This document shows, piece by piece, positions 1 through 64,000 of a stretch of DNA of 64,000 bases. Both the position numbers and the translations under genes were made by a program. This DNA comes from Streptomyces sp. NRRL B-24484 (GTDB lineage: Bacteria > Actinomycetota > Actinomycetes > Streptomycetales > Streptomycetaceae): assembly GCF_000717715.1 (NCBI RefSeq), contig NZ_JOAI01000022.1, positions 54,878-118,877 on the forward strand, given 5' to 3'. Position 1 is the first letter of the stretch. Each line of letters opens with the position of its first letter. Below the pieces are notes generated by a model. It searched no databases and was not told the DNA's origin. It saw only the letters and a list, made by a program, of their open reading frames with translations.

Positions 1-326
1 TGCTCGCACAGCTCCCGCACCGGCTCCACCAGGGCCGGGCCGACGGCGGCCGGAGTGACGACCTGGCCCAGCAGCCAGGCACGGGCGGGTGCCAGGTCGA
101 GGGTCTCGGCGAGCAGCTCGGCGTAGTGGTGGACGCGAACGCCGTGGTCGCGCAGCACCTGGGCGAAGGCGTCGTGCTCCTCGCGGGCCCGTTTGGCCCA
201 CAGGATGTCGTCGAAGAGCAGCTCGTCGACGTTGCGCGGGGTGAGTCGGGAGAGTTCCAGGCCGGGACGGTGCAGGATCACCTGGCGCAGCCGGCCGGCT
301 TCCGAGTCGACACGCAGAGTGGACAT
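1..326 (-). CDS. arcA: Arginine deiminase, N-terminal part (runs off left edge)
   Basis: Arginine deiminase hydrolyses arginine to citrulline and ammonia, the first step of the ADI fermentation pathway, in the cytoplasm. Only 108 codons are in the window. The N-terminal family signature HRPGLELSRLTPRN is at residues 19-32, followed by ELLFDDILW at 35-43; both are typical of ArcA. The ATG at 326 follows AAGGAGC at a good distance. The gene starts 20 bp after the stop of the permease upstream on the same strand, so the two are probably one transcript. The catalytic Cys and the substrate-binding residues lie outside the window, so activity cannot be judged. Confidence 0.9.
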   Translation of the reverse strand, partial: MSTLRVDSEAGRLRQVILHRPGLELSRLTPRNVDELLFDDILWAKRAREEHDAFAQVLRDHGVRVHHYAELLAETLDLAPARAWLLGQVVTPAAVGPALVEPVRELCE

Positions 327-346
327 GTCGTTGTGCTCCTTGGTTC

Positions 347-1873
347 TCAGTGCTGGTGGCGCGGCGTCAGCGCGCGACGGAGGAGGGTGGGCAGGCCCGC
401 ACGGCGTGCGCCGCGGGCCGCCGCGGGCAGCGGCTCCCCGCGCCCGGCCCGCGCGGTCCCGGTGGGCAAGGTCCCGGTGTGCGGAGTTCCGGTGGGGGCA
501 CCGGTTCCGGCCGTGCGGGTGCGCGGGCGCTTCAGCCAGATGTACGCGGGGATGCCGAGCAGGATGGTGAACAGGCCGTAGTAGACGGTCTGGTAGCCGC
601 TGCCCTGGATGGACCAGTAGCAGAACGCCAGGGCCGCGACGGCGACGGTGGCGTCCCGGACGAGGCGGCGCCGGTCGAGCTCCTCACGGCCGTGCTGCAC
701 CAGCCAGAGCAGTTGGGCGGCGGCCGCGACCAGGTACGGGACGGCTGCGGTGAGCACGCTCAGCAACACGATCCCGGTGAAGACCTGGGTGAAGCGGGTG
801 TAGCTGACCACGGTGAGCACCGAGGCGAGGACGGTCGCCGAGAGGATGCCGAAGGCCGGCACGCCGGCGCGCCCGCGGACCTTGGTGAAGGCGGACGGGA
901 AGAGTCCGTCCCTGGCGGCGGCCATCGGCATCTCGGCACAGATCAGCGTCCACCCGTTGAGTGCGCCGATGCCGGAGACGATCGCCGCCGCCGCGACCAG
1001 GTCACCGGCCCAGTGGCCGCCCGCGACGGTGTTCACCGCGTCCGTGAACGGCGCCGTGGAGGAACCGAGTCGGGCGTGCGGCACGGTGCCGAAGACGGCC
1101 AGCGTGCCCAGCAGGTAGATCGCGGCGCACGCCAGCGTGCCGTACACCGTGGCACGCGGGACGTTGCGCCTGGGATCGCGGACCCGTCCGGCGGCCACCG
1201 AGGCGGTCTCCAGGCCGATGTAGCTGAACAGGGCGATCGCCCCCGCCGCCGACACCGCCCCGAGCGCCGACGTCCCGCTGGCGTTGAAGGCACCGAAGTT
1301 CCCGGACTTCACGAACAGCAGGCCGACCGTGCCCATGAAGGCCAGCGGCAGGAACTTCAGCACCGTGGTGACGATCTGGAACGCCCCGACGGCCCGGACG
1401 CCCGTCAGGTTGACGACGGCCGGCACCCACAGGCCCGCGAGCGCGATCGCGATCGAACCCCCGGTGTGGTGTCCCTTGTTGACGAACACCTCGACGTAGC
1501 CGACCCAGGCCACCGCGATGGCCGCGTTGCCCGCCCAGGCGGTGATCCAGTACGACCACGCGGTGAGGAAACCGGCGAACTCCCCGAACGCCTCCCGGGC
1601 GTAGACGTACGGTCCGCCGCTTCCCGGCACCCGCTCCGACAGCCGGCCGAAGGTCACCGCCAGGGCCAGGGCTCCGATCGTCACCAGGGCGAACGCCACC
1701 AGGGCGATCGGCCCGTACGGGGCGAGTGCGGACGGCAGCGCGAAGACGCCGGTGCCGATGACGCTGCCGACCACCAGTGCGGTCGCCGCCGGCAGGCCGA
1801 AGCCGCCGGCCGTGCCGGACGGACCGTCATCCGGGTTTCTCCGCAGGGCCTTTCCGCGGCCGTGTAGGGACAT
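347..1873 (-). CDS. APC-superfamily amino acid permease, probable arginine/ornithine exchanger
   Basis: A 508-aa integral membrane protein of the amino acid-polyamine-organocation family. Residues 20-35 hold the APC N-terminal signature (GSVIGTGVFALPSAL), and about 12 hydrophobic segments follow, including GGPYVYAREAFGEF in the TM3 region. The C-terminal ~60 residues are a Pro/Thr/Arg-rich cytoplasmic tail. The start is set at 1873 because AAAGGAGCG sits just upstream; an open frame extends farther but its composition is not protein-like. Because arcA follows 20 bp downstream, the likely job is arginine uptake in exchange for ornithine or citrulline, as for ArcD-type carriers; substrate is inferred from context only. 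DevR-like boxes lie upstream at 1971 and 2105. Confidence 0.85.
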   Translation of the reverse strand: MSLHGRGKALRRNPDDGPSGTAGGFGLPAATALVVGSVIGTGVFALPSALAPYGPIALVAFALVTIGALALAVTFGRLSERVPGSGGPYVYAREAFGEFAGFLTAWSYWITAWAGNAAIAVAWVGYVEVFVNKGHHTGGSIAIALAGLWVPAVVNLTGVRAVGAFQIVTTVLKFLPLAFMGTVGLLFVKSGNFGAFNASGTSALGAVSAAGAIALFSYIGLETASVAAGRVRDPRRNVPRATVYGTLACAAIYLLGTLAVFGTVPHARLGSSTAPFTDAVNTVAGGHWAGDLVAAAAIVSGIGALNGWTLICAEMPMAAARDGLFPSAFTKVRGRAGVPAFGILSATVLASVLTVVSYTRFTQVFTGIVLLSVLTAAVPYLVAAAAQLLWLVQHGREELDRRRLVRDATVAVAALAFCYWSIQGSGYQTVYYGLFTILLGIPAYIWLKRPRTRTAGTGAPTGTPHTGTLPTGTARAGRGEPLPAAARGARRAGLPTLLRRALTPRHQH

Positions 1874-1970
1874 CACGCGCTCCTTTGCGGTGTGTTCGGG
1901 GAAGCAGGCGGACACTGCTGTGCCCGTGACCCACGGTGAAGATCCTCGGAGAGAGGCCGGGTGCCTTCCC

Positions 1971-1986
1971 AGGGACCGACGGCCCT
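1971..1986. promoter_or_regulatory. Candidate DevR/OsdR-type box 1
   Basis: AGGGACCGACGGCCCT, a near-palindrome of the form GGGAC-N4-GGCCC. It lies 98 bp upstream of the permease start in the divergent region shared with the Rv1733c-family gene. The 14-nt core has the same spacing as the mycobacterial DevR (DosR) box GGGACTWWAGTCCC. Similar sites recur at 2105, 3810, 5209, 6572 and 9351. The regulator assignment is inference. Confidence 0.5.
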
Positions 1987-2104
1987 GTCCTCCTCGCCGG
2001 CAGTCCCGTCGCCCGTGCCCCGATGGTCCCGGCCGGGGCGGTCGGGCTGACGGTTCGTCGCCGGACCGGACACGCCGTCCCCCGTGCGGGAGCCGTGGCC
2101 GGTC

Positions 2105-2120
2105 AGGGACCACCGGCCCT
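2105..2120. promoter_or_regulatory. Candidate DevR/OsdR-type box 2
   Basis: AGGGACCACCGGCCCT, the same motif as at 1971. It lies 167 bp upstream of the Rv1733c-family start. A third, weaker copy (AGGGACC followed by GACCGGGCC) is readable on the minus strand at about 2127-2142. Two or three copies in one divergent promoter fit cooperative binding by a response-regulator dimer, which is inference. Confidence 0.5.
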
Positions 2121-2286
2121 CCGGTCGGCCCGGTCGGTCCCTGTGCCTGCCCGGACCGTCGCCTGCAGAGTTCTTCTCGAACGCGACCCGCAGGAGCCCC
2201 GGCCCTGCACCACCCGGCTGCCGGAAGGCGGCGGGTGGCGGCGGTCCGCTCCCGACCGTGCACCCCCGTCCGCAGAGGAGTTCCCG

Positions 2287-2937
2287 ATGGCCGGCACCCA
2301 CGGCACCCGCGTCACCCGCCCATGGCAGCGCCACCTGCGCCGGGCTCTCGGCACCGAGCACAACGCCCTGGCCCGGGCCACGGACCGCGCCCGCAGCCGC
2401 TCGCTCGTCCTCGCGGTACTCGCGGTGGTCGTGGCGGCACTGCTCGGCGCCGCCACCGCCCGGGCCGGCCTCGGATCGGCCGAGCGGCGGGCCGCCGAGG
2501 CGGCACCCCACCGGCACCGCATCGACGCGGTCCTGCTCACGCCGACCCGGAACTCCGGTGGCACGGCCGATGCCGTGGCCGGCCACTACCGTGCCGCCGC
2601 GACCTGGACCGCCCCCTCCGGACAGCACAACACCGGCACCGTCCAGCTGCGCCGGCCGACTCCGGCGGGCGCCGCGACGACCGTATGGGTGGGCGACTCC
2701 GGGCAGCTCGTCCCCGCGCCGCCCAGCACCGCCGATCTCGTCTCCGACGCGGTGAGTCTCAGCCTGTTCGTCTTCGGCTGCCTGTCCCTTCTCACCGCCT
2801 GCGTCCTCGGTCTCCGCCTGACCGCTCTGAACCGCCGGGCGGACGCGGCCTGGCAGCGCTCATGGGCCGACCTCGAACCCGTCTGGAGCGGACGAGCCGC
2901 CCGCAAGCCCGGCAACGGTGAGGCCCGCCGCGGCTGA
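2287..2937 (+). CDS. Rv1733c-family membrane protein
   Basis: A 216-aa protein with two transmembrane segments: one near residues 40-60 (SLVLAVLAVVVAALLGAA) and one near 160-185 (VSLSLFVFGCLSLLTACVLG), separated by an extracytoplasmic loop of about 100 residues. This layout and the W-x-R-x-L N-terminal pattern match the Rv1733c family, a DosR-regulon antigen in Mycobacterium tuberculosis whose molecular function is unknown. AGAGGAG precedes the ATG at 2287. It is divergent from the permease-arcA pair, with the DevR-like boxes between them, so hypoxia or stress control is plausible. Confidence 0.8.
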   Translation: MAGTHGTRVTRPWQRHLRRALGTEHNALARATDRARSRSLVLAVLAVVVAALLGAATARAGLGSAERRAAEAAPHRHRIDAVLLTPTRNSGGTADAVAGHYRAAATWTAPSGQHNTGTVQLRRPTPAGAATTVWVGDSGQLVPAPPSTADLVSDAVSLSLFVFGCLSLLTACVLGLRLTALNRRADAAWQRSWADLEPVWSGRAARKPGNGEARRG

Positions 2938-3024
2938 GCCGGACCGCACCCGAAGGCTCGGGCCCCGGCCCGCGTCCCGGTGCTCCGTCCGCGACCCGCC
3001 GTTGTCCGCGGTTCGCGGGTCGGG

Positions 3025-3702
3025 TCACCGGCCCGGTGCAGGCATCGGTTCGCCGGCCGGGTCGGTGGCGCCCTGGTCGAGGCGGAAGGGCGGGTACACG
3101 TCGGTCATCAGCGTCGCGTACGCGACGACGCGGAAGACCCAGCGGTTCAGTCCGACGATCAGGTCGAAGATGCCCGTCGGATAGCGGGCGGTGAAGGCCA
3201 GCGACACACCGGCGAAGAGGGCGAGCAGGCCGATCAGGCCGCCGCCGCCCCTGTCCCCCGCGCCGCCGAGGAGGAAGCCGAGGACGGCGTAGTGCGGGAT
3301 CGCCAGCAGCCACCACTTGACCAGCACCAGCCCCCGGGACAGCCGTTCCGGGCGGGCGACGGCGAGTGTGGCGGGGTAGTCGGGCTCCTCCCCGAGGCTG
3401 AACGGCGGATAGCGGTCGGTGCCGAGGCCGCCGTAGGAGTAGTACGAGACCCGCCACGTCCAGCGCAGCACCCCGAGGTTGAAGTCGAAGATCCACCGCG
3501 GATAGGCGCCCGTGACGAGGACCGCGAAGAACACGACCACCGTCAGCAGGAAGAAGGCCGCCCAGAGGAAGCAGAGGACGATCCAGTGGGGTATCGCCAG
3601 AAGCCACTTGACCAGCCAGAGCCAGCGCGAGACCGGTAGGTCCAATCTGGCTTCGAGCCGTACGGGATTAGCCTTCACGCCGGTCATGTTTACGCCGGTC
3701 AC
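3025..3702 (-). CDS. DUF4389 membrane protein
   Basis: A 225-aa membrane protein with two tandem copies of the DUF4389 pattern: a hydrophobic helix beginning WLWLVKWLLAIPHW or LVLVKWWLLAIPHY, then an R-Y-P or A-Y-P turn, I-F-D, and a V-Y-P-P-F or R-Y-P-P-F element. Four transmembrane segments are visible. The function of the family is unknown. The GTG at 3702 is chosen because a strong ribosome site (AGGAGGTGATC) lies 8 nt upstream; the ATG at 3687 would be too far from it. The gene is divergent from the broken universal stress gene, with a DevR-like box at 3810. Confidence 0.8.
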   Translation of the reverse strand: MTGVNMTGVKANPVRLEARLDLPVSRWLWLVKWLLAIPHWIVLCFLWAAFFLLTVVVFFAVLVTGAYPRWIFDFNLGVLRWTWRVSYYSYGGLGTDRYPPFSLGEEPDYPATLAVARPERLSRGLVLVKWWLLAIPHYAVLGFLLGGAGDRGGGGLIGLLALFAGVSLAFTARYPTGIFDLIVGLNRWVFRVVAYATLMTDVYPPFRLDQGATDPAGEPMPAPGR

Positions 3703-3809
3703 GGCGATCACCTCCTGGCAGGCCGGGCGTTCCGGTACGGCCGGGACCCGCCGTACCTTCGACACACTCCGGACACCCCCATGGTCGAACGGCCGCGACG
3801 GCCGGCGGC

Positions 3810-3825
3810 AGGGCCGACCGGCCCC
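3810..3825. promoter_or_regulatory. Candidate DevR/OsdR-type box 3
   Basis: AGGGCCGACCGGCCCC, in the divergent region between the DUF4389 gene (minus) and the wrecked universal stress gene (plus). It is identical to the site at 6572. A related half-matched site (AGGACC-GCTC-GGCCC) is at about 3948. Confidence 0.45.
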
Positions 3826-4028
3826 GACCCGAGGGCCGCGGGGCGGGGATCGCCCCGCCCGCCTGATCGCAGCGGAACCGCAGGTCCCGCCTCCGGCCCC
3901 GGCCGGCACGTGGCCGGTCGATCGGATGCACCCGGCCCACCCGACAAGGACCGCTCGGCCCCGCCCACGGCGGCGCCTCGGCCTTTACGGTTCCCATGGG
4001 GCGGGAACCGACTCGGGTCGGAGGAGCA

Positions 4029-4595
4029 ATGACCGGCTCTCGGCGGTCCCGCCCGGTCGTCGTCGGCGTGGACCACAGGGACGGCTCCCGGCCGGCCCTG
4101 GTCTGGGCGGCCGACGAAGCCGAGCGTCGCGGAGTGCAGCTGCGGCTGGCGCACGCCACCGCACCGAACCACCACCGGTCGTACCGCGCCGTCGGCTCGG
4201 GGCGCCGCAAGGCCGGGCGCCGTGTGCTCTAGGCGCCGTGTGCTCTAGGAGGCAGCCGCCCTCGTCGTGGGCGGACACCCCGGCATTGACCTCGCGACCG
4301 TCCTTGCCGGGGGTCTGCCTGCCCGGGTGCTGTGCCACGAATCGCACGACGCGGGCCTGACCGTCCTCGGCTCGCGGCGGCTGAGCCGTCTGGAGGAGTT
4401 CCTCGGCGCGCACTCGGTGGCCGCCCCGGTCAGTGCCCAGGCGGCCTGCCCGGTGGTCGTGGTGCTGGGGCCCCGGCGACAGCACCGAGCAACCGCCGTA
4501 CTTCGTCGCCGGTGTCGACGGCAGCCCGGCCTCCCGCGCCGCTCTGGCGTACGCCTTCGCCGCGTCCGCGTACACCAGGTCCGGGGTGAGCAGCG
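4029..4595 (+). pseudogene. Universal stress protein, shattered two-domain gene
   Basis: Three plus-strand pieces line up with a tandem UspA protein but not in one frame. Residues like VVVGVDHRDGSRPALVWAADEA (written here in part) from 4029 to about 4160 are the start of domain 1. A piece from 4267 to 4476 ending SAQAACPVVVVLGP is the end of domain 1. A piece from about 4490 to 4565 (VAGVDGSPASRAALAYAF) is the start of domain 2. The middle of domain 1 is missing, a stop at 4230 interrupts, and domain 2 stops abruptly at about 4565 where sequence of another gene begins. This is clearly non-functional. Confidence 0.75.
4217..4248. repeat. Tandem 16-bp duplication
   Basis: GCGCCGTGTGCTCTAG occurs twice in direct succession (4217-4232, 4233-4248). 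It lies inside the broken universal stress gene and each copy carries an in-frame TAG for one of the frames, so it probably arose during decay of that gene. Confidence 0.9.
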
Positions 4596-4641
4596 CGACC
4601 ATGCCGGGCAGGGCCCGGAAGACCGTCGCGTAGTCGATCAC
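4560..4641 (-). pseudogene. 5' stub of a PAS-domain protein gene
   Basis: A GTG at 4641 overlaps the stop codon of the usp gene (GTGA), the usual sign of translational coupling. About 27 codons follow that read VIDYATVFRALPGMVALL and then TPDLVYADA, the opening of the PAS domain in streptomycete PAS/SpoIIE-type phosphatases. Near 4565 the homology ends and inverted universal-stress sequence takes over. The remaining open frame is long but its composition is not protein-like. So the PAS gene has been cut off by a rearrangement, leaving its start attached to usp. Confidence 0.6.
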
Positions 4642-5117
4642 CGGTCCTTCGCCGGCTCTCCGTCGGGGGCCGGCCGGACGACGACCACGGGGCAGCGGCC
4701 GTGGTGCACGCAGTGCTGCCCGACCGAGCCCAGCAGCGCCTCGGTGAAGCCGCCGTGGCCGCGGTTGCCGACGACCAGGAGATCGGCCCCCTCCGAGGCG
4801 TCCAGCAGGACGGCTGCCGGATGGCCCTGCACGACGAGCTGCCGAACCAGCGCGCCACCCGGCGCGCCGCCGGTGACCTTGGTGACCTTGGTGACGGCCT
4901 GGGCGAGACAGCGGCGCGCGTTGTCCTCGAAGTCGAAGCCGTCCAGGATCGGCGCCGGCCAGCCGTAGCCCGAGGGGTAGGCCCAGGCGATCACCGCGTC
5001 CACCGTGCCACCGACCAGGGCGGCCTGGCGAACGGCCCAGCGCAGGGCCTCCTCCGAGGTCGGCGAGCCGTCCACACCGACCACGATCCGCGGTGTCTTC
5101 CCAGTTCCGTCGTCCAC
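4638..5117 (-). CDS. Universal stress protein, single UspA domain
   Basis: A 159-aa cytoplasmic UspA protein. It starts RIVVGVDGSPTSEEALRWA (residues 10-28) and has the ATP-binding type signature GNRGHGGFTEALLGSVGQH near 117-135, followed by the C-terminal strand CPVVVVRP. The G-2x-G-9x-G(S/T) pattern suggests an ATP-binding Usp, as in the dormancy-linked mycobacterial proteins. The stop overlaps the GTG of a truncated PAS gene. A GGGCC-N4-GGCCC box is at 5209, about 90 bp upstream of the ATG. Confidence 0.9.
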   Translation of the reverse strand: MDDGTGKTPRIVVGVDGSPTSEEALRWAVRQAALVGGTVDAVIAWAYPSGYGWPAPILDGFDFEDNARRCLAQAVTKVTKVTGGAPGGALVRQLVVQGHPAAVLLDASEGADLLVVGNRGHGGFTEALLGSVGQHCVHHGRCPVVVVRPAPDGEPAKDR

Positions 5118-5208
5118 TGCGCACCTCCGGTGTTCGCCGCGTGTCCGCGGCCGACTTCCACGCTACGCACACCGGTGTCCCCGCTCCGTTCCGGAAGCAC
5201 CGTCGTCC

Positions 5209-5222
5209 GGGCCACACGGCCC
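5209..5222. promoter_or_regulatory. Candidate DevR/OsdR-type box 4
   Basis: GGGCCACACGGCCC (a GGGCC/GGCCC palindrome with 4-nt centre), 92 bp upstream of the usp start. It is slightly off the AGGGMC consensus of the other copies in this block. Confidence 0.4.
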
Positions 5223-5270
5223 ACCAGCACCACTCTCGCGGGCGGTCGGCCCGGCAGGCCGGAGAAGCCC

Positions 5271-6536
5271 TCACATCCCGTCGTGCGGTGCTCCACCCCG
5301 TCGCTTCCACCACCGGTGCCACCAATGGCGTCGGCGACCGGTCCCGTCGGCACCGAAGGGTTCGCGTTCCTCCGCGCCGGTGTCCACCTGCGGAGGCCCG
5401 CCGCGGGTGACGGGCAGGTGCGGGGCGTGGAGAGCGGCCAGTCTGCGGTAGAGCTCCTGCTCCTCCTCCGAGGGCAGCTCCGGGATGCGGACGGTCACCG
5501 ACACCCGGAGGCTGCCGCGGTCCCGGCCGCCCGGCCGGGGCAGGCCCAGGCCGGGCAGGTCGAGAACCGCCCCCGGCTGGGTACCGGGCGGAACGCTGAG
5601 CGGGACCGGGCCGTCCGGCCCGGGGACGGTCAGCGCCGCGCCGAGGACGGCCTGGTGCACCGCGATCTCCAGCCCGTGCCACAGGTCCGCACCCTGGCGG
5701 GTGAAGCGCGGATCGGCGGCCGTCCGCACGGTGACGAAAGCGTCACCCGACTTCCCGCGCGGGTGGGACGGCGGCATGCCCTTGCCGAGCAGCCTGAAGA
5801 CCGTTCCCTCCGCGATACCGGCCGGAATCCGGAAACTGACGGGTTCCTCCACGAGCGTCCTGCCGGTGCCGCCGCAGGTGCTGCAGGGGTTCCGAACCAC
5901 GGTGCCCCGGCCGCCGCACGCCCGACAGGTCGTCACCTGCTGCAGCACGGTGCTGCCGCGGCGGCGCTCGGTGACCCGTTGCCCGCTGCCCCGGCAGCGG
6001 GGGCACTGCTGCAGGGCACCGCCGGTGGCGCCCGTCCCGCCGCACGCCGGGCAGACGCCCGGCCGGCGGACGGTCACCGTCCCGGTGGCTCCCGTCATCA
6101 CGGCCGAGAGCGGGACGGTCAGATCGAGTTCGATGTCCGCCCCTCGTTCGGGGGCCCGCCCGTCGCCGCCCTCCGGCGGCGCACCGAACGGGCCGTCGAA
6201 CAGGTTGCCGAAGAAGTTGCCGCCCCCACCGAAGACCCTGCCGCCGGCGCTGCCGAACACGTCGCCGAGATCGAGCCCCGCCAGCAGGTCCTCGACGGAC
6301 ACGACGGTGGGCCGGGCCGTGCCGCGCCGGTCGTACTCGTCGCGCCGCTCCGGGTCCGACAGCACGCTGTAAGCCTCCGCGACCTCCTTGAACCGGTCCT
6401 GCGCGCCGGGCTCCGTGCTGAGGTCGGGGTGGTACCGGCGGGCGAGCTCCCGGAAGGCCCGCTTCAGCGTCTTCGGGTCCGCATCGCGGGGCACACCCAG
6501 GACGTCGTAGTAGTCCCTGCCACCGGTGGTCGCCAT
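5271..6536 (-). CDS. dnaJ: DnaJ-type Hsp40 co-chaperone
   Basis: A 421-aa type I Hsp40 that stimulates Hsp70 (DnaK) ATP hydrolysis and delivers clients. The J domain is at residues 1-70 with the essential HPD motif in RYHPDLS. A Gly/Phe-rich stretch covers about 90-130. The zinc-binding region (about 160-235) has all four repeats: CPACGGTG, CPRCRGSG, CRACGGRG and CSTCGGTG. The client-binding C-terminal domains follow. The tail is unusual, being His/Trp/Arg-rich. It is not next to dnaK or grpE, so it is probably a secondary stress-linked copy. A DevR-like box sits 36 bp upstream of the start. Confidence 0.92.
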   Translation of the reverse strand: MATTGGRDYYDVLGVPRDADPKTLKRAFRELARRYHPDLSTEPGAQDRFKEVAEAYSVLSDPERRDEYDRRGTARPTVVSVEDLLAGLDLGDVFGSAGGRVFGGGGNFFGNLFDGPFGAPPEGGDGRAPERGADIELDLTVPLSAVMTGATGTVTVRRPGVCPACGGTGATGGALQQCPRCRGSGQRVTERRRGSTVLQQVTTCRACGGRGTVVRNPCSTCGGTGRTLVEEPVSFRIPAGIAEGTVFRLLGKGMPPSHPRGKSGDAFVTVRTAADPRFTRQGADLWHGLEIAVHQAVLGAALTVPGPDGPVPLSVPPGTQPGAVLDLPGLGLPRPGGRDRGSLRVSVTVRIPELPSEEEQELYRRLAALHAPHLPVTRGGPPQVDTGAEEREPFGADGTGRRRHWWHRWWKRRGGAPHDGM

Positions 6537-6571
6537 GCATCCAGCCTCGTGCCCGCTCGGTCGCCGCCGTG

Positions 6572-6587
6572 AGGGCCGACCGGCCCC
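6572..6587. promoter_or_regulatory. Candidate DevR/OsdR-type box 5
   Basis: AGGGCCGACCGGCCCC, identical to the site at 3810, 36 bp upstream of the dnaJ start codon and just after the stop of the P-type ATPase. This is a position where a response regulator could contact a promoter. Confidence 0.5.
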
Positions 6588-6636
6588 ACCTCTCCGGCGG
6601 ACGGACCCATCGCGGGCACGCCCCGCCGCTGCCCGG

Positions 6637-9171
6637 CTACCTCCGCCGCGTGGTCGGATCGAACCGCGCCGCGCCGAAAGCCACCAGGCCGGCGGCGACG
6701 GCCGCACCGAGCCCCGGCCACGAGACAGGCTCCGTGCCCAGCACGTCCTGCAGGGCCGGCAGGTACAGCGCCGCGAGACCGAGCACCGCCGAGGCCGCGA
6801 CGGCCAGCGGCAGGAAGGGATTGGCCCGGGTGAACAGCCGCTCGCGCAGGCCGAGGACCACACCGAGCTGCGCGGCGAGCAGGGTCAGGAAGAGGACGCT
6901 CTGCCACGCTGCGCCGCGGTCCTCGGACCACACTCCGGCCGCGAGGCTCAGTGCCGTCACCAGGACGCCCAGGCGCAGCACGCCCTGCCACAGACCGGCG
7001 CCCAGGATGTGCTCGTGCGGCGGTCTCGGGGGTCGGCTCATGGTCCGGGCGGCGACCGGTTCGGCGCCGACGGCCACACCGGTCAGGCCGTGGGTCAGCA
7101 GGTTGATCCAGAGGATCTGGCCGGCCCGCAGCGGCAGTGGCAGTCCCACGGTGGGGCCGAGCAGCATGACGAGGATCTCGGCCGCGCCGCCCGACATGGC
7201 GTACAGCAGGAAGCGGCGGATGTTGTCGTAGACCCGCCGGCCCTCCTCGATCGCGGAGACCACGGTGGCCAGTTCGTCGTCCGCGAGCACCAGGTCGGCG
7301 GCCTGCCGTGCCACCTCGCTGCCGCGGCGGCCCATGGCGACACCGATGTCCGCCTGTTGCAGGGCCGGGCCGTCGTTGACGCCGTCGCCGGTCATCGCCG
7401 TGACCGCGCCGTGCCCGCGCCAGGCGTCGATGATGTCGAGCTTCTGCTGCGGGTCGGTGCGGGCGAAAACGCGGGCCGCGGTGAGATCGGGGTGGGCGCC
7501 GGCGGCGAGGTCGGCGCCGGTGACGACGTCCGCCGCACCATCCGGGTCGGGGGAGGTCAGTCCGACGCGGGCGGCGAGTGCCCGGGCGGTGTCCGGGTGG
7601 TCCCCGGTGACGAGCACGGGGGTGATGCCGGCCCGGCGGCAGGCCCTGATCGTGGCGGCGGCGGCCGGCTTGGGTGGGTCGCTGAGTGCGGCGAGCCCCA
7701 GCAGGTGCAGTCCCGCCTCGGTGGCGGCCGCCGTTTCATCGCGCGTGGCGGCGGCCACGGCGAGCACCCGGTATCCGTCGGCGGCCAGCCGGGCGGCCGC
7801 TCTGCGGGCCTGGTCGAGGCGGTCCGGGCCGTCCAGGAGGACGTCAGGCTTCAGAACGGCTTCGGGTGCGCCCTTCAGACACACCTCCACTCTGCCGTCC
7901 GGTGTCCGGTGCACGGTGGTCATCCGTTTGCGGACGCTGTCGAAGGGGAGTTCGCCGATCCTGGGGCGCTCCACCACGAGTTCCGCGAGGTCGAGTCCGG
8001 CCTTGGCCGCCGCGGCCAGGAGTGCGGCCTCGGTCGGGTCGCCGAGGGCCGTCCAGTTGTCGGTACCTGCAGCTGGCGCCTGCAGGGATGCGTCGTTGCA
8101 CAGTGCGGCGGCTCTCAGCAGGGCGACTGCCCTCTCGTCGCCCTGGGGGCCGGTCGCGCGGATCTCGCCCGTGGGCCGGTAGCCGGTCCCGGTGATCGTC
8201 GCCTCCCACTCCGGTCCCCACAAATGCTCGACGACCATGCGGCCCTCCGTCAGGGTTCCGGTCTTGTCCGTCGCGAGGACGGTGACCGAACCGAGGGTCT
8301 CGACCGCGGGAAGCCTGCGCACGACCGCGTGCCGGGCGGCCATCCTGCGTGCGCCGATGGCCAGCGCCAGAGTGACGACGGCCGGCAGCGACTCGGGAAC
8401 CGCGGCGACCGCCAGGCTGATCGCGGTGACGGCCATCGTCTCCAGGTCCTGGCCGCGCACCAGGCCCACCGCGAAGACCACCGCGCAGAGGACGAGCGTC
8501 ACTGCGGCGAGCACCCGGCCCAGCCCGGCCAGCCTGCGTTGCAGCGGTGTGCGCTGCGGACGCGGATGCAGCGAGACGGCGATCCGGCCCAGGGTGCTGT
8601 CCGCGCCGGTGGCAGTGACGGTCGCGACGGCCCGGCCGCGCACCACCACCGTTCCGGCGCTGAGGCCGGAATCGTGTGTCGCGTCCTTGTCCACGGGCAC
8701 GGACTCGCCGGTCAGGACGGATTCGTCGAGCAGCAGGGCGGACGACTCCGCCACCACGGCGTCCGCGGGGACGACGTCCCCCTCCCCCAGCAGGACGACG
8801 TCGCCCGGCACGATCCCGGTCGCAGCGACCTCGCACTCGACACCGTCCCTGACCACGCGTGCCCTCGGTGTGCAGAGCGCCGACAGGGCGGCGACGGCCC
8901 GGTCGGCGCGGACCTCCTGGGCCACGCCGACGGCCGTGTTGACGACGACGACCAGCCCGACAACGACCGAATCCGCGTGATCGCCCGTGGCCAGCGTCAA
9001 TACCGCCGCGGCCAGCAGGACCAGGATGAGGGGATCGCGCAACTGGGTGGCGATCCGGTACCACAACGGGGTGCCGGCCGCGGGGGCCACCTCGTTCGGG
9101 CCGTACCGTGCCAGCAGCGCGTCCGCCTGCTGCCCGGTCAGACCGCGCCGACGCTCGACGGCCGCTGTCAT
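6637..9171 (-). CDS. P-type cation-transporting ATPase (P2, CtpF-like)
   Basis: An 844-aa P2-type ATPase. It has the N-terminal cation-ATPase domain (residues 1-70), the actuator loop with LTGESVPV near 150-160, the phosphorylated Asp in ATDKTGTLTEG near 295, a nucleotide-binding domain, and the hinge MTGDGVNDGPAL near 600. The membrane part ends with several C-terminal helices. Closest in type to Ca2+/Mg2+ pumps such as mycobacterial CtpF, a DosR-regulon member; the ion cannot be read from sequence. AGGAGG precedes the ATG at 9171. The upstream region shared with the DUF4383 gene has a DevR-like box at 9351. Confidence 0.9.
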   Translation of the reverse strand: MTAAVERRRGLTGQQADALLARYGPNEVAPAAGTPLWYRIATQLRDPLILVLLAAAVLTLATGDHADSVVVGLVVVVNTAVGVAQEVRADRAVAALSALCTPRARVVRDGVECEVAATGIVPGDVVLLGEGDVVPADAVVAESSALLLDESVLTGESVPVDKDATHDSGLSAGTVVVRGRAVATVTATGADSTLGRIAVSLHPRPQRTPLQRRLAGLGRVLAAVTLVLCAVVFAVGLVRGQDLETMAVTAISLAVAAVPESLPAVVTLALAIGARRMAARHAVVRRLPAVETLGSVTVLATDKTGTLTEGRMVVEHLWGPEWEATITGTGYRPTGEIRATGPQGDERAVALLRAAALCNDASLQAPAAGTDNWTALGDPTEAALLAAAAKAGLDLAELVVERPRIGELPFDSVRKRMTTVHRTPDGRVEVCLKGAPEAVLKPDVLLDGPDRLDQARRAAARLAADGYRVLAVAAATRDETAAATEAGLHLLGLAALSDPPKPAAAATIRACRRAGITPVLVTGDHPDTARALAARVGLTSPDPDGAADVVTGADLAAGAHPDLTAARVFARTDPQQKLDIIDAWRGHGAVTAMTGDGVNDGPALQQADIGVAMGRRGSEVARQAADLVLADDELATVVSAIEEGRRVYDNIRRFLLYAMSGGAAEILVMLLGPTVGLPLPLRAGQILWINLLTHGLTGVAVGAEPVAARTMSRPPRPPHEHILGAGLWQGVLRLGVLVTALSLAAGVWSEDRGAAWQSVLFLTLLAAQLGVVLGLRERLFTRANPFLPLAVAASAVLGLAALYLPALQDVLGTEPVSWPGLGAAVAAGLVAFGAARFDPTTRRR

Positions 9172-9350
9172 TGCCCACCTCCTGCCAGGTCGCCTCGGCA
9201 CGCCGGTGGCCGCGGGCACCGTCAGCCCGCACGGGCAGCCCCCGGCCGCCGGCCCGGCCGCAACAGCCACGGCGCGGGCCGTCCGAGGGCGCCCGTCCGC
9301 CCGCAACCGGTCGGCAGCCCCCATGGTGGTACCGCCGGCCGCCACTCGAC

Positions 9351-9366
9351 AGGGCCGGGCGGCCCC
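9351..9366. promoter_or_regulatory. Candidate DevR/OsdR-type box 6
   Basis: AGGGCCGGGCGGCCCC in the 333-bp divergent region between the ATPase (start 9171, minus) and the DUF4383 gene (start 9505, plus). It belongs to the same motif family as boxes 1-5. Nothing else was recognised in this intergenic stretch. Confidence 0.45.
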
Positions 9367-9504
9367 GGAAGGTGCGACAACCGTCCCGTTGCCGCACGCG
9401 CTCGCCGGGGCAACGCTGCGGGAACAGTGCGAGCGGGTGTTCCGAGCGGCACCCGGGAGAGTGGGAGCCAACGGTCCCCCATGAACAGCAACTGGAGTGT
9501 GGTC

Positions 9505-10038
9505 ATGGACCTTCGCGACGAACTCCCCGTCGACCACCGGCTCGCCCAGGTCTACAGGATCGGCGCCGGCCTCTGCGGCGCCGTGCTGCTCGTCTTCGGT
9601 TGCCTTGGCCTCGCGGACGGTCTCGGCTTCTTCAACACCCGAGGACAGAACATCGTCGGCCTGTCGAGCAACGGCCTGCTCAGCCTCGTCTCCATCGTCA
9701 CCGCCGCCGTCCTGATCACCGGCGCGGTCATCGGCGGCAACACCGCCTCCACCGTCAACATGACGGTCGGCGGCCTCTTCGTGCTCAGCGGATTCGCCAA
9801 CCTGGCAGTGCTGGACTCGGACGCGAACGTCCTGGCCTTCCAGATGCCCAACGTGCTCTTCAGCTTCGCCATGGGACTGATCATCGCCACCTTCGGCATG
9901 TACGGACGGGTCAGCGGCCGGCTGCCGGTGGACAACCCCTACTACCGCCACCGCCACCCCGGAGCACCCGACCGCACCCGCCCCGCCGCCCTGACCCCTG
10001 CTACCCCCGGACGGGCAACCAGCGGCCCGACGACGTGA
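9505..10038 (+). CDS. DUF4383 four-helix membrane protein
   Basis: A 177-aa membrane protein starting MDLRDELPVDHRLAQVYRIG, a typical opening for streptomycete DUF4383 proteins. Four transmembrane helices are visible at about residues 20-40, 55-78, 83-103 and 115-135, and the C-terminal 40 residues are a hydrophilic Pro/Arg-rich tail. The function of the family is unknown. The ATG at 9505 is preferred because GGAG lies 7 nt upstream; an in-frame ATG at 9481 would add eight residues. It is divergent from the ATPase. Confidence 0.8.
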   Translation: MDLRDELPVDHRLAQVYRIGAGLCGAVLLVFGCLGLADGLGFFNTRGQNIVGLSSNGLLSLVSIVTAAVLITGAVIGGNTASTVNMTVGGLFVLSGFANLAVLDSDANVLAFQMPNVLFSFAMGLIIATFGMYGRVSGRLPVDNPYYRHRHPGAPDRTRPAALTPATPGRATSGPTT

Positions 10039-10996
10039 GCGCCACCGTCCGGCCCCGCCACTCGGCGGGGTGTCCACCAGCGAGGTCCGCACCGCCCGGG
10101 GCCGACCGAAGCAGGCGCCACGGGCGCCACGGGCGCCCGGGCGCAGCGGCGGCCGTGTCTGCCGTCGGCGCGGAGGTACGGGGGCATCTCGGGTGGACAC
10201 GACACATCGATGTGGCACGCTGCGAAGCCCGTCAGGCACGGCTGGACGGCCCCGTGGCACCGAGCAGCAGAAGCGCTTCGGTGCCACGGCCGCCGTCGTC
10301 GCCGAGCGAACTGCACCTGCAGCACAGCACCTGATGCGCTTTCGGCTGATAGCACGCCTTGCCCGCCGGCGTTCTCATGACCGTTCCTGTCCCCCGGGTA
10401 CGCCGGTCGTCCCGCTGTCCATGGCTGGCGGCCAACGGCCACGGACCCGCGCAAGGCGCGATGTGCCGGGCCACGAACGCAAGCACAGCTGGGACAGGAG
10501 CCGACCGGACGGCCGCTGCGAGGCTGTGGACACCGCCCGCTGCACCAACCCGTCGCTTCCTGCGCCGGTCGCCCCTCACGTCCGCGAAGTGCTCGACCAG
10601 GTCCGAGCACACACCGCAGGCAGCGGGCACGCACAAGCGCATGGCAAAGCGCTCGCACCGAGCTTGCGGCTTGGGGAAAAGACACATCCGGACGCAGGTC
10701 AACGAACCAAGGCCACCGCCTGCCCCGCCCCGGCCGGACCACGCCACCTGGCCCGCGTGGTCCGTGCACGGCGCAGCGGCCCGCGGCGGGGCCGGTCGGC
10801 CGCCAGTGCTCAGCCCGGTTGCTCGCACGGGGCGATCCGGCGCGCGGGGTGGTCAAGGGCGGCCGCGTACCGCTGCCCCGGACGAGCCGGCACATCAAAC
10901 GGCTGCGAGCGGGTAGCCGACCGCCACCCACCGGCACCGGCGGGCGGTCCCGGGCCGGGGTCGCCCGTGCGTGTCCTTCGCCCCCAGGGAGAATCC
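10039..10996. other. Long intergenic region without a recognised gene
   Basis: No open frame here has protein-like composition or a recognisable family. The stretch holds a hairpin (10254-10287) and, at 10789-10802, a degenerate GGGCC-N4-GGCCG site resembling the DevR-like boxes upstream. It may be a long leader of the phospholipase D gene or eroded DNA. Confidence 0.5.
10254..10287. terminator. Hairpin, possible terminator of the DUF4383 gene
   Basis: A perfect 10-bp inverted repeat GTGGCACCGA/TCGGTGCCAC with a 14-nt loop, 216 bp after the DUF4383 stop. There is no T-run, which is usual for actinomycete terminators; a regulatory leader structure is an alternative. Confidence 0.4.
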
Positions 10997-12235
10997 GTGC
11001 TGTCCGAGGCCTTTGCACAGGACGTCGCACCACCCGTGCCGTACGCCGTCGCGCCAGGCGCCGACGGTCCGGGGCCCACCGACCGCGGTCAGGCGCTCAG
11101 GCGCCGTCTGGAAGGCCTGATCGGCATCGCCGCGACCGAGGGGAACGAACTCGTCCCGTTGCGCAACGGCGACGAAATCTTCCCCGCCATGCTCGCCGCC
11201 GTCGAAGGAGCCCGCCGCACCGTCGACATGATGACGTTCGTGTACTGGCGTGGCGACATAGCCCGACGTTTCGCACGAGCCCTGGCCCGCAAGGCTGCCG
11301 AGGGCCTGCGGGTGCGGCTGCTGCTCGACGGCTTCGGCAGCCGCCTGATCGAGCCCGAACTGGTCGACCTCATGGAGTCCTGCGGCGTCCGGATCGCCTG
11401 GTTCCGCCGTCCCGTACGGCTGTCGCCCCTGAAGCAGAATCACCGCTGCCACCGAAAGGTGCTGGTCGTGGACGGCCTGACGGCGTTCACGGGCGGTGTC
11501 GGCATCGCCGAGGAGTGGTGCGGCGACGCGCGGAACCCCGGCGAGTGGCGCGACACCCACGTCCAGGTCCGCGGACCGGCAGTGGACGGCATCGCCGCGG
11601 CCTTCGCCCAGAACTGGGCGGAGTGCCGGCCGGACGCCCTGTACGACGAGGCGGACCGCTTCGAGGAGCACGACCAGCCGGGACGCGCGGTCGTCCAAGT
11701 GGTCCGCGGCTCGGCCAGCGTCGGCTGGCAGGACCTGCAAACCCTGATGCGGGTGGTCATCTCGTCGGCGCAGCAGCGGCTGCGCCTCGCCACGGCCTAC
11801 TTCGCGCCGGACGCCTACTTCGTCGACCTGTTGTGCGCGGCCGCCCGCCGCGGTGTGGAGGTGGAGCTGCTGGTTCCCGGTCCCCACACCGACAAGCGGG
11901 TCTGCCAGCTCGCGGGTGAGCGGTACTTCGAGCAGATGACCGCGTGCGGGATCCGGGTGTGGCGGTTCGCGCCGACGATGATGCACGCCAAGGTGCTGAC
12001 GGTGGACGGAACCGCTGCGGTGATCGGATCTGCGAACTTCAACCGGCGCTCCCTCGACCACGACGAGGAGGTCGTGCTCACCGTGATCGACGAGCGATTC
12101 ACCGCGTTGCTCGACCGTCACTTCGAGGACGACGTGCTGCGCAGCGAGCCGGTCACGGCGGTGAGGTGGAGGCGCCGGGGGCTCGCCCGGCGGGCCTTGG
12201 AGGTCGCCACCACGCCGGTGCGGCATTTCCTCTGA
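10997..12235 (+). CDS. Cardiolipin-synthase-like phospholipase D family protein
   Basis: A 412-aa protein with two PLD catalytic HKD motifs. The first is HRKVLVVDGLTAFTGG (about residues 152-167) and the second is MHAKVLTVDG followed by IGSANFN (about 328-348). This makes it a ClsB-like enzyme that condenses phospholipids to cardiolipin or hydrolyses phosphodiesters. There is no N-terminal transmembrane anchor, unlike ClsA. The GTG at 10997 is 5 nt after AGGGAGAA. The C-terminus ends in a short basic segment that may contact the membrane. It closes the stress block at 0-12 kb and could adjust membrane composition. Confidence 0.85.
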   Translation: MLSEAFAQDVAPPVPYAVAPGADGPGPTDRGQALRRRLEGLIGIAATEGNELVPLRNGDEIFPAMLAAVEGARRTVDMMTFVYWRGDIARRFARALARKAAEGLRVRLLLDGFGSRLIEPELVDLMESCGVRIAWFRRPVRLSPLKQNHRCHRKVLVVDGLTAFTGGVGIAEEWCGDARNPGEWRDTHVQVRGPAVDGIAAAFAQNWAECRPDALYDEADRFEEHDQPGRAVVQVVRGSASVGWQDLQTLMRVVISSAQQRLRLATAYFAPDAYFVDLLCAAARRGVEVELLVPGPHTDKRVCQLAGERYFEQMTACGIRVWRFAPTMMHAKVLTVDGTAAVIGSANFNRRSLDHDEEVVLTVIDERFTALLDRHFEDDVLRSEPVTAVRWRRRGLARRALEVATTPVRHFL

Positions 12236-12420
12236 CGCACCGGAGGCGGTTCGGGTCTGCCCTCGACCGCGGCACGGGCGGTGCGGTCCTCTCAGGAGTA
12301 TCCGCCGTTGCTGCTCTGGCCCCCTCGGGTGGCGCGACCCGATGCCCGGAGCGTGGGCCGCTGCCGAGGTCGTCGACTCCGCTTCCTGTGTGGCCCTGCC
12401 CATCACCTGGTGACGGGTTG

Positions 12421-13528
<1,108 letters not shown>

Positions 13529-13541
13529 CGCCCCGCGGGGC

Positions 13542-13997
13542 TCAGCCGAGGTCGAGGCCTGCCACGCCCTGCAGCGCCGCCCCGCTCGCCCGCACGTCGT
13601 CCAGCCAGTCCGCGAAGGTCTGCGCCCGACGGCCGGGCGGAACGTCGGAGAGATCGGGCGGCCACGTGCCGGGCGCCACCACGGTCACCACCACACCGCC
13701 GGCCCCTGCTGCCGCGGACAGCCACGTCGGCGGCGTCTCCATCACGGGCCTCGGCTCCCACACCTCGCGGCCGCCGACCAGCACCAGCCGCTCGAACCGG
13801 CCCGAGCGGACCTGCACCGTCCCCGTCGAGACCGGCACCCCGCCCGCGGCCACGAACCCGCTCTCCCACGCATCCGTCGCCAGCCCGCCCCAGTGGCCGG
13901 CGTCGACCTCGACAACGACTTCCGCCACCTCGCTGCCGTCGTCCGTCTCCCGCACCACCAGCGCCCACAGCACCGGGCCCTCACCCACAGGCGTCAC
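13542..13997 (-). CDS. Hypothetical protein
   Basis: A 151-aa soluble protein, acidic and Val/Gly-rich, with no family I recognise. The middle has alternating hydrophobic strands (AEVVVEVD, GTVQVRSG, FERLVLVGG, GGVVVTVVAP), suggesting an all-beta fold. The C-terminus has an amphipathic helix (AQTFADWLDDVRASG). Codon use is typical coding for this genome. The GTG at 13997 lacks spacing from a ribosome site; the GTG at 13988, 8 nt after AGGGGG, may be the real start. It converges with the rpf-like gene. Confidence 0.6.
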   Translation of the reverse strand: MTPVGEGPVLWALVVRETDDGSEVAEVVVEVDAGHWGGLATDAWESGFVAAGGVPVSTGTVQVRSGRFERLVLVGGREVWEPRPVMETPPTWLSAAAGAGGVVVTVVAPGTWPPDLSDVPPGRRAQTFADWLDDVRASGAALQGVAGLDLG

Positions 13998-14024
13998 CCC
14001 CTGGACATCGAATCGGCCCCGCCA

Positions 14025-14306
14025 TCAAGCTTCACGGGATTCCGGCACCGAAGCCAGCCCGGCTCGTCCTCCGCGCCGCATCAGGGCAGCGGCCTCGTCT
14101 GGGGGTCGGTGCCTTGCCTCACAGAACCGGCAACCGCCCTGGCGTCCGGTGGAGACGTTGCCCAGCCGGGGCGTCACCTCCCTGCCGCCCGCCTCGTGCC
14201 GGCAGCCCCACGGGAGAGCCGTTCCCGGGTAGGGTTCCATGGGCTCGAACCCTGTCTCCCGCATGACCACTGCCGGATCCCGCAGGTCCTTCCGCGGACG
14301 CCCCAT
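14025..14306 (-). CDS. Small zinc-ribbon-like protein with a lost cysteine
   Basis: A 93-aa protein whose centre follows a streptomycete zinc-finger repeat: a MEPYPG element, W-x-C-R, REVTPRLGNV, and GGCRFC. In intact copies of this repeat the segment after W-x-C-R has two further Cys (C-x-x-C-G). Here it reads CRHEAGG, so at least one metal ligand is missing and the fold is doubtful. The ATG at 14306 is preceded by GGGAGG. It is 28 bp downstream of the end of the preceding minus-strand neighbour's upstream region. It may be a degrading gene. Confidence 0.5.
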   Translation of the reverse strand: MGRPRKDLRDPAVVMRETGFEPMEPYPGTALPWGCRHEAGGREVTPRLGNVSTGRQGGCRFCEARHRPPDEAAALMRRGGRAGLASVPESREA

Positions 14307-14635
14307 CACCACCGTGCCTCCCGTTCAGACCTCCCCCGGCCGGCAGTGTGGCGGCGACCACCGACAGAGCCGCTCGGGGCTGCTGCTGGTCCCGTGCCGG
14401 GAGCCGGCCGGCCGTCAGTTGCGCTCCGTGGTCCGCGTGGAAGCTTGCCGGTGGTCGCGTTCGACCTCCTCGTGCCAGCAGCCGGCAGCGGTCCGGGATC
14501 TCAAGGAGAAGTCCGGTTCGACGCCGGTCTCGCGCCGCTGCGCGGGTTGTCCCGCGAGCACAGGATGCTGGTCGAACGCCACCGGACGAAGGCGGCATGA
14601 CCGGTCGGGCGACGCCGCGTCGCCTGACCGGCCCG
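14307..14635. other. Intergenic, nothing assigned
   Basis: A plus-strand open frame ends at 14600 with a short helical segment (SREHRMLVERHRTKAA), but no start or family is recognisable. I see no RNA or repeat here. Confidence 0.4.
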
Positions 14636-15571
14636 CTACGCCGGGATCCGGGCGCCCAACGCCTGGATGAACCAGTCGAACGCCGGCGCCACGCTTTCCG
14701 GCGCCGACCAGCCGTTGATCACCGCGAGCAGCTGAAGGTACCGCTCCCTGCGCGGGTCGTTCGCGGTCTCCAGTCGGGTCGACAATCGGCGCCGAAGGTC
14801 GACGTCGTCGGGTCGGCCCAAGCCGTGCGCGTACTGAGCCATGACCGCTGCGACGACCCGGTCCGCCTGGGGTGAGCACGGGGCGACGCCGGCGGCCAGT
14901 GCCGGGCCGACCTGGTCAAGGACCGCTGCGGTGGCGTCGCGGCGCAGGCGTGCGGTGCCGTCCTGGGCGCGATCGGCCACATAGTGCTCGGCCGTGCGCC
15001 GCATGCAGGCGCGGAAGTCCGGGTCCTGGGACAGCTCGGCGAGCTCGACCCACGCCTCGACCTGCTCGGCCTCGGGGTTGTCGGGAAGCTCGGGAGTCAT
15101 CGAGCGCGTGATCCCCACGAATTCGGGGTTGGCGTCCAGGCCGCCGAAGACGGTGTCGAGGAAGTCGTCGGCCAGACGTCGGCGTTCGTCCTCGGAGAGC
15201 TTGGCCAGCTTGTGCATGAGTTCCATCTCCTCAGGGGTGGACCCGCGTTTGGCCACCGCCGTGAGCACCGCGCGCCGCAGGCGCAGCAGCCGGATCTGCG
15301 TCGCCAGTGCTTCGGCGTGCGCCGCGGCGACCTCGGGCAGCGAGATCTCGCGATCCACGACCTTCCGGACAGTGGGGAGGTCCAGCCCCAGGTCGCGCAG
15401 CGTCCGCACGAGGTCCAGACGTGCGACGGCGTCGATGTCGTACAGGCGGTAACCGGCCGGGCTGCGGTCGGTCGGCGGCACGATCCCGCAGTCGGAGTAG
15501 AACCGAATGGCCTTGACCGTCAGACCGGTCCGCCGGGCCAGATCACCGATCGAGTAGAGCGCGCCGTCCAT
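14636..15571 (-). CDS. MerR-family transcriptional regulator
   Basis: A 311-aa regulator. The N-terminal MerR winged helix is at residues 5-75 (YSIGDLARRTGLTVKAIRFY, then GYRLYD and a second helix pair LRDLGLDLPTVRKVVD), followed by a coiled-coil dimer helix. The C-terminal ~200 residues are helical and contain no Cys-rich metal site, so it is not a mercury-type sensor; the domain resembles those of multidrug-type MerR regulators. The target is unknown. The flanking sequence from 15572 to 15967 contains no gene. Confidence 0.85.
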   Translation of the reverse strand: MDGALYSIGDLARRTGLTVKAIRFYSDCGIVPPTDRSPAGYRLYDIDAVARLDLVRTLRDLGLDLPTVRKVVDREISLPEVAAAHAEALATQIRLLRLRRAVLTAVAKRGSTPEEMELMHKLAKLSEDERRRLADDFLDTVFGGLDANPEFVGITRSMTPELPDNPEAEQVEAWVELAELSQDPDFRACMRRTAEHYVADRAQDGTARLRRDATAAVLDQVGPALAAGVAPCSPQADRVVAAVMAQYAHGLGRPDDVDLRRRLSTRLETANDPRRERYLQLLAVINGWSAPESVAPAFDWFIQALGARIPA

Positions 15572-15967
15572 GCCCTCACCCTCGCACCTCCCCCTACCGG
15601 AGACTCAAGCCCATCCGCCTGCCGGCAGCACACCATCCCCCAGCCACAGGTCTTGACGTTTCCTCCGGGCGCTCGGGGCGGACTCCGAACCGACTGGGCT
15701 CAGCGGCCTCTGTCGTACGTGGTGGCAGGCCAGCGGGCGAGGACGGCGTGAGCGACTCGTTGGAGCAGTCGGCACTGAGGCGGTGGAGGGTGTCGGCTTC
15801 GGCCCGGGCGACGGTGAGGCCCCGGCATGGCCCTCGTGGCGGGGACGGGGCAGGGGTTCGACTGACCTCACTCCGATGCCCTGCCCCGGCTGCGAGCGCC
15901 TCGGCCCATGCCCACGCTTGGCAGGTGGCACGCATGTGCCAGCACTCCGACGAGAGGCGGAACCACC
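15572..15967. other. Divergent intergenic region
   Basis: This 396-bp region between the divergent MerR gene and the 98-aa protein has no coding frame of convincing composition and no strong hairpin. It should hold both promoters, but no MerR-type 19-bp spaced operator was recognised. Confidence 0.4.
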
Positions 15968-16264
15968 ATGAGGGTGTTGCTGACGGTCGAGATGGACACC
16001 GAGAAGGCGAACAAGGCGATCACCGACAACACGCTGGCCACGACCATGAAATCGGTGCTCGACCGGATCAAGCCGGAGGCCGCGTACTTCGGGACCAAGG
16101 AAGGGCTGCGGACCGGCTACATCGTCTTCGATCTCAAGGACTCGTCGGACATCCCGACGGTCGCCGAGCCGTTCTTCCAGGACCTCGGCGCCAAGGTGAC
16201 GTTCCTCCCGGTGATGAACTTCGACGATGTCCAGGCGGGCCTGCAGAAGTACGCCTCGAACTGA
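15968..16264 (+). CDS. DUF3303-like small protein
   Basis: A 98-aa cytoplasmic protein: MRVLLTVEMDTEKANKAI at the start, a central strand (AAYFGTKEGLRTGYIVFDL), and a C-terminal helix region ending in VQAGLQKYA. This ferredoxin-like alpha/beta arrangement is that of muconolactone-isomerase-like DUF3303 proteins of unknown role. The start has GAGAGGCGG about 6 nt upstream. It stands alone with non-coding DNA on both sides. Confidence 0.75.
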   Translation: MRVLLTVEMDTEKANKAITDNTLATTMKSVLDRIKPEAAYFGTKEGLRTGYIVFDLKDSSDIPTVAEPFFQDLGAKVTFLPVMNFDDVQAGLQKYASN

Positions 16265-16449
16265 GCCGTAACCCGAGCCCCGCCCCGAGGGTCACCACTG
16301 CCGCCCGGCGGATCTCGTCGACTTTCTCGACCGACGGGTGCCCGTTGCCGGTGCCTGCTGACGCAACTGAACGCGCCTGCCGGGTGGAACGGCGACTGCT
16401 TGACCTCAGCCAAGTTGGCTGAGGTTTCCGGCTCCTCCCGGATCGCATC

Positions 16450-16797
16450 CTACGAGCTGCCCGGGCCACCCTTTGGCGGCCGACCGCCCTTGTTCTGCCG
16501 GATCCCCGGGCACAGCTCGCCTCCAGCGGCGAAAGTGGCATTGCGGCAGGTGTTCTCCTCCCACTCCGCCCGCAGTACCTCCTCGGCCGTGGTCAGGTCG
16601 ACGACGGTGACTGGGACTTCGGTCCAGCCGAGGAAGCAGGCAAGGGCAAGGTGGCGGCCGCCGGCGGGGAGGTCGAGGTTCGCGGTGACAACGACCGGGT
16701 GGAGTAGCCCCACCGCGGTGATGGCCTCTGCGAGCTTGCCGAGGTCGTGTTCTCCACCAACCACCGCAGTGCCCGGCACCAAGACGGAGCCGGGCAC
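16450..16797 (-). pseudogene. ParB/Srx-like domain remnant
   Basis: A frame of 115 codons. Residues 17-80 read as the core of a streptomycete ParB-like nuclease domain: LGKLAEAITAVGLLHPVVV, LPAGGRHLALACFLGW (normally L-L-A-G-G-R-R), VPVTVVDLTTAEEVLRAE and ENTCR. The first part of the domain is missing. After ENTCR the normal continuation is replaced, and only a scrap (NKGGRPPKG) resembles the usual Gly/Lys linker that precedes the C-terminal HTH. It therefore appears truncated at both ends. It sits just downstream of the cold-shock gene on the same strand. Confidence 0.6.
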
Positions 16798-16811
16798 CGC
16801 ATGGCGCGGGA

Positions 16812-17015
16812 TCAGGCCGGGCGGATGTGCTCCGCCTGCGGGCCCTTCTGGCCCTGAGTGATGTCGAACTCGACCTTCTGGCCCTCCTGCAGCTCGCGGA
16901 AGCCCTGCGCGTCGATGTTGGAGAAGTGGGCGAAGACGTCGGGGCCGCCGCCCTCCTGCTCGATAAAGCCGAAACCCTTCTCGGCGTTAAACCACTTCAC
17001 AGTGCCCTTGGCCAT
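16812..17015 (-). CDS. Cold-shock protein (CspA family)
   Basis: A 67-aa single-domain nucleic-acid-binding protein that melts RNA secondary structure. RNP1 is at residues 14-20 (KGFGFIE) and RNP2 at 27-32 (VFAHFS, with Ala in place of the usual Val). Full family length. The ATG at 17015 begins [17 protein letters not shown], a canonical start. The region upstream (17016-17406) is non-coding and may be a long leader, which is common in cold-shock genes. Confidence 0.95.
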
Positions 17016-17406
17016 GCTGGTGTCCTGTCGCAATCGGTGCCGGGCACGCACTGTGCGGCCCGTGCGGAGGTGATCGCCATGGCCCAAGGCAGCAAAACAC
17101 CCGCGGCCTGTGACCGCGGGCGAAAACTCGGAACCACGACTGCTGATCAACACGCTACTCCGGCCCGTGGAAGACCGCAGGGCGACGCGCACAAGCCCCT
17201 CCGTGCCGTGGAAGCCGGGCTGAGGGCGTCATATCTGCCTATCGTCCCGGCTGCCACGATGACCCCTCGCGGGTCCGGCAACGGTGTCCTCGGCTGCCGG
17301 ACCCGCACATTTGGCAACGAACACCCGGTCGAGTTATCCACAGAGGTATCCCCAAGGGTGAATACCTGCGGTGTACCGCCCACTCCCCAGGGTGCGGGGC
17401 GTCTCG
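17016..17406. other. Intergenic region with one DnaA-box-like 9-mer
   Basis: No gene seen. TTATCCACA, the consensus DnaA box, is at 17334-17342, and a loose inverted repeat (AGGTAT...ATACCT) follows at 17345-17368. A single 9-mer is weak evidence, but it lies next to the dead tpg/tap genes of what may have been a linear replicon. Confidence 0.3.
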
Positions 17407-17630
17407 TCATGCCTGGGCTTCGACGAAAGAGCCGCCCCTCGGCCTGACACAGATGAGGCCGTCCGTCCGCAGCGCCTCGTACACCTTCAGCGCAGTGGCC
17501 GAAGCAATTCCGAACTTGGCCTGCAGCCGCACCACTGAAGGAATCCGGCCACCGGGCAGATACTCGCCAGACTCGATACGTTCGGCAATCACGTTGCGAC
17601 CTGCCGCCACCACGGCATATGCCGTGGGCC
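17407..17630 (-). pseudogene. GntR winged-helix remnant fused to tpg sequence
   Basis: About 70 residues in one minus-strand frame match the DNA-binding domain of small streptomycete GntR regulators: AERIESGEYLPGGRIPSVVR, then SATALKVYEALRTDGLI and GGSFVEAQA at the stop. The N-terminal residues of the domain are absent, because at about 17625 the sequence changes to the tpg gene in another frame. No ribosome site or start belongs to it, so it is a fragment. Confidence 0.6.
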
Positions 17631-17890
17631 TCGGCGGCGTCGCGCACCCGCTGCCGCACGCGGGGCTGCCAGCGTTCACGGACGGCGTCCTCGACCTTGC
17701 GGGCGTTGTCGGGGCCGATGCCGGCGCCCTTGCGCCACCGCTCGACCGAACGGATCGAGACACCGAGCGCAGCGGCAACGTTCCGGGTGCCCTTCAGCTG
17801 CCGGACCAGGAAGTTCACCCTGCCTCGGAGGGTCTTGGGGATGGGCTGGGTCTGCAGGGCGCGTTCCGGCCCGCGGTCGATGGCGTCCAT
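17618..17890 (-). pseudogene. tpg: Truncated tpg (telomere terminal protein)
   Basis: The first ~90 codons match Tpg, the protein covalently bound to the 5' ends of linear Streptomyces replicons. Visible are IPKTLRGRVNFLVRQLKGTR, the HTH VAAALGVSIRSVERW, and VRERWQPRVRQRVRDAAE. The conserved remainder (the E-T-R-A-R-F-G-F segment and the C-terminal half of this ~185-aa protein) is gone, replaced by GntR sequence. The start ATG at 17890 lies immediately after the tap stop, the normal tap-tpg operon order. It cannot make a functional terminal protein. Confidence 0.8.
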
Positions 17891-17893
17891 CGG

Positions 17894-18975
17894 CTACTCC
17901 CCTCGGCGACGGCGTCGCCGCCCTTGACGTGCCGGCCCGGGTTGGTGTGGTCGGCGATCAACCCGACGGCCCAGTCCATGGTCCGGGTGCCCTCGTGCTT
18001 GCACAGGCCCGGCGAGATCCCGAGCCGCCACACCGTCGTCAGCATGCCGTCCGGGCCGCGGAGCAGGTCCGGGGCGGACGGCCCGGGGGCCGGGTAGACG
18101 GTGCAGTCGGAGAGGATCGCGAGCGGGAACTGCCCGGTGATGGGGGCGTGGCGGCGGATCCTGCGGTGCTGGTTGACGGTGGCGGTGTCGATGATCAGCG
18201 CGCGGTTCACGGGGCCCAGGTCGGGCGCTCCAGTGCGGGCCGGCGTTGGCCCGGCCGGTAGGAGGCGCCGCGGGGGCGCTCGCGGAGCTTGCCGACGCCG
18301 CCCTTCGCGGTCGCCTTGGCCGCGGCCAGGAGGGCGGGCTCGACCGGGTCGCCGTGCTCCTGCAGGCCGGCCCTGGCGTCCAGGAACGCCTGCGGGTCCT
18401 CTCGCCGAGGTTCAGCGGCACGCCGAGCCGCTCCATGGTGGTGACGGCACGCAGGCGCTTGTGCCACGGGTCGAGCCGCGGCCCGGACTCGTGCCGCAGC
18501 CAACTCTCGGTCGGTGCCACGTCGAGGCCGAGTTCGCGGGCGTAGGCGAACTTGGGAGTGGTGTACCAGGCGGGGCCGGTCGGCGGCAGGCCGTCCGGGT
18601 GAACGGGTTCGGCAGCCGCAGGTCCAGGGCCGCGGTGGAGAAGTCGCACTTCCAGCTGCCGGGGATCTTCGGGTCGAAGACGGGGTTGAGCTCGTGCACC
18701 GGCTCCGACAGCGCCATGGTGAGCCGGCCGGCCGCCGCGAGGAACGCCGTGTTGCCTAGGCCCACCACGTGCGGCAGGGCCCGCTCACCGTCGCCGATCG
18801 CCTCGACGGGGCGGATCCAGTCCCACGCCTCGGTGACCAGGACGTCGGCGGGGTCGCGGTCCTGGGCGACCGGGTGCTCCGCCGGGGCCTCCGGCGGCGC
18901 CGGGTCGAACGCGTAGGTGCGTGAGCCCGGGCTGAACTGGGTGATCCCGGTCGCGCTGATCGCGGCGGCGTTCAC
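17894..18975 (-). pseudogene. tap: Decayed tap (telomere-associated protein)
   Basis: Four minus-strand frames in succession reconstruct the C-terminal half of Tap, which binds telomere 3' overhangs and recruits Tpg. In order they are DPAPPEAPAEHPVAQDRDP and VHELNPVFDPKIPGSWKCD (18915-18610), GPAWYTTPKFAYARELGLD with DPWHKRLRA (about 18610-18410), ATAKGGVGKLRERPRGASYR then ALERPTW (about 18400-18215), and NQHRRIRRHAPITGQFPLA with ISPGLCKHEGT (about 18190-17960). The original stop is at 17894. The N-terminal half is missing and at least three or four frameshifts separate the pieces. tpg follows directly. Confidence 0.85.
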
Positions 18976-19109
18976 GTTCAGCGCCCGTTACCCGGACTCG
19001 GTCCGTCGTCGGACGGCCGGGGCAAGTGCCCCGGCGGGCGGCGGGGCGACGGCCGGGGCGGGCGTCCGGGACGACCGGAGCGGGAGTCCGGGCCGTCCCG
19101 GCTGACCCC

Positions 19110-19320
19110 GCCGTCCGAGCCGCTCGGGAACGGGGTTGCCGACGGCCTCGACGGTCCGCCGGAGCAGGACCTTCAGCAGCACGGCGAAGCCGATGACGAA
19201 GAACACAGCAGGGAGATGATCGCCGAGCGACAGCTGCCGGTGATCTGGTACGCGAGGCCGAAGACCAGTGGGCCCATGTCGGTGCCGCGGTCGCTGACCT
19301 CGTAGAAACTCGGCCTCCTT
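19110..19320 (-). pseudogene. C-terminal remnant of an MFS/UMF1-type permease
   Basis: Two overlapping frames read as the end of an MFS transporter of the UMF1 type. One has FYEVSDRGTDMGPLVFGLAY followed by QITGS (about 19215-19310). The other has VFFVIGFAVLLKV and RRTVEAVGNPVPERL (about 19115-19210). A frameshift lies between them near 19210 and everything upstream is missing. It abuts the truncated 5' side of tap, so this stretch is a junction of unrelated broken genes. Confidence 0.55.
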
Positions 19321-19503
19321 GCCGGCACGGGGCCGAGGGCGACCTCGACACGACGGTGGAGAACTCCGGCTCGGACGTGACAGCGCGCAGGGACCGGCGA
19401 AGGCTCCCGCGGGCGTACGCCCCCCTAGCACCGCCGCTGCGCTGTGGATGCGAGACGACACGCTTCGACGGACCCTGAAAGAAGCCGACCACGGAGGCGC
19501 GTC

Positions 19504-19968
19504 ATGACCGGGGAACACACACGAGCGCCAAGCGCGATCGTCCACATGACCATCTCCGGCGACCCGTCCGTGGCCCAGGTGGTCGCCGACACCGTGGCGC
19601 AATCGTTCAGACTCACCACCGCCCCGGCCCCCCTCACCGCCGGGGACTACGCCGCCCCGGCCGACACAGCGGAACGAGCGCGGTGGCAGGTGGACACCTC
19701 CGCCCCGATCGCAGGTGCCGCCACACCACCAGTCGCCCCCGCCGCCCCGGGAGCGGGAGCGGTGAGAGTGGAGCTCGGAGGGAGACCCGATGCGGTCCGC
19801 AGGCTCACGGCGCTGATCCGGGGATGCTTTCGCTCAGGACCGCCGACGGGGATGTCACAGGGCTTCGAGGTATGGCCGGAGGACCGACGACAGGACGGCG
19901 AGGAGACCCACCCACCCCACGCCGCGAAGGAACCGTCGACGGCCGCCGAACAGCCGCCGCACCAGTGA
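19504..19968 (+). CDS. Hypothetical protein with two short alpha/beta repeats
   Basis: A 154-aa cytoplasmic protein. Residues 10-35 (AIVHMTISGDPSVAQVVADT) and 88-115 (AVRVELGGRPDAVRRLTALI) look like two copies of a beta-strand/helix unit seen in small streptomycete proteins of unknown function, joined by an Ala/Pro-rich linker. The C-terminal 35 residues are charged and probably disordered. GGAGGCGTC places the start at ATG 19504. It is intact beside two broken loci. Confidence 0.6.
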   Translation: MTGEHTRAPSAIVHMTISGDPSVAQVVADTVAQSFRLTTAPAPLTAGDYAAPADTAERARWQVDTSAPIAGAATPPVAPAAPGAGAVRVELGGRPDAVRRLTALIRGCFRSGPPTGMSQGFEVWPEDRRQDGEETHPPHAAKEPSTAAEQPPHQ

Positions 19969-20059
19969 CCTTGGTGGTCGGCCCCCGGGACCGGCCAAGG
20001 GCCTGACCCGCCGGTGAGCGGCCCGGATCCTCCAGTGCGTCCTCGTCTGCGGCCCCCCT

Positions 20060-20172
20060 GTGCGGGCACCGGCGGCATCGACCTCGACGCCCGCTCCGTG
20101 CGCGCCGCCGCGACCGACACCTTCGGCAACGGCGAACTGTTCACCCTGCCCGTCGTCCTCGGCTCCTTCTGA
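20060..20172 (+). pseudogene. C-terminal fragment of an unidentified protein
   Basis: About 36 codons read GGIDLDARSVRAAATDTFGN then GELFTLPVVLGSF before a TGA at 20170. Composition is strongly coding but no start precedes it in frame and I do not recognise the family. It lies between the 154-aa protein and the first copy of the duplicated regulator tail. Confidence 0.35.
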
Positions 20173-20241
20173 CCCCGCCCACGCCGGTCGCCCGCGAACC
20201 CGAACCACCTGAGGAGCGGAGCGGCACAGCCCTCCCCTTGC

Positions 20242-20453
20242 GGGACATCACTGCCGCCGCCCGAACGATCCGGCCCGGCGTCGATGCCCGCACCGCCCTT
20301 CAGCTCGCAGGGGCACTGCCGGCCATCGTCCAGAGCGAGCACGGCGGGGAGGCCGTCCTGCAGTCGATCCGCCACAGGAACAGCTGGCACTCCGGCGCTG
20401 TGGGCCCCTCACCCTTCACTGGGGTGCGGGGCCCACAGCATTTCCCCGCGGCG
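20242..20453 (+). repeat. Duplicated regulator-tail + terminator unit, copy 1
   Basis: It is closely related at the nucleotide level to 22120-22327. The plus strand reads AAARTIRPGVDARTALQLAG then ALPAIVQSEHGGEAVLQSI, which resembles the last helices of a TetR-type ligand-binding domain (low certainty). A strong terminator hairpin and the sequence CATTTCCC follow in both copies. No start codon or N-terminal DNA-binding domain is present. The two copies flank the FAD monooxygenase gene in direct orientation. Confidence 0.7.
20397..20439. terminator. Strong hairpin terminator (repeat copy 1)
   Basis: A perfect 12-bp stem GCTGTGGGCCCC/GGGGCCCACAGC with a smaller nested TCACCC/GGGGTG stem. It is placed to terminate the regulator-tail frame from the left and the FAD monooxygenase (stop 20511) from the right. 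Confidence 0.7.
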
Positions 20454-20510
20454 TTTCTTGAAGATTCTGCAGGTGCTCAGACGCTCAGCGGGCCCGGGGG
20501 TGAGGGGGCA

Positions 20511-21662
20511 TCAGCTCGGTGCCTGAGTGGCTCCTTGGCCCTTCTGGGTGAACATGTCGATCAGGCCGTGGACTGTGTTGCCCGCGGAGTCGATCCGGTG
20601 GACCTCGGCACCTTCGAAAGTGGCGATCTCGGCGCTGCGGCGGAACATGGCCTGCTCGTACTCGCCGAGCGCGGCCTCGATGTCGTCGGGGTGCGCGGCG
20701 AGGGCCTTGCCGAGTTCGGCGCCGTCGAGCATGGCCAGATTGGCGCCCTCGCCGTTCGGGGCTGCGAGGTGGGCGGCGTCGCCGACAAGGGTCACCCCAG
20801 GCACCCGGTCCCACCGGTGCCCTGTCGGCAGTGCGTAGTGGGGGCGCAGGACCGGCGCGGTGTCGCTGCTGGTGATCAGCGCGGTGAGTTCCGGTGCCCA
20901 GCCGTCGAATTCGGCCGCGATCCGCGCGGTCGCTGTGGCGGCATCGGTGAAGTCGATGTCGGCGAACCAGTCCTGCGGCTTGGACAGCGCCGTGTAGGTG
21001 TGCAGGGTGTCGCCGCTTTCCCGGTGAGCGAAGATCTCCTTGCCCGGCGTGGGAGCGATCATCGACCTGCTGCCGACCGCTTTCGCGGCGGCGGGGTGCC
21101 GGGTGTCGGCGCCGTACAGGTAGGTCTCGACGAACGACGTGCCGGTGTACTGCGGTGTGGCGGTGGAGAGCAGCGGCCGGACCCGTGACCAGGCGCCGTC
21201 CGCGCCGGCCAGAAGGCTCGTCACGACGGTGGTGCCGTCGGCGAACGTCACCTCGTGGCGGCTCTCGCCGAGGCCTCGGGCGTGACTGACCTTGTGCCCC
21301 CACCGGACCGTGCCGGCCGGTAGCGATGCGAGCAGGATGCCTCGCAGCTCGCCGCGCATCGCCTCGGGGCGTCCGCCCGTGCCGTCGTCGGCCTCCTCGA
21401 ACAGGACGGTCCCGTCCCGGTCGAGTACCCGTATCGCCTGGCGGCCCTCCAGGACGATGGCGCGGAACTCCTCCATCAGGCCGGCCGCTTCGAGGGCGAG
21501 CTGCCCGTTGTAGTCGTGGATGTCGAGCATTCCGCCCTGCGTGCGCGCCGACGCGGAGACATCGGCCTCGTAGACCGTGACCGGGATGCCGTGGATGTGC
21601 AGGACGCGGGCCAGCGTGAGCCCGCCGAGGCCGGCGCCGATGATCGTGACTGGGGTGTGCAT
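20511..21662 (-). CDS. FAD-dependent monooxygenase, TetX-like
   Basis: A 383-aa class A flavin monooxygenase. The N-terminal Rossmann motif is VTIIGAGLGGLTLARVL (residues 4-20) with an Arg-containing strand after it. The second FAD motif, GVTLVGDAAHLAAPNGEGAN, is near 290-309. This group contains TetX-type enzymes that hydroxylate tetracyclines and other aromatic polyketides; the substrate here cannot be read. AAGGAGC precedes the ATG at 21662. A 21-bp palindrome 234 bp upstream and a nearby TetR-like remnant suggest the gene once had a divergent TetR repressor. Confidence 0.88.
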   Translation of the reverse strand: MHTPVTIIGAGLGGLTLARVLHIHGIPVTVYEADVSASARTQGGMLDIHDYNGQLALEAAGLMEEFRAIVLEGRQAIRVLDRDGTVLFEEADDGTGGRPEAMRGELRGILLASLPAGTVRWGHKVSHARGLGESRHEVTFADGTTVVTSLLAGADGAWSRVRPLLSTATPQYTGTSFVETYLYGADTRHPAAAKAVGSRSMIAPTPGKEIFAHRESGDTLHTYTALSKPQDWFADIDFTDAATATARIAAEFDGWAPELTALITSSDTAPVLRPHYALPTGHRWDRVPGVTLVGDAAHLAAPNGEGANLAMLDGAELGKALAAHPDDIEAALGEYEQAMFRRSAEIATFEGAEVHRIDSAGNTVHGLIDMFTQKGQGATQAPS

Positions 21663-21895
21663 GGTGGCTCCTTCGGGATCGGGCCGCCCGGTGAGCTCCG
21701 GCCGGCCGTCTCCGGAAAGGTGCCAGCCTCCGCTGACGAGCCACCGGCATCCGGCCGACAGCCCCCGACAGCGCTCCGACACAGCACCGACACCGCAGAT
21801 CAGCTGTCTGTCAGGCGGACACACCCTCCTGGCTGAGCCCACAACCAAACGGGGTGGCGAGCGGGGTGGCCGTTTCAAGGAGACTCGACAGCGCC

Positions 21896-21916
21896 CGAGT
21901 AAACCGGGTTTACTCG
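21896..21916. promoter_or_regulatory. Perfect palindromic operator, TetR type
   Basis: Arms CGAGTAAAC and GTTTACTCG around a CGG centre. The AT-rich arms stand out in this GC-rich DNA. It lies between the monooxygenase start (21662, minus) and the regulator tail (22120, plus), where the operator of a divergent TetR pair would be. The cognate regulator appears lost. Confidence 0.7.
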
Positions 21917-22119
21917 CCGTTCTCCGGCCGGAATGACCTGAAGCCGGTCAGGGCAGCGGCCCGCCGGGACGACCTGACGGCCCGGGCGAGTGCGGCGGCC
22001 GCCGACGGCTCCGCTCCGGTCGCTGATGTGAACCCGGTCTGCTCCGGCCGCCAGGCGGCCGTCCCCGACCCAGCGTGCTGAGGCCGTTCCCGCCTCGCTG
22101 ACCCTGCACCCGGACCTGA

Positions 22120-22327
22120 GGGACGGCACTGCCGCCGCCCGAACGATCCGGGCCGGCGTCGACGCCCGCGCCGCCCTTCAGCTCGTGGGGGCATTGCTGG
22201 CCGTCGTCCAGAGCGAGCCCGGCGGGGAGGCCGTCCTGCAGTCGATCCCCCACAGGAACAGCTGACGCCCCGTCGCCGTGGGCCTCTCCCCCTTCACCGG
22301 TTGCGGGCCCACGGCATTTCCCGGCCG
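22120..22327 (+). repeat. Duplicated regulator-tail + terminator unit, copy 2
   Basis: The second copy of the unit at 20242. The plus strand reads AAARTIRAGVDARAALQLVG then ALLAVVQSEPGGEAVLQSI and ends in TGA at 22263. This copy has the natural stop where copy 1 has TGG. The differences between copies are mostly amino-acid changing, so neither seems under selection now. Confidence 0.7.
22275..22315. terminator. Hairpin terminator (repeat copy 2)
   Basis: A 10-bp perfect stem GCCGTGGGCC/GGCCCACGGC, 10 bp after the TGA of the regulator tail. It is the counterpart of the hairpin at 20397. Confidence 0.65.
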
Positions 22328-22693
22328 TCGAGGACGACGCCACTCCGTCCGTCGTCAGCCGTAGGACCGGCTGGACCCCGCCGAAGGGCATCGACAGCAC
22401 TCGCACACCCAGGCTGACGAGCATCCCGTTGGCCTCGCCGCAGAACAGGGGCACGGGGAGACCACTGCCACGTACCGCGGCACGTCGGCGGGTGTGATGG
22501 CGCAGAACCCGGCAGGTGCGACCGGCGGCCCCGTTCTTCATTGTCCGGATTCCGTCTGCATTCCGCGGCGACTCGGTTGTCACGATGTGGTGTTGGCCTT
22601 CGGTGTCCCGGGCTGCCCTGCCGCGGGGTCGGCACTCCTCGGAGCAGCGGTCTTCGGGCCGGCGCGCATTCGACCTCTGAATCGGAGACTGCG

Positions 22694-23254
22694 TTGAGAA
22701 TTGCCACGATCCGCCGCAAGCTGGCGCTCCTGCTCGCCGCGGTGATCAGCGTGTCGGGCCTCGTCATGGTGACGGCCCAGCCGGCGGCTGCCGCGTGCGG
22801 GTTCTCGCAGATGCCCGGACCGCACGTCTGGCGCGACACCCACAGCCAGACCGTGTTCGCAACCGTGTCGCTGTACTACAACTCGTGCCCGGACCAGCGG
22901 ACCGTCTGGGCCGAGATCGACACCGACACCTACATGCTGCACTGCTACGTCCCCAGCGAGTACTGGTCCATGTCGCTGGACATCGTCGACGAGAACATGA
23001 GGCAGGTCCAGCACGTGACGAGCCCGTGGACCAACTACTACTCCGGCATCAGCACAATCCCCATCAAGATCGACAACTACGCGGCGCCGAAGAACTTCCA
23101 GGCACGGGGATGGTTCGGAATCAGCACCAGCCCATCCGGGCCCGCCTACACAGGCGGCTACGCTGACAGCTCCTGGCACTCGTTCAGCTACGGCGGGGAC
23201 GGCGGCGGCGGATTCGGCGCAGGCGTCTCCACCGGCACGATCATGAGCTGCTGA
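22694..23254 (+). CDS. Small secreted protein of unknown function
   Basis: A 186-aa protein with a signal peptide (residues 1-33: RRKLALLLAAVISVSGLVMV, cleavage after AAA). The mature part has four Cys, many Tyr/Trp and a Gly-rich tail before a final Cys. It looks like a small extracellular beta-sandwich with two disulfides; no family is recognised. The likely start is TTG at 22694 because GGAG lies 6 nt upstream and it leaves a perfect signal peptide. GC content is lower than its neighbours. A strong terminator follows at 23340. Confidence 0.7.
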   Translation: MRIATIRRKLALLLAAVISVSGLVMVTAQPAAAACGFSQMPGPHVWRDTHSQTVFATVSLYYNSCPDQRTVWAEIDTDTYMLHCYVPSEYWSMSLDIVDENMRQVQHVTSPWTNYYSGISTIPIKIDNYAAPKNFQARGWFGISTSPSGPAYTGGYADSSWHSFSYGGDGGGGFGAGVSTGTIMSC

Positions 23255-23339
23255 CGAGGCCTGCGGAATGATCTACGGACGCCGGCGGATCGAAGGCCCG
23301 CAGGGACCGACTGGCCGACCCGGTCCGTAACCCGCACGG

Positions 23340-23378
23340 GAGACAGGGTGGTACCGCGGAGCGGTGCCACCCTGTCTC
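23340..23378. terminator. Strong hairpin terminator
   Basis: A perfect 12-bp stem GAGACAGGGTGG/CCACCCTGTCTC extended by TACC/GGTG pairs, 86 bp downstream of the secreted-protein stop. The 23255-23626 stretch holds nothing else recognised. Confidence 0.75.
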
Positions 23379-23626
23379 GCTGACGCGCGTGACGCCTGCG
23401 CCTGGCCGGCACCTCCGTCGGTGCACCCGTAGCCGGCCCACCCTCCTGCAGAGCCCCCGGCCGCGGCCGAACCGGCCGCCGCGTCCATGACTACCGGTCA
23501 ACACAGGGTGCAGTCCGCCACTCCGCCGATCCGGACAGACCCGGCCGGCCGGAACGCGACCTTCGGCACTCACCCCACGGACGCGCGGCGGCCCGGCCCC
23601 GGAGGGGTGCACTGCGGCGGGAGCGG

Positions 23627-24000
23627 TCATCCCTGCGCGCCCACGGCCTCCAGCCCACGCAGTTCCCGCTCGGCACGCTGCTGATCGGCGAACGCGTCGA
23701 TCCCGTAGTCCACCGCCCGCACACAGGCAGCGACCAGGCCCCGGGCGAGGTCGAGGACGGCTCGTGCGGCCAGGGCCCGCCCCGGCCGGCCGCCCGCCCC
23801 GAGGGCACGTTGTCGCCCGTGACCTCGGACATGGCGCGCACCGCCGCCCCCACCGCGGTCGGATCCGTCAGCCGGTCGCTGCGCCGGGCGAGGTACTCCT
23901 GCCGCAGGTACCCGATCGCACCGTCCTCGCCGTCCCGCTCGGCCGCGTCCGGGCCGAGCGGGACGGGGCCGGTGCCCTGTCGTCCGGCTTCTCGCCCGGC
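23627..24000 (-). pseudogene. Frameshifted hypothetical gene
   Basis: Two minus-strand frames have coding-like composition and join near 23780. The first has GAIGYLRQEYLARRSDRLTD then AVGAAVRAMSEVTGDNVPSG. The second has ALAARAVLDLARGLVAACVR then YGIDAFADQQRAERELRGLE and stops at 23627. Joined, they would make a helical protein of about 120 residues of unknown function. A single-base change in a G/C-rich run would restore one frame, so a sequencing error is possible. Confidence 0.45.
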
Positions 24001-24069
24001 GCTGCGGCCCGTGCCGACCTGCTGCAGCCGCGCGGGGCGCGGTCTGCAGTCGGGGCCGGCGGCCCGGCG

Positions 24070-25347
24070 TCAGCAGGTGGGCAGGCCTCGGCCTCCGCGG
24101 TCGCCGCTGCCGAGCCAGACCTCGGAGATGTAGCCCTCCCGTCCGTCGGCCGAGCGGGCCTTGTACCAGCGGGTGCTGGTGAACAGGCCCGGGTTGCGGT
24201 CGTCGATCGCGTTGTTGTCCTCGCCGTTGGTGATCCGGTCGCCCTGGAGCTGGCAGAGGGCGTCGAGGCCGGCGCCGCTGTGCATGTCGGTGCCGTCGAC
24301 CTTGCAGTTGAACAGGCGGCACCTGGCGACGGTGCGGGTGGAGAGGTAGGCCGGGGTGTCCTCGCGCAGCTGGGTCGCGCCGTTGGTCACCTGGTCGAAG
24401 ACGGTGACGTGGACCGGCTGCGGGGATGCGGGCCCGGCCGGGGCGGGTGTGTCGGCCGGGGCGGCGGCCGGTGCCGGCGGTGGGGTGGTGGTGCGGGTCT
24501 GCGGGGCCGCGGCGGCGGCGCCGATGGTGAAGGAGACCGTGCCGGTGCTGACGGAGCCGTCCATGCTGCCGATGGAGGTGGTGTAGGTGCCGGCGGGGTC
24601 GCCCTTGCAGGGCCAGGTCCAGGCGACGGTGCCGTCGGCGCGGCCCTTGGTCGCGGACTTCACCGGGTACGGCCGGCCGTCGGGGTAGGCGGCGTCGATG
24701 TAGTACTCGACGCCCTCGGCGAAGCCGGAGGTCCGGCCGACGAGGGTCCCGCCGTCGGTGGTGCACGTTCCGTCGACGGTGAGGGTCGGGTGCGCGGGCT
24801 CGGCGCGCGGGTGGACGGGGTACTGCCGGTAGATCTCGTCGCTGCACCCCGGCGTGCGGATCTGCTCGGGCACGGGGATGACGTCGGAGTACAGGAACCC
24901 GGACGTCTGCGGGTGCTCGCCGTCGAGCTCGGTGACGTAGAACCAGCGGCCCTGCGTGTCGGCGCCGAGTGTGCTGTGCTCGGGTGCCGGGCGGGCGTAG
25001 CGGCCGGTGACGTCGTGCCAGCAGCGCATCTGCACGGTGGTGCCGGTGGCCAGGCGTTCGACGGGGGCGCACTGGACGTTGGTGTCCTGCAGGTCCTGCT
25101 GGGTGGGGATGGCCGCGGGGCAGCCGCGCAGGATGGCGCCGGCGGACTCGGTGGTGCTGATGCGGCTGGTGCCGGACAGCCGCGTCACGGACATGGTGGG
25201 CGTGGCGGTTGCGGCCGGGCGGGCGGCCCCGGCCGGGACGGTGGGCGTTGCGGGCGGCGAGGGCTCGTCGTGGGTGAAGAGGATTCCCGCCGTGACGAGG
25301 ACGGCTGCGGCGCCGCCGACGGCCAGGCGCGACACTGCACGGTTCAT
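24070..25347 (-). CDS. Secreted Cys-rich protein with C-terminal SH3-like domain
   Basis: A 425-aa exported protein. Residues 6-26 form a signal sequence or anchor (AVSRLAVGGAAAVLVTAGIL). An N-terminal domain (about 70-180) has paired Cys and aromatic residues. A second domain (about 185-275) is Ig-like (HPTLTVDGTCTTDGGTLVG). A Pro/Ala/Thr linker follows, then a bacterial SH3-like domain ending EGYISEVWLGSG and a Cys near the C-terminus. Such proteins bind cell-wall or host surfaces, but the role is unknown. It is 81 bp downstream of the membrane-anchored HTH gene on the same strand, so probably in one operon. Confidence 0.75.
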   Translation of the reverse strand: MNRAVSRLAVGGAAAVLVTAGILFTHDEPSPPATPTVPAGAARPAATATPTMSVTRLSGTSRISTTESAGAILRGCPAAIPTQQDLQDTNVQCAPVERLATGTTVQMRCWHDVTGRYARPAPEHSTLGADTQGRWFYVTELDGEHPQTSGFLYSDVIPVPEQIRTPGCSDEIYRQYPVHPRAEPAHPTLTVDGTCTTDGGTLVGRTSGFAEGVEYYIDAAYPDGRPYPVKSATKGRADGTVAWTWPCKGDPAGTYTTSIGSMDGSVSTGTVSFTIGAAAAAPQTRTTTPPPAPAAAPADTPAPAGPASPQPVHVTVFDQVTNGATQLREDTPAYLSTRTVARCRLFNCKVDGTDMHSGAGLDALCQLQGDRITNGEDNNAIDDRNPGLFTSTRWYKARSADGREGYISEVWLGSGDRGGRGLPTC

Positions 25348-25428
25348 GCTCGGCTCCTTGCGCTGTGCTGTGCGGGGCCCGACTTGGCGGCCGCCGGCCT
25401 GGCGGGGTACCGGGGCGGGCAGGGGTGG

Positions 25429-26268
25429 TCAGCAGGGAGGGACGGGGGCTGCGTTGTCGATCCGGGTGTAGACGGCCGGTGCCCAGCCGCCGGTGTCGAG
25501 CCGGTACCAGGTCCCGGTGGGCTGCGGGTTCGGGCCGCTGTAGGACGGGCCGACGGTGACCTTGCGTCCGCCGTCGATCCGGCAGACCACGGAGAGCAGG
25601 TCGTCGGGGTTGTATCCCCGCCCGTCGGGGTTCGGCGCGGCCGCGCGGGGGTCCTTGGAGGTGGCGAGGAGTTTGGATCCGGCACCGTCGTCGGTCCAGC
25701 TGACGTGCGCCGGGAACGGGCCGGCGCCGGCACCCGCCGGGCTGGGCCCGGTCGGGACTGGGCCGGGGGAGCTCGGGGTGACGGACGGTGTCGCCGATGC
25801 GGTCGGCGGGGACGACGCGGAACTGTGGCCGGTCGTGCCGGTGGACAGCAACCACGCCCCGACGCCAAGTAGGACGACACCGACGGCGACCAGCACGACG
25901 ACCACCGGAGAGCGCGACGGGAGCGGAGGCGGCGAGGACGGCGGGGGCTCCTGGCCCTCATCGGCGAGCTGCGCGTTCACTGCCTCGTCGAAGAACTGTT
26001 TCCAGTACCCCTCGTCCTGCTGCTCGGCGGGCAGGTCCTTGGCTTCGGGGAGGGAGAGGCATGCGGTGACGACCTTCTGAAATTCCTCCCGGCTCTCCGA
26101 TTTCAGTGGGCCCTGGTTGAGCAGCCTGCTGAGCACGGGCGCAGACATTCCAACCTTTGGAACGAGGGACGCCTGCGTGGTTCCGCAGTCGGCGATCAGC
26201 TTTTTGATCGCTCTCCGGAATTCCTCGGCCCGGCGTCCTGACGTGTTCCGGCCATTTCCCACCGGCAT
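25429..26268 (-). CDS. Membrane-anchored HTH protein with extracytoplasmic sensor-like domain
   Basis: A 279-aa single-pass protein. Residues 15-75 are a cytoplasmic HTH domain (LIADCGTTQASLVPKVGMSA). One transmembrane helix follows at about 118-140 (VVVVLVAVGVVLLGVGAWLL), then a Ser/Thr/Pro linker and an extracytoplasmic domain of about 100 residues with YNPDDLLSVVCRIDGG, WYRLDTGGW and a terminal Cys. The layout suggests a one-component membrane regulator or scaffold. The downstream secreted protein shares the domain style (Cys-flanked, terminal Cys), so the two may act together. Confidence 0.75.
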   Translation of the reverse strand: MPVGNGRNTSGRRAEEFRRAIKKLIADCGTTQASLVPKVGMSAPVLSRLLNQGPLKSESREEFQKVVTACLSLPEAKDLPAEQQDEGYWKQFFDEAVNAQLADEGQEPPPSSPPPLPSRSPVVVVLVAVGVVLLGVGAWLLSTGTTGHSSASSPPTASATPSVTPSSPGPVPTGPSPAGAGAGPFPAHVSWTDDGAGSKLLATSKDPRAAAPNPDGRGYNPDDLLSVVCRIDGGRKVTVGPSYSGPNPQPTGTWYRLDTGGWAPAVYTRIDNAAPVPPC

Positions 26269-26532
26269 GCTCCCCTACTCGGCCAGTCAGGTAATCTGAC
26301 GGACCATCATGCAGGCTCAAGGGGAGATCGTCAGACCGTTTCCGGTGGTCGCGGCCGTTTCGGAACCTTCCCGGAAGGGACGCGGAACACTCCCGCGATT
26401 CCAGGAAATCCCGGCATGAGCTGCGGAAATTCCACTGCTCCCCTACCTCTGGTTCCGCGGCCGCGCGACTGGTGGACTTTTCGCCGGGTGCAGATCTGCA
26501 CCGAATCTCCTCACCCAGAGAAAGGGCATACC
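26269..26532. other. Divergent intergenic region
   Basis: The 264-bp region between the HTH gene and the small membrane protein contains an AT-richer segment at 26280-26440 but no clear palindrome. It should hold both promoters. Confidence 0.35.
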
Positions 26533-26940
26533 GTGCTCACCGGTCACAGCTTTCCCTTCGACACCGCCAGCCACATCGGGGCGGTCGCCGTCATGGGCGG
26601 CGGCGTCGTGCTCCTCGCCACGGCGGCGGTGTTCGCGGCCGGGCACCGCCGCAGCGGCGGGCGCCCGCAGGCCCGCTCGCGCGACGCGTGGATCTTCTTC
26701 GCGATCCTCGTCTTCGCGCTGGCCCTGGTCGCGATGGACACCCCCGCGACGCGTCTCGCCGCGGTCGGCACGCTCGTCGTCACCTGCGCCCGCGCCTGGT
26801 ACCGCAAGGGCGCCGCCGACGACGACTCCCCCGCCGGCCCCACCCACAAGAGCATCTTCTCGGTGAGGCTCCGCGGCCTCACCTACCGCCGGACCTCCAC
26901 CGAGCCCGCCGAGAAGGCGTCCTCGTCCAAGGCCTCCTGA
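26533..26940 (+). CDS. Small membrane protein of unknown function
   Basis: A 135-aa protein with two transmembrane helices (about residues 12-35, IGAVAVMGGGVVLLATAAVF, and 52-90, WIFFAILVFALALVAM plus a second hydrophobic run) and a basic, Ser/Thr-rich cytoplasmic tail. GTG 26533 is chosen because GAGAAAGGG lies upstream at suitable distance; an in-frame ATG at 26416 would add a non-hydrophobic leader. No family was recognised. It is divergent from the HTH/secreted-protein pair. Confidence 0.6.
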   Translation: MLTGHSFPFDTASHIGAVAVMGGGVVLLATAAVFAAGHRRSGGRPQARSRDAWIFFAILVFALALVAMDTPATRLAAVGTLVVTCARAWYRKGAADDDSPAGPTHKSIFSVRLRGLTYRRTSTEPAEKASSSKAS

Positions 26941-26990
26941 CCCGGGAGAGCAACCAAACGACCTGCGTCATGCTTCGGTGCCGGGGCGGG

Positions 26991-27029
<39 letters not shown>

Positions 27030-27294
27030 CCAGCATCGCGCCATGGCGGGCAACGAACGTGCGGTCGCCGTGACCGGCCGTCACGCACGAAGGGCGGGCG
27101 GCGGAGGCAGTCGGACCCCCGGGCAGGGGCATCGCGCCGTGTCGGCCGGACGGTGCGGATCGTTGGTCGGACATGGAACGGTGTCAGGGGGCTGCCTTGA
27201 TCGCAGCGGAATCGGTTCTTCGAACGGCCACGGACGGACGGTCGGCGGCGGCCTGCGTGTACGGGCGGCCGCGGTGAGCGCCCGCGGCTCCGGA

Positions 27295-27729
27295 ATGGTC
27301 CCACCGCAGCGTTCCCGGCCCGCGGCGTGCACCAGGAGCCTTCTCCTCGGGGCCGTCCTGGGCCCGGGCGTGGCCGTCGAGGTCAAGTCCGTTCTCCGCT
27401 TCCACCCCGACGACCCGTACGCGGTCCACCTCGACATCGGTACCGACATGCGCACCCCGGTGACGTGGATCCTGTCCCGTGAGGTGCTGACGGCCGGCCT
27501 GACCGGGCCCTCGGGCATGGGGGACGTTCTGGTCCGCCGCGGCACCGAAGACGACGCCGACACCGTGTTCGTTCTCCTGAAGGGAGAGGAGGCCACTGCG
27601 TTGATGTGCATCCCGGTTCTCGACCTGCAGACCTTCCTGGCCTGGACCGAGTGCGTCGTGCCGCCCGGCATGGAAGGCGAGCACCTGGACCTGGACGCGC
27701 TCGTCCACGACCTCCTGGCGCTTTCCTGA
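27295..27729 (+). CDS. SsgA-like sporulation/cell-division protein (SALP)
   Basis: A 144-aa cytoplasmic protein of the SALP family, which directs septum-site localisation and spore-wall processes in sporulating actinomycetes. Family features are visible: VEVKSVLRFHPDDPYAVHLD, W-I-L-S-R-E-V-L-T-A-G-L, GDVLVRR, and the C-terminal FLAWTECVVPPGMEGEHLDL. The length fits SALPs (130-145 aa) if ATG 27295 is the start, but no good ribosome site is seen there and GTG 27370 is possible. Which subgroup (SsgA-G) it belongs to cannot be decided. Confidence 0.8.
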   Translation: MVPPQRSRPAACTRSLLLGAVLGPGVAVEVKSVLRFHPDDPYAVHLDIGTDMRTPVTWILSREVLTAGLTGPSGMGDVLVRRGTEDDADTVFVLLKGEEATALMCIPVLDLQTFLAWTECVVPPGMEGEHLDLDALVHDLLALS

Positions 27730-28013
27730 CCGCGGACGAGCTCGGACAAGGCGAAGAACCAGGAAGCCCGCCGCGGCCCAGGCGGACCAGCGCCTCGACG
27801 GGATGGAGCTCGGCGGCGCTGTTCCTGCCCGCAGCGGCCCCGGCGGCCTCCGGCACAGGCCGTCGGGGCCGAGTCGGCCGTCGTGTCCTTCAGCAAGTTC
27901 CGGCGCACCGACGGCCCGGCGTCGGCGACAGTCCGCCACCTGCCCTGGAGGTCGGGGGCGCCGCCTCGCGAAGGCACCGATCTGCGGCCTCTTCCCGGCC
28001 CGGGGTGGCGACG

Positions 28014-29432
28014 TCAGCCGGTGGCCGTGCGAAGAATGCGGTCCCGCGAGGCCGCCGCCTCGGCGCGCAGGCCGGGCAGGTCGACGTCCAGGACGCGGCC
28101 GGCCCATTTCCGAATCTGTCCGGCGATCAGCACGGTGTCGATGTTGCGGGTGTCGCAGCCGAGGACGGCCGTCCCGGTGGGGTCGTTCAGCGGGAGGTTG
28201 TTGATCTCGTCGGTGGTGAGGAGGAGCAGGTCGGCCTGTTTGCCGGGTGTCAGTGATCCGGTGGTCTCCCCGAGGCCGCAGGTGCGGGCGCCTTGCAGGG
28301 TGGCGAACTCCAGTACGTCGGCGGTGCCGATCCGGCCGGGCACCGTGCCGACGGCGCCCGATGCGTGGGCGGCGTTCACGGCCCTCATCCGTTGGATCGC
28401 GAGGAGGGTTCGCATCTGGGTGAACATGTCGCCGGCCAGGGCGACTTCGACATCGATGCTCAGCCCGGGCCGTACCCCGGCAGCGAGCGCCTCGTCAATG
28501 GCGGGTACGGCGTTGTCCAGGCCGATCTGCGGCTCGGAGGCGGGGGCGAGTGAGACGGTGGCGCCGCTCGCGGCGATGGCCCGCCATGCGTCCCGGCTCA
28601 GGCCGGTGGCGTGGATCAGCTGCACCTGCTCGTCGAGCAGACCGGCTCGTGCCCAGTCGAGGATCGCCCGCGAGGACGGGGCTCCGAACACCGCGTCGAC
28701 GCTCACTCCGATGCCGAGTTCGCGTGCGGTGCGGGCGAGGCCGGGTCCGTGGGCAAGGTCGGGGCCGGCGATCTCGGCGGTGGCGAGAGCGGCGAGGCGG
28801 AAGGTGAGCAGCGGATGGGTGAAGCGGTCGCGGAGCCGGGCGAGGTCGGCCGGCCACTGCCGGTCCCAGGCGCCGAAGTGCGGTGCCATCGAGGCGTGGA
28901 TGCCGCGGATGCCGGTGTCGACCAGTGCCTGCACAGCGGCGTCGGAGTGTTCTGCGCTGCGGGAGTTGTGGGAGAAGTCCAGCATCGTGGTGATGCCCGA
29001 GTCCACGGCGCCGAGGGTGGCCAGTCGCGTGCCGGTGTACATGTCCTCGGGCCGGTAGGCGGGGGCGCAGCGGGCGAGGGTGGTCGTCAGGTAGCCGGCG
29101 AGATCGTCGACGTCGGGGATGGTGCGGCGCAGTTGGGCCTGCCAGGCGTGGCGGTGGGTGTCGACGAAGCCGGGGAGGAGGAGGGTGCCGGCGGCGTCGA
29201 TCACGATGGTGTTGTGGGCGGCGTCGGCGGCTTGCAGGTCGGGGGCGACGGCGGTGACGGTGCTGCCGGTGACGAGCAGGTCGCCGGTGTCGAGGGTGCC
29301 GAGGGCCGGGTCCATGGTGAGGATCGTTGCGCCGGTGAACAGGATCCGGCGTGCCGGGTCGTCGGCGGTTTGCCGCAGACGGTCGAGGAGGTCCGGGCGG
29401 TCGGTGTCGGTCGGGCGGTGAACAGGTTGCAC
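28014..29432 (-). CDS. Amidohydrolase / TRZ-ATZ-type deaminase
   Basis: A 472-aa metal-dependent hydrolase of the amidohydrolase superfamily. The metal-binding HxH is in VDTHRHAWQ (about residue 97). LIHATG near 270 provides another His, and the Asp of the SIDVEVA segment near 325 is the usual catalytic Asp position. The C-terminal beta-sandwich domain has GSLTPGKQADLLLL. Members deaminate or dechlorinate purines and triazines; guanine or 8-oxoguanine-like substrates are possible but not provable. GTG 29432 is the likeliest start, with only a weak ribosome site. It is divergent from the XRE regulator. Confidence 0.82.
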   Translation of the reverse strand: MQPVHRPTDTDRPDLLDRLRQTADDPARRILFTGATILTMDPALGTLDTGDLLVTGSTVTAVAPDLQAADAAHNTIVIDAAGTLLLPGFVDTHRHAWQAQLRRTIPDVDDLAGYLTTTLARCAPAYRPEDMYTGTRLATLGAVDSGITTMLDFSHNSRSAEHSDAAVQALVDTGIRGIHASMAPHFGAWDRQWPADLARLRDRFTHPLLTFRLAALATAEIAGPDLAHGPGLARTARELGIGVSVDAVFGAPSSRAILDWARAGLLDEQVQLIHATGLSRDAWRAIAASGATVSLAPASEPQIGLDNAVPAIDEALAAGVRPGLSIDVEVALAGDMFTQMRTLLAIQRMRAVNAAHASGAVGTVPGRIGTADVLEFATLQGARTCGLGETTGSLTPGKQADLLLLTTDEINNLPLNDPTGTAVLGCDTRNIDTVLIAGQIRKWAGRVLDVDLPGLRAEAAASRDRILRTATG

Positions 29433-29732
29433 GGAAGTCCGTTTCGCAGGTGGTCGGTGGTGGCGGGGCGTCCGGTGGCCGGTGCCTGCTCGGCGGCGCC
29501 GGGCAGGGTCCGGGTCGGCCCCTGGCCGCCGGCCGGGAGCGGCGGATGCCGGGTGATCGGAGCCGGGGTGGTCGGCGCGGTGGTGCCCGGCTCCAACGTG
29601 GCAGGCTGCGGGGCGTGCTTCCAGGTCGCGGTGTACCGGGGGTGCGCCCCGCCGGGGTGCGGGGTTTCCGGGGTGTGGTGCACCCCCTCTCCGGGGTTCT
29701 GCCGGCCGGGGCGGGGGCCGTAGCCTTCGGTC
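29433..29732. promoter_or_regulatory. Divergent promoter region with G/C-rich repeats
   Basis: The 300 bp between the amidohydrolase and the XRE regulator contain clustered GGGGTG/CACCCC half-sites (about 29638-29690), including GTGGTGCACCCCC. They could be binding sites of the adjacent regulator, but no single clean operator stands out. Confidence 0.35.
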
Positions 29733-30560
29733 ATGCGCACCGACCTGTCCCCGCGGCGCGACAATGCGCTCGGGGAGTACCTGCGGGCCCGTCGGGCCCA
29801 ACTGGCCCCGGATCGGGCGGGGGTGAGCTGGGTCGGCCACCGGCGGGTGCCGGGCCTGCGCCGGGAGGAGGTCGCCCGCCTCGCCGGGGTCAGCACCGAC
29901 TACTACACGCGCCTCGAACAGGGTCGCGAGCGCAACCCCTCCCCGCAGTTGCTGCACGCCGTCGCCCGCGCGCTGGACCTGGACGGGGACGCCGCCGAAT
30001 ACTTGGCCGGCCTCGCCGCACCGCCTCCGTCCCGGCGACGTGGCGCCTGCGGAGCGGTCGCGCCCGTGCTGCGGCACCTCATGGAAGCGCTGTCCACGCC
30101 CGCGCTGGTCGTCGGGCGGACGCTGGACGTCCTGGCGCTCAACCCGTCCGCCGCCGCTCTCTACGGCGGGTTCGCCCGGGTGGACAACCTGGTGCGGATG
30201 ACGTTCCTCGACCCGGTCTCCCCCACCTTCCACCGGGACTGGGAGGCGGCCGCCCGCGCGGCGGTGGCATCTCTGCGCGCCGCCGCCGGCCACGACCGCC
30301 ACGACCCCCCACTGGTCGCACTCGTCCGTGAACTCTCCCTCCACAGTCACGACTTCCGTGGCCTGTGGGCCAGGCACGACGTCCACAGCAAAACCGGCGG
30401 CACCAAGTCACTGCACCACCCACAGGTCGGCGACCTGGAGCTGGCCTACGAGACGCTCACCCTCAACAGCGCCCCCGACCAGCAACTGGTGGTCTATCAG
30501 GCAGCGCCCGCCAGCCCATCCGCCGGACGCCTGGCACGGCTGCACGCACCGAACCCGTGA
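29733..30560 (+). CDS. XRE-family regulator with MmyB-like ligand-binding domain
   Basis: A 275-aa regulator. The N-terminal HTH (residues 10-80) has GLRREEVARLAGVSTDYYTR and LEQGRERNPS. The C-terminal MmyB-like PAS-type domain (about 105-260) has LNPSAAALYGGF and ends EDLELAYETLTL-like strands (GDLELAYETLTLNSAPDQQL). This family usually controls a divergent oxidoreductase or hydrolase gene, so the amidohydrolase is the probable target. Full family length. Confidence 0.9.
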   Translation: MRTDLSPRRDNALGEYLRARRAQLAPDRAGVSWVGHRRVPGLRREEVARLAGVSTDYYTRLEQGRERNPSPQLLHAVARALDLDGDAAEYLAGLAAPPPSRRRGACGAVAPVLRHLMEALSTPALVVGRTLDVLALNPSAAALYGGFARVDNLVRMTFLDPVSPTFHRDWEAAARAAVASLRAAAGHDRHDPPLVALVRELSLHSHDFRGLWARHDVHSKTGGTKSLHHPQVGDLELAYETLTLNSAPDQQLVVYQAAPASPSAGRLARLHAPNP

Positions 30561-30771
30561 GGCAGGGTGGCAGTCCTCGGCACGCTGAGCTGTAGGCGGC
30601 CGGTGGCCGTCCTCGTGGCCCGGCCGATCGGCTCTTCGCCCGTGGCGGCGGACTGATCGAGAAGGGCGCGCTCCGGCCTCCGGGCCCCGCCGGCGTTCCG
30701 GAGGTGGCCCGTTCGGAGCGGCGACACCGGCCCGGACGGCGTACTGCCCCGAACGGACCACTGCCGGACGG

Positions 30772-31638
30772 TCAGCGGAACCGGTGCAGGTTCTCGTTGA
30801 GGAACGCCTCCAGGGTGCGCGGGGCGCGCCCGGTGAGGTGGGTGAAGGTGTCGTCCGGTGTCTCCGTGCGGGCCACCGCGAGCTGTTGGATCTCCACCAC
30901 GTGGGTGGCGAGCCAGTCCGGCATCCCGGCCCGGCCGACCAGACGGGCGTGCAGTTCGGACGGCGTCAGGTCGAGGTAGCGGACCGGGCGGCCGAGCAAC
31001 TCGCCGATCAGTGCGGTGAGTTCCTGGTGACTGTAGGCCTGGCCACCGGTGAGCTGGTACGTGCCGCCCGCCGGCTGCGGGCGGGTGAGGACTGCTGCCG
31101 CGGCGTCCCCGATGTCCCGGACGTCCACGTAGTTGCAGCGGGCCCGGCCCGTCGCTCCGTGCACCACCCCGGCGGCGGCAATGCCGGGCGCCAGGAGCAG
31201 CAGCTTCTGCATGAAGGCGTACGGCCGCAGGACGGTGGTGGTGATGCCGGAGGTGCGCAGCCGTTCCTCGACGAGGTGGTGGCCGCGGGAGACGGCGACC
31301 GGGGAGTCCGGTTCGGCGGCGGGTGCGGAGATCTTGACGATGTGTTGCACACCGCAGTCGACGGCCGCCTCGATCGCGTTGAGCTCGAACTGCACCTGGT
31401 GCGGGCCGTTGGCCATGGTGAGGAAGAGTTGGTCCGCGCCGTCGAACGCCGCCCGCAGCGACTGCGGGTCGGCCGCGTCGGCCGGGAGGGGAAGCGCCCG
31501 GGCGAGGGTGTGCCCGTCGAGTGCCGCGGCGAGGCGGGCCGGGTCGCGGCTCAGGGCGCGGCTCGGTGTGCCGAGGGCGGCGAGGCTGCGCAGGGTGGCG
31601 CCGCCGGTGGCGCCGGCGGCGCCCATGATGACGATCAT
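30772..31638 (-). CDS. NAD(P)H-binding NmrA-type oxidoreductase or sensor
   Basis: A 288-aa atypical short-chain dehydrogenase. The N-terminal dinucleotide motif is IVIMGAAGATGGATLRSL (residues 2-19). FDGADQLFLTM, VKISAPAAEP and YVDVRDIGDAAAAVL follow, as in quinone oxidoreductase 2 or NmrA-like redox sensors. Its ATG at 31638 overlaps the stop of the preceding membrane-protein gene (ATGA), so it is translationally coupled. It is the last gene of the marR-controlled unit. The substrate is unknown. Confidence 0.87.
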   Translation of the reverse strand: MIVIMGAAGATGGATLRSLAALGTPSRALSRDPARLAAALDGHTLARALPLPADAADPQSLRAAFDGADQLFLTMANGPHQVQFELNAIEAAVDCGVQHIVKISAPAAEPDSPVAVSRGHHLVEERLRTSGITTTVLRPYAFMQKLLLLAPGIAAAGVVHGATGRARCNYVDVRDIGDAAAAVLTRPQPAGGTYQLTGGQAYSHQELTALIGELLGRPVRYLDLTPSELHARLVGRAGMPDWLATHVVEIQQLAVARTETPDDTFTHLTGRAPRTLEAFLNENLHRFR

Positions 31639-32123
31639 GACATCTGCCTTTCGGGTCGGGGTGCGGTGGGGAGCCGGCGCTGCGGGGCGCGGGTCGGTCG
31701 GGTGCCGCGCCAGCGCCAGGTGGTGATGGTGGCCGCGATCGCCGAGGAGACCGGCAGGTCGACGGGCAGCCTGCGCGGCCACGGGCTGTCGGCGAGGGCC
31801 GGGAGGTGCGGCAGCCAGTGGGCGGCGGCGAGGCCGACGGCCAGGCCGAGTGCCGCGGCGGCCAGCCCCAGGGCTGCGGCCGCGGCCGCGCGCGGGGCCC
31901 GGGCGGGCCGGGTTCGGACGGGACGGCGGCGCAGCGTGGCGCCGAGGGCGGCGGCCACCAGGGCGGAGGTGCCGCCGATGGTGGTGAGCGCCGCGGCCAC
32001 CAGCTGGGGCTGCCCTGTGACGGCTCCGCCGAGGCCGGCCGTGACGGCGGGCATGGCGTAGGCGGCCAGGACCTCGCGCCACAGGACGAAGGGCGGGGGT
32101 GCCCCCGGATCCTTCTTGCGCAT
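31635..32123 (-). CDS. Membrane protein of unknown function
   Basis: A 162-aa protein with about four hydrophobic segments (residues 15-40, 42-62, 75-105, 120-140) and a basic tail. No family was recognised. GGAGAG precedes the ATG at 32123. Its stop overlaps the start of the NmrA-type gene, so the two are made together. Two MarR-type operators lie just upstream of its start. Confidence 0.7.
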   Translation of the reverse strand: MRKKDPGAPPPFVLWREVLAAYAMPAVTAGLGGAVTGQPQLVAAALTTIGGTSALVAAALGATLRRRPVRTRPARAPRAAAAAALGLAAAALGLAVGLAAAHWLPHLPALADSPWPRRLPVDLPVSSAIAATITTWRWRGTRPTRAPQRRLPTAPRPERQMS

Positions 32124-32146
32124 GGAATCTCCTCTCCAGGATTTAA

Positions 32147-32180
32147 TGAGGCACCTAAGTGTTTATGCTTAGGCACCTAA
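32147..32180. promoter_or_regulatory. Tandem MarR operators
   Basis: Two copies of a near-palindrome, TGAGGCACCTAA (32147-32158) and TTAGGCACCTAA (32169-32180), 22 bp or about two helical turns apart. They lie between the marR stop and the membrane-protein start. A third copy is upstream of marR itself (32764). The AT-rich arms TTAGG/CCTAA are conserved. Confidence 0.75.
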
Positions 32181-32231
32181 CTATGTGGGCGAAAAGAAGG
32201 GCGGACCGACCGGCGGCCCGCCCGAGTGCGG

Positions 32232-32753
32232 TCAGTCCCCGGTGAGCGCGTCGATGCCCGCGACCACCCGGGCCAGCAGGTCGAGGAAGGTGCTGCGCTC
32301 CTCTGCGGAGAGCCCGCCCACCAGGGCCTGCATCCGGGCGAAGTGCTCGGGCGCCAGGTCGCGCAGCTTCTCGGCGCCGCGCGCAGTGAGGATCACCACG
32401 TTGCCGCGCCCGTCCTCGGCGGACGGCCGGCGGGCCACCAGACCCTCCCGCTCCAGGCCGTCGACCAGTCCGGTCACGGTCGCCCTGGAGACCCCGAGGC
32501 TCGCCGCCAACTGGGACGGCGACTTCTCGCCGCCGTGGTCCTCCAGGTCGGCCAGCAGCCGGTAGCGACCGGTCGAGAGGCCGAAGCGACCGAAGTGCAC
32601 CTCGCCGGCCTGCCCGATCCGGGCACCGGCCGCCATCAGCCGTGCCGCGACCAGGACCGCCTGCGGATCGACCGTGAGGCCGTAGCGGGAGATCTGGCGA
32701 CGGGCCTGGTCGAGGGTGGGGGCGCCGAGGTCGGACTCGGGGTACTGGGTCAC
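32232..32753 (-). CDS. MarR-family transcriptional regulator
   Basis: A 173-aa winged-helix regulator. The recognition region has KSPSQLAASLGVSRATVTGL and the wing has DGRGNVVILTARG. Helices at both ends form the dimer interface. It precedes the membrane-protein/NmrA pair on the same strand by 108 bp, with matching operators in front of both transcription units, which implies self-repression and control of the pair, probably relieved by a phenolic or quinone ligand (the ligand is inferred from the NmrA partner). Confidence 0.9.
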   Translation of the reverse strand: MTQYPESDLGAPTLDQARRQISRYGLTVDPQAVLVAARLMAAGARIGQAGEVHFGRFGLSTGRYRLLADLEDHGGEKSPSQLAASLGVSRATVTGLVDGLEREGLVARRPSAEDGRGNVVILTARGAEKLRDLAPEHFARMQALVGGLSAEERSTFLDLLARVVAGIDALTGD

Positions 32754-32763
32754 GAGAAGTAAT

Positions 32764-32774
32764 ATGGCGCCTAA
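32764..32774. promoter_or_regulatory. MarR operator upstream of marR
   Basis: ATGGCGCCTAA, 11 bp upstream of the marR start codon, matching the GG-N2-CCTAA half of the operators at 32147 and 32169. This position suggests autoregulation. Confidence 0.55.
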
Positions 32775-33209
32775 TCAGATCCGGGTCAAGCCGATCCGGA
32801 ACCCCACGGCACCCGGCAGCTCGCCGCGCCGACGGTGGGCGCGCGTCCCGCCCGCCGCCCGGCCTGCGAAAATCGCCGGGGTATCGACAGCCGGTGTGCG
32901 CCACACCCTGGACTTCCTTGACTGCTGCGACTGATCGACAAGAGGTCGACCGCCTTCCGCGCCGCGGTCGGCCCCCCGGTGCCGGATCAGTGCGTTCTCA
33001 AGAGGGGCGCGGCCGGCTGCGGCAGGGTGCCGACAGGCTGGTGTCCCGCTGCGGGGACCGGGCAGGCAACACCGGGCGGTCGGGCGACGACGGAGCACGC
33101 CGGACACGAGAACCCGCGCAGTCCGACGGGAGGCGACCACAGACCCTCCGGTCCCACCCGTCCCGGCGATCCGCTCGGCGTACGCACGCTTGGCGGCGGG
33201 ACGCTACGG
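32775..33209. other. Intergenic, nothing recognised
   Basis: The region between marR and the small GntR gene. Open frames here have no protein-like composition and no strong hairpin is seen. Confidence 0.35.
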
Positions 33210-33569
33210 ATGCGCCTCGCGGCCGGAAGCCCGGTCGCAGTCCTGCCTGTGCCCGGCGTCCTGGACTCCCGCTGCGCCCTGGAACTGCCGGAAGCGCTGC
33301 TCGCCGCGGCGCGGGCGCGCCCGGACGACGCCATCGACTACGAGGCTCCCCGCACGCCCTACCGGCAGCTCGCAGCCATCCTGCGGGCCCGCATCGCCCG
33401 CGGCGACCGGCAGCAGGGGCGGGCCGCCGCGGGCGATGCGCAGCTGGTCCAGCAGTACGGTCTCGCGCGCAGCACGGTCCGCCGCACCGTTGCCCTACTG
33501 GTCGGGGGAGGCGTGCTCTCCGTCGTCCCCCAGCGCGGCACGTACGTGGCAACCGCCGCCGGCCGGTAG
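33210..33569 (+). CDS. Small GntR-family regulator
   Basis: A 119-aa protein. Residues 40-115 are a GntR winged helix: RTPYRQLAAILRARIARGDR, LVQQYGLARSTVRRTVAL, and the wing VLSVVPQRGTYVATAA. There is no effector domain. The usual P-G-x-x-L-P-S-E segment is altered (QQGRAAAGDAQ), so DNA binding may be weakened. A second, broken copy of the same domain is at 35638, on the other side of the glutamate-synthase-like gene. The start ATG 33210 is weakly supported. Confidence 0.55.
   Translation: MRLAAGSPVAVLPVPGVLDSRCALELPEALLAAARARPDDAIDYEAPRTPYRQLAAILRARIARGDRQQGRAAAGDAQLVQQYGLARSTVRRTVALLVGGGVLSVVPQRGTYVATAAGR
33324..33495 (+). repeat. GntR-domain duplication, copy A
   Basis: About 172 bp, highly similar to 35653-35823 in direct orientation (long identical runs such as the segment encoding RTPYRQLAAI). 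The two copies flank the glutamate-synthase-like gene. Confidence 0.75.
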
Positions 33570-33620
33570 CCGGCACGCTCCTGGCAAACGCCCGTCAATG
33601 GGTCCGGATCCGTCGTCATC

Positions 33621-33653
33621 GTGCGGCCCGCGCGAACGGGGCGCGGGCCGCAC
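33621..33653. terminator. Hairpin terminator between convergent genes
   Basis: A perfect 13-bp stem GTGCGGCCCGCGC/GCGCGGGCCGCAC with a 7-nt loop, between the GntR stop (33569) and the glutamate-synthase-like stop (33684). It probably serves both. Confidence 0.8.
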
Positions 33654-33683
33654 ATCGGGCCGTGGGCCGGCCCGGTCGATGCG

Positions 33684-35228
33684 TCAGACGGCGGGCTTCC
33701 GGGTCGAGTTCGGCGCGGCGGTGAGAAGGGCCGTGATCTCCTCGGCGAGCTCCGGGCCGAGCGATCCCCAGCCGTCCTTGTAGCCGTAGACGCCGGCCAG
33801 GGTGCGGGCCTCGTAGTCGCCGTTCATGATCTCGACGTCGTCGGCCGTGATCAGCGCCGGGTGCGCGACACCGACCGCCGCCGAGACCTTCATCAGTTCC
33901 CGGCGCAGGGTGCGCAGGTAGACCGCGGCCCGGGTCGACTTCGAGGTCGGGTCGAGACCGCGGGCCAGCCACGGGTTCTGGGTCGCGATGCCTGTCGGGC
34001 ACTTGTCGGTGTGGCACTTCTGCGCCTGGATGCAGCCGATCGACAGCATCGCCTCACGGCCCACGTTGATCATGTCGACACCCAGGGCGAAGGCGACCGC
34101 GGCGTTCTCCGGCAGGCCGAGCTTGCCCGAGCCGATGAAGGTCAGTTCGTCGGTCAGCCCCAGCTCGGCGAAGGTGCCGTACACCCGTGAGAAGCCCATC
34201 CGGAACGGCAGCGACACCGAGTCGGCGAACATCCGCGGCGCCGCCCCCGTCCCGCCCTCGCCGCCGTCGACGGTCACGAAGTCCACCCCGCGGTCGCCGC
34301 GTGCCATCAGAGCGGCCAGTTCCTGCCAGAACCCCAGGTCTCCCACGGCGCTCTTCACCCCGACCGGCAGCCCGGTCTCGGCCGCGAGCAGCTCGACGAA
34401 GTCCAGCATCGAGTCCACGTCGCCGAAGGCGCTGTGCCGCGACGGCGACGCGCAGTCCTGCCCGGCGGGGATGCCGCGGATCGCGGCGATCTCCGGGGTC
34501 ACCTTCGCCCCCGGGAGCATGCCGCCCAGCCCGGGCTTGGCACCCTGCGAGAGCTTGATCTCGATCGCCTTCACCGGCGCGCCGGCGACCACGTCCTTGA
34601 GCTTGTCGAGGTTGAAGCTGCCGTCCGCGTTGCGGCAGCCGAAGTACGAGGTGCCGAGCTGGAGGACCAGGTCACCGCCGTTGCGGTGGTACGGCGACAG
34701 GCCGCCCTCGCCCGTGTTGTGCATCGCGCCGGCCAGCGCCGCGCCCTGGTTGAGCGCCGTGATCGCCGGGCCCGACAGCGACCCGAAGCTCATCGCCGAT
34801 ATGTTGACCACGCTCGCCGGCCGGAACGCCTTCGCCCGCCCGCGCGGCCCGCCCAGCACCTTCGCCGAGGGCAGGAAGGCCTGCGGGTCGTGCACGTCGG
34901 GCAGCGGGCCGGCGAACGTGCGCTGCTTCAGGTACGCGTGCCCCTGGACGTGCTCCACGTCCACCTCGGTGCCGAACCCGAAGTAGTTGTTCTCCTCCTT
35001 CGCCGAGGCGTAGATCCAGGTCCGCTGGTCTCGGCTGAACGGGCGCTCCTCCTCGTTGGAGGCCACGATGTACTGCCGCAGCTCCGGCCCGATCCGCTCC
35101 AGCAGGTAGCGGGCGTGCCCGACCACCGGGAAGTTCCGCAGCAGCGCGTGCCTCTTCTGTACGAGGTCGCGGGCGGCCAGCACCGCCACCGCGGTCGCAG
35201 CGGCCGCGCCGATCTTCCGAGCATTCAT
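33684..35228 (-). CDS. FMN-binding glutamate synthase family protein
   Basis: A 514-aa protein with the FMN-binding (beta/alpha)8 domain of glutamate synthase but no glutaminase domain. An N-terminal hydrophobic segment (residues 5-22) may anchor it. Family motifs are NISAMSFGSLSGPAITALNQ, NTGEGGLSPYH, KLSQGAKPGLGGMLPG, VDGGEGGTGAAP and the Cys-containing QKCHTDKCPTGIATQ that would bind the 3Fe-4S-type cluster. Stand-alone homologues are of uncertain reaction. GAGGGGG precedes the ATG at 35228. It is flanked by two copies of a GntR domain. Confidence 0.9.
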   Translation of the reverse strand: MNARKIGAAAATAVAVLAARDLVQKRHALLRNFPVVGHARYLLERIGPELRQYIVASNEEERPFSRDQRTWIYASAKEENNYFGFGTEVDVEHVQGHAYLKQRTFAGPLPDVHDPQAFLPSAKVLGGPRGRAKAFRPASVVNISAMSFGSLSGPAITALNQGAALAGAMHNTGEGGLSPYHRNGGDLVLQLGTSYFGCRNADGSFNLDKLKDVVAGAPVKAIEIKLSQGAKPGLGGMLPGAKVTPEIAAIRGIPAGQDCASPSRHSAFGDVDSMLDFVELLAAETGLPVGVKSAVGDLGFWQELAALMARGDRGVDFVTVDGGEGGTGAAPRMFADSVSLPFRMGFSRVYGTFAELGLTDELTFIGSGKLGLPENAAVAFALGVDMINVGREAMLSIGCIQAQKCHTDKCPTGIATQNPWLARGLDPTSKSTRAAVYLRTLRRELMKVSAAVGVAHPALITADDVEIMNGDYEARTLAGVYGYKDGWGSLGPELAEEITALLTAAPNSTRKPAV

Positions 35229-35637
35229 GGACGTTCCCCCTCGACGTGCACAGCTCCGTCGCAGTGCGATGGTGCTGATGCTAGGGGGCCGCGCGAACCG
35301 TCGTGCAGCCAGGGGCCGGGCGCCCGTGGCTCGGTGAATCCGGGTGAGGAGTGCCGCGGCCACGGCGACCCGGAGTGTCCCTGGAGACAGTGCCTCACCG
35401 GAGGCGCGGGATCCGGCGCTGCCCGCACGCGGACGGGCGTTCGTTCCGGTCGCCGGCAGTCCCCACCCCCTGTCGGACCACGGAAGGCAACGGTCCGGTG
35501 GCCCGGTCGGTGACGGCGACGGTGAGCAGCGCGCCATCGAGGTCGCCGGCCCCTTTCGGCCTCGCGCCCGCTCCGGCGGGCGGCGGCGAAGCTGACCCCT
35601 GACCGTCAAGGACTTCGACCTCACGCCTTGGGTCCGT
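35229..35637. other. Intergenic, nothing assigned
   Basis: The region upstream of the glutamate-synthase-like gene and before the GntR remnant. It should contain the promoter. No coding frame of convincing composition is present. Confidence 0.35.
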
Positions 35638-35823
35638 ATGGACTACGGCCTGGACGACGCCATCGACTACGCGGCTCCCCGCACGCCCTACCGGCAGCTC
35701 GCAGCCATCGTGCGGGCCCGCATCGCCCGCGGCGACTGGCGGCCGAGGCGGCCCGTCGCGTCCGAAGCACCGCTGGTCCGGCAGTACGGCCTCGCACGCA
35801 GCACGGTCCGCCACACCGTTGCC
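35638..35823 (+). pseudogene. Truncated GntR-family regulator (copy B)
   Basis: It starts MDYGLDDAIDYAAPRTPYRQ and contains the first part of the winged helix (RARIARGDWRPRRPVASEAP, LVRQYGLARSTVRHTVA). The wing that should follow (V-P-Q-R-G-T-Y) is missing; the sequence diverges after about 35823. The nucleotide sequence from 35653 is a direct repeat of 33324-33495. The frame stays open to 36495 but its remainder is antisense to the Lrp gene. Confidence 0.65.
35653..35823 (+). repeat. GntR-domain duplication, copy B
   Basis: The counterpart of 33324-33495 in direct orientation. Most mismatches cluster in the segment encoding the turn between the second and third helices. Confidence 0.75.
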
Positions 35824-35976
35824 CCGCAGGTCGAGGAAGTCGGACGTCGGGCCGAAGGCGAGGCGTACCCGGCGGTCGCCGAGGAAGGCGTCGGGCGTCA
35901 CGCACCACACGGTGCCCGGGGGTCGCCTGACGTCGGTGCGACCTGGCCGAACGGGTCCGGGAGGGCCGGCTGCCGG

Positions 35977-36423
35977 TCAGGGTCGGCCGGGTCCGCGGGA
36001 GGGCAGCGTCCGGCTGTAGACGACGCTGGTGGTCGTGCTGCCGAAGCCGGCCAGTTCGTCCACGAGTGTCTCCAGGTGCTCCATGGAGGTCGCGGCCACC
36101 TTCAGGGTGTAGCAGTCGTCACCGGTGGTGCGCAGGCACTCCAGGATCTCCCGCCGCTCGGTGAGCAGTCGGCGCAGCGGTTGGTGGCGGTTGCCCGGGT
36201 ACTTCAGTCGGACGACGGCGAGCACGGGGTAGCCGACCTTGGCCGGGTCGATCGCGGCGTGGTAGCCGGTGATGACGCCCAGCGATTCCAGGTTCCGCAC
36301 CCGTTCCGTGGTGGCCGAGGCGCTGAGGTTCACCCGTCGCCCCAGCTCGCTGAGCGAGAGGCGGCCCTCCTGCTGCAACCGGTCGATGATCGCCCAGTCG
36401 GTGTCGTCGAGATTCACGGCCAT
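35977..36423 (-). CDS. Lrp/AsnC-family transcriptional regulator
   Basis: A 148-aa feast/famine regulator. The HTH is at residues 5-60 (DTDWAIIDRLQQEGRLSLSE, then VNLSASATTERVRNLESLGV). The RAM effector domain is at about 65-140 (VLAVVRLKY, CLRTTGDDCYTLKVAA). Full length. It is divergent from the LLM oxidoreductase-deaminase pair with 93 bp between, so it likely controls that pair and itself; amino acids are the usual effectors. Confidence 0.9.
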   Translation of the reverse strand: MAVNLDDTDWAIIDRLQQEGRLSLSELGRRVNLSASATTERVRNLESLGVITGYHAAIDPAKVGYPVLAVVRLKYPGNRHQPLRRLLTERREILECLRTTGDDCYTLKVAATSMEHLETLVDELAGFGSTTTSVVYSRTLPSRGPGRP

Positions 36424-36516
36424 GTCGCGACCCTACCGCCGGAACCACGGCAGAATCCCCTCATCGCCGGGAAGTCCTGGTTCCCGGCCTCATGATCTCC
36501 GGGATAGCCTCGATGC

Positions 36517-37335
36517 ATGCAACTCGGTGTCAACGTACCGAACTTCGGGCCGGGTACCGACCCCGGCGTCCTGCGTGAATGGGCTCGGATCGCGGAGGGG
36601 CTGGGCTTCGACCTCCTCATGGTGTCGGACCACGTGGCCGTCACCCCGGACGTGGCAGAGCGCTACCCGGAACCGTTCTACGAGCCGTTCACGACACTGT
36701 CCTGGCTGGCCGGCGTCACCACGCACATGCGGCTGGGCACGACCGTGCTCGTCCTGCCCTACCGGCATCCGCTGCTGGTGGCCCGGATGGCCGGCACCCT
36801 CGCCCGGCTCAACGACCGCGGGTTCGTCCTCGGGGTCGGCGTCGGCTGGGCCCGTCAGGAGTTCGACGCACTCGGCGTGCCGTTCACCGCGCGCGGCCGG
36901 CTGACCGACGAGTACCTCGCGGCACTGCGGGACGCCGGGCGCACCGGGGCCGAGCCCGGCGTCGCCCCGGTACCCGTCTGGGTCGGCGGCCACAGCGAGG
37001 CGGCACTCCGGCGTGCGGTCGCCTTCGGGGACGCCTGGCATCCGCTGCGGCTCTCCGTGGCCCGGATGCGTACGGTCCTGACGGACCGTGCGCTGCCGGC
37101 GTTCGCACCCCGCATCGCCCTGCGACTGACCGGGACTCCGGTCGAGGACCCCGAACGGATCGCCGGCGTCGGCACCCTCGAACAGGTCCTCGACGACCTC
37201 GAGCAGCTGCGCCTGCTCGGCGCCGACACCGTCGTACTCGACCCCTACCACGGAGATCCGGAGGAGACCCGCCGACCCCGGGCGGCCTGGCGGGCACTCA
37301 CCGAGGTGGCCACCCACTGGAGGACAGCACCATGA
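36517..37335 (+). CDS. LLM-class F420-dependent oxidoreductase
   Basis: A 272-aa luciferase-like monooxygenase-fold enzyme. Typical features are MQLGVNVPNFGPGTDPGVLR at the start, DLLMVSDHVAV, the TLSWLAGVTTHMRLGTTVLV strand, the HPLLVARMAGTLARLNDRGF segment and GVGWARQEFDALGVPF. Actinomycete members use F420 or FMN. The substrate is unknown. Its TGA overlaps the ATG of the deaminase gene (ATGA), so the two proteins are translationally coupled and probably act in one pathway. Confidence 0.88.
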   Translation: MQLGVNVPNFGPGTDPGVLREWARIAEGLGFDLLMVSDHVAVTPDVAERYPEPFYEPFTTLSWLAGVTTHMRLGTTVLVLPYRHPLLVARMAGTLARLNDRGFVLGVGVGWARQEFDALGVPFTARGRLTDEYLAALRDAGRTGAEPGVAPVPVWVGGHSEAALRRAVAFGDAWHPLRLSVARMRTVLTDRALPAFAPRIALRLTGTPVEDPERIAGVGTLEQVLDDLEQLRLLGADTVVLDPYHGDPEETRRPRAAWRALTEVATHWRTAP

Positions 37336-37760
37336 TCACGCCCGCCGACGAGGCGTTCCTGCGCCGCGCGATCGGCATCGCGGCCCGCGCCGTCGCCCGG
37401 GGGGACGCACCGTACGGTTCCCTGCTGGTGGGCCCGGACGGTACGGTCCTCGCCGAGGCCCACAACACGGTCCGACGCGACGACGACATCACCGCCCACC
37501 CGGAACTGAAGCTCGCCCGCTGGGCGGCCCGCGAACTCGACCCGGACACGGCCGCCCGCACCACCATGTACACCAGCTGCCAGCCCTGCGGCATGTGCAC
37601 CGGCGGCATCGTCCGCTCCGGCATCGGCCGGGTCGTCCACGCGCTCTCCACCGAACAACTCGTCGGACTCAACCCGCAGTCGGGTGCCTGGCCGACGGTG
37701 GTACAGGACGGCCCCGCCCTGTTCGACGAGGCACGCGCCCCCGTCGAGGCCTACTACTGA
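37332..37760 (+). CDS. Nucleoside/cytosine-type deaminase
   Basis: A 142-aa zinc deaminase of the CDA/tRNA-adenosine deaminase fold. The zinc-binding PCxxC is intact (CQPCGMC, about residues 83-89). The first motif reads H-P-E (AHPELKLARWA, about 57-67) where the family has H-A-E; the His ligand and catalytic Glu are preserved. Guanine, cytosine or a small heterocycle may be the substrate. It is coupled by an ATGA overlap to the LLM oxidoreductase, suggesting sequential steps on a heterocyclic compound (inference). Confidence 0.85.
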   Translation: MITPADEAFLRRAIGIAARAVARGDAPYGSLLVGPDGTVLAEAHNTVRRDDDITAHPELKLARWAARELDPDTAARTTMYTSCQPCGMCTGGIVRSGIGRVVHALSTEQLVGLNPQSGAWPTVVQDGPALFDEARAPVEAYY

Positions 37761-37847
37761 CCACCGGGGGCGGGCGGACCGTCCTTCCGTCCGCACCTGC
37801 CCCTCATGGCCGGGGGGCCGGCCCGTGCCTCGCCGTGCGGGCCGGGA

Positions 37848-38822
37848 TCAGGACTTCGGCAGGGTGTCCACGAAGTCGGTGCCGGCGGTGTAGAAGCCGT
37901 CCACGGTCTTCTGGACGTCCGCGTAGGAGACGGCCTCGGCGTCCTTGTAGTAGAACCAGTTGATCTTCAGGTTCCAGGTGCGCTGTCCGCCGAGGGACGG
38001 CAGCAGGTCGATGAACCAGTTGCTGAAGTGGACGTCCATCTTCTCGCGCGGGACGTACTTGCCGGAGCTGGTGAACAGCTCCTTGCCGTCCATGGAGTAG
38101 GTGGCCTTCCCGTTCAGGGAGGTGACCATCATGATGTGCCAGCCGCCGAGGCGCTGCTTGTGGGGCTTGGTGACCCGGTCCGGCGGGTCGGCCTTGAACC
38201 AGCTGGTGGTGTCGAGCTGCGGGCCGGGCGTGCCCCAGCCGCCGTTCGTCATGTACTCGTAGTCGAGCTCGCTGTAGTTCGCCGAGTCGTCCTGGGGGGA
38301 GATCGGGAAGTAGGACTGGACGACGTGGTCGCCGTTCTTGCCGCTCGCCGGCTTGTCGCTGAGGTAGACCCGGGCTGCGTAGGTGCCGTTGAAGAGCTTG
38401 GCGCCGGTGCTCTGGATCTCGGCCTGCTTGGTGCCCTTCTGGGTGCCGTCGGTGGACGCCTGCAGCTGCAGGGTCCGCTTGCCCTGGGCGGTGGCGTCGT
38501 CGGGGAAGCTGGCGCCGGCGCCGGACCAGGTGTCCTTGATCCCGGGGCCGCCCTCGCCGCTGCGGATCTCCCAGCCGTGGGCGGTGAGCGCGGGGTCGGT
38601 GGGACCGGTGTAGTGGAAGTTGTCGAACAGGGTTCCCGGCGGGCCGGTCGGGGTCGGCGAGGCGCTGGTGGCGGCCGCACCCTTCGCCGTCGCGCCGTCG
38701 CCGTCGCCGTCGCCACCACCGGAGGCCGCACCGCTCGAACAGGCGGTGAGCACGCAGAGCAGGGTCGGCAGGGTGAGCACGCTCCACGCGCGGTGACGAG
38801 GGGTGCGGCGGGGCTGACTCAC
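37848..38822 (-). CDS. Lipoprotein with GH16-like glycan-active fold
   Basis: A 324-aa exported lipoprotein. The signal peptide ends in a lipobox (LCVLTAC, Cys near residue 28) and a Gly/Asp/Ala linker follows. The domain from about 65 resembles a GH16-type jelly roll: LFDNFHYTG, YAARVYLSD, YSELDYEYMTNGGW (the Y-x-E-x-D-x-E style centre) and VHFSNWFIDL. The catalytic pattern is imperfect, so binding rather than cleavage is possible. AAGGAG precedes the GTG at 38822. It is divergent from the MatB-like glycan synthase, so a role in extracellular glycan is likely. Confidence 0.65.
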   Translation of the reverse strand: MSQPRRTPRHRAWSVLTLPTLLCVLTACSSGAASGGGDGDGDGATAKGAAATSASPTPTGPPGTLFDNFHYTGPTDPALTAHGWEIRSGEGGPGIKDTWSGAGASFPDDATAQGKRTLQLQASTDGTQKGTKQAEIQSTGAKLFNGTYAARVYLSDKPASGKNGDHVVQSYFPISPQDDSANYSELDYEYMTNGGWGTPGPQLDTTSWFKADPPDRVTKPHKQRLGGWHIMMVTSLNGKATYSMDGKELFTSSGKYVPREKMDVHFSNWFIDLLPSLGGQRTWNLKINWFYYKDAEAVSYADVQKTVDGFYTAGTDFVDTLPKS

Positions 38823-39371
38823 GCGGGCTCCTTGGGGCGGACCGATCACACGGCGTGCTGATCAACTGATCGGATGAGGGGGTCATCCTAACGGGAGGCC
38901 CCGGCCCCTCCGGCGGGCGACCGCCTCATCCGGCGGGGACGGAGTCCGAGGTCAACGGCGTGCGCCGGAGGCCGGACGCGCACGCGCCGACCGGCATTTC
39001 GATCCGATTACAACCCGCCGCCAGATCAGGCCAAATCCACCCATCGACCCCAATTCGAATCAGGTCGGTGCACTAGCGTTCGCTCTACGCTTCCGCGGTC
39101 TCCGTACCCTGCACGGAAAGGCGTCGCACGGTGCGCCCACGCTTCACCCCTGTCGAACGCGGATCGGCGCACCCGCCCCAGCCTGACGTGCATGAGTCAA
39201 GCGCAGAAGAGGCCACTCCCGCACCGGTGTCCGTCGACCGGTCCGGTCTGCGCCGCCGGCGGCTACGGGGCTCCGGCCGGCCGTCGAGGTCGGCGCCCAG
39301 GGCGCCCTCCCCCTCGGGCCCGACGCCCCAGCACCCCTGAACCGCCGCACCACCCATCTCCAGGAGCGCCA
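38823..39371. promoter_or_regulatory. 549-bp divergent intergenic region
   Basis: It contains the promoters of the GH16-like lipoprotein and the NodB/GT2 fusion. The part at 39000-39080 is AT-richer than the surroundings. A short plus-strand frame at 39131-39340 has no ribosome site or recognisable content and is not called a gene. Confidence 0.4.
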
Positions 39372-41525
39372 ATGTCCCGCCGCCACCAGCGACGCCGCCA
39401 GTCACCGCGGAGGCCGCGCAGACTGGCCGCGCCGCCGTTGCGCTTCTTCATGCCGCTGTCGCTGCTGGCGTGCCTGCTCCTGCTCATCGTCCTGCGCGGC
39501 CTGGCCACCAACGAGGTGTTCCACGACGCCCGGATCGCCGACTCGGCCGACCAAACGACCGTGCCGACGCAGGTGCTCAAGGGCGGCCCGGTCGTCGACG
39601 CGCGCGGCGACAAGAACGACGACCCGGTGAGCTACCGCATCCCGGACCGCACCGTCGTCCTGAGCTTCGACGACGGCCCCTCGGAGGAGTGGACCCCGAA
39701 GATCCTGGAGATCCTGGAGTCCCGCCACGTCCGCGCGGACTTCTTCGTCACCGGCGCCATGACCGCCCGCAACCCGGACCTGATCCGGAAGATCGTGGCG
39801 GGCGGCCACGAGATCGGCCTGCACAGCTTCACCCACCCCGACCTGGCGTTCCAGTCGCACGCCCGGATCAGCTGGGAGATGGCCCAGACCCAGCTGGCGC
39901 TGGCCGGCGTCGCGGGCGTGCACAGCTCGCTGTTCCGCCCGCCGTACTCGTCCAACGCGGCCGCGCTGGACGACTGGAGCTACCCGGTCGTCAAGTACCT
40001 GGGCGCCCGCGGCTACGTCACCGCGTTCATCGACCACGACACCGACGACTGGAAGCGTCCGGGTGTGGACGCGATCGTCAAGGAGGGGCTGCCGGCCAAG
40101 CCCGGTGCGGGCGAGCTGATCCTGCTGCACGACGCCGGTGGCGACCGCTCCCAGACGGTCGAGGCGCTCGGCCTGCTCATCGACAAGCTGCAGTCCGACG
40201 GCTACAAATTCGCCACCATCACCGAGGCGCTCGGCGCCTCCAGCGCCACCACGCCGGTGCACGGCTTCCAGCTGTGGGCGGGCAAGGCCTACATCTGGGC
40301 CACCCAGCTGGGCGTGCACACCCTGCCGGTACTGATCGCGCTGCTGGCCGTCGTCGGCTTCCTGAACTTCGGCCGGTTCGCGCTGATGCTGGTCCTCGCC
40401 CCGATCCACGCCCGCCGCAGCAAGCGGCCGGACCTCTGGGGCGATCCCGTCACCGAACCGGTCACCGTGCTCGTCCCGGCCTACAACGAGCGCGAGTGCA
40501 TCGCCAACACCCTCAACTCGCTGGCCGCCAGTGACTACCCGATCGAGGTCATCGTCATCGACGACGGCTCCTCGGACGGCACGGCGGACATCGTCGAGGA
40601 GATGGCCATGCCGTTCGTCCGGCTGATCCGCCAGGTCAACGGCGGCAAGTCCAGCGCGCTCAACACCGGCATCGCGGCCGCCTCGTACGACATCGTCGTG
40701 ATGATGGACGGCGACACCGTCTTCGAGCCGTCCACCGTGCGCGAGCTGGTCCAGCCCTTCGCCGACCCGGGGATCGGCGCCGTCTCCGGCAACGCCAAGG
40801 TCGGCAACCGCGACACCCTGATCGGCTCCTGGCAGCACATCGAGTACGTCCTCGGCCACAACCTGGACCGCCGGATGTACGACATGCTCGGCATCATCCC
40901 GACCATCCCCGGCGCGGTCGGCGCCTTCCGCAAGGAGGCCCTGCAGGCGGTCGGCGGCATGAGCGACGACACCCTCGCCGAGGACACCGACATCACCATG
41001 GCGGTGCTCTGCGAAGGCTGGCGGGTCGTCTACGCCGAGCGCGCCCGCGCCTGGACCGAGGCCCCCGCGAGCCTCCAGCAGCTCTGGTCCCAGCGGTACC
41101 GCTGGAGCTACGGCTCGATGCAGGCGATGTGGAAGCACCGCCGCGCCGTCACCGCCCGCGGGCCGGCCGGGCGCTTCGGCCGCCTCGGACTGCCGCTCGT
41201 CGTGATGTTCGGCGTCGTCGCCCCGCTGCTGGCGCCGCTGGTCGACATCTTCCTGCTGTACGGCGTGTTCTTCGCGGACGCCGGGCTGACCCTCACCAGC
41301 TTCGGCGGCTTCCTGATGATCCAGGCGGTGCTGTCCTGGTACGCCTTCCGGCTCGACCGCGAGAAGCCCTGGCACCTGATCAGCCTGCCGACCCAGCAGC
41401 TGGTCTACCGGCAGCTGATGTACATCGTCCTGCTGCAGTCCGCGATCACCGCGGTGACCGGTGGCCGACTGCGCTGGCAGAAGCTCCGGCGCACCGGCGA
41501 GGTCGCCGTACCGGTGGAGGCGTGA
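39372..41525 (+). CDS. Bifunctional polysaccharide deacetylase / GT2 glycosyltransferase (MatB-like)
   Basis: A 717-aa membrane protein. One N-terminal helix (residues 25-45) is followed by an extracellular NodB deacetylase domain (about 90-290) with the metal Asp pair in LSFDDGPSEEW, HSFTHPDL, RPPYSSN and LLHDAGGDRS. Two helices follow, then a GT2 domain (about 355-590) with VLVPAYNE, VIDDGSSDGT, MMDGDT, LAEDTD and the Q-x-x-R-W motif QRYRWSYG. It ends with three or four helices. This fusion matches MatB of S. lividans, which makes the poly-GlcNAc-type matrix for pellet formation. No matA neighbour is present. AGGAGCG precedes the start. Confidence 0.88.
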   Translation: MSRRHQRRRQSPRRPRRLAAPPLRFFMPLSLLACLLLLIVLRGLATNEVFHDARIADSADQTTVPTQVLKGGPVVDARGDKNDDPVSYRIPDRTVVLSFDDGPSEEWTPKILEILESRHVRADFFVTGAMTARNPDLIRKIVAGGHEIGLHSFTHPDLAFQSHARISWEMAQTQLALAGVAGVHSSLFRPPYSSNAAALDDWSYPVVKYLGARGYVTAFIDHDTDDWKRPGVDAIVKEGLPAKPGAGELILLHDAGGDRSQTVEALGLLIDKLQSDGYKFATITEALGASSATTPVHGFQLWAGKAYIWATQLGVHTLPVLIALLAVVGFLNFGRFALMLVLAPIHARRSKRPDLWGDPVTEPVTVLVPAYNERECIANTLNSLAASDYPIEVIVIDDGSSDGTADIVEEMAMPFVRLIRQVNGGKSSALNTGIAAASYDIVVMMDGDTVFEPSTVRELVQPFADPGIGAVSGNAKVGNRDTLIGSWQHIEYVLGHNLDRRMYDMLGIIPTIPGAVGAFRKEALQAVGGMSDDTLAEDTDITMAVLCEGWRVVYAERARAWTEAPASLQQLWSQRYRWSYGSMQAMWKHRRAVTARGPAGRFGRLGLPLVVMFGVVAPLLAPLVDIFLLYGVFFADAGLTLTSFGGFLMIQAVLSWYAFRLDREKPWHLISLPTQQLVYRQLMYIVLLQSAITAVTGGRLRWQKLRRTGEVAVPVEA

Positions 41526-41620
41526 CGGCGGATCCTTCCGCCGGGTGACCCTGCGGCCACCCGGGGCACCGTCGGCCGAGGGCCCGCACGAGGACAGCCG
41601 AAAGCCCTGCACGAGGACAT

Positions 41621-41648
41621 GGGCGGCCGTGGGAGACCACGGCCGCCC
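41621..41648. terminator. Bidirectional hairpin terminator
   Basis: A perfect 12-bp stem GGGCGGCCGTGG/CCACGGCCGCCC capped by a GAGA tetraloop, between the convergent MatB-like gene and the anti-sigma-type kinase gene. Confidence 0.8.
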
Positions 41649-41743
41649 TCGCCGTTCCTGCGCGGGGGCAGGGCGGCCCGCACCCACACCCGGGCCGGCG
41701 CGTTCGCCGCCCGCTTGCCCGCTCCGTGGACACCGGACGGCCG

Positions 41744-42157
41744 TCACGGCAGGCGGAGCTCGGCCCAGACCGTCTTGCCCGTGTCGTCGCGGCGGTGGCC
41801 CCAGGCTTCGGCGATGTGGTCGACGATGCGCAGGCCGCGGTGGTGCGGCTCCCCCGGCCGCACGGGGAGGATCCGCGGTGCCGCCGGGCCGGTGTCGACG
41901 ACGTCGATCCGCAGCCGGTCGCCGCTTGCGGCGAGCCACAGGTCCAGGGCCACCGGGCCGCCCGCGTGGTCGACGGCGTTGGCGAGCAGTTCGGCCGCCA
42001 CCAGCAGCACGTCGTGCACCACCGCCGGGTTCGTCCCGGGCCGCCACTGCGCCAGGGCGAGCCTGACGAAGTCGATGCCGCGGCGGACGCCGACGCCCCG
42101 TTCGCCCGGACGGAAGTCCAGGCGGCAGTGGGCCGAGGCGGCAAGCGGTGGGCACAT
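41744..42157 (-). CDS. RsbW-type ATP-binding anti-sigma/regulatory kinase
   Basis: A 137-aa HATPase_c protein of the GHKL fold. The N-box is VAAELLANAVDHAGGPVALD (about residues 52-71), the D-x-G motif is DVVDTGPAAPR, and a G-box-like GLRIVDHIAEAWGH follows. Such proteins phosphorylate a STAS antagonist and sequester a partner, often a sigma factor. Downstream of a STAS gene by 87 bp on the same strand. No sigma factor or PP2C phosphatase is adjacent. Confidence 0.85.
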   Translation of the reverse strand: MCPPLAASAHCRLDFRPGERGVGVRRGIDFVRLALAQWRPGTNPAVVHDVLLVAAELLANAVDHAGGPVALDLWLAASGDRLRIDVVDTGPAAPRILPVRPGEPHHRGLRIVDHIAEAWGHRRDDTGKTVWAELRLP

Positions 42158-42244
42158 GACCGTGGTCGCGCAGGTCGGAGGGGAGCGTTCGTCGGCCTTC
42201 GCGCCTACCCCGCCGCATCCGTCCCATGCCTCGCTCGGGGCGCC

Positions 42245-42640
42245 CTACGATGCGGGCGGGCCCCGGTGGTGCCGCTCCGGTTCGAGGTCGGGGCGGATCG
42301 GGAACAGCACCTCGGTTCCGGTGATCGCCAGGGTTCGGCGCACGCTGGTGCTGGGGGCGAGGGGGACCAGCGGGATGCCGTGCGCGTGTGCGGCGCGGCG
42401 GGCGACGAACAGGGTGTTCAGCCCGCTGGAGGTGAACATGACGACGCCGGAGAGGTCCACGGCCAGGACGGCCGGACGCCGGCCGAGGGCCGCGTCCAGG
42501 GCCCGCTGCACCTGCTCCTCGTTCTCCAGGTGCAGCAACCCGGCCACCGTGCACACCACCGTCTCCGCCGTGGAGGAGGTACGGATCCTCAGGTCGGGTG
42601 CCGGCCCGGCCCGCTGCGCAAGACCGTCGTCGGACGTCAT
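42245..42640 (-). CDS. STAS-domain anti-sigma factor antagonist
   Basis: A 131-aa STAS (RsbV/SpoIIAA-like) protein. The central signature VLAVDLSGVVMFTSSGLNTL (about residues 57-76) contains candidate phosphorylation residues in F-T-S-S-G. The last part, LVPLAPSTSVRRTLAITGTE, is the C-terminal helix region. GGAGGGCACGCC precedes the ATG at 42640. It forms a partner-switching pair with the kinase 87 bp downstream. Confidence 0.85.
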   Translation of the reverse strand: MTSDDGLAQRAGPAPDLRIRTSSTAETVVCTVAGLLHLENEEQVQRALDAALGRRPAVLAVDLSGVVMFTSSGLNTLFVARRAAHAHGIPLVPLAPSTSVRRTLAITGTEVLFPIRPDLEPERHHRGPPAS

Positions 42641-42967
42641 GGCGTGCCCTCCGAGCCCACCGCTCCGGGCGCACCACGGGTTGCGCCCGGCCCGCACTCC
42701 GCTCGGACAACCGCGCTGACCTGCCGACATGCACGGATGGTCACCGGGCGGGGTCCCTGATGGGGCTTGTCTGCGGCACGGTTCGGCGTAGCGTGAACAG
42801 TCAGTAGCGGAGTCCGTGATGAGAGCGTGGGCGCACGGTCGGTCGAGCACCGTCTCCGCCGCCGAAGTCAGGGTGGCGCGACGGGCGGGGGCCGAGCCGC
42901 CCCGCGGACCGCCGGCCCGGGGGTCCCGGGTTCGTCTCCGATCACCTCGCACGGACGACGGTTCCTC
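42641..42967. other. Intergenic, promoter region only
   Basis: No coding frame of convincing composition and no strong hairpin. It carries the promoter of the STAS gene and possibly of the 63-aa gene. Confidence 0.3.
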
Positions 42968-43159
42968 ATGCGCATACCCGTCTCGCAGACGCTGACCCTG
43001 CACCCGCCGGGCCCGGGCGGCTTCACCTGCCCGGGCGGCCAGACCCTGGTGCCGGCTGACGTCACCTCCACGAACGTGAGCCTCACCGACACCACCAACA
43101 ACGTCGCGGCGACCATTCCCGGCACCTTCAGCACGGTCTTCGTGACCTTCTGCAAGTGA
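42968..43159 (+). CDS. Small hypothetical protein
   Basis: A 63-aa protein: MRIPVSQTLTLHPPGPGGFT, CPGGQTLVPADV, then a Thr/Asn-rich part and a terminal CK. Two Cys, no signal peptide. The ribosome site is weak. The composition (many Thr/Asn/Val) differs from spurious frames in this DNA, and the end VFVTFCK looks genuine, but no family was recognised. Confidence 0.45.
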   Translation: MRIPVSQTLTLHPPGPGGFTCPGGQTLVPADVTSTNVSLTDTTNNVAATIPGTFSTVFVTFCK

Positions 43160-43305
43160 CCTCCGGCGCCGTCCTGCCGTCGCGATCGGCCCACGACGGC
43201 CGATCCCGCACGTGAGGTGAGGCACCGCCCGCCCGCGCGCCGTACCGAGGCCGGGCGGGTGGGCCCGAACCGCCACGGCATGTCCCAGGGCGAAGGAGCC
43301 GGTTC

Positions 43306-43632
43306 ATGGACGAGTCGTTCTTCCACGCGGGTGGTGTCTACCGGCACGACGGGGACGGCACGCCCGGCGGCACGTGCCTGTTCGTCGTGGTGCACGTCGG
43401 GCGGCCACCGGAGGGCTTCGGCCACCCGAACGGGGCGGGCGAGGTCGCCTTCGGCTGGCGCCGCTGCACCCTGCCAGACGGCACCCCCGCCCCGCGGGGC
43501 TCCTACGCCACGGCCGACTTCACCGGCTGGCACGAGATCGGCGACTCCGAACTCGCCGCCGCACTCGGCGACACGCCACTCCCCCGCGGCCCCGCACCGC
43601 CCGTCCGGGCCCGGCAGAAGCGATCCGACTGA
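43306..43632 (+). CDS. Hypothetical protein
   Basis: A 108-aa soluble protein with a strong ribosome site (GAAGGAG) before ATG 43306. It contains FHAGGVYRHDGDG, CLFVVVHVGR, FGWRRCTLPDG and a region ending GDSELAAALGD; the last 20 residues are Pro/Arg-rich. It appears to be a small alpha/beta protein. No family was recognised. Confidence 0.65.
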   Translation: MDESFFHAGGVYRHDGDGTPGGTCLFVVVHVGRPPEGFGHPNGAGEVAFGWRRCTLPDGTPAPRGSYATADFTGWHEIGDSELAAALGDTPLPRGPAPPVRARQKRSD

Positions 43633-43681
43633 CCGCGACCGGGCCGGACGTGGCAGGGTGCAGCCCCGCCCGAGCGCGGAC

Positions 43682-44047
43682 TCAGTCGGTCGGCGGCTCG
43701 CGGCGGAAGGTGTCCTGGCCGATGACGGTGGATTTCCAGGCGTCGTCGGGGCCGGTCGCGGTGGTGAACAGCCAGCCGGCGACGATGCGCTCGCTGTCCG
43801 GGAAGTACTGGCCGTTCCAGCTCGTCGTGGCGGCGGCGCCGGCGCGGTCGTCACGCCAGGCGACCGTCCACCCCAGGGCCACACCGGGCGCACCCGGGCG
43901 GACGTCGAGCCGTCCGATGAGATCCCGCCGCCCGGCCGGGCCCGCCCCGGGCTCGAAGGTGCCCGTCAGCAGGCCCTCCGCGTCGGCCCGAAGCCGCAGA
44001 CGGGAACCGAACTCGTTGTACCAGTCGCCCGTGACGCCCATCCCCAC
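43682..44047 (-). CDS. Avidin/streptavidin-family protein without a signal peptide
   Basis: A 121-aa beta-barrel protein clearly homologous to streptavidin: GDWYNEFGS, GLLTGTFE, ALGWTVAWRDD, TTSWNGQY, DDAWKSTVIGQDTF. Biotin-contact equivalents kept are N11 (N23 of streptavidin), S15 (S27), W64 (W79), T75 (T90), W77 (W92), W92 (W108), W104 (W120) and D112 (D128). Changed are F31 for Y43, P33 for S45 and A73 for S88. There is no signal peptide, unlike secreted streptavidin. The GTG at 44047 fits the ribosome site AAGGGA; GTG 44071 would add eight residues. Confidence 0.88.
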   Translation of the reverse strand: MGMGVTGDWYNEFGSRLRLRADAEGLLTGTFEPGAGPAGRRDLIGRLDVRPGAPGVALGWTVAWRDDRAGAAATTSWNGQYFPDSERIVAGWLFTTATGPDDAWKSTVIGQDTFRREPPTD

Positions 44048-44415
44048 GCCCGATCCCTTCTGTCCGGACACCGCCGCCCTGGCACGGTCCTCTCCCCGGC
44101 ATCGTCACCCGTAACGGGCCGTCCGGCGCGCGGCGCTACTGCAGACCACCGACAGCACCGCACCGACCGACCGGGACGGCTCCGCCCGGGGGCGGAACGT
44201 TCGCACACCAAGGGAACGTCGGCCGCCCCGGTCGGCACCCGGGTGCTCGCCCTGGACGGCCACGCCGACATGGACACCGTCTTCGACATCACCGACGCAC
44301 CGCGTCCGGCGGCCTGTTCGGCCCTCTGACGGCCGCCGGGTCCCTGCGAGGATCCAGCCGCTGCCGATCCCGCCGGACGATGCCGGGTCCGTCGTGCCGG
44401 AAGCCGGAACCCGGG
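44048..44415. other. Intergenic, nothing assigned
   Basis: A plus-strand frame near 44240-44329 (RVLALDGHADMDTVFDITD) looks faintly protein-like but has no start or recognisable family. No hairpin or repeat of note. Confidence 0.3.
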
Positions 44416-44813
44416 TCAGTCCTTGGCGGTGTGGTAGATGACCGTCCCCACCGCCCAGAGCACCAGCCCCCCCCGAGCGCCACCACGGTGAGGGCCACGC
44501 AGCCCAGCTTGCTCCAGAACCGCGACCACCACTCGGCCCGCCGGCCCTCGGGGGTGTCCACCCGCCAGGCCGCCGGTACCTCCACCCGGCCCTCGGCGAG
44601 GTCTGCGGCCGTCCGCTCGACGTCCTCCTGTTGGTAGTCGTGGAAGGTCGGCGCCGCGCCGTACGTGCCGCGGCTCCCCCCGCCGAAGGTGCGGTGGCGT
44701 ACGCCCGTTCGCGATGCCACCTGCCGGACGTGGTCCGTCCTGATCCGCCAGCGCCCTGCGGTCTCCGTCCCCGTCAGCCACTGCTGTTCCCCGCCGTCCG
44801 GCTGCTCGGGCAT
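44416..44813 (-). pseudogene. Single-pass membrane protein gene interrupted in a G8 tract
   Basis: From ATG 44813 (ribosome site GGGAGGGGG) the frame gives a 130-residue protein with FHDYQQEDVERTAADLAEGR and EWWSRFWSKLGCVALTVVAL, then meets eight consecutive G (minus strand, 44467-44474). As written the frame changes to non-hydrophobic residues. With nine G it would continue LVLWAVGTVIYHTAKD and stop at 44416, completing a transmembrane helix. So the gene is broken by one base, or the run varies in length, or it is a sequencing error. Confidence 0.6.
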
Positions 44814-45486
44814 CCGACCCCCTCCCGCTCGTGCGCCGTCCCCCAGTAGAGCCGACCGTGCGGACGGTGACCAGAGGGCGCCGGAGGGCGGTCGGCCCGG
44901 GAGGAACCCGGTGTCCGGGACCGGGGCCGAATCCGCGAAGGGCCGGTCGGCGCAGGGCTGTTGCGGTCGGCTCCCGCCACGCGGCGGACGGGCCGGGCTC
45001 AGGACGGCGGGCGCGCGGCACCGCCGCCGTCGGGTCCGCTGAGGAGGTGTCGGGAACACGGTGGCCGGCTGTGGGACCGGCCACCGCGTCGATCCGCCCG
45101 CCACCGGCTGTCGGGGGGAGTCAGCGGGTGGGGGACCGTCCGCACCGCATCGGCGGTGCTCGATGGGAACAACGAACACGGCGGCCGGAGGGGCACGGCG
45201 GCTCCGTCGGATCGTGCGGTACCTGGAGGTCGGACCGCCCGGGCCGGGACGCACGCCTCCCCCGGGCCGTCCCGCCGCGCGGGAGCAGGACGGCGGTCAG
45301 GGCCGGCCGCGCTCGGGTTCGCAGCCGGCCCTTGTCGCACCAGGGTGTCGCAACGGCGGGTGGGAGTGCGGACGGCTTGCGCCGCCGGGGCTGTGCAGTC
45401 GCTCCGGCGTGCGACGGGGCTCCGCTGCACGGAGCAGTCCGTGCCGGGGCGGCCGGACGCTCGGGCGGGTGGCCGCCCCGGTGGCG
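44814..45486. other. Intergenic, no gene recognised
   Basis: A 670-bp stretch. Several open frames exist on both strands but none has protein-like composition or family features. Confidence 0.4.
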
Positions 45487-45592
45487 CTACAGGGTCTGCA
45501 GGACGGCGGCCACCTTGCCGATGACGGTGGCACGCTCGCCCGGGACGGCCCGGCGGTCGGCGTCGCGCGGGAGGAGCCACGTGAAGTTCCCC
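45487..45592 (-). pseudogene. C-terminal LexA-like remnant
   Basis: The last ~34 codons of an S24/LexA-type protein: NFTWLLPRDADRRAVPGERA then TVIGKVAAVLQTL and stop. This corresponds to the LexA C-terminus (W-L-M-P-x-N-P, then I-P-G-D-x-A-T-I-L-G-K-V). Everything upstream is missing; IS3-type sequence begins immediately beyond. It is a small relic. Confidence 0.5.
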
Positions 45593-45650
45593 CCGGATCT
45601 TGGACAGCTCGATACTGGGACGGTTGGTCCCGGAGGAAGCAGTCGAGATC

Positions 45651-45877
45651 GTGAGTGGCAAGAGCGGTAAGCGGTACACGGCCGAGTTCAAGAAGGACGC
45701 GGTGGAGCTGGTGCTTTCCACCGGGCGGACCCCGACCGAGGTGGCCAGGGAGCTCGGTGTCAGTGCCGAGGGCCTGCGTGCGTGGGTCAAGCAGGCGAAG
45801 ACCGACCGGGGGCCAGGGCCCTGCTGGGGCGCTGACCAGCGATGAGCGGGAGGAGCTGCGGCGGATCCTCACGACCC
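45651..45877 (+). mobile_element. IS3-family orfA remnant
   Basis: GTG 45651 opens MSGKSGKRYTAEFKKDAVEL then STGRTPTEVARELGVSAEGL and RAWVKQAKTDRG, the HTH of an IS3-family OrfA transposase. At a GGGGG run near 45812 the frame shifts; the other frame continues GPAGALTSDEREELRRIL. It ends at about 45877 and no orfB (DDE) follows. It is a dead fragment lying between the LexA relic and tauE. Confidence 0.7.
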
Positions 45878-46537
45878 GCGAGGATGCGGGTCATGACCGT
45901 CGAAACAGGCCGCGCGCCCCAGCGTTCGACACACTCGACGCCGTTGGTGTTCGCTGCCGGTGCGGTCATCGGCGTTCTGGGCGGGATGATCGGCCTGGGC
46001 GGTGCGGAGTTCCGCCTGCCCGTGCTGATTGGTCTGTTCGGGTTCGCCGCGCTCTCCGCCGTCATCCTGGACAAGGCGATGAGCCTGATCGTCGTCCTGG
46101 CCGCGCTGCCCGCCCGCCTGGTGGCGGTGCCCGCCTCGGAGGTGGCCGCGCACTGGCCCATCGCGGTCAACCTGCTCGCCGGGAGCCTGCTCGGGGCCTG
46201 GGCCGGAGCAAACTGGGCGGTGCGGATGCGCAGCTCCACCCTCTACAAGGTGTCGGCCGCCTTGATGGTGCTCATGGCCGCCGCGCTGCTGGTCACCCAC
46301 ATGTCCACGCTCGGCACGCTCACGCTGCCGCTGTGGGCCCAGGTGCCTTGTGGTGTCGCGTGACAGCGGCCACGGGGAATTCCCCACGGACGGCCACTTA
46401 CGGATGTAGCGGTGGGTGACCACTGTCGGCCGGAGATCGTCAGCCGTGGGCTCGTGGCCGGTTGTCCGGCTGGCGTCTCCCGGCCCGAGTCGGTGCGTTC
46501 GGCGGCGTGCGGTCAGACGAGACGCCTGGCGGTTCGG

Positions 46538-46579
46538 TGATCCTCTCCCCGGCCGCTGCAGCGGCCGGGGAGAGGATCA
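46538..46579. repeat. 42-bp perfect palindrome
   Basis: Two 21-nt arms with no spacer: TGATCCTCTCCCCGGCCGCT plus G, followed by its exact reverse complement. It lies 178 bp inside the left end of the mobile element and 119 bp before the GNAT start. It could be a terminator shielding the GNAT gene from outside transcription, or a cruciform. Confidence 0.95.
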
Positions 46580-46697
46580 GTTACCCGGCCGAGGCTGCAC
46601 GACAAGCCACCCAGCAGATCCCGCCTGCGGAAGTTGAGCACACCTGGGAATGGGCCCACGCCGGAGCGGCGGCGCGTGCAAGTATGCCGACGTGACG

Positions 46698-47156
46698 ATG
46701 ACCAACACCGGCAACCTTCGTACCGCGACCGCGCGCGATGGCGCGGCGTTGCTCCGACTCTGGGAGCAGCTCTTCGATGAGGCGGGCCAGCAGGAGCCGT
46801 GGGGACGTCACGCAGCTGAGTGGTTCGCCCGCTTTGTGGAGGATCGGGGAAATGCTCGCTTCCCGGTGATCGAGGTCAACGGTGCGATCGTCGCCACAGC
46901 GATCGGCACTCTCGAACTCGGCGTGCCCAACCCCCAATGCACCAAGGGGCGCACCGTGCGCCTCGCGAACGTCATCACCCTGGCCGAACACCGCGGACAA
47001 GGCTATGGAACGGCGCTCGTCCTCGACGTGCTCAGCTGGGCAAGGTCCATCAACGCCGACCGTGTTGACCTGAGCGCCACTGCGGAGGGCAAGCGGCTCT
47101 ACGAGAAGCTCGGCTTCACGCTGACTGCAGCCCCGCGGATGAAATTCGTCCTGTAG
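46698..47156 (+). CDS. GNAT-family N-acetyltransferase (element cargo)
   Basis: A 152-aa acetyltransferase. The acetyl-CoA-binding motif is in VITLAEHRGQGYGTALVLDV (R-G-x-G-x-G/A form R-G-Q-G-Y-G, about residues 99-118), and the C-terminal LYEKLGFTLT is typical of the fold. The substrate is unknown. It is the sole gene of the 956-bp inserted element; codon use is somewhat less GC-biased than in its neighbours. The start is uncertain: ATG 46698 has no clear ribosome site and translation may be leaderless. Confidence 0.82.
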   Translation: MTNTGNLRTATARDGAALLRLWEQLFDEAGQQEPWGRHAAEWFARFVEDRGNARFPVIEVNGAIVATAIGTLELGVPNPQCTKGRTVRLANVITLAEHRGQGYGTALVLDVLSWARSINADRVDLSATAEGKRLYEKLGFTLTAAPRMKFVL

Positions 47157-47694
47157 CGCACTGCTCGCCTTCGCACAGGACCGCGCGCAGAGTCTCGCGG
47201 CTGACAGCGATCGCATCGAACTGTCGACCCGCCGGCGACTACGCGTTGTGACATTCACGGCCAGATGGCTCCCCGCTGACTGGCCGCGAGTGGGGAAGCT
47301 GGACTGGCCACTGACAGTCGCGGCAGGGTTCGGCATCGGAGTGGTCGCGGCGATCATGGGCGTGGCCGGGGGCGAGCTGCCGATCCCGACGATCGTGCTG
47401 CTGTTCGCCGTCGACATCAAGACCGCGGGGAGCCTGTCCTCGTGGTGTCCCTGCCGACCATGCTGGTCGCGTTCGCCCGCTACAGCCGGGACGGCAGCTT
47501 CGCCGTCCTGGGCGCCAATCGTCGCTTCACCCTGGTGATGGCCACGGGCTCGATCGTCGGCGCACTCCTCGGCGGACTGCTGCTCGAAATGTTCTCGGAC
47601 CTGATTCTCGTGCCTGCGCTGGCCGTGATCCTGTTCGTCTCCGCAGTCAAGCTCGCCCGGCACGACTGAGCCTGTGCAGCCCGGCACCCCACAC

Positions 47695-47721
47695 GGCCCG
47701 GGCGGTATGGCCGCCCGGGCC
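47695..47721. terminator. Hairpin terminator between tauE remnant and trxB
   Basis: An 11-bp perfect stem GGCCCGGGCGG/CCGCCCGGGCC with a 5-nt loop between the convergent stops at 47669 and 47742. Confidence 0.8.
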
Positions 47722-47741
47722 GCGAAGCTGCGGGCGTCGCG

Positions 47742-48746
47742 TCAGGCGACGGGTGCGAGCCGCGGGGAGTCCTCGCCCAGGCCTGCGACGGTGTCCGCGA
47801 GCGCGGCGAGGTACCGCTCGGCGTCCAGGGCCGCCTGGCACCCGCTGCCGGCCGCGGTGATGGCCTGGCGGTAGGTGTGGTCGACGACGTCGCCGGCGCC
47901 GAACACGCCCGCGATGTTGGTGCGGGTGGAGGGGGATGCCACCTTCAGGTAGCCCTCGTCGTCCAGGTCGAGCTGGCCGGTGAACAGTTCGGTGCGCGGG
48001 TCGTGGCCGATCGCGATGAACAGGCCGGACGCCGCGAGCTCGCGCTCCTCACCGGTGACCGTGTCGCGCAGGGTGACGCCGGAGACCAGCTGGTCGCCGT
48101 GGATCGCGGCGACCTCGCTGTTCCACGCGAAGGTGATCTTCTCGTCGGCGAACGCCCGGTTCTGCATCGCCTTCGACGCCCGGAGGCTGTCGCGGCGGTG
48201 CACGATCGTCACCGAGTTCGCGAAGCGGGTGAGGAACGTGGCCTCCTCCAGCGCGGTGTCGCCGCCGCCGACCACGACGACGTCCTTCCCGCGGAAGAAG
48301 AACCCGTCGCAGGTCGCACACCAGGACACGCCGCGGCCCGACAGCTCGTCCTCGCGGGGGATGCCGAGCTTGCGGTAGCCGGAGCCAGTGGCGACGATCA
48401 CCGTCTTGGCGCGGTGGACGGTGCCCTCGGAGTCGGTCAGCAGCTTGATGTCCCCGGTGAGGTCGACCTCGATGATGTCGTCGTCGATCATCTCGGCGCC
48501 GAACTTCTCGGCCTGGGCCCGCATGTCGGTCATGAGGTCGGGGCCGTCGATGCCGTTCGGGAAGCCGGGGAAGTTCTCGACCTCGGTGGTGGTGGTGAGC
48601 GAGCCGCCGACGAAGATCGAGCTGCCGAACAGCAGTGGCTTGAGCTGGGCACGGGCGGTGTAGAGGGCGGCGGTGTACCCGGCGGGGCCGGAGCCGATGA
48701 TGACGACCTCGCGCACCTCGGCGGCGGTGTCCTGGTTCGCGGTCAT
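47742..48746 (-). CDS. trxB: Thioredoxin reductase (ArsT-type, arsenic operon)
   Basis: A 334-aa low-molecular-weight thioredoxin reductase. The FAD motif is VVIIGSGPAGYTAALY (about residues 14-29), the redox-active disulfide CATCD is near 147, and the NADP motif is VVVVGGGDTALEEATF. The C-terminal GAGDVVDHTYRQAITAAGSG completes FAD binding. It starts 8 bp after the stop of arsC on the same strand, so it probably keeps the reductant of ArsC recycled, as ArsT does in streptomycete ars clusters. Not linked to a thioredoxin gene here. Confidence 0.93.
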   Translation of the reverse strand: MTANQDTAAEVREVVIIGSGPAGYTAALYTARAQLKPLLFGSSIFVGGSLTTTTEVENFPGFPNGIDGPDLMTDMRAQAEKFGAEMIDDDIIEVDLTGDIKLLTDSEGTVHRAKTVIVATGSGYRKLGIPREDELSGRGVSWCATCDGFFFRGKDVVVVGGGDTALEEATFLTRFANSVTIVHRRDSLRASKAMQNRAFADEKITFAWNSEVAAIHGDQLVSGVTLRDTVTGEERELAASGLFIAIGHDPRTELFTGQLDLDDEGYLKVASPSTRTNIAGVFGAGDVVDHTYRQAITAAGSGCQAALDAERYLAALADTVAGLGEDSPRLAPVA

Positions 48747-48753
48747 GAGGACG

Positions 48754-49182
48754 TCAGCTCTCCTGTCCGGCAGCGGCCTTGGCGTCGATCTCGGCGATGA
48801 GGTCCTCGATGAGGCCCTTGATCTCGTCGCGGATCGGGCGGACGGCCGCGACGCCCTGGCCGGCCGGGTCTTCGAGCTTCCAGTCCAGGTACTTCTTGCC
48901 GGGGAAGTACGGGCAGGCGTCGCCGCAGCCCATGGTGATCACGTAGTCCGATGCCCGGACGGCCTCGGTGGTGAGGATCTTCGGCTTCTGGTCGGAGATG
49001 TCGATGCCGAGCTCCGCCATCGCGGCGACGGCGGAGGGGTTGACCTGGTCGCCGGGCATGGAGCCGGCCGAGCGGACCTCGACGCGGTCGCCGGCGAGGT
49101 GGGTGAGGAAGCCCGCGGCCATCTGGGAGCGGCCGGCGTTGTGGATGCAGACGAACAGCACGGAGGCGAGCGGCGCGGTCAT
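48754..49182 (-). CDS. arsC: Arsenate reductase, LMW-phosphatase type
   Basis: A 142-aa enzyme that reduces arsenate to arsenite. The P-loop is VLFVCIHNAGRSQMAAGF (about residues 8-25) with C-x5-R. Two further Cys in MGCGDACPYFPGKK (about 88-101) are the relay cysteines of thioredoxin- or mycothiol-coupled ArsC, and DPAGQ near the end holds the catalytic Asp. The ATG at 49182 follows AAGGACA. It is divergent from arsR (49302) and coupled to trxB downstream. Confidence 0.93.
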   Translation of the reverse strand: MTAPLASVLFVCIHNAGRSQMAAGFLTHLAGDRVEVRSAGSMPGDQVNPSAVAAMAELGIDISDQKPKILTTEAVRASDYVITMGCGDACPYFPGKKYLDWKLEDPAGQGVAAVRPIRDEIKGLIEDLIAEIDAKAAAGQES

Positions 49183-49301
49183 GCGGGATGTCCTTCGATG
49201 GCAGGGCGCGGGCGGTGTTGCGAAGACACGCAGGTGCGGCCCGGTGACGGGCAAAGGGCAGGGCTCGCCAAGCGGGCCCGACACGGGTAACGTATCAGTC
49301 T

Positions 49302-49607
49302 ATGGTGACGTCAGTCGACAGTGATGTGTTGAAGGTCTTGGCCGACCCGCTGCGGATGCAGATCGTGCAGCTCCTCGCCCGCGAGGCGCTGTGCACGACC
49401 CATCTCGTGGAGGAGACCGGCGCGAGACAGACCAACCTGTCGAACCACCTGAAGCTGCTTCGGGACGCCGGGCTCGTGGACACCGAGCCGTGCGGGCGCT
49501 TCACCTACTACTCACTCCGCCCCGAGGCCCTGGAGGCCCTGGCCGGAGACCTCGCCGGGCTGGCCGCCACCGCCCGCGAGGCAGCGGGCCGCAAGCGGTC
49601 CTGCTGA
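49302..49607 (+). CDS. arsR: ArsR-family repressor 1
   Basis: A 101-aa winged-helix repressor: LKVLADPLRMQIVQLLAREA at the N-terminus and the recognition region TTHLVEETGARQTNLSNHLK. Cys residues are at ALCTTHL, EPCG and the C-terminal SC; the first lies in the region used by ArsR proteins to bind As(III). There is no ribosome site; TAACGT at 49288-49293 is 8 nt before the ATG, so the mRNA may be leaderless. It is divergent from arsC and followed by the MIP channel gene. Confidence 0.9.
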   Translation: MVTSVDSDVLKVLADPLRMQIVQLLAREALCTTHLVEETGARQTNLSNHLKLLRDAGLVDTEPCGRFTYYSLRPEALEALAGDLAGLAATAREAAGRKRSC

Positions 49608-49661
49608 CCCTCCCACCACAGCCCCACCGGCGGCCTGCCCCGCCCTGCATGAGGAGTGTCC

Positions 49662-50435
49662 TTGAGCGCCATGGACGAGGCGAGATCCGAGACTGCCCCA
49701 GTGAACCACGTGGACCCCGTCGAGGAGCCGCTGGCGGTCGAGCCGCCGACGGTGCCGCTGCCGAACCGGGTGGCGGCCGAGCTGGTCGGCACCGCCGCCC
49801 TGGTCGCGGTCGTGGTCGGCTCGGGCATCCAGGCCACCGAGCTCACCCAGGACGTCGGCCTGCAGCTGCTGGCCAACTCCCTGGCCACGGTCTTCGGCCT
49901 CGGCATCCTGATCCTGCTGCTCGGCCCGGTCTCCGGCGCGCACTTCAACCCGGTGGTGACCCTCGCCGAGTGGTGGTCCGGCCGCAAGGACCCCAAGGGC
50001 CTCGGACCCCGGGAGGTCGCCGCGTACATCCCGGCGCAGATCGCAGGCGCGATCGCCGGGGCGATCCTGGCGGACGCCATGTTCGGCGAGGCGCTGGTGA
50101 AGTGGTCCACCCACGACCGCTCCGCCGGGCACCTGCTGCTCGGCGAGGTCGTCGCCACCGCCGGCCTGGTGCTGCTGATCTTCGGACTCGGCAAGAGCGA
50201 CCTGCTCAGGTTCGCGCCGGTCGCGGTCGCCTCCTACATCGGCGCCGCGTACTGGTTCACCTCCTCCACCTCGTTCGCGAACCCGGCGGTGACGATCGGC
50301 CGCGCGTTCACGGACACGTTCGCCGGCATCGCCCCGAGCTCGGTTCCCGGGTTTGTCGGCATGCAGCTGATCGGCGGCGTCGCGGGCCTGGCCCTGGTGG
50401 CGCTGATCTTCACCCACCGCACCGGCCGCAAGTAG
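49662..50435 (+). CDS. MIP-family channel (aquaglyceroporin-like) in ars operon
   Basis: A 257-aa six-helix channel. Both half-helix motifs are visible: SGAHFNPVVTLAEWW (N-P-V, about residue 92) and SFANPAVTIGRAF (N-P-A, about 206) with the selectivity-filter Arg after the second. Directly follows arsR. In Sinorhizobium AqpS next to ArsC lets arsenite leave the cell down its gradient; the same role is plausible, replacing the ArsB or Acr3 pump that is absent from this window. The start is TTG 49662 (5 nt after GAGGAG) or ATG 49671. Confidence 0.85.
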   Translation: MSAMDEARSETAPVNHVDPVEEPLAVEPPTVPLPNRVAAELVGTAALVAVVVGSGIQATELTQDVGLQLLANSLATVFGLGILILLLGPVSGAHFNPVVTLAEWWSGRKDPKGLGPREVAAYIPAQIAGAIAGAILADAMFGEALVKWSTHDRSAGHLLLGEVVATAGLVLLIFGLGKSDLLRFAPVAVASYIGAAYWFTSSTSFANPAVTIGRAFTDTFAGIAPSSVPGFVGMQLIGGVAGLALVALIFTHRTGRK

Positions 50436-50505
50436 CCGCCACCGCCCGCCGCACACCCGGACCGGGCAACGGTGCGGCGGCCTCTCTTTCTCCGGGGAGC
50501 CGTTG

Positions 50506-51558
50506 ATGAGCCCGCAGCCCACGGCCGTTGACGTCCTGGTCGTGGGTGGCGGACAGGCCGGACTCGCAGCCGGCTACTACCTGCGCCGCGCGAAGCTCGA
50601 CTTCGCGATCCTCGACGCCTCCACCGCGCCGGGCGGCTCCTGGCAGCACTACTGGGACAGCCTGCGCCTGTTCTCGCCGGCCGCCTACTCCTCGCTGCCC
50701 GGCCGGCCGATGCCCGCCCAGGCCGGGCAGACCTACCCGGATGCCGACCACGTCGCCCGGTACCTCGCCGAGTACGAGAAGCGCTACGACCTGCCCGTCC
50801 ACCGCCCCGTGACGGTCCGGGCGATCGAGGACACCGCCGACGGCCGACTGCTGGCCCGCACCGACGCCGGCACCTGGCGGGCCGGAGCACTGGTCATGGC
50901 CACCGGCACCTGGTCACGCCCGTTCATCCCCGCCCTGCCCGGCCGCGAGCACTTCGAGGGCCGCCAGGTCCACACCCACGGCTACCGCACCGCCGCCGAC
51001 TTCACCGGCCAGCGGGTCGTCGTGGTCGGCGGCGGCAACTCCGGCGCCCAGATCGCCGCCGACCTCACCGGTCACGCCGCCGCCGTCCGCTGGACCACCC
51101 TGCGCCCGCCGCGTTTCCTCCCGGACGAGATCGACGGCCGGGCCCTGTTCGAGATCGCCACCCGCCGCGTCAACGGCGACGGCCCCCGGATCAGCGACCT
51201 CGGCGACATCGTGGCCACCGACCCCGTCCGTACCGCCCGCGACGCCGGCCTGCTCACCGCCCACCCGATGTTCGAACGGATGGAGCCGGACACCGTGGTC
51301 TGGGCGGGCGGCGAGCGGTGGCCGTGCGACGCGGTCATCTGGTGCACCGGCTTCCGCCCGGCCCTCGGGCCGCTTGCCGCACTCGGCCTGCGCGGCGGCG
51401 CCGGCCGGATCCCCACCGACGGCACCCGGGCCCTGGCCGACGAGCGGATCCGTCTGCTCGGCTACGGCGACTGGACCGGTCCGGCGTCCGCCACCCTCAT
51501 CGGCGTCGGCCGCACCGCCCGCCAGGCCGTCGCGGAGATCCAGCAACGCCTCGCCTGA
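50506..51558 (+). CDS. Flavin-containing monooxygenase, ArsO-like
   Basis: A 350-aa flavoprotein. The FAD motif is VLVVGGGQAGLAAGYYL (about residues 9-25) with GGSWQHYWDSLRLFSP following, and the NADP motif is VVVVGGGNSGAQIAADL. This is the ArsO type found in actinomycete ars clusters such as that of linear plasmid pHZ227; its reaction on arsenic compounds is not settled. GGGGAGCC precedes the start. It follows the channel gene by 70 bp on the same strand, so the order arsR-channel-arsO forms one transcription unit. Confidence 0.85.
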   Translation: MSPQPTAVDVLVVGGGQAGLAAGYYLRRAKLDFAILDASTAPGGSWQHYWDSLRLFSPAAYSSLPGRPMPAQAGQTYPDADHVARYLAEYEKRYDLPVHRPVTVRAIEDTADGRLLARTDAGTWRAGALVMATGTWSRPFIPALPGREHFEGRQVHTHGYRTAADFTGQRVVVVGGGNSGAQIAADLTGHAAAVRWTTLRPPRFLPDEIDGRALFEIATRRVNGDGPRISDLGDIVATDPVRTARDAGLLTAHPMFERMEPDTVVWAGGERWPCDAVIWCTGFRPALGPLAALGLRGGAGRIPTDGTRALADERIRLLGYGDWTGPASATLIGVGRTARQAVAEIQQRLA

Positions 51559-51566
51559 CGTACCGC

Positions 51567-52067
51567 TCAGTCGACGGCCGGGCTGCGGCGCTCCATCAGC
51601 GCGACGTCGCGCCAGGTGCCGCGGTGGCGGCCGATACGCTCCCGGGTGCCGATCACCCGGAACCCCGCCCGCGTGTGCAGGGCGAGGCTGGCGGTGTTCT
51701 CCGGGAACACCCCGGACTGGATCGTCCAGATCCCGGCCGCCTCCGTCGAGCCGATCAGCGCCTCCAGCAGCCGGCTGGCGACGCCGCGGCCGCGCGCACC
51801 GGGGTGGACGTAGACCGAGTGCTCGACCACCCCGGCGTACGCGCACCGGTCCGAGACCCGACTCGCCGCGACCCAGCCCAGCACCTCGCCCGCCGCGTCC
51901 AGCGCGACGAAGCGGTGGTCCGGAAGCCTGCCCGCGTCGAACGCCTCCCAGCCGGGAGCGGCCGTCTCGAAGGTGGCGTTCCCCTCGTCGATCCCCGCCT
52001 GATAGATCGCCAGCACCTGCCCCGCATGGGAGTCCGTCATCGGGACGATCGCGACGTCAGCGGCCAT
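51567..52067 (-). CDS. GNAT acetyltransferase, ArsN/phosphinothricin type
   Basis: A 166-aa acetyltransferase. Family marks are IYQAGIDEGNATFETAAPGW near the N-terminus and the acetyl-CoA loop SVYVHPGARGRGVASRLLEA (about residues 86-105), then GIWTIQSGVFPENTASLALH. These match the phosphinothricin/arsinothricin acetyltransferase group (Pat, ArsN1), which inactivates arsinothricin, an organoarsenical antibiotic. Its start overlaps the end of the ArsR 2 gene by 11 bp, so the two are cotranscribed, supporting an arsenic-linked role. Confidence 0.82.
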   Translation of the reverse strand: MAADVAIVPMTDSHAGQVLAIYQAGIDEGNATFETAAPGWEAFDAGRLPDHRFVALDAAGEVLGWVAASRVSDRCAYAGVVEHSVYVHPGARGRGVASRLLEALIGSTEAAGIWTIQSGVFPENTASLALHTRAGFRVIGTRERIGRHRGTWRDVALMERRSPAVD

Positions 52068-52398
52068 GGCCGGTGTCCTCGCTCTCGCCCAGGATCGCCC
52101 TGACCGCGGCCGGGAAGACCGCCATACAGGTCCGGTTGACCTCGTACCGGGTAGAGGTGCCGTGCTTCTCGGGCAGGACGAAGCGGACCTCGGCAAGGAC
52201 CCTCAGGTGGTGGGAGACCGTCGACTGCCCGATCGGCGACCGCTCGACGATCTCGCCCACGCTCATCGGCCGGCCCTCGGTGGCGAGCAGGTGCAGCAGC
52301 TGGATCCGGGTCGGGTCGGCGAGCGCCTTGAACCACGCCGCGTACAGCGCGGCGGCCTCGGCGTCGATCACGGGGGTGGTGCATCCAGACTCATTCAT
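52057..52398 (-). CDS. ArsR-family repressor 2
   Basis: A 113-aa winged-helix repressor: AWFKALADPTRIQLLHLLAT, then MSVGEIVERSPIGQSTVSHH and LPEKHGTSTRYEVNRTC. Cys residues occur near the N-terminus (GCTTP) and near the C-terminus (RTC), not in the classical alpha-3 site, so the As(III) sensor would be of a different type from ArsR 3. ATG 52398 is preferred; a TTG at 52404 is possible. It is followed by the overlapping arsN-like gene. Its operator spans its own start codon. Confidence 0.87.
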   Translation of the reverse strand: MNESGCTTPVIDAEAAALYAAWFKALADPTRIQLLHLLATEGRPMSVGEIVERSPIGQSTVSHHLRVLAEVRFVLPEKHGTSTRYEVNRTCMAVFPAAVRAILGESEDTGHGR

Positions 52399-52422
52399 CG
52401 ACAATCGACGATAGTCGATGAA
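52394..52422. promoter_or_regulatory. ArsR-type operator over the arsR 2 start
   Basis: A 9-bp perfect inverted repeat TTCATCGAC (52394-52402) / GTCGATGAA (52414-52422) with an 11-nt centre, covering the start codon of ArsR 2. It shares the TCGAC half-site with the operators at 52833 and 52937. Confidence 0.75.
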
Positions 52423-52476
52423 CTGGGCGGGCCGGAAGTCCCCGCACGGCCCCGGCGCCCGGGCGGGCGTGTCCGG

Positions 52477-52842
52477 TCAGCCGCCGGCCGCGGCAAGCAT
52501 GCCGGCCATGGCGGCGAGCACGCCCGGGGCGACGCGGTAGTAGACCCAGGTGCCGCGGCGCTCGGATGTGAGCAGGCCGGCCTCGCGGAGCTTCTTGAGG
52601 TGGTGGGAGACGGTGGGCTGGGAGACGCCGACGTCCTGGATGTCGCACACGCACGCCTCGCCGCCCTCGTGCGAGGCGACCCGGGAGAACAGCCGCAGCC
52701 GCACCGGGTCGGACAGGGCCTTGAACATCGCCGCCATCTTGACCGAGTCCTCCTCCGACAGCGGGGCGGAGGTCAGCGGCGGGCAGCACGGCACGGCCTC
52801 CGGCTCCAGCACCGGCAGCTCGATCACCTGGAGATTCGACAT
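52477..52842 (-). CDS. ArsR-family repressor 3 with ELCVCDL-type metal box
   Basis: A 121-aa ArsR/SmtB repressor. The recognition helix region is VGVSQPTVSHHLKKLREAGL. It carries EACVCDIQDV, the classic ArsR metal-binding box with two Cys in alpha-3, and an extra CC pair near the N-terminus (AVPCCPP). It is divergent from the Cys-rich peptide gene (53045), with operators between, so it probably controls the Cys-rich peptide-flavoprotein-MFS operon as well as itself. Confidence 0.92.
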   Translation of the reverse strand: MSNLQVIELPVLEPEAVPCCPPLTSAPLSEEDSVKMAAMFKALSDPVRLRLFSRVASHEGGEACVCDIQDVGVSQPTVSHHLKKLREAGLLTSERRGTWVYYRVAPGVLAAMAGMLAAAGG

Positions 52843-52868
52843 GTGTCTATGTTGGCATCCGTCGAATC
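52833..52868. promoter_or_regulatory. ArsR-type operator over the arsR 3 start
   Basis: An 8-bp perfect inverted repeat GATTCGAC (52833-52840) / GTCGAATC (52861-52868) enclosing ATGTGTCTATGTTG. It spans the start codon of ArsR 3. The inner TCTATGTTG is repeated in the second operator at 52937. Confidence 0.7.
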
Positions 52869-52936
52869 ACTTCGGAAGTCCCACCTCCGCCCGACGGAGG
52901 CGGCCGCGCATCCACCACCCTCCAGGCGCTCCAGAT

Positions 52937-53013
52937 TTCGACGAATGTCTATGTTGACGCTCATCGAAGCAGGTGCCATGCTAGCCACACAGCAGGCCAT
53001 CGACAAACGTCGA
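52937..53013. promoter_or_regulatory. Second ArsR-type operator and extra half-sites before the Cys-rich gene
   Basis: TTCGA (52937-52941) and TCGAA (52964-52968) enclose ATGTCTATGTTG, the same core as in the operator at 52833. A further short palindrome TCGAC-N4-GTCGA is at 53000-53013, 32 bp before the Cys-rich ORF. Together they suggest ArsR 3 represses both directions. Confidence 0.6.
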
Positions 53014-53044
53014 AACAAGGCCCCTTCGCCTCCGGGAGGCAGCC

Positions 53045-53248
53045 ATGACCGAGCCCACCCCCGCCGCAACCGCCCAGCCCGCCACCGGCTGCTGCTGCGC
53101 CAAGAGCGACGCCCCCACCCCGGCGGTCGAGGTGAAGACCGCGTCGGCCCCGTGCTGCGGCACCGCGACGGACGCCGCCAAGGCCGGCGCCTGTTGCGCC
53201 CCGGCCGCCAAGAGCGAGGCCGTCGCCGCCGGCGCCGGCTGCTGCTGA
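53045..53248 (+). CDS. 67-aa cysteine-cluster protein, candidate arsenite/metal-binding peptide
   Basis: A 67-aa protein with nine Cys in four clusters: C16-C18 (CCC), C37-C38, C50-C51 and C66-C67 at the very end. It has no His, no aromatic residue and no Arg; the rest is Ala/Thr/Pro/Lys. These are metallothionein-like properties, but the spacing matches no metallothionein family I know. GGGAGG precedes ATG 53045. It is the first gene of an operon with a Cys-tailed flavoprotein and an MFS transporter under ArsR-type operators. Binding or delivering As(III) is inference. Confidence 0.8.
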   Translation: MTEPTPAATAQPATGCCCAKSDAPTPAVEVKTASAPCCGTATDAAKAGACCAPAAKSEAVAAGAGCC

Positions 53249-53299
53249 CCCGCCCCCGCCCGAACCGCCCGACCGATCCATCGAGCCGGAGATCCCGAG

Positions 53300-54688
53300 A
53301 TGAGCGAGAACACCCCCACCGCCGCCCTGCCCGTCGCCGTCGTCGGCGCCGGCCCGATCGGCCTCGCCGCCGCCGCCCACCTGATCGAGCGCGGCATTGA
53401 GCCCTTGGTTCTGGAGGCCGGGCCCGCCGCGGGCACGGCGGTGCGCGAGTGGGCCCACGTGCGGCTGTTCTCCCCGTGGGCGGAGGTGGTCGACCCGGCC
53501 GCCGAGAAGCTCCTGACTCCCACCGGCTGGACCCGGCCCGACGGCACCGTCTACCCGTCCGGCGGCGACTGGGCGACGCAGTACCTGCAGCCGCTCGCCG
53601 ACGTCCTCGGCGGTCGCGTCCACTACAACAGCCAGGTGACCGGAGTGGCCCGCGCCGGACGGGACCGCATCGTCGACTCCGGCCGCGACGAGCAGCCGTT
53701 CACCGTCCACGTCGAGCACGCCGACGGGTCCGAGGAGCGGATCCTGGTGCGCGCCGTCGTCGACGCGTCCGGGACCTGGTCCACCCCGAACCCGCTCGGC
53801 GCCAACGGCCTCCCGGCGCTCGGCGAGCGCGCCGCGAACGGCCGGATCTCCTACCGAATCCCGGACCTCATGGACCCGGCCGTCCGGCAGCGGTTCGCGG
53901 GCAAGCGCACCGCCGTGGTCGGCACCGGCGCCTCCGCCTTCACCGCACTGGCCTACCTCGCCGACCTCGCCAGGACCGAGCCCGGCACCCACGCCGTGTG
54001 GGTCCTGCGCCGCGGCATCACCGGCTCGACGTACGGCGGCGGCGAGGCCGACCAGCTGCCCGCCCGCGGCGCGCTCGGCCTGCGCGCCAAGAAGGCCGTC
54101 GAGGACGGCCACGCCAGCGCGCTCACCGGCTTCCGCACCGCAGCCGTCGAGACCGAGGGCGACCAGGTCGTCCTGGTCGCCGAGGACGGCCGCCGCAGCG
54201 AGAGCGTCGACCAGGTCGTCGTCCTGACCGGCCTGCGCCCGGACCTGTCCTTCCTGTCCGAAATCCGGCTCGGCCTCGACGAGCGCCTCCAGGCCCCGAC
54301 CGCCCTCGCCCCGCTCATCGACCCGAACCAGCACTCCTGCGGCACCGTGTACCCGCACGGCGCGGCCGAGCTCGCCCACCCCGAGCAGGGCGTGTTCCTG
54401 GTCGGCATGAAGTCCTACGGCCGGGCGCCGACGTTCCTCGCCATGACCGGCTACGAGCAGGTCCGCTCCGTCGCGGCCCACCTCGCCGGCGACCTGGAGG
54501 CCGCCGCGCGCGTCGAACTCACCCTCCCCGAGACCGGGGTCTGCGGCGGCGCCGGCCTGTTCGACGAGCCCGCCGCGGCCCAGAGCGACGGCGGTGGCTG
54601 CTGCTCGGTGCCGGCCGCACCGCAGCTGATCACCCTCGGCGCCCCCGGCAGCGAATCCTCGTCGTGCTCCACCAGTGGCGGCTGCTGA
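53300..54688 (+). CDS. FAD/NAD(P)-binding oxidoreductase with Cys-rich C-terminal tail
   Basis: A 462-aa flavoprotein. The FAD motif is VAVVGAGPIGLAAAAHL (about residues 12-28) and the NADP motif is KRTAVVGTGASAFTALAYL (about 201-219). The core resembles flavin-containing monooxygenases or thioredoxin-reductase-like enzymes. After residue 415 comes a tail not needed for the fold: GVCGGAG, GGGCCSVP and a final SSSCSTSGGC. These Cys pairs echo those of the 67-aa protein just upstream. The next gene, an MFS transporter, starts 8 bp downstream. It probably acts on an arsenic species or accepts it from the peptide (inference). Confidence 0.85.
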   Translation: MSENTPTAALPVAVVGAGPIGLAAAAHLIERGIEPLVLEAGPAAGTAVREWAHVRLFSPWAEVVDPAAEKLLTPTGWTRPDGTVYPSGGDWATQYLQPLADVLGGRVHYNSQVTGVARAGRDRIVDSGRDEQPFTVHVEHADGSEERILVRAVVDASGTWSTPNPLGANGLPALGERAANGRISYRIPDLMDPAVRQRFAGKRTAVVGTGASAFTALAYLADLARTEPGTHAVWVLRRGITGSTYGGGEADQLPARGALGLRAKKAVEDGHASALTGFRTAAVETEGDQVVLVAEDGRRSESVDQVVVLTGLRPDLSFLSEIRLGLDERLQAPTALAPLIDPNQHSCGTVYPHGAAELAHPEQGVFLVGMKSYGRAPTFLAMTGYEQVRSVAAHLAGDLEAAARVELTLPETGVCGGAGLFDEPAAAQSDGGGCCSVPAAPQLITLGAPGSESSSCSTSGGC

Positions 54689-54696
54689 CCGGGCCC

Positions 54697-55938
54697 GTGA
54701 CGACCGCTCAGGCCAGCGGGGCCGCGACCGGAACGGGGGACCGGTCGCGGCCCCGCGCCGCACTTCCCGCCCTGTGCGTCACCCAGATCACCGGCTGGGG
54801 CATCCTCTACTACGCCTTCCCCGTCCTCACCCCGCGCCTCATCGCCGACACCGGCTGGAGCACCGCGCAGACGACCGCCGCATTCACCGCCGCCCTCCTC
54901 CTGTCGGCCGTCACGGGCATCCCGGTCGGCCGGATCGTCGACCGGCACGGCCCCCGCACCGTGATGACCACAGGCTCCGGCCTCGGCGTTGTGGCGCTCG
55001 CCGCCGTAGCGTCCGCCCCGAGCCTGCCCCTGTTCTTCGCCGCCTGGCTGCTCGCCGGCACCGCCATGGCCGCCACCTTCTACCAGCCCGCCTTCACCGC
55101 CCTCACCCGCTGGCACCAGCCCGACCACGTCCGGGCGCTGACCACCGTCACCCTCGCCGGCGGCCTCGCCTCCACCGTCTTCGCCCCCGCCACCGCCGCC
55201 CTCGCCGACCACCTCAGCTGGCGGACCACCTACCTCGTCCTCGCCGCAGTCCTCGCAGGAGTCACCATCCCGCTGCACGCCCTGGCGCTGCGCCACCCCT
55301 GGCCCCAGGAACCGCACACCACGGCACACTCCGGACCCGCGGCCGTCCGGAGCCCGGCGAGGACCAGGCCGTTCCTCCTGCTCGCCGCCGCGTTCACCCT
55401 GTCCGGGTTCGCGATGTACGGCGTCGTCTTCAACACCGTCCCGCTCCTCACCGAACGCGGCGCCGGCCCCACCACCGCGGCCTGGGCCCTCGGCCTCGGC
55501 GGTCTCGGCCAGACCCTCGGCCGCACCCTCTACTCCACCCTCGCCCGGCACACCGGAGCCACCAGCCGCACCACGACGCTGATCGCCGCCGGAGGCACCA
55601 CCACCCTCCTGCTAGCCCTGGTGCCCGGCCCCGTACCCCTGCTCGCAGGCATGGCGATCCTGGCCGGCACCATCCGCGGCAACCTCACCCTGCTCCACGC
55701 CACTGCCGTCACCGACCGCTGGGGCACCAACGCCTACGGCCACCTCACCGCACAACTCGCCGCCCCCGCGACCATCGCCGGAGCGCTCGCCCCCTGGGCC
55801 TCCAGCGCACTGGCCCCCACCCTCGGCGGCTATCCCGCCCTGTTCACCGTCCTCGCCGCCCTGTCAGCCGCGGCCGCCCTGCTCACGCTGGGCACGGCCC
55901 CGCCACGACAGCAGCCTGATGACGTCCGTACCAGTTGA
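54697..55938 (+). CDS. MFS transporter, probable arsenic-compound exporter
   Basis: A 413-aa MFS permease with 12 predicted helices: ALCVTQITGWGILYYAFPVL in helix 1, GIPVGRIVDRHGPRTVMTTG as the signature loop between helices 2 and 3, and a second half beginning near residue 225. GTG 54697 is 8 bp after the flavoprotein stop, so they share a transcript. Position in the ars island suggests export of an organoarsenical or a product of the flavoprotein; MFS arsenic exporters (ArsJ, ArsK, ArsP-unrelated) are known, but it was not matched to one of them. Confidence 0.85.
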   Translation: MTTAQASGAATGTGDRSRPRAALPALCVTQITGWGILYYAFPVLTPRLIADTGWSTAQTTAAFTAALLLSAVTGIPVGRIVDRHGPRTVMTTGSGLGVVALAAVASAPSLPLFFAAWLLAGTAMAATFYQPAFTALTRWHQPDHVRALTTVTLAGGLASTVFAPATAALADHLSWRTTYLVLAAVLAGVTIPLHALALRHPWPQEPHTTAHSGPAAVRSPARTRPFLLLAAAFTLSGFAMYGVVFNTVPLLTERGAGPTTAAWALGLGGLGQTLGRTLYSTLARHTGATSRTTTLIAAGGTTTLLLALVPGPVPLLAGMAILAGTIRGNLTLLHATAVTDRWGTNAYGHLTAQLAAPATIAGALAPWASSALAPTLGGYPALFTVLAALSAAAALLTLGTAPPRQQPDDVRTS

Positions 55939-56033
55939 GCCGCGGCAGAGATGATGCTCACTTGACGTGATGGCCCACCGCAGTCGACAACCCAGCAGGG
56001 ACCAGAACCCGCGCGGCCCTCCCACCACCCGCG

Positions 56034-56441
56034 TCAGCCACCCGTCGGTTCGCCGACACACCCACGCAGGAATGCGGGAGCCCATCGGCTTCGCAGCAGC
56101 ATGAGGCCGACCGCGTCGGCGAGGGCGGCCGCGACCTCGGGCCGGCGCTCCCCCGGGTACTCCGCGAGCAGCAGGCGGTCGAGGGCGACGCCGAGCTCGG
56201 CGGCGGCGACCAGGCCGAGGCCCTGCAGGCCGACGGCTGCGCACCAGGTGCCTGCGGTGGTGGCGGCGGCAGCGAGGGCGAGCATCAGCGCGGCGTCCCC
56301 GCCGACGGAGACGACGGTGCCGGGGCGCAGGCCGCGCTCGGGCAGGAGGTCGTGCAGCGCAGGCAGGACGGGCACCAGCGGTCCTGGCCGGGACGGCCGG
56401 AGCTGGGCCGTCAGGGCGCTGAGCGTCGTCTCCACACGCAT
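56034..56441 (-). pseudogene. ImuA'-like RecA-related remnant
   Basis: It starts MRVETTLSALTAQLRPSRPG, then VLPALHDLLPERGLRPGTVV, SVGGDAALMLALAAA and LLLAEYPGERRPEVAAALAD, resembling the N-terminal half of the short RecA-like protein that precedes ImuB-type DNA polymerase genes in actinomycetes. After VGLMLLRSR the family match stops and the frame ends at 56034 with unrelated residues. The usual polymerase gene is absent. It appears truncated. Confidence 0.5.
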
Positions 56442-56865
56442 GGGATCGAACAAAGTTCCGCAGAAGGCGCTGTGCCGCACCCTCACAGAACTCGGCTACG
56501 GCACCGGGGGCAGCCACGGCGTCTCGCTCCTGGACGTCGGCGGCTTCGATGCCGGGCCCTACATGTCGATGCCGGACCACCAGCCCTGCCAGCGGATCCA
56601 GTAGCCCCTGCCCACGCCGGACCCACCCTCCGACAGGCGATCCGCCGAAGCCGTCGGTGGTCAATGGGCACCGGGATCGGGGGATCGCGGGTGATCCTCG
56701 ATCGCAGCGGACTCGGGCTCGCTGTCCCCGTCCGGGGCCGGGCGGCCGCGGCGGCCGCCTACGGACTGCTCGGCGCTGGCGCAACTGCCCTGCGGCACCC
56801 GGCCTTCGGAGCACGGATTCCCGTGCCGCCCAGGGTACGAGGGGTCGGCGCCTGCCGTGCGGCGT
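56442..56865. other. Eroded DNA with no assignable gene
   Basis: Two plus-strand segments look faintly coding (LTELGYGTGGSHGVSLLDVG, 56480-56600; LDRSGLGLAVPVRGRAA, 56697-56760), but neither has a start or a recognisable family. They may be relics of genes neighbouring the ImuA'-like fragment. Confidence 0.3.
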
Positions 56866-56902
56866 TGAAGGCCGCCACCCGTCGTGCGGGCGGCGGCCTT
56901 CA
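56866..56902. terminator. Hairpin terminator of the alpha/beta hydrolase gene
   Basis: A 16-bp stem TGAAGGCCGCCACCCG/CGGGCGGCGGCCTTCA with a single mismatch and a 5-nt loop, 75 bp beyond the hydrolase stop. Confidence 0.75.
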
Positions 56903-56976
56903 GGGCCTCGGCGGGGTGCGGCCCGTGAGCGGCGGCGGGCCGGGCCTCGACCGGGTTCCCTCGGTGAGGCGTCCGC

Positions 56977-57951
56977 TCACCAGCCGTGGAGGGCGTCGCG
57001 CAGGGTGTCGCCGGCGAGTTTGAGGGCGACGTTGTTGGCGGCGGTGTCGCGCAGGCTGTCGAGCATCATGAAGTCGTGCACCATGCCCAGGATGCGCACG
57101 GCGGTGACCTGGACCCCGGCGGCGCGCAGCTTCGCGGCGTAGGCCTCGCCCTCGTCGCGGAGCACGTCGGCCTCGTCGGTGATGATCAGGGTCCGCGGCA
57201 TGGCCCGGAGCTGCTCCGCGGAGGCGCGCAGGGGTGAGGCGTGCGGGTCGGCCCGCTCGGCGGGGTCGGTCGTGTACTGGTCCCAGAACCACTGCATGCC
57301 CTCGCGGGTCAGGAAGTAGCCCTCGGCGAACTGCCGGTAGGAGGGGGTGTCGAAGGCGGCGTCGGTGACCGGGTAGAGCAGCACCTGGCAGGCGAGGTCC
57401 AGCCCGCCGCGTTCGGCGTTCATCATCGCGAAGACGGTCGACATGTTGCCGCCGACCGAGTCGCCGCAGACCGCCACGGTGCCCGGGTCGAGGTTCCGGG
57501 CCGGTCCGTGCTCCCGGAGCCACTGGCCGACGGCGTAGTTCTGTTCGATCTGGGTCGGGTACTTGGCCTCGGGCGCGCGGGTGTAGACGGGGAAGACGAC
57601 GGCGGCGTTCGCACGGACGGCGAGTTCGCGCACGAGGCGGTCGTGGGTGTTCTCGTCGCCGAAGACCCAGCCCGCGCCGTGGATGTAGAGGATCACCGGC
57701 AGCATGCCGGTGGCTCCGGTGGGACGGACGATGCGGGTGCGGACCGTGCCGTACGCGCCGGTGTCGACGTCGAGCCACTCCTCGTCGACGGCGGGCTTGT
57801 CGACGCCGGCGCCGGTCTGCAGGCCCGCGAGGACGTCGCGGCCTTCGGGCGGGGCGAGTTCGTAGATGCGCGGGTGCGGGTCGGTGGCCTTCGCCAGATC
57901 GGTGGCGGCCGGTTCCAGGACCGGGGCGGTCGGGCGGGAGGTCGTGGCCAT
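56977..57951 (-). CDS. Alpha/beta hydrolase, HSL-type esterase/lipase
   Basis: A 324-aa esterase. The oxyanion-hole motif is ILYIHGAGWVFGDE (H-G-A-G in place of H-G-G-G, about residues 88-101), the nucleophile elbow is VCGDSVGGNMS (Ser near 168), the acid is in TDEADVLRDEG and the His in GMVHDFMM. These match the hormone-sensitive-lipase group (family IV), which cleaves short acyl esters in the cytoplasm. The substrate is unknown. It stands alone. Confidence 0.9.
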   Translation of the reverse strand: MATTSRPTAPVLEPAATDLAKATDPHPRIYELAPPEGRDVLAGLQTGAGVDKPAVDEEWLDVDTGAYGTVRTRIVRPTGATGMLPVILYIHGAGWVFGDENTHDRLVRELAVRANAAVVFPVYTRAPEAKYPTQIEQNYAVGQWLREHGPARNLDPGTVAVCGDSVGGNMSTVFAMMNAERGGLDLACQVLLYPVTDAAFDTPSYRQFAEGYFLTREGMQWFWDQYTTDPAERADPHASPLRASAEQLRAMPRTLIITDEADVLRDEGEAYAAKLRAAGVQVTAVRILGMVHDFMMLDSLRDTAANNVALKLAGDTLRDALHGW

Positions 57952-58098
57952 AGGGGAGCCTCCGTGAGGTCGTCGGGCGGCCCGGGAGGGCCGCCGCGCG
58001 CGACCATCCTTTCCGCGCCCGGTGCGGGGCGCGTGCCGGGTCCTCGGACGTGGGGCCGAACGGGTGACCCGTAAGCCGTCCGCGTCAGCCGGGGCGCG

Positions 58099-59718
58099 TC
58101 AGCCGCCGAGCGGCACGGCCTGCGGGAAGCGGAACAGCCCGGTCGGGTCGTACGTGCGCCTGACGCTCCGCAGCCGGGCCGCGTTGGCGCCGTAGTAGGC
58201 CTGTTCCCAGCCGTCCAGCCGGGGGTCGACGTAGTTCTGGTACGCCTGCCCGCTCGCATGGGGACGCATCGCCGTCCACACCCCGTCCAGCCAGCTCCAG
58301 GACCGGTCGGCGTCGGTCCCGCCGGTCACCCCTGCCGGGAAGTTGGCGGTGTACTGCGCCGTGAAGAGGCCGTCGCGGTGGACGAAGGCGGTGTCGCCCG
58401 CCGCCACCCGGTTGATCGCGCCGCCGAGGGCGTCGAACGCCACCCCGGCGCTGCCGCCCTGCGGGCCGGTGCGCGGGTAGCGCTCGACCGCGGCGACCAG
58501 GGCCCGGGCGCCGTCGGCGTCGAGCGGCCGGGTGAAGACGTCGGACTTGGCACCGTACGACTCGCGGGGCACCCGCCCGGCCGGGTTCTGGCCGGGCAGG
58601 CTGCCCGGCAGGTGCGAGGCGGCCTGCGAGTACCCGGACACGCCGCCCATCGCCTGCATGGTCGCCAGGTAGGACGCCGCGTGCAGCTTCGGCGCGGTCG
58701 GGGCGACCGTCAGCCGGTCGATCAGGTCGGCCAGTTCGCCCTTCGGGCCGAGGTAGGTGACGGTGCTGCCCAGCTGGGTCCGGCCGTCCGCCCACACCAG
58801 CAGGTGCAGGTCCGCCCAGAGCGCGTCCGGCGCGGACGGCGCCCAGGCCTGCCAGGCGGCGATGACGGCCACCGCCTGCGACCACGGCCAGCTCAGGAAG
58901 GCGTACGAGCAGTCCGCGGCCGGGTGTGTCCGGAAGGAGAAGGAGGTGACGATCCCGAAGTTGCCGCCGCCCCCGCCGCGCAGCGCCCAGAAGAGGTCGG
59001 GCTTGGAGGAGGCGTCGACCGTCCGGATCCGGCCGTCGGCCGTCACCACCTCCGCCCCGGTCAGGCTGTCGCAGGTCAGCCCGTAGGCCCGGCCCGTGAC
59101 GCCGATCCCGCCGCCGAGCGTGAGGCCCGCGACCCCGACCGTCGGGCAGCTCCCGGCGGGCACCGTGACCCCGGCCGCGGCCAGCCCGGTGTAGACGTCG
59201 ATGAGCCGCGCCCCGGCACCGACCCGCGCCCCGGCCGCGTCCCCCGACACCCCGGCCAGTCGGCTCACGTCGATCACCAGTCCGCTCCCGGAGGACCAGC
59301 CGGCGTAGCTGTGCCCGCCGCTGCGCGCGGCCACCGGCAGCCCGTACCGGCGCGCGAAGGCCAGGCAGGCGGCCACGTCCTCGGCGTGGCCCGGGTAGGC
59401 GACGCCCTGCGGCCGGAGCGTGTCGTACTGCGGCTGGAAGAGCCGGCCGGCCGCGGCGTACCGCGCGTCCCCGGGGCGGATCAGTTGCCCGTCCAGGTCC
59501 TGGGCCAGCCCCGCCCAGTCGGCGGCCTTGGGCGAGCCGGGAGCGGCGGACGGCGACACGCTCACTGAGGTGGACGGCGCAGCGCCGGTCGAGCCCGTTG
59601 CCCGCGGTGAACCGTGCGGCTCCGCCCCGCCGCCCGAACACCCGGCGAGGCCCGCCGCTGCGGCCCCCAGCACGCCCGCCCCGAGGACGGCCCTGCGGGA
59701 GACGGTCCGCTCGTCCAT
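58099..59718 (-). CDS. Tat-exported FAD-linked oxidase (berberine-bridge type)
   Basis: A 539-aa oxidase. The N-terminus has a twin-arginine signal (SRRAVLGAGVLGAAAAGLAG) and a lipobox Cys (LAGC, about residue 28), so it is probably a Tat lipoprotein. The FAD-binding PP-loop domain has ARSGGHSYAGWSSG with the His that carries covalent FAD, then GLTLGGGIG and WALRGGGGGNFGIVTSF. The C-terminal BBE segment ends YDPTGLFRFPQAVPLGG. Such enzymes oxidise sugars or alkaloid-like alcohols using O2. The target is unknown. Confidence 0.9.
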   Translation of the reverse strand: MDERTVSRRAVLGAGVLGAAAAGLAGCSGGGAEPHGSPRATGSTGAAPSTSVSVSPSAAPGSPKAADWAGLAQDLDGQLIRPGDARYAAAGRLFQPQYDTLRPQGVAYPGHAEDVAACLAFARRYGLPVAARSGGHSYAGWSSGSGLVIDVSRLAGVSGDAAGARVGAGARLIDVYTGLAAAGVTVPAGSCPTVGVAGLTLGGGIGVTGRAYGLTCDSLTGAEVVTADGRIRTVDASSKPDLFWALRGGGGGNFGIVTSFSFRTHPAADCSYAFLSWPWSQAVAVIAAWQAWAPSAPDALWADLHLLVWADGRTQLGSTVTYLGPKGELADLIDRLTVAPTAPKLHAASYLATMQAMGGVSGYSQAASHLPGSLPGQNPAGRVPRESYGAKSDVFTRPLDADGARALVAAVERYPRTGPQGGSAGVAFDALGGAINRVAAGDTAFVHRDGLFTAQYTANFPAGVTGGTDADRSWSWLDGVWTAMRPHASGQAYQNYVDPRLDGWEQAYYGANAARLRSVRRTYDPTGLFRFPQAVPLGG

Positions 59719-59785
59719 GTGCCGACTCCCTCTCTCGACCTCGCGCCCCGCCGTGCGGCGCCCGCCGGGCGCCGCACACATCCGT

Positions 59786-60133
59786 TCAGGCCTCGGGATC
59801 GGTGACGGCCGCGGCCCGCAGCAGCGTCACCTCCGCCTCCAGTTCGGCGACCCGGGACTCCAGCCGGCTCACGTCCCGCAGGGCGTCCCGGCGTCCCTCC
59901 TTGTTGCGCTTGGCCACCTCGCTCAGGGTGTCCACCCGGTCCGCGAAGGCGTCGCGTTCCTCGGCGATCGGCTGCACGACCTGCAGCGCGACCACCTCGG
60001 CGATCCAGTCCACCCACGCCGCGATGTGCCGCTCGCCCTCGGAGTCCCGGAGCACGGCACCACGCAGCCCCGAGACCATGGCCGGGCCGATGGCTTCGGC
60101 GATGCGCTGCTGCGGACCGAACGGCTCGGGCAC
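59786..60133 (-). CDS. Small coiled-coil protein
   Basis: A 115-aa protein. The N-terminal half is helical (RIAEAIGPAMVSGLRGAVLR). From about residue 65 to 108 a coiled coil is evident (RRDALRDVSRLESRVAELEA with heptad Leu/Val). No family was recognised; it resembles small actinomycete proteins that oligomerise. AGGAG is 6 nt before GTG 60133. It lies 67 bp from the oxidase start on the same strand. Confidence 0.65.
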   Translation of the reverse strand: MPEPFGPQQRIAEAIGPAMVSGLRGAVLRDSEGERHIAAWVDWIAEVVALQVVQPIAEERDAFADRVDTLSEVAKRNKEGRRDALRDVSRLESRVAELEAEVTLLRAAAVTDPEA

Positions 60134-60574
60134 ACCTGCTCCTGACTGTGACGGGGCGGACAGCCACCGGTGAGCGGCTCCGGTTCCAACGCCGAAGATT
60201 CTCCCACGCACCGCACCACCACCCGTCCCCACCCGGTGACCCGCGCCCGCCCGACGCCGCCGCCGACGCCGCTGTCCCGGGGACTCGCCGCCGACGAGCC
60301 AGCCCGAACGGGTGACGGGGCGCTCCCGGAGGAACACCGGAAGCCTGAGCCCGCGGGACCACCAGCGGCGCCGCCGGGATGCCGGGCAGCCCGGCCGGAC
60401 GGGCGTCCGCCTCGTCGCCACTGCCGAAGAACCGGTCGTGATCCGGTCCGCGCCGGGCGAGTACGAGCCGTGGACGGCGGCCGGGGCCGGATTTCGCAAC
60501 CCGGGCGTGGCGGTCCGTCCGCACCAGTAGCGTTGCCCCACATGGGGGTTGGCAGCCGAGAGCGGGGGGCGAAC
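60134..60574. other. Intergenic, nothing assigned
   Basis: The region between two divergent small genes. Open frames here have no protein-like composition; no strong hairpin. Confidence 0.35.
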
Positions 60575-61033
60575 ATGCCGTCGGAACTGGTCACGACCGT
60601 GCTGCCGCTGGTCGGTGTCGCGCTGGGTGCAGCGGGATCCTTCGCCGCCCAGTACCTCGTCACGAGGGAGACCAAGAAGCAGGCGTCCCGCGCGGCGCAG
60701 GCGGCGCTCCGCGCCGAGCGCAAGGAGGCGATCCTGGCGTTCCTGGACGTCTGCCAGCGGGTGGAGCGCGCCGCCGAGCACCGCTTCCAGAACGACAACG
60801 CGTTCGTCGAAGGCTCCCCGGAGCTGACCCACGAGATGCGGTTCCGTCAGAAGTGCCTCGACCTCGTCGCCGGCCGCCACCTGGGCGGTACCGCGCTCGA
60901 CTTCACCGACTGCCTGACCGCCGCCGCCTACGGCCGCGTCCCTGCCGGCAAGGACGTCTGGACCTTCATCAAGGAGGGCCGCACCCCGTTCATGGAGGCC
61001 GCCAAGGCGGAACTCGGCATCGTCGCGGACTGA
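60575..61033 (+). CDS. Membrane-anchored hypothetical protein
   Basis: A 152-aa protein with one N-terminal transmembrane helix (LVTTVLPLVGVALGAAGSFA, about residues 5-24), then a charged helical domain (ASRAAQAALRAERKEAILAF) and a C-terminal helix ending EAAKAELGIVAD. This resembles small streptomycete proteins of unknown function that present a helical domain to the cytoplasm. ATG 60575 is preferred over ATG 60542 because GCGGGGGG lies just upstream. Confidence 0.65.
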   Translation: MPSELVTTVLPLVGVALGAAGSFAAQYLVTRETKKQASRAAQAALRAERKEAILAFLDVCQRVERAAEHRFQNDNAFVEGSPELTHEMRFRQKCLDLVAGRHLGGTALDFTDCLTAAAYGRVPAGKDVWTFIKEGRTPFMEAAKAELGIVAD

Positions 61034-61084
61034 CCCGCCACCCGGCCGTCGGCGGGCAGCCGGCCCCGGCTCCACCCGCCCCGG

Positions 61085-61870
61085 CTACCAGAACTGCGCG
61101 AGTGCACTCTCCTTGAACGGTGCCGGGCTGACCGACAGGTCGCCGGCGAAGGGGCGGTCGAGGACGACGACCAGGAGCAGGCTGAATCCGATCAGGGCGG
61201 CGACCGCCCCGACGAACACCAGCCGGATGCGCCCGCTGCGGCTGCCGTGGAGGAAGGTGAGCGGAAGCATCACCAGGGCGCCGCCCAGCACCAGGACCTT
61301 CAGCAGGACCGGGAGTTCCTGGTTGCTCTGGTCGATCCGGGCGCGCCGCTGCGTGACCACGTCGTCCAGGCTGGCGACGGCCTGCTCGTAGTACGCCTGC
61401 TCGACCGCGCTCTGCGGCTCGTACGAGCGCAGCGCCGTGTAGATGGCCTCCACCCGGCCCCCTGCCACGAGGTAGTCCGCCGTGCCGGTCTTCATCCGGG
61501 GCCAGGTCTCCTCGACGACGGTGTGCACGTAGTCGCGGACCGCCGCGTCGACCGCGGCACGGGGTCCGGCGGGGAACGCCCCGACGTCCCGGACGATCTT
61601 CGACGCCGAGGTCGCCTCGGTCGCCACCACCGTCGAGGCGGTCTCCAGCTGGGTCCACAGGTTGACGATCACGAAGGCGAGGATGATGCCGTAGATCGCG
61701 CCGAACATGCCGAGCACCACGCCGACCATCTCGTTGTGGTCCCCGCGGGCCAGCGCCGGGTACCGGCGGCACGTCAGCATGCTGCCGGCCACCGCGAGCA
61801 GGACGAACCCGCCGACGATCACCAGGGTCAGCGTCAGGGCGGAGAAGTGGTTGAGCAGCCAGAGTTCCAC
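61085..61870 (-). CDS. DUF4239 membrane protein
   Basis: A 261-aa integral membrane protein with four helices: two near the N-terminus (about 12-32 and 46-72, the second with MFGAIYGIILAFVIVNLWTQ) and two near the C-terminus (about 188-205 and 212-235). A long helical extracytoplasmic or cytoplasmic domain of about 110 residues lies between. This is the DUF4239 layout; the family function is unknown. Confidence 0.85.
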   Translation of the reverse strand: MELWLLNHFSALTLTLVIVGGFVLLAVAGSMLTCRRYPALARGDHNEMVGVVLGMFGAIYGIILAFVIVNLWTQLETASTVVATEATSASKIVRDVGAFPAGPRAAVDAAVRDYVHTVVEETWPRMKTGTADYLVAGGRVEAIYTALRSYEPQSAVEQAYYEQAVASLDDVVTQRRARIDQSNQELPVLLKVLVLGGALVMLPLTFLHGSRSGRIRLVFVGAVAALIGFSLLLVVVLDRPFAGDLSVSPAPFKESALAQFW

Positions 61871-62093
61871 GGCGGTTCCTGTCGGATCGTGACCGAGGCA
61901 AAACAGGACGCATGCGGATGGTAATCACACCGCCGCCCTCGCATCCCTCATTCACCCCCCTGGCGGCGACGCGACACCTACCGGAGGACGCCGGCCGAGC
62001 CGAACGTCCCTGTCCGGCTCCGGGGAGGGTCGCGTCAGCCGCGGACCGTAGGGTGGCGGCGATCGGCGTCGGAACGGGCACTCGGGGGGACAC
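61871..62093. other. Divergent promoter region
   Basis: 223 bp between the DUF4239 gene and the 224-aa gene. No palindrome or gene seen. Confidence 0.3.
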
Positions 62094-62768
62094 ATGACCA
62101 TGCATCGGCCAGGACTGCCGGAGGACCTTCCGCCGGCCGAGGAGCTGTGGGCGCGCTGGGCGCTGCTCGCCGCCCTCGAGGCGACCACGGAGCACGAGGA
62201 GCGCCCGCCGCGACACCGGACCGGCCGGTGGATCGACGACGACGGCCTCCACTGGGACGACTGCGGCTGCACCTGGTGGGTGATGTCCGACCTGGGCGGC
62301 GGCCGGTTCGTGCTCTACGGCGAGGACGAGGCGAGCGACGTCAAGTGGCACCGGCCCGCGATCGACGTCCTGGCGGGCGGCCCGGACTGGCTGCCCCACG
62401 AGGAGCTGCGCGACCGGCTCGAAGGCTGCGAGCTCGGCTGCGTCTACTGGTACGAGAACGGCGCCTGGGCCCGGGCCCCGTACCCGGACGACCTCGCCGA
62501 CGACGGCCTGGAGTGCGGCATGAGCTACTTCGTCGACCGCGCCGAGGTCCTGGACGAACTGACGAACCACCTGGACGCCACGGTCGACGGGCCGAGCGCG
62601 GACAGCCTCCTGGCCGACGCCGAGGCGTACCGGCTGGAGCCGCACGCGCTGCTGGAGCGCTTGGGCCGGACCAACCGCTACGACGATCCGCTGGACCGGC
62701 CGGCGCTCACCCGGGCACTGGCCCGCGCGGGCCTGACCGGGCGGTTCGCGGTGCCCGACGCGTCCTGA
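62094..62768 (+). CDS. Hypothetical protein
   Basis: A 224-aa acidic soluble protein, with Trp and Asp in the first half (DDDGLHWDDCGCTWWVMSDL, RFVLYGEDEAS, WLPHEELRDRLEGCELGCVY) and helical in the second. This looks like a SMI1/KNR4- or knot-free immunity-type alpha/beta fold, but the family was not recognised. The start is ATG 62094; no strong ribosome site was seen. Confidence 0.65.
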   Translation: MTMHRPGLPEDLPPAEELWARWALLAALEATTEHEERPPRHRTGRWIDDDGLHWDDCGCTWWVMSDLGGGRFVLYGEDEASDVKWHRPAIDVLAGGPDWLPHEELRDRLEGCELGCVYWYENGAWARAPYPDDLADDGLECGMSYFVDRAEVLDELTNHLDATVDGPSADSLLADAEAYRLEPHALLERLGRTNRYDDPLDRPALTRALARAGLTGRFAVPDAS

Positions 62769-63099
62769 CGGCCCGTAGGACGGCAGCGCGGCGGCCGGGC
62801 ACCGGGGCAGCCACGACGGTGTCACGGTCGCCGCGGTCAAGGCGGTTCGGGTCACGGATCTGTCCCGGCGGTCGGTGACGGCGTCGAGGGTGCCCGGTGG
62901 CGATGTGATGCCACGTCAGGGCAGGTCCGTGGCGGGATGCCGCGCGGCGCGGCGGGCGGCGGCACGGGTGGTTCCCGGCCGTACATGTCACAGCACTGTC
63001 CTGGCGGCGGCCCGGACGGAACGGTTCGGCCGGGCGGGCGGTCCTGGTCTTCGGAAACCCGCTCACCGAGCACCACCGCCCCACCTTGAGGAGAACACC
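62769..63099. other. Intergenic, nothing assigned
   Basis: 331 bp before the DUF4232 lipoprotein gene; no coding frame of convincing composition. It should carry the lipoprotein promoter. Confidence 0.3.
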
Positions 63100-63759
63100 G
63101 TGCGCGTCCGCAAGCTCGCCTTCGCCGCCCTCGCCGTCACCGCCGCCCTCTCGCTCACCGCCTGTCAGGACGACGGCGCGGACACCGCGGCCGGCGCCCC
63201 GGCCACGTCCACCGGTGCCGCCCCGAGCGGCGGCCCGGCCTCCGGCGGTGCGGCCCCGGGCGGACCGGCGTCGAGCACCCCGGGAAAGGGCGGCACCCCG
63301 ACCACCGCCGCACCGGCCGGCTCCACCGGGGCCGGTAAGACCGCCAAGTGCCGGACCGCGGACCTGACCATCACCGCCGCGGACCGCACCATCACCGGCG
63401 AAGCGGAGAACACCGTCGCGGTCGAGCTGAAGAACCACAGCGGGAAGGACTGCACGATCGCCGGGTACGCGGGCGTCGACCTGAAGACCTCCGCGGGCAC
63501 ACTCTCCGCCAAGCGCTCCGGCGAGCCGGTCGTCGCGGGCGTCCTGAAGAGCGGCAAGTCCACGTACTTCGACATCAGTTACCCGGCCAACACCTCGGGC
63601 GGCTCCGGCGTCCGGATCACCGGCCTGGTCGTGACCCCGCCGGACGAGACCCACCCGGTCACCCTGTCCTGGCCCGGCGCCGGCTCGCTGCCCGTCACGG
63701 ACGGCAGCGGATCCCCGGTGAAGATCGGCCCGATGGGAAGCGCCGGCCAGGGCGAGTGA
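63100..63759 (+). CDS. DUF4232-type lipoprotein
   Basis: A 219-aa exported lipoprotein. The signal peptide (residues 1-22, FAALAVTAALSLTAC) ends in a lipobox Cys. A disordered Gly/Pro/Ser/Ala linker covers 25-80. The C-terminal beta-sandwich (about 85-210) has KCRTADLTITAADR, VAVELKNHSGKDCTIAGYAG and GLVVTPPDETHPVTLSW, as in DUF4232 proteins of streptomycete envelopes; two Cys could form a disulfide. The function is unknown. GAGGAGAAC precedes GTG 63100. Confidence 0.85.
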   Translation: MRVRKLAFAALAVTAALSLTACQDDGADTAAGAPATSTGAAPSGGPASGGAAPGGPASSTPGKGGTPTTAAPAGSTGAGKTAKCRTADLTITAADRTITGEAENTVAVELKNHSGKDCTIAGYAGVDLKTSAGTLSAKRSGEPVVAGVLKSGKSTYFDISYPANTSGGSGVRITGLVVTPPDETHPVTLSWPGAGSLPVTDGSGSPVKIGPMGSAGQGE

Positions 63760-63841
63760 CGGCGCGGCGCCCGTCTGGCGCGCCCCGCCGGGGAAGGCGT
63801 ACCGCTTCCTGGATGTCGGCGAGAGGTCCTAGGGTGCCCCC

Positions 63842-64000
63842 GTGCATGTTGATGATCTTCAGTGGCAGCTGGACCACAGCCGCGGCGTCCTGCCCCGGCT
63901 GGTGGACGAGATCCTCGAACGGGGCGGTCCGGAGCCGTTGGTCGAGGCGGCGCGGGCTCGGGGCGACTGGTTCTGCGCGGAGGGTGCGGTGCGCGGGCTG
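63842..64000 (+). CDS. Hypothetical protein, N-terminal part (runs off right edge)
   Basis: The first 53 codons of a gene continuing beyond the window: VHVDDLQWQLDHSRGVLPRL then VDEILERGGPEPLVEAARAR and GDWFCAEGA. Helical, with alternating pairs that resemble a repeat of the TPR/Sel1 kind, but too short to assign. GTG 63842 lacks a clear ribosome site. Confidence 0.55.
   Translation, partial: MHVDDLQWQLDHSRGVLPRLVDEILERGGPEPLVEAARARGDWFCAEGAVRGL

Follow-up and report, generated by a model that had tools for sequence, protein, structure and literature searches.

Predicted arsenic-responsive gene set of the window

In this soil actinomycete, a gene for a small cysteine-rich peptide heads a predicted arsenic-responsive gene set (table 1). 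In the window, the whole 64,000-nucleotide stretch of DNA that was analyzed, a divergent ArsR gene is followed by the peptide gene, a flavin monooxygenase gene, and then an MFS gene. The peptide gene is preceded by a GGGAGG stretch five bases 5' of its ATG, and its short, Ala/Gly-rich product has cysteines arranged CCC+CC+CC+CC and lacks F, W, Y, and H altogether; the first-pass annotation had likewise described the cysteine clusters and the lack of aromatics. Two other details described there are also seen in the sequence: the MFS gene starts with a GTG 8 bp past the flavoprotein stop, and the flavoprotein C-terminus reads GGGCCSVP followed by SSSCSTSGGC.

Table 1. Features of the arsenic gene set, with positions in the window.
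Feature	Coordinates	Strand	Remarks
Thioredoxin reductase, ArsT-like by position	47742..48746	-	TIGR01292, 399 bits, over cut-off
Low-molecular-weight arsenate reductase, ArsC-like	48754..49182	-	under family cut-offs
MIP-family channel	49656..50435	+	81.7 bits, under TIGR00861 cut-off 171.25
ArsO-family flavin monooxygenase	50503..51558	+	506.7 bits, over NF040505 cut-off 425
GNAT acetyltransferase, nearest ArsN1 family A	51567..52070	-	128.9 bits, under NF040503 cut-off 170
Second ArsR/SmtB-family regulator, without CVC box	52057..52404	-	family search
Divergent ArsR-family regulator, CC + CVCD cysteines	52477..52842	-	ORF + family search
Predicted ArsR operator copy 1	52844..52866	+	23-bp repeat
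Predicted ArsR operator copy 2	52946..52968	+	23-bp repeat
Cys-pair peptide, 67 aa, 9 Cys	53045..53248	+	first operon gene; homologous to Nocardia ArsI C-terminal tail
FAD/NAD(P)-dependent flavoprotein, 462 aa	53300..54688	+	ArsV-like by context; HSCGTV, ETGVC, C-terminal CC tail
Flavoprotein C-terminal Cys tail, from ETGVC on	54530..54688	+	predicted disordered; kept in family with or without peptide
MFS exporter, distant ArsK relative	54697..55938	+	167.4 bits, ArsK cut-off 400

The divergent ArsR has an N-terminal CC, and the box that had been described as of the ELCVCDL type reads EACVCDI. Shared operators had been proposed in the ArsR/peptide intergenic region, which was found to contain two 23-bp direct repeats. 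When the window was searched with a pattern derived from these two copies themselves, allowing 2 mismatches, no further site turned up, nor did any in 100 shuffles. Of 75 relative loci, 55 have the repeat core in the 900 bp before the flavoprotein gene (65 hits there vs. 4 in the remainder of these loci). The two repeats are predicted ArsR operators.

Flavoprotein, its exporter, and its cysteine tail

The flavoprotein–MFS half of the operon is not new in kind and resembles ArsV + ArsW, a pair reportedly described by Chen et al. 2021. The accessible parts of two reports present ArsV as a methylarsenite oxidase and ArsW as a methylarsenate MFS pump, and the Cys peptide is absent from the description in those parts (PMC10080717, PMC9144182). 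The window shares the order of ArsR, flavoprotein, and MFS genes, as in an Ensifer adhaerens plasmid whose flavoprotein is 46.5% identical to that of the window; the likeness to ArsV/ArsW, with predicted oxidation and then export, is one of gene order and predicted roles. No model named ArsV or ArsW came up in the family searches. The window MFS falls under the cut-off of the ArsK model (NF033733); its Ensifer counterpart in that gene order scores 515.3 bits and so clears it. The first-pass view that neither peptide nor enzyme matches a named Ars protein holds for the peptide, which has no Pfam or NCBIfam match, but is not supported for the flavoprotein–MFS pair, given its likeness to ArsV/ArsW and the relation of its MFS to ArsK.

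Beside ArsR, the pair recurs in Rhodococcus, Streptomyces (two plasmids), Ensifer, and Bosea. A Paenibacillus plasmid encodes the flavoprotein without an adjacent MFS gene. When the window MFS was used as a tblastn query, just 27 of 75 family loci showed a same-strand homologue downstream; either the pump differs between loci or its divergence exceeds the reach of tblastn. An MFS gene beside the flavoprotein in all relatives is accordingly not upheld. Nor is the window MFS upheld as the sole arsenic pump of the genome, as other contigs have two matches to the ArsB model (88.0 and 77.9 bits; Pfam cut-off 22.2) and one to ArsP_1 (250.6 bits). ACR3/SBF had no match in the source genome.

The tailed flavoprotein belongs to the same superfamily as ArsO, a true member of which is encoded in the cluster, but it scores far under the ArsO cut-off (46.5 vs. 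425 bits on NF040505). Its structural model (25 sequences, mean pLDDT 66.7, pTM 0.60; TM 0.29–0.43 by query length for the 50 fold matches listed) was used only for superfamily and for the disordered tail, where residues 411–462 have pLDDT under 50. Among models and solved structures, the enzyme is near thioredoxin-reductase-like proteins and YpdA, a bacillithiol disulfide reductase, on weak scores and with a structural model of low confidence.

The tail had been called dispensable, a view not upheld by its conservation: 74 of 75 same-family loci retain a CC tail. In 63 of the 75 the tail occurs with no peptide, and a role of the tail as partner of the peptide is accordingly not supported. (The 75 loci omit genome G099, which has no flavoprotein match, and retain two broken genes, one in G095 with its frame lost and one in G074 in two pieces, of which only the better-scoring C-terminal piece was read.) The Cys motifs of tail and peptide had also been considered matching. 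BLASTP between them found nothing; scored with the peptide profile, the top family tail among 75 reached 9.7 bits and the window enzyme 2.9. Relative to plain shuffles, five of 75 real tails beat the best shuffle (7.3 bits), and some score was obtained for 45 of 75 real versus 34 of 1500 shuffled tails. When cysteines were kept in place, top scores were equal (9.7 and 9.7) and some score was obtained for 41 of 75 versus 124 of 1500. Tail scores are therefore no higher than those of Cys-preserving shuffles, and tail and peptide as mutual copies are not borne out. By sequence they appear to share a weak common flavor without demonstrated homology, in contrast to the ArsI tails described below (49 bits), and the flavoprotein tail probably represents an independent and more ancient thiol arm of the enzyme rather than a copy of the peptide. 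By eye, the tails of Ensifer and Bosea (ACC..DAAAK/DAVAK..GCGC) look peptide-like, yet they obtained no score on the profile. A search of 72,556 plasmids with the Ensifer tail recovered two Ensifer flavoproteins only.

Conservation, distribution, and fusions of the peptide

The new element at this locus is the peptide, which sequence comparison assigns to a conserved, as yet unnamed family marked by four Cys pairs. An alignment of 32 members, ranging from Streptomyces to Micromonospora, shows three of the pairs without exception; the same is true of 15 homologues other than the window peptide (E up to 0.1), whose first pair is nearly invariant. A profile search at E ≤ 1 matched 465 proteins. 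Nine peptides, excluding those of G070 and G074, gave pN < pS in 31 of 36 pairs (mean pS 0.38, pN 0.27). Because homologues keep the Cys pairs, the profile finds matches, and pN is below pS, the peptide is more than a chance ORF. Against Pfam and NCBIfam, the window peptide matched zero families even at E ≤ 1, including ArsD domain, metallothionein, and VOC/glyoxalase models (and, in NCBIfam, precursor-peptide models), and no copy was found in plasmids at E ≤ 1 with the low-complexity filter on. The public records listed label the gene "hypothetical"; UniRef labels two homologues (P0007 and P0160) "ACGX-repeat peptide". The titles and abstract openings searched, with most subscription papers beyond reach, held no earlier account of the peptide.

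A context-blind scan of named genomes, made with one short pattern, located at least 29 places: 25 free peptides, three C-terminal tails of Nocardia ArsI (C–As lyase family), and one flavoprotein fusion. An ArsR gene is upstream on the opposite strand at 24 of 25 free peptides, within 800 bp in 20 of those, and the sole exception sits at a contig end. Peptide genes are linked with ArsR, ArsN, and flavoprotein genes; this flavoprotein is present in the retrieved stretch for 22 of the 25. The peptide is conserved beside ArsR genes in arsenic clusters of many genera. In a class-wide sample, profile A1 matched at least two of 394 genomes (15 candidates were scored per genome), namely the source genome itself and an ArsI tail.

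The partner of the peptide is less constant. Twelve peptides occur among 150 same-family genomes, and 11 of them directly precede this flavoprotein, the other being that of G099. Only 11 of the 75 same-family flavoprotein loci have an upstream peptide, which rules out the peptide as a constant partner; with 64 of 75 lacking it, the enzyme does not need the peptide. The gene after the free peptide encodes an M28 peptidase in 12 of 25 loci and a second ArsR in three of 25, and these neighbors, along with G099, speak against the dedicated peptide-to-flavoprotein unit first envisaged. Literature listings searched for the M28 peptidase gave no tie to arsenic.

By sequence, the homology of the peptide to the Nocardia ArsI tail is strong. 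The two align at 56% over 45 aa, including CCGT, CC, and AVA-G-GCC, and a Nocardia ArsI query against the genome of the window finds the peptide (68%, ArsI residues 140–176, E 4.1e-6). The peptide profile gave two Nocardia ArsI proteins 49.1 and 47.9 bits; 1680 plain shuffles gave at most 7.3 bits and Cys-in-place shuffles of the two proteins (n = 40) at most 14.9. A third ArsI (L053) reached only 15.7 bits. The former two pass the NCBIfam ArsI/CadI model (NF041414; 219.5 and 219.7 bits, cut-off 116), which covers CadI as well as ArsI. Unlike ArsI/CadI, the peptide stands alone, bears an additional Cys block at its N-terminus, and is without the glyoxalase-fold domain; only the ArsI tail region aligns. 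In the accessible part of its description, ArsI is a non-heme iron dioxygenase with a role in methylarsenite demethylation, and the Cys pair predicted to bind methylarsenite is Cys98-99, in the core rather than the tail (PMC6514093). In one species, Micromonospora endophytica (L150), a shortened copy of the peptide is at the head of the flavoprotein (27.4 bits; 200 plain shuffles, at most 4.7). All that it retains of the profile is the last half, which contains a single CC pair plus one isolated Cys. That the module occurs both as an ArsI tail and, shortened, at a flavoprotein head lends plausibility to a function with trivalent arsenicals and to their hand-over to an enzyme.

Possible roles of the peptide

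On balance, we favor a role for the peptide as a thiol carrier or buffer of trivalent arsenicals for adjacent Ars enzymes, coupled to predicted ArsV-like oxidation, MFS export, and an ArsR switch. The peptide likely grips trivalent arsenic (methylarsenite, arsenite) because the same module forms the tail of an enzyme whose family is known to degrade methylated arsenic. Bound arsenicals would be carried to, or buffered for, the Ars enzymes encoded beside the peptide, in what we presume to be the direction of transfer. By analogy with ArsV, the neighboring flavoprotein may use NAD(P)H and O2 to oxidize a trivalent arsenical, and the MFS pump may export the oxidized product in the manner of ArsW or ArsK. 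Arsenic-bound ArsR would release the two repeats in the shared promoter and all three genes would be turned on. Several observations count against the carrier reading: CC pairs could also bind Cd, Zn, Cu, and Hg; the coverage of CadI by the ArsI family model; G099 and the M28 peptidase neighbors; the core location of Cys98-99 in ArsI; the shortened L150 fusion; the many flavoprotein loci without a peptide; and the Paenibacillus and MFS homologue counts.

Bacterial metallothioneins, such as SmtA and MymT, are small and Cys-rich, and the peptide could likewise be a plain sink for the inducing soft metal or metalloid, with no hand-over to an enzyme. Nine Cys in 67 aa without aromatics, the varied genes that follow the peptide, and its persistence in G099 are in keeping with such a sink. 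We nonetheless consider it unlikely. Known metallothioneins space their cysteines as CxC/CxxC; the peptide has CC pairs only, is without a metallothionein model match, and is linked to ArsR, ArsN, and flavoprotein genes. Moreover, two distinct arsenic-linked enzymes, ArsI and the flavoprotein, occur fused to the module, which together with the direct adjacency to the flavoprotein in 11 of the 12 same-family genomes with a peptide suggests a working link.

A redox relay, with electrons exchanged between the Cys pairs and either the flavoprotein or ArsI and without arsenic as a ligand, would suit the nearness of the flavoprotein to YpdA and thioredoxin-reductase-like proteins, as well as the thioredoxin reductase gene in the cluster. 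It is improbable, since vicinal CC pairs are poor redox disulfides and the operon adjoins an ArsR gene as well as the repeat found in most relative loci. Furthermore, a relay is unexpected in ArsI, which has the same tail and, in the accessible part of its description, is a non-heme iron dioxygenase (PMC6514093). Least credible is the idea that the peptide matures into a modified natural product, or that the ORF arose by chance in GC-rich DNA, a reading encouraged by the "ACGX-repeat peptide" labels and the short, Ala/Gly-rich sequence but opposed by the lack of any NCBIfam or Pfam match at E ≤ 1, the invariant Cys pairs, and the coding constraint, and for a precursor by no maturation enzyme having been noticed among the neighbors, some of which were scanned against families.

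An extension of the carrier role, which we put forward tentatively as possible rather than probable, is that the peptide represents an unnamed Actinomycetota family of arsenic carriers: a mobile four-pair module that serves as an exchangeable delivery arm of As(III)/MAs(III) for oxidases and C-As lyases. In this reading the module is free in solution in most genera, welded to the ArsI tail in Nocardia, and shortened at the head of an ArsV-like oxidase in a Micromonospora. Such a family would be ArsD-like in function and unrelated in sequence. ArsD is an As(III) metallochaperone for ArsA whose Cys pairs pass As(III) to its partner; the peptide, in contrast, has no ArsD match in Pfam or NCBIfam, and an ArsA match is absent among the cluster genes scanned.

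Methylarsenite is a soil antibiotic, and a peptide carrier would address the question of how it reaches the enzymes that destroy it. To our knowledge, ArsD, for arsenite, is the sole such carrier. The natural joins of the candidate carrier to ArsI and to a flavin oxidase permit comparison of enzymes with and without the module. The carrier reading also offers a likely role for a "hypothetical" gene in arsenic clusters of several actinomycete genera.

The arsenic gene cluster and its predicted operators

ORF calls and family scans place an arsenic gene cluster at 47.7 to 55.9 kb of the window, and most of the closest named relatives found in protein searches with the window proteins are from Kitasatospora. 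The first-pass annotation described the locus correctly: the operon opens with a peptide that has nine Cys and no aromatic residues, followed by the flavoprotein and, 8 bp after its stop codon, the start of the MFS exporter gene. The divergent ArsR carries a cysteine box (EACVCDI) and an N-terminal CC. An ArsC-like reductase and a MIP-type channel also occur together in the cluster, a pairing that we take to resemble the AqpS type of Sinorhizobium. An adjoining ORF (56034-56486, minus strand) scores 84.8 bits on NF058630 (cut-off 65), the model of the DnaE2-dependent mutagenesis accessory factor ImuA'. A profile search of the whole genome found no ACR3/SBF pump; other contigs encode two ArsB-model matches and one ArsP_1-model match above Pfam cut-offs, so the MFS of the operon may carry only part of the efflux.

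Two copies of TGTCTATGTTG-N-C-N5-TCGAA (52844-52866 and 52946-52968) are predicted to be binding sites of ArsR. The pattern was derived from these two copies themselves, and no third match occurs elsewhere in the window at 2 mismatches, nor any in 100 shuffles. The flavoprotein is present in 75 of 150 same-family genomes, and in 55 of these 75 loci the core GTNTATGTYGA lies within 900 bp upstream of it (65 hits, versus only 4 in all remaining sequence of the 75 loci).

Features of the arsenic cluster in the window and of loci fetched from other genomes (L-handles)
Feature	Locus	Coordinates	Strand	Remark
Thioredoxin reductase gene	Window		-	
ArsC-like arsenate reductase gene	Window		-	
MIP-type channel	Window	49656-50435	+	
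True ArsO	Window		+	
ArsN1-like acetyltransferase	Window		-	
Two ArsR-family regulators	Window		-	
Peptide	Window	53045-53248		Operon gene 1
Flavoprotein	Window	53300-54688		Operon gene 2
MFS	Window	54697-55938		Operon gene 3
M28-family peptidase after peptide	L126	5171-6379		Pfam PF04389
M28-family peptidase after peptide	L134	5189-6466		Pfam PF04389
M28-family peptidase after peptide	L137	5186-6439		Pfam PF04389
M28-family peptidase after peptide	L141	5096-6304		Pfam PF04389
M28-family peptidase after peptide	L144	5037-6278		Pfam PF04389
M28-family peptidase after peptide	L152	5099-6343		Pfam PF04389

Conservation and neighbors of the peptide

Judged from its sequence relatives, the peptide is an unnamed conserved family, and none of the papers listed in searches of an open-access library deals with it. 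Of the 465 proteins that a profile search seeded with 16 sequences retrieved at E<=1, the top 120 are listed. Across 32 aligned members, three Cys pairs are invariant (PCCGT, CC, and a terminal GCC) and the first pair is nearly so; among these 32, members from Actinoplanes, Dactylosporangium, and Micromonospora carry an N-terminal GGF-GDPAAAL block.

Among the 150 same-family genomes, 12 encode the peptide, directly upstream of the flavoprotein in 11. The remaining genome, G099, has a less strong peptide match (E 2.2e-6), which adjoins ArsR and ArsN, and no flavoprotein match. This peptide (locus L043, 7171-7389) has six CC pairs, and the ORF after it looks by eye like an ATP-grasp protein. 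In the named-genome collection, one context-blind pattern matched 172 stretches, 29 of which encode a peptide relative, 25 as free peptides. An ArsR homolog lies upstream on the opposite strand in 24 of the 25, at a distance of <=800 bp in 20, ∼1.6 kb in three, and 3.5 kb in L140, where the flavoprotein and MFS lie between; the remaining locus, L127, sits at a contig end. The fetched stretch includes the flavoprotein in 22 of the 25 loci; it is absent from L126 and from two short contigs, L127 and L145.

In nine loci, the free peptide is followed by the flavoprotein (including L132, in which a peptidase remnant separates the two), in 12 by an M28 peptidase homolog (>250 bits), in three by a second ArsR, and in one by a peptidase remnant. 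The M28 peptidases of six of the 12 loci were scanned and score 74-97 bits on PF04389; 11 of the 12 loci are from Micromonosporaceae. Arsenic-containing peptides are a possible substrate of this ars-cluster peptidase.

The flavoprotein, its Cys tail, and the exporter

The flavoprotein matches Pyr_redox_3 (Pfam), and at least 8000 relatives pass E 1e-20. Its assignment as ArsO is ruled out (46.5 bits vs a cut-off of 425). Homologs occur in 125 of 72,556 plasmid records, some outside Actinomycetota. HSCGTV and TGVC are invariant in all 13 aligned flavoproteins (from actinomycetes, Ensifer, Bosea, and Paenibacillus), and exact HSCGTV is present in 71 of the 75 same-family flavoproteins.

The tail (residues 411-462) is disordered in the predicted structure. 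Seventy of the 75 have a Cys among the final six residues. Because a CC pair is present in 74 of 75 tails but the peptide at only 11 of 75 loci (absent at 64), the tail is independent of the peptide. The sole locus without a CC tail, in genome G095, has a broken frame and lacks the peptide. On the peptide profile, family tails score at most 9.7 bits, equal to the top of Cys-preserving shuffles, though some score is commoner in real tails than in plain or Cys-preserving shuffles. The earlier proposal that the Cys tail is the peptide's match is therefore not upheld. In P0123, a flavoprotein from Kitasatospora sp. NPDC004614 (511 aa), the tail has several CC repeats and was seemingly enlarged through repetition.

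Methylarsenite is oxidized by ArsV and methylarsenate extruded by ArsW, an account credited to Chen et al. 2021 (PMC10080717); a second source classes ArsW with efflux transporters and ArsV with organoarsenical-resistance proteins (PMC9144182). An E. adhaerens plasmid carries, in this order, GNAT, ArsR, a flavoprotein 46.5% identical to that of the window, and an MFS annotated as ArsK. The flavoprotein-MFS pair is also on Bosea, Rhodococcus, and two Streptomyces plasmids. On a Paenibacillus plasmid, no MFS adjoins the flavoprotein. Because the ArsR-flavoprotein-MFS order recurs on plasmids, and given the published roles, the window pair likely works like ArsV/ArsW, a likeness drawn from gene order and roles rather than ArsV sequence. 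The flavoprotein and MFS are a variant of an already known pair.

Fusions of the peptide module and a proposed route for trivalent arsenic

ArsI, of the C-As lyase family, carries the peptide module as its C-terminal tail in three Nocardia loci (L129, L136, and L149). The two that were scanned, L129 and L136, pass NF041414 (about 219 bits vs 116) and score 49.1 and 47.9 bits on the peptide profile, versus ceilings of 7.3 bits in 1680 plain shuffles and 14.9 bits in 40 Cys-preserving shuffles of both. The L136 tail is 56% identical to the window peptide over 45 residues, and Nocardia ArsI as query retrieves the window peptide (E 4.1e-6). Another ArsI (L053) has a partial match of 15.7 bits. In Micromonospora endophytica (L150), the flavoprotein ORF starts with the latter half of the module, which holds one CC pair and a single unpaired Cys (27.4 bits vs <=4.7 in 200 plain shuffles). 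The window strain has an ArsI-like gene with a Cys-rich end (G000:C4:9057-9513; loci L156 and L158), the halves of which are in different frames, reflecting either a broken gene or an assembly error.

ArsI is described as demethylating methylarsenite (PMC6514093), and its fusion to the module is a clue to peptide function. The recurrence of what aligns as the same module, free, on ArsI, and on a flavoprotein, is the strongest such clue. We suggest that a trivalent arsenical enters the cell or forms there, and would release ArsR from its two predicted sites, be taken by the CC pairs of the peptide, be oxidized by the flavoprotein, and leave through the MFS. Methylarsenite binds two thiols and arsenite three. 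It is unlikely, at about one chance in four, that the peptide is a pure sink, and a role as redox relay is more doubtful still. The proposed role of the peptide in arsenic handling keeps circumstantial support, but the peptide is not confined to the module first described, being also on ArsI and before other genes. Good circumstantial evidence suggests that the peptide family handles trivalent arsenic.
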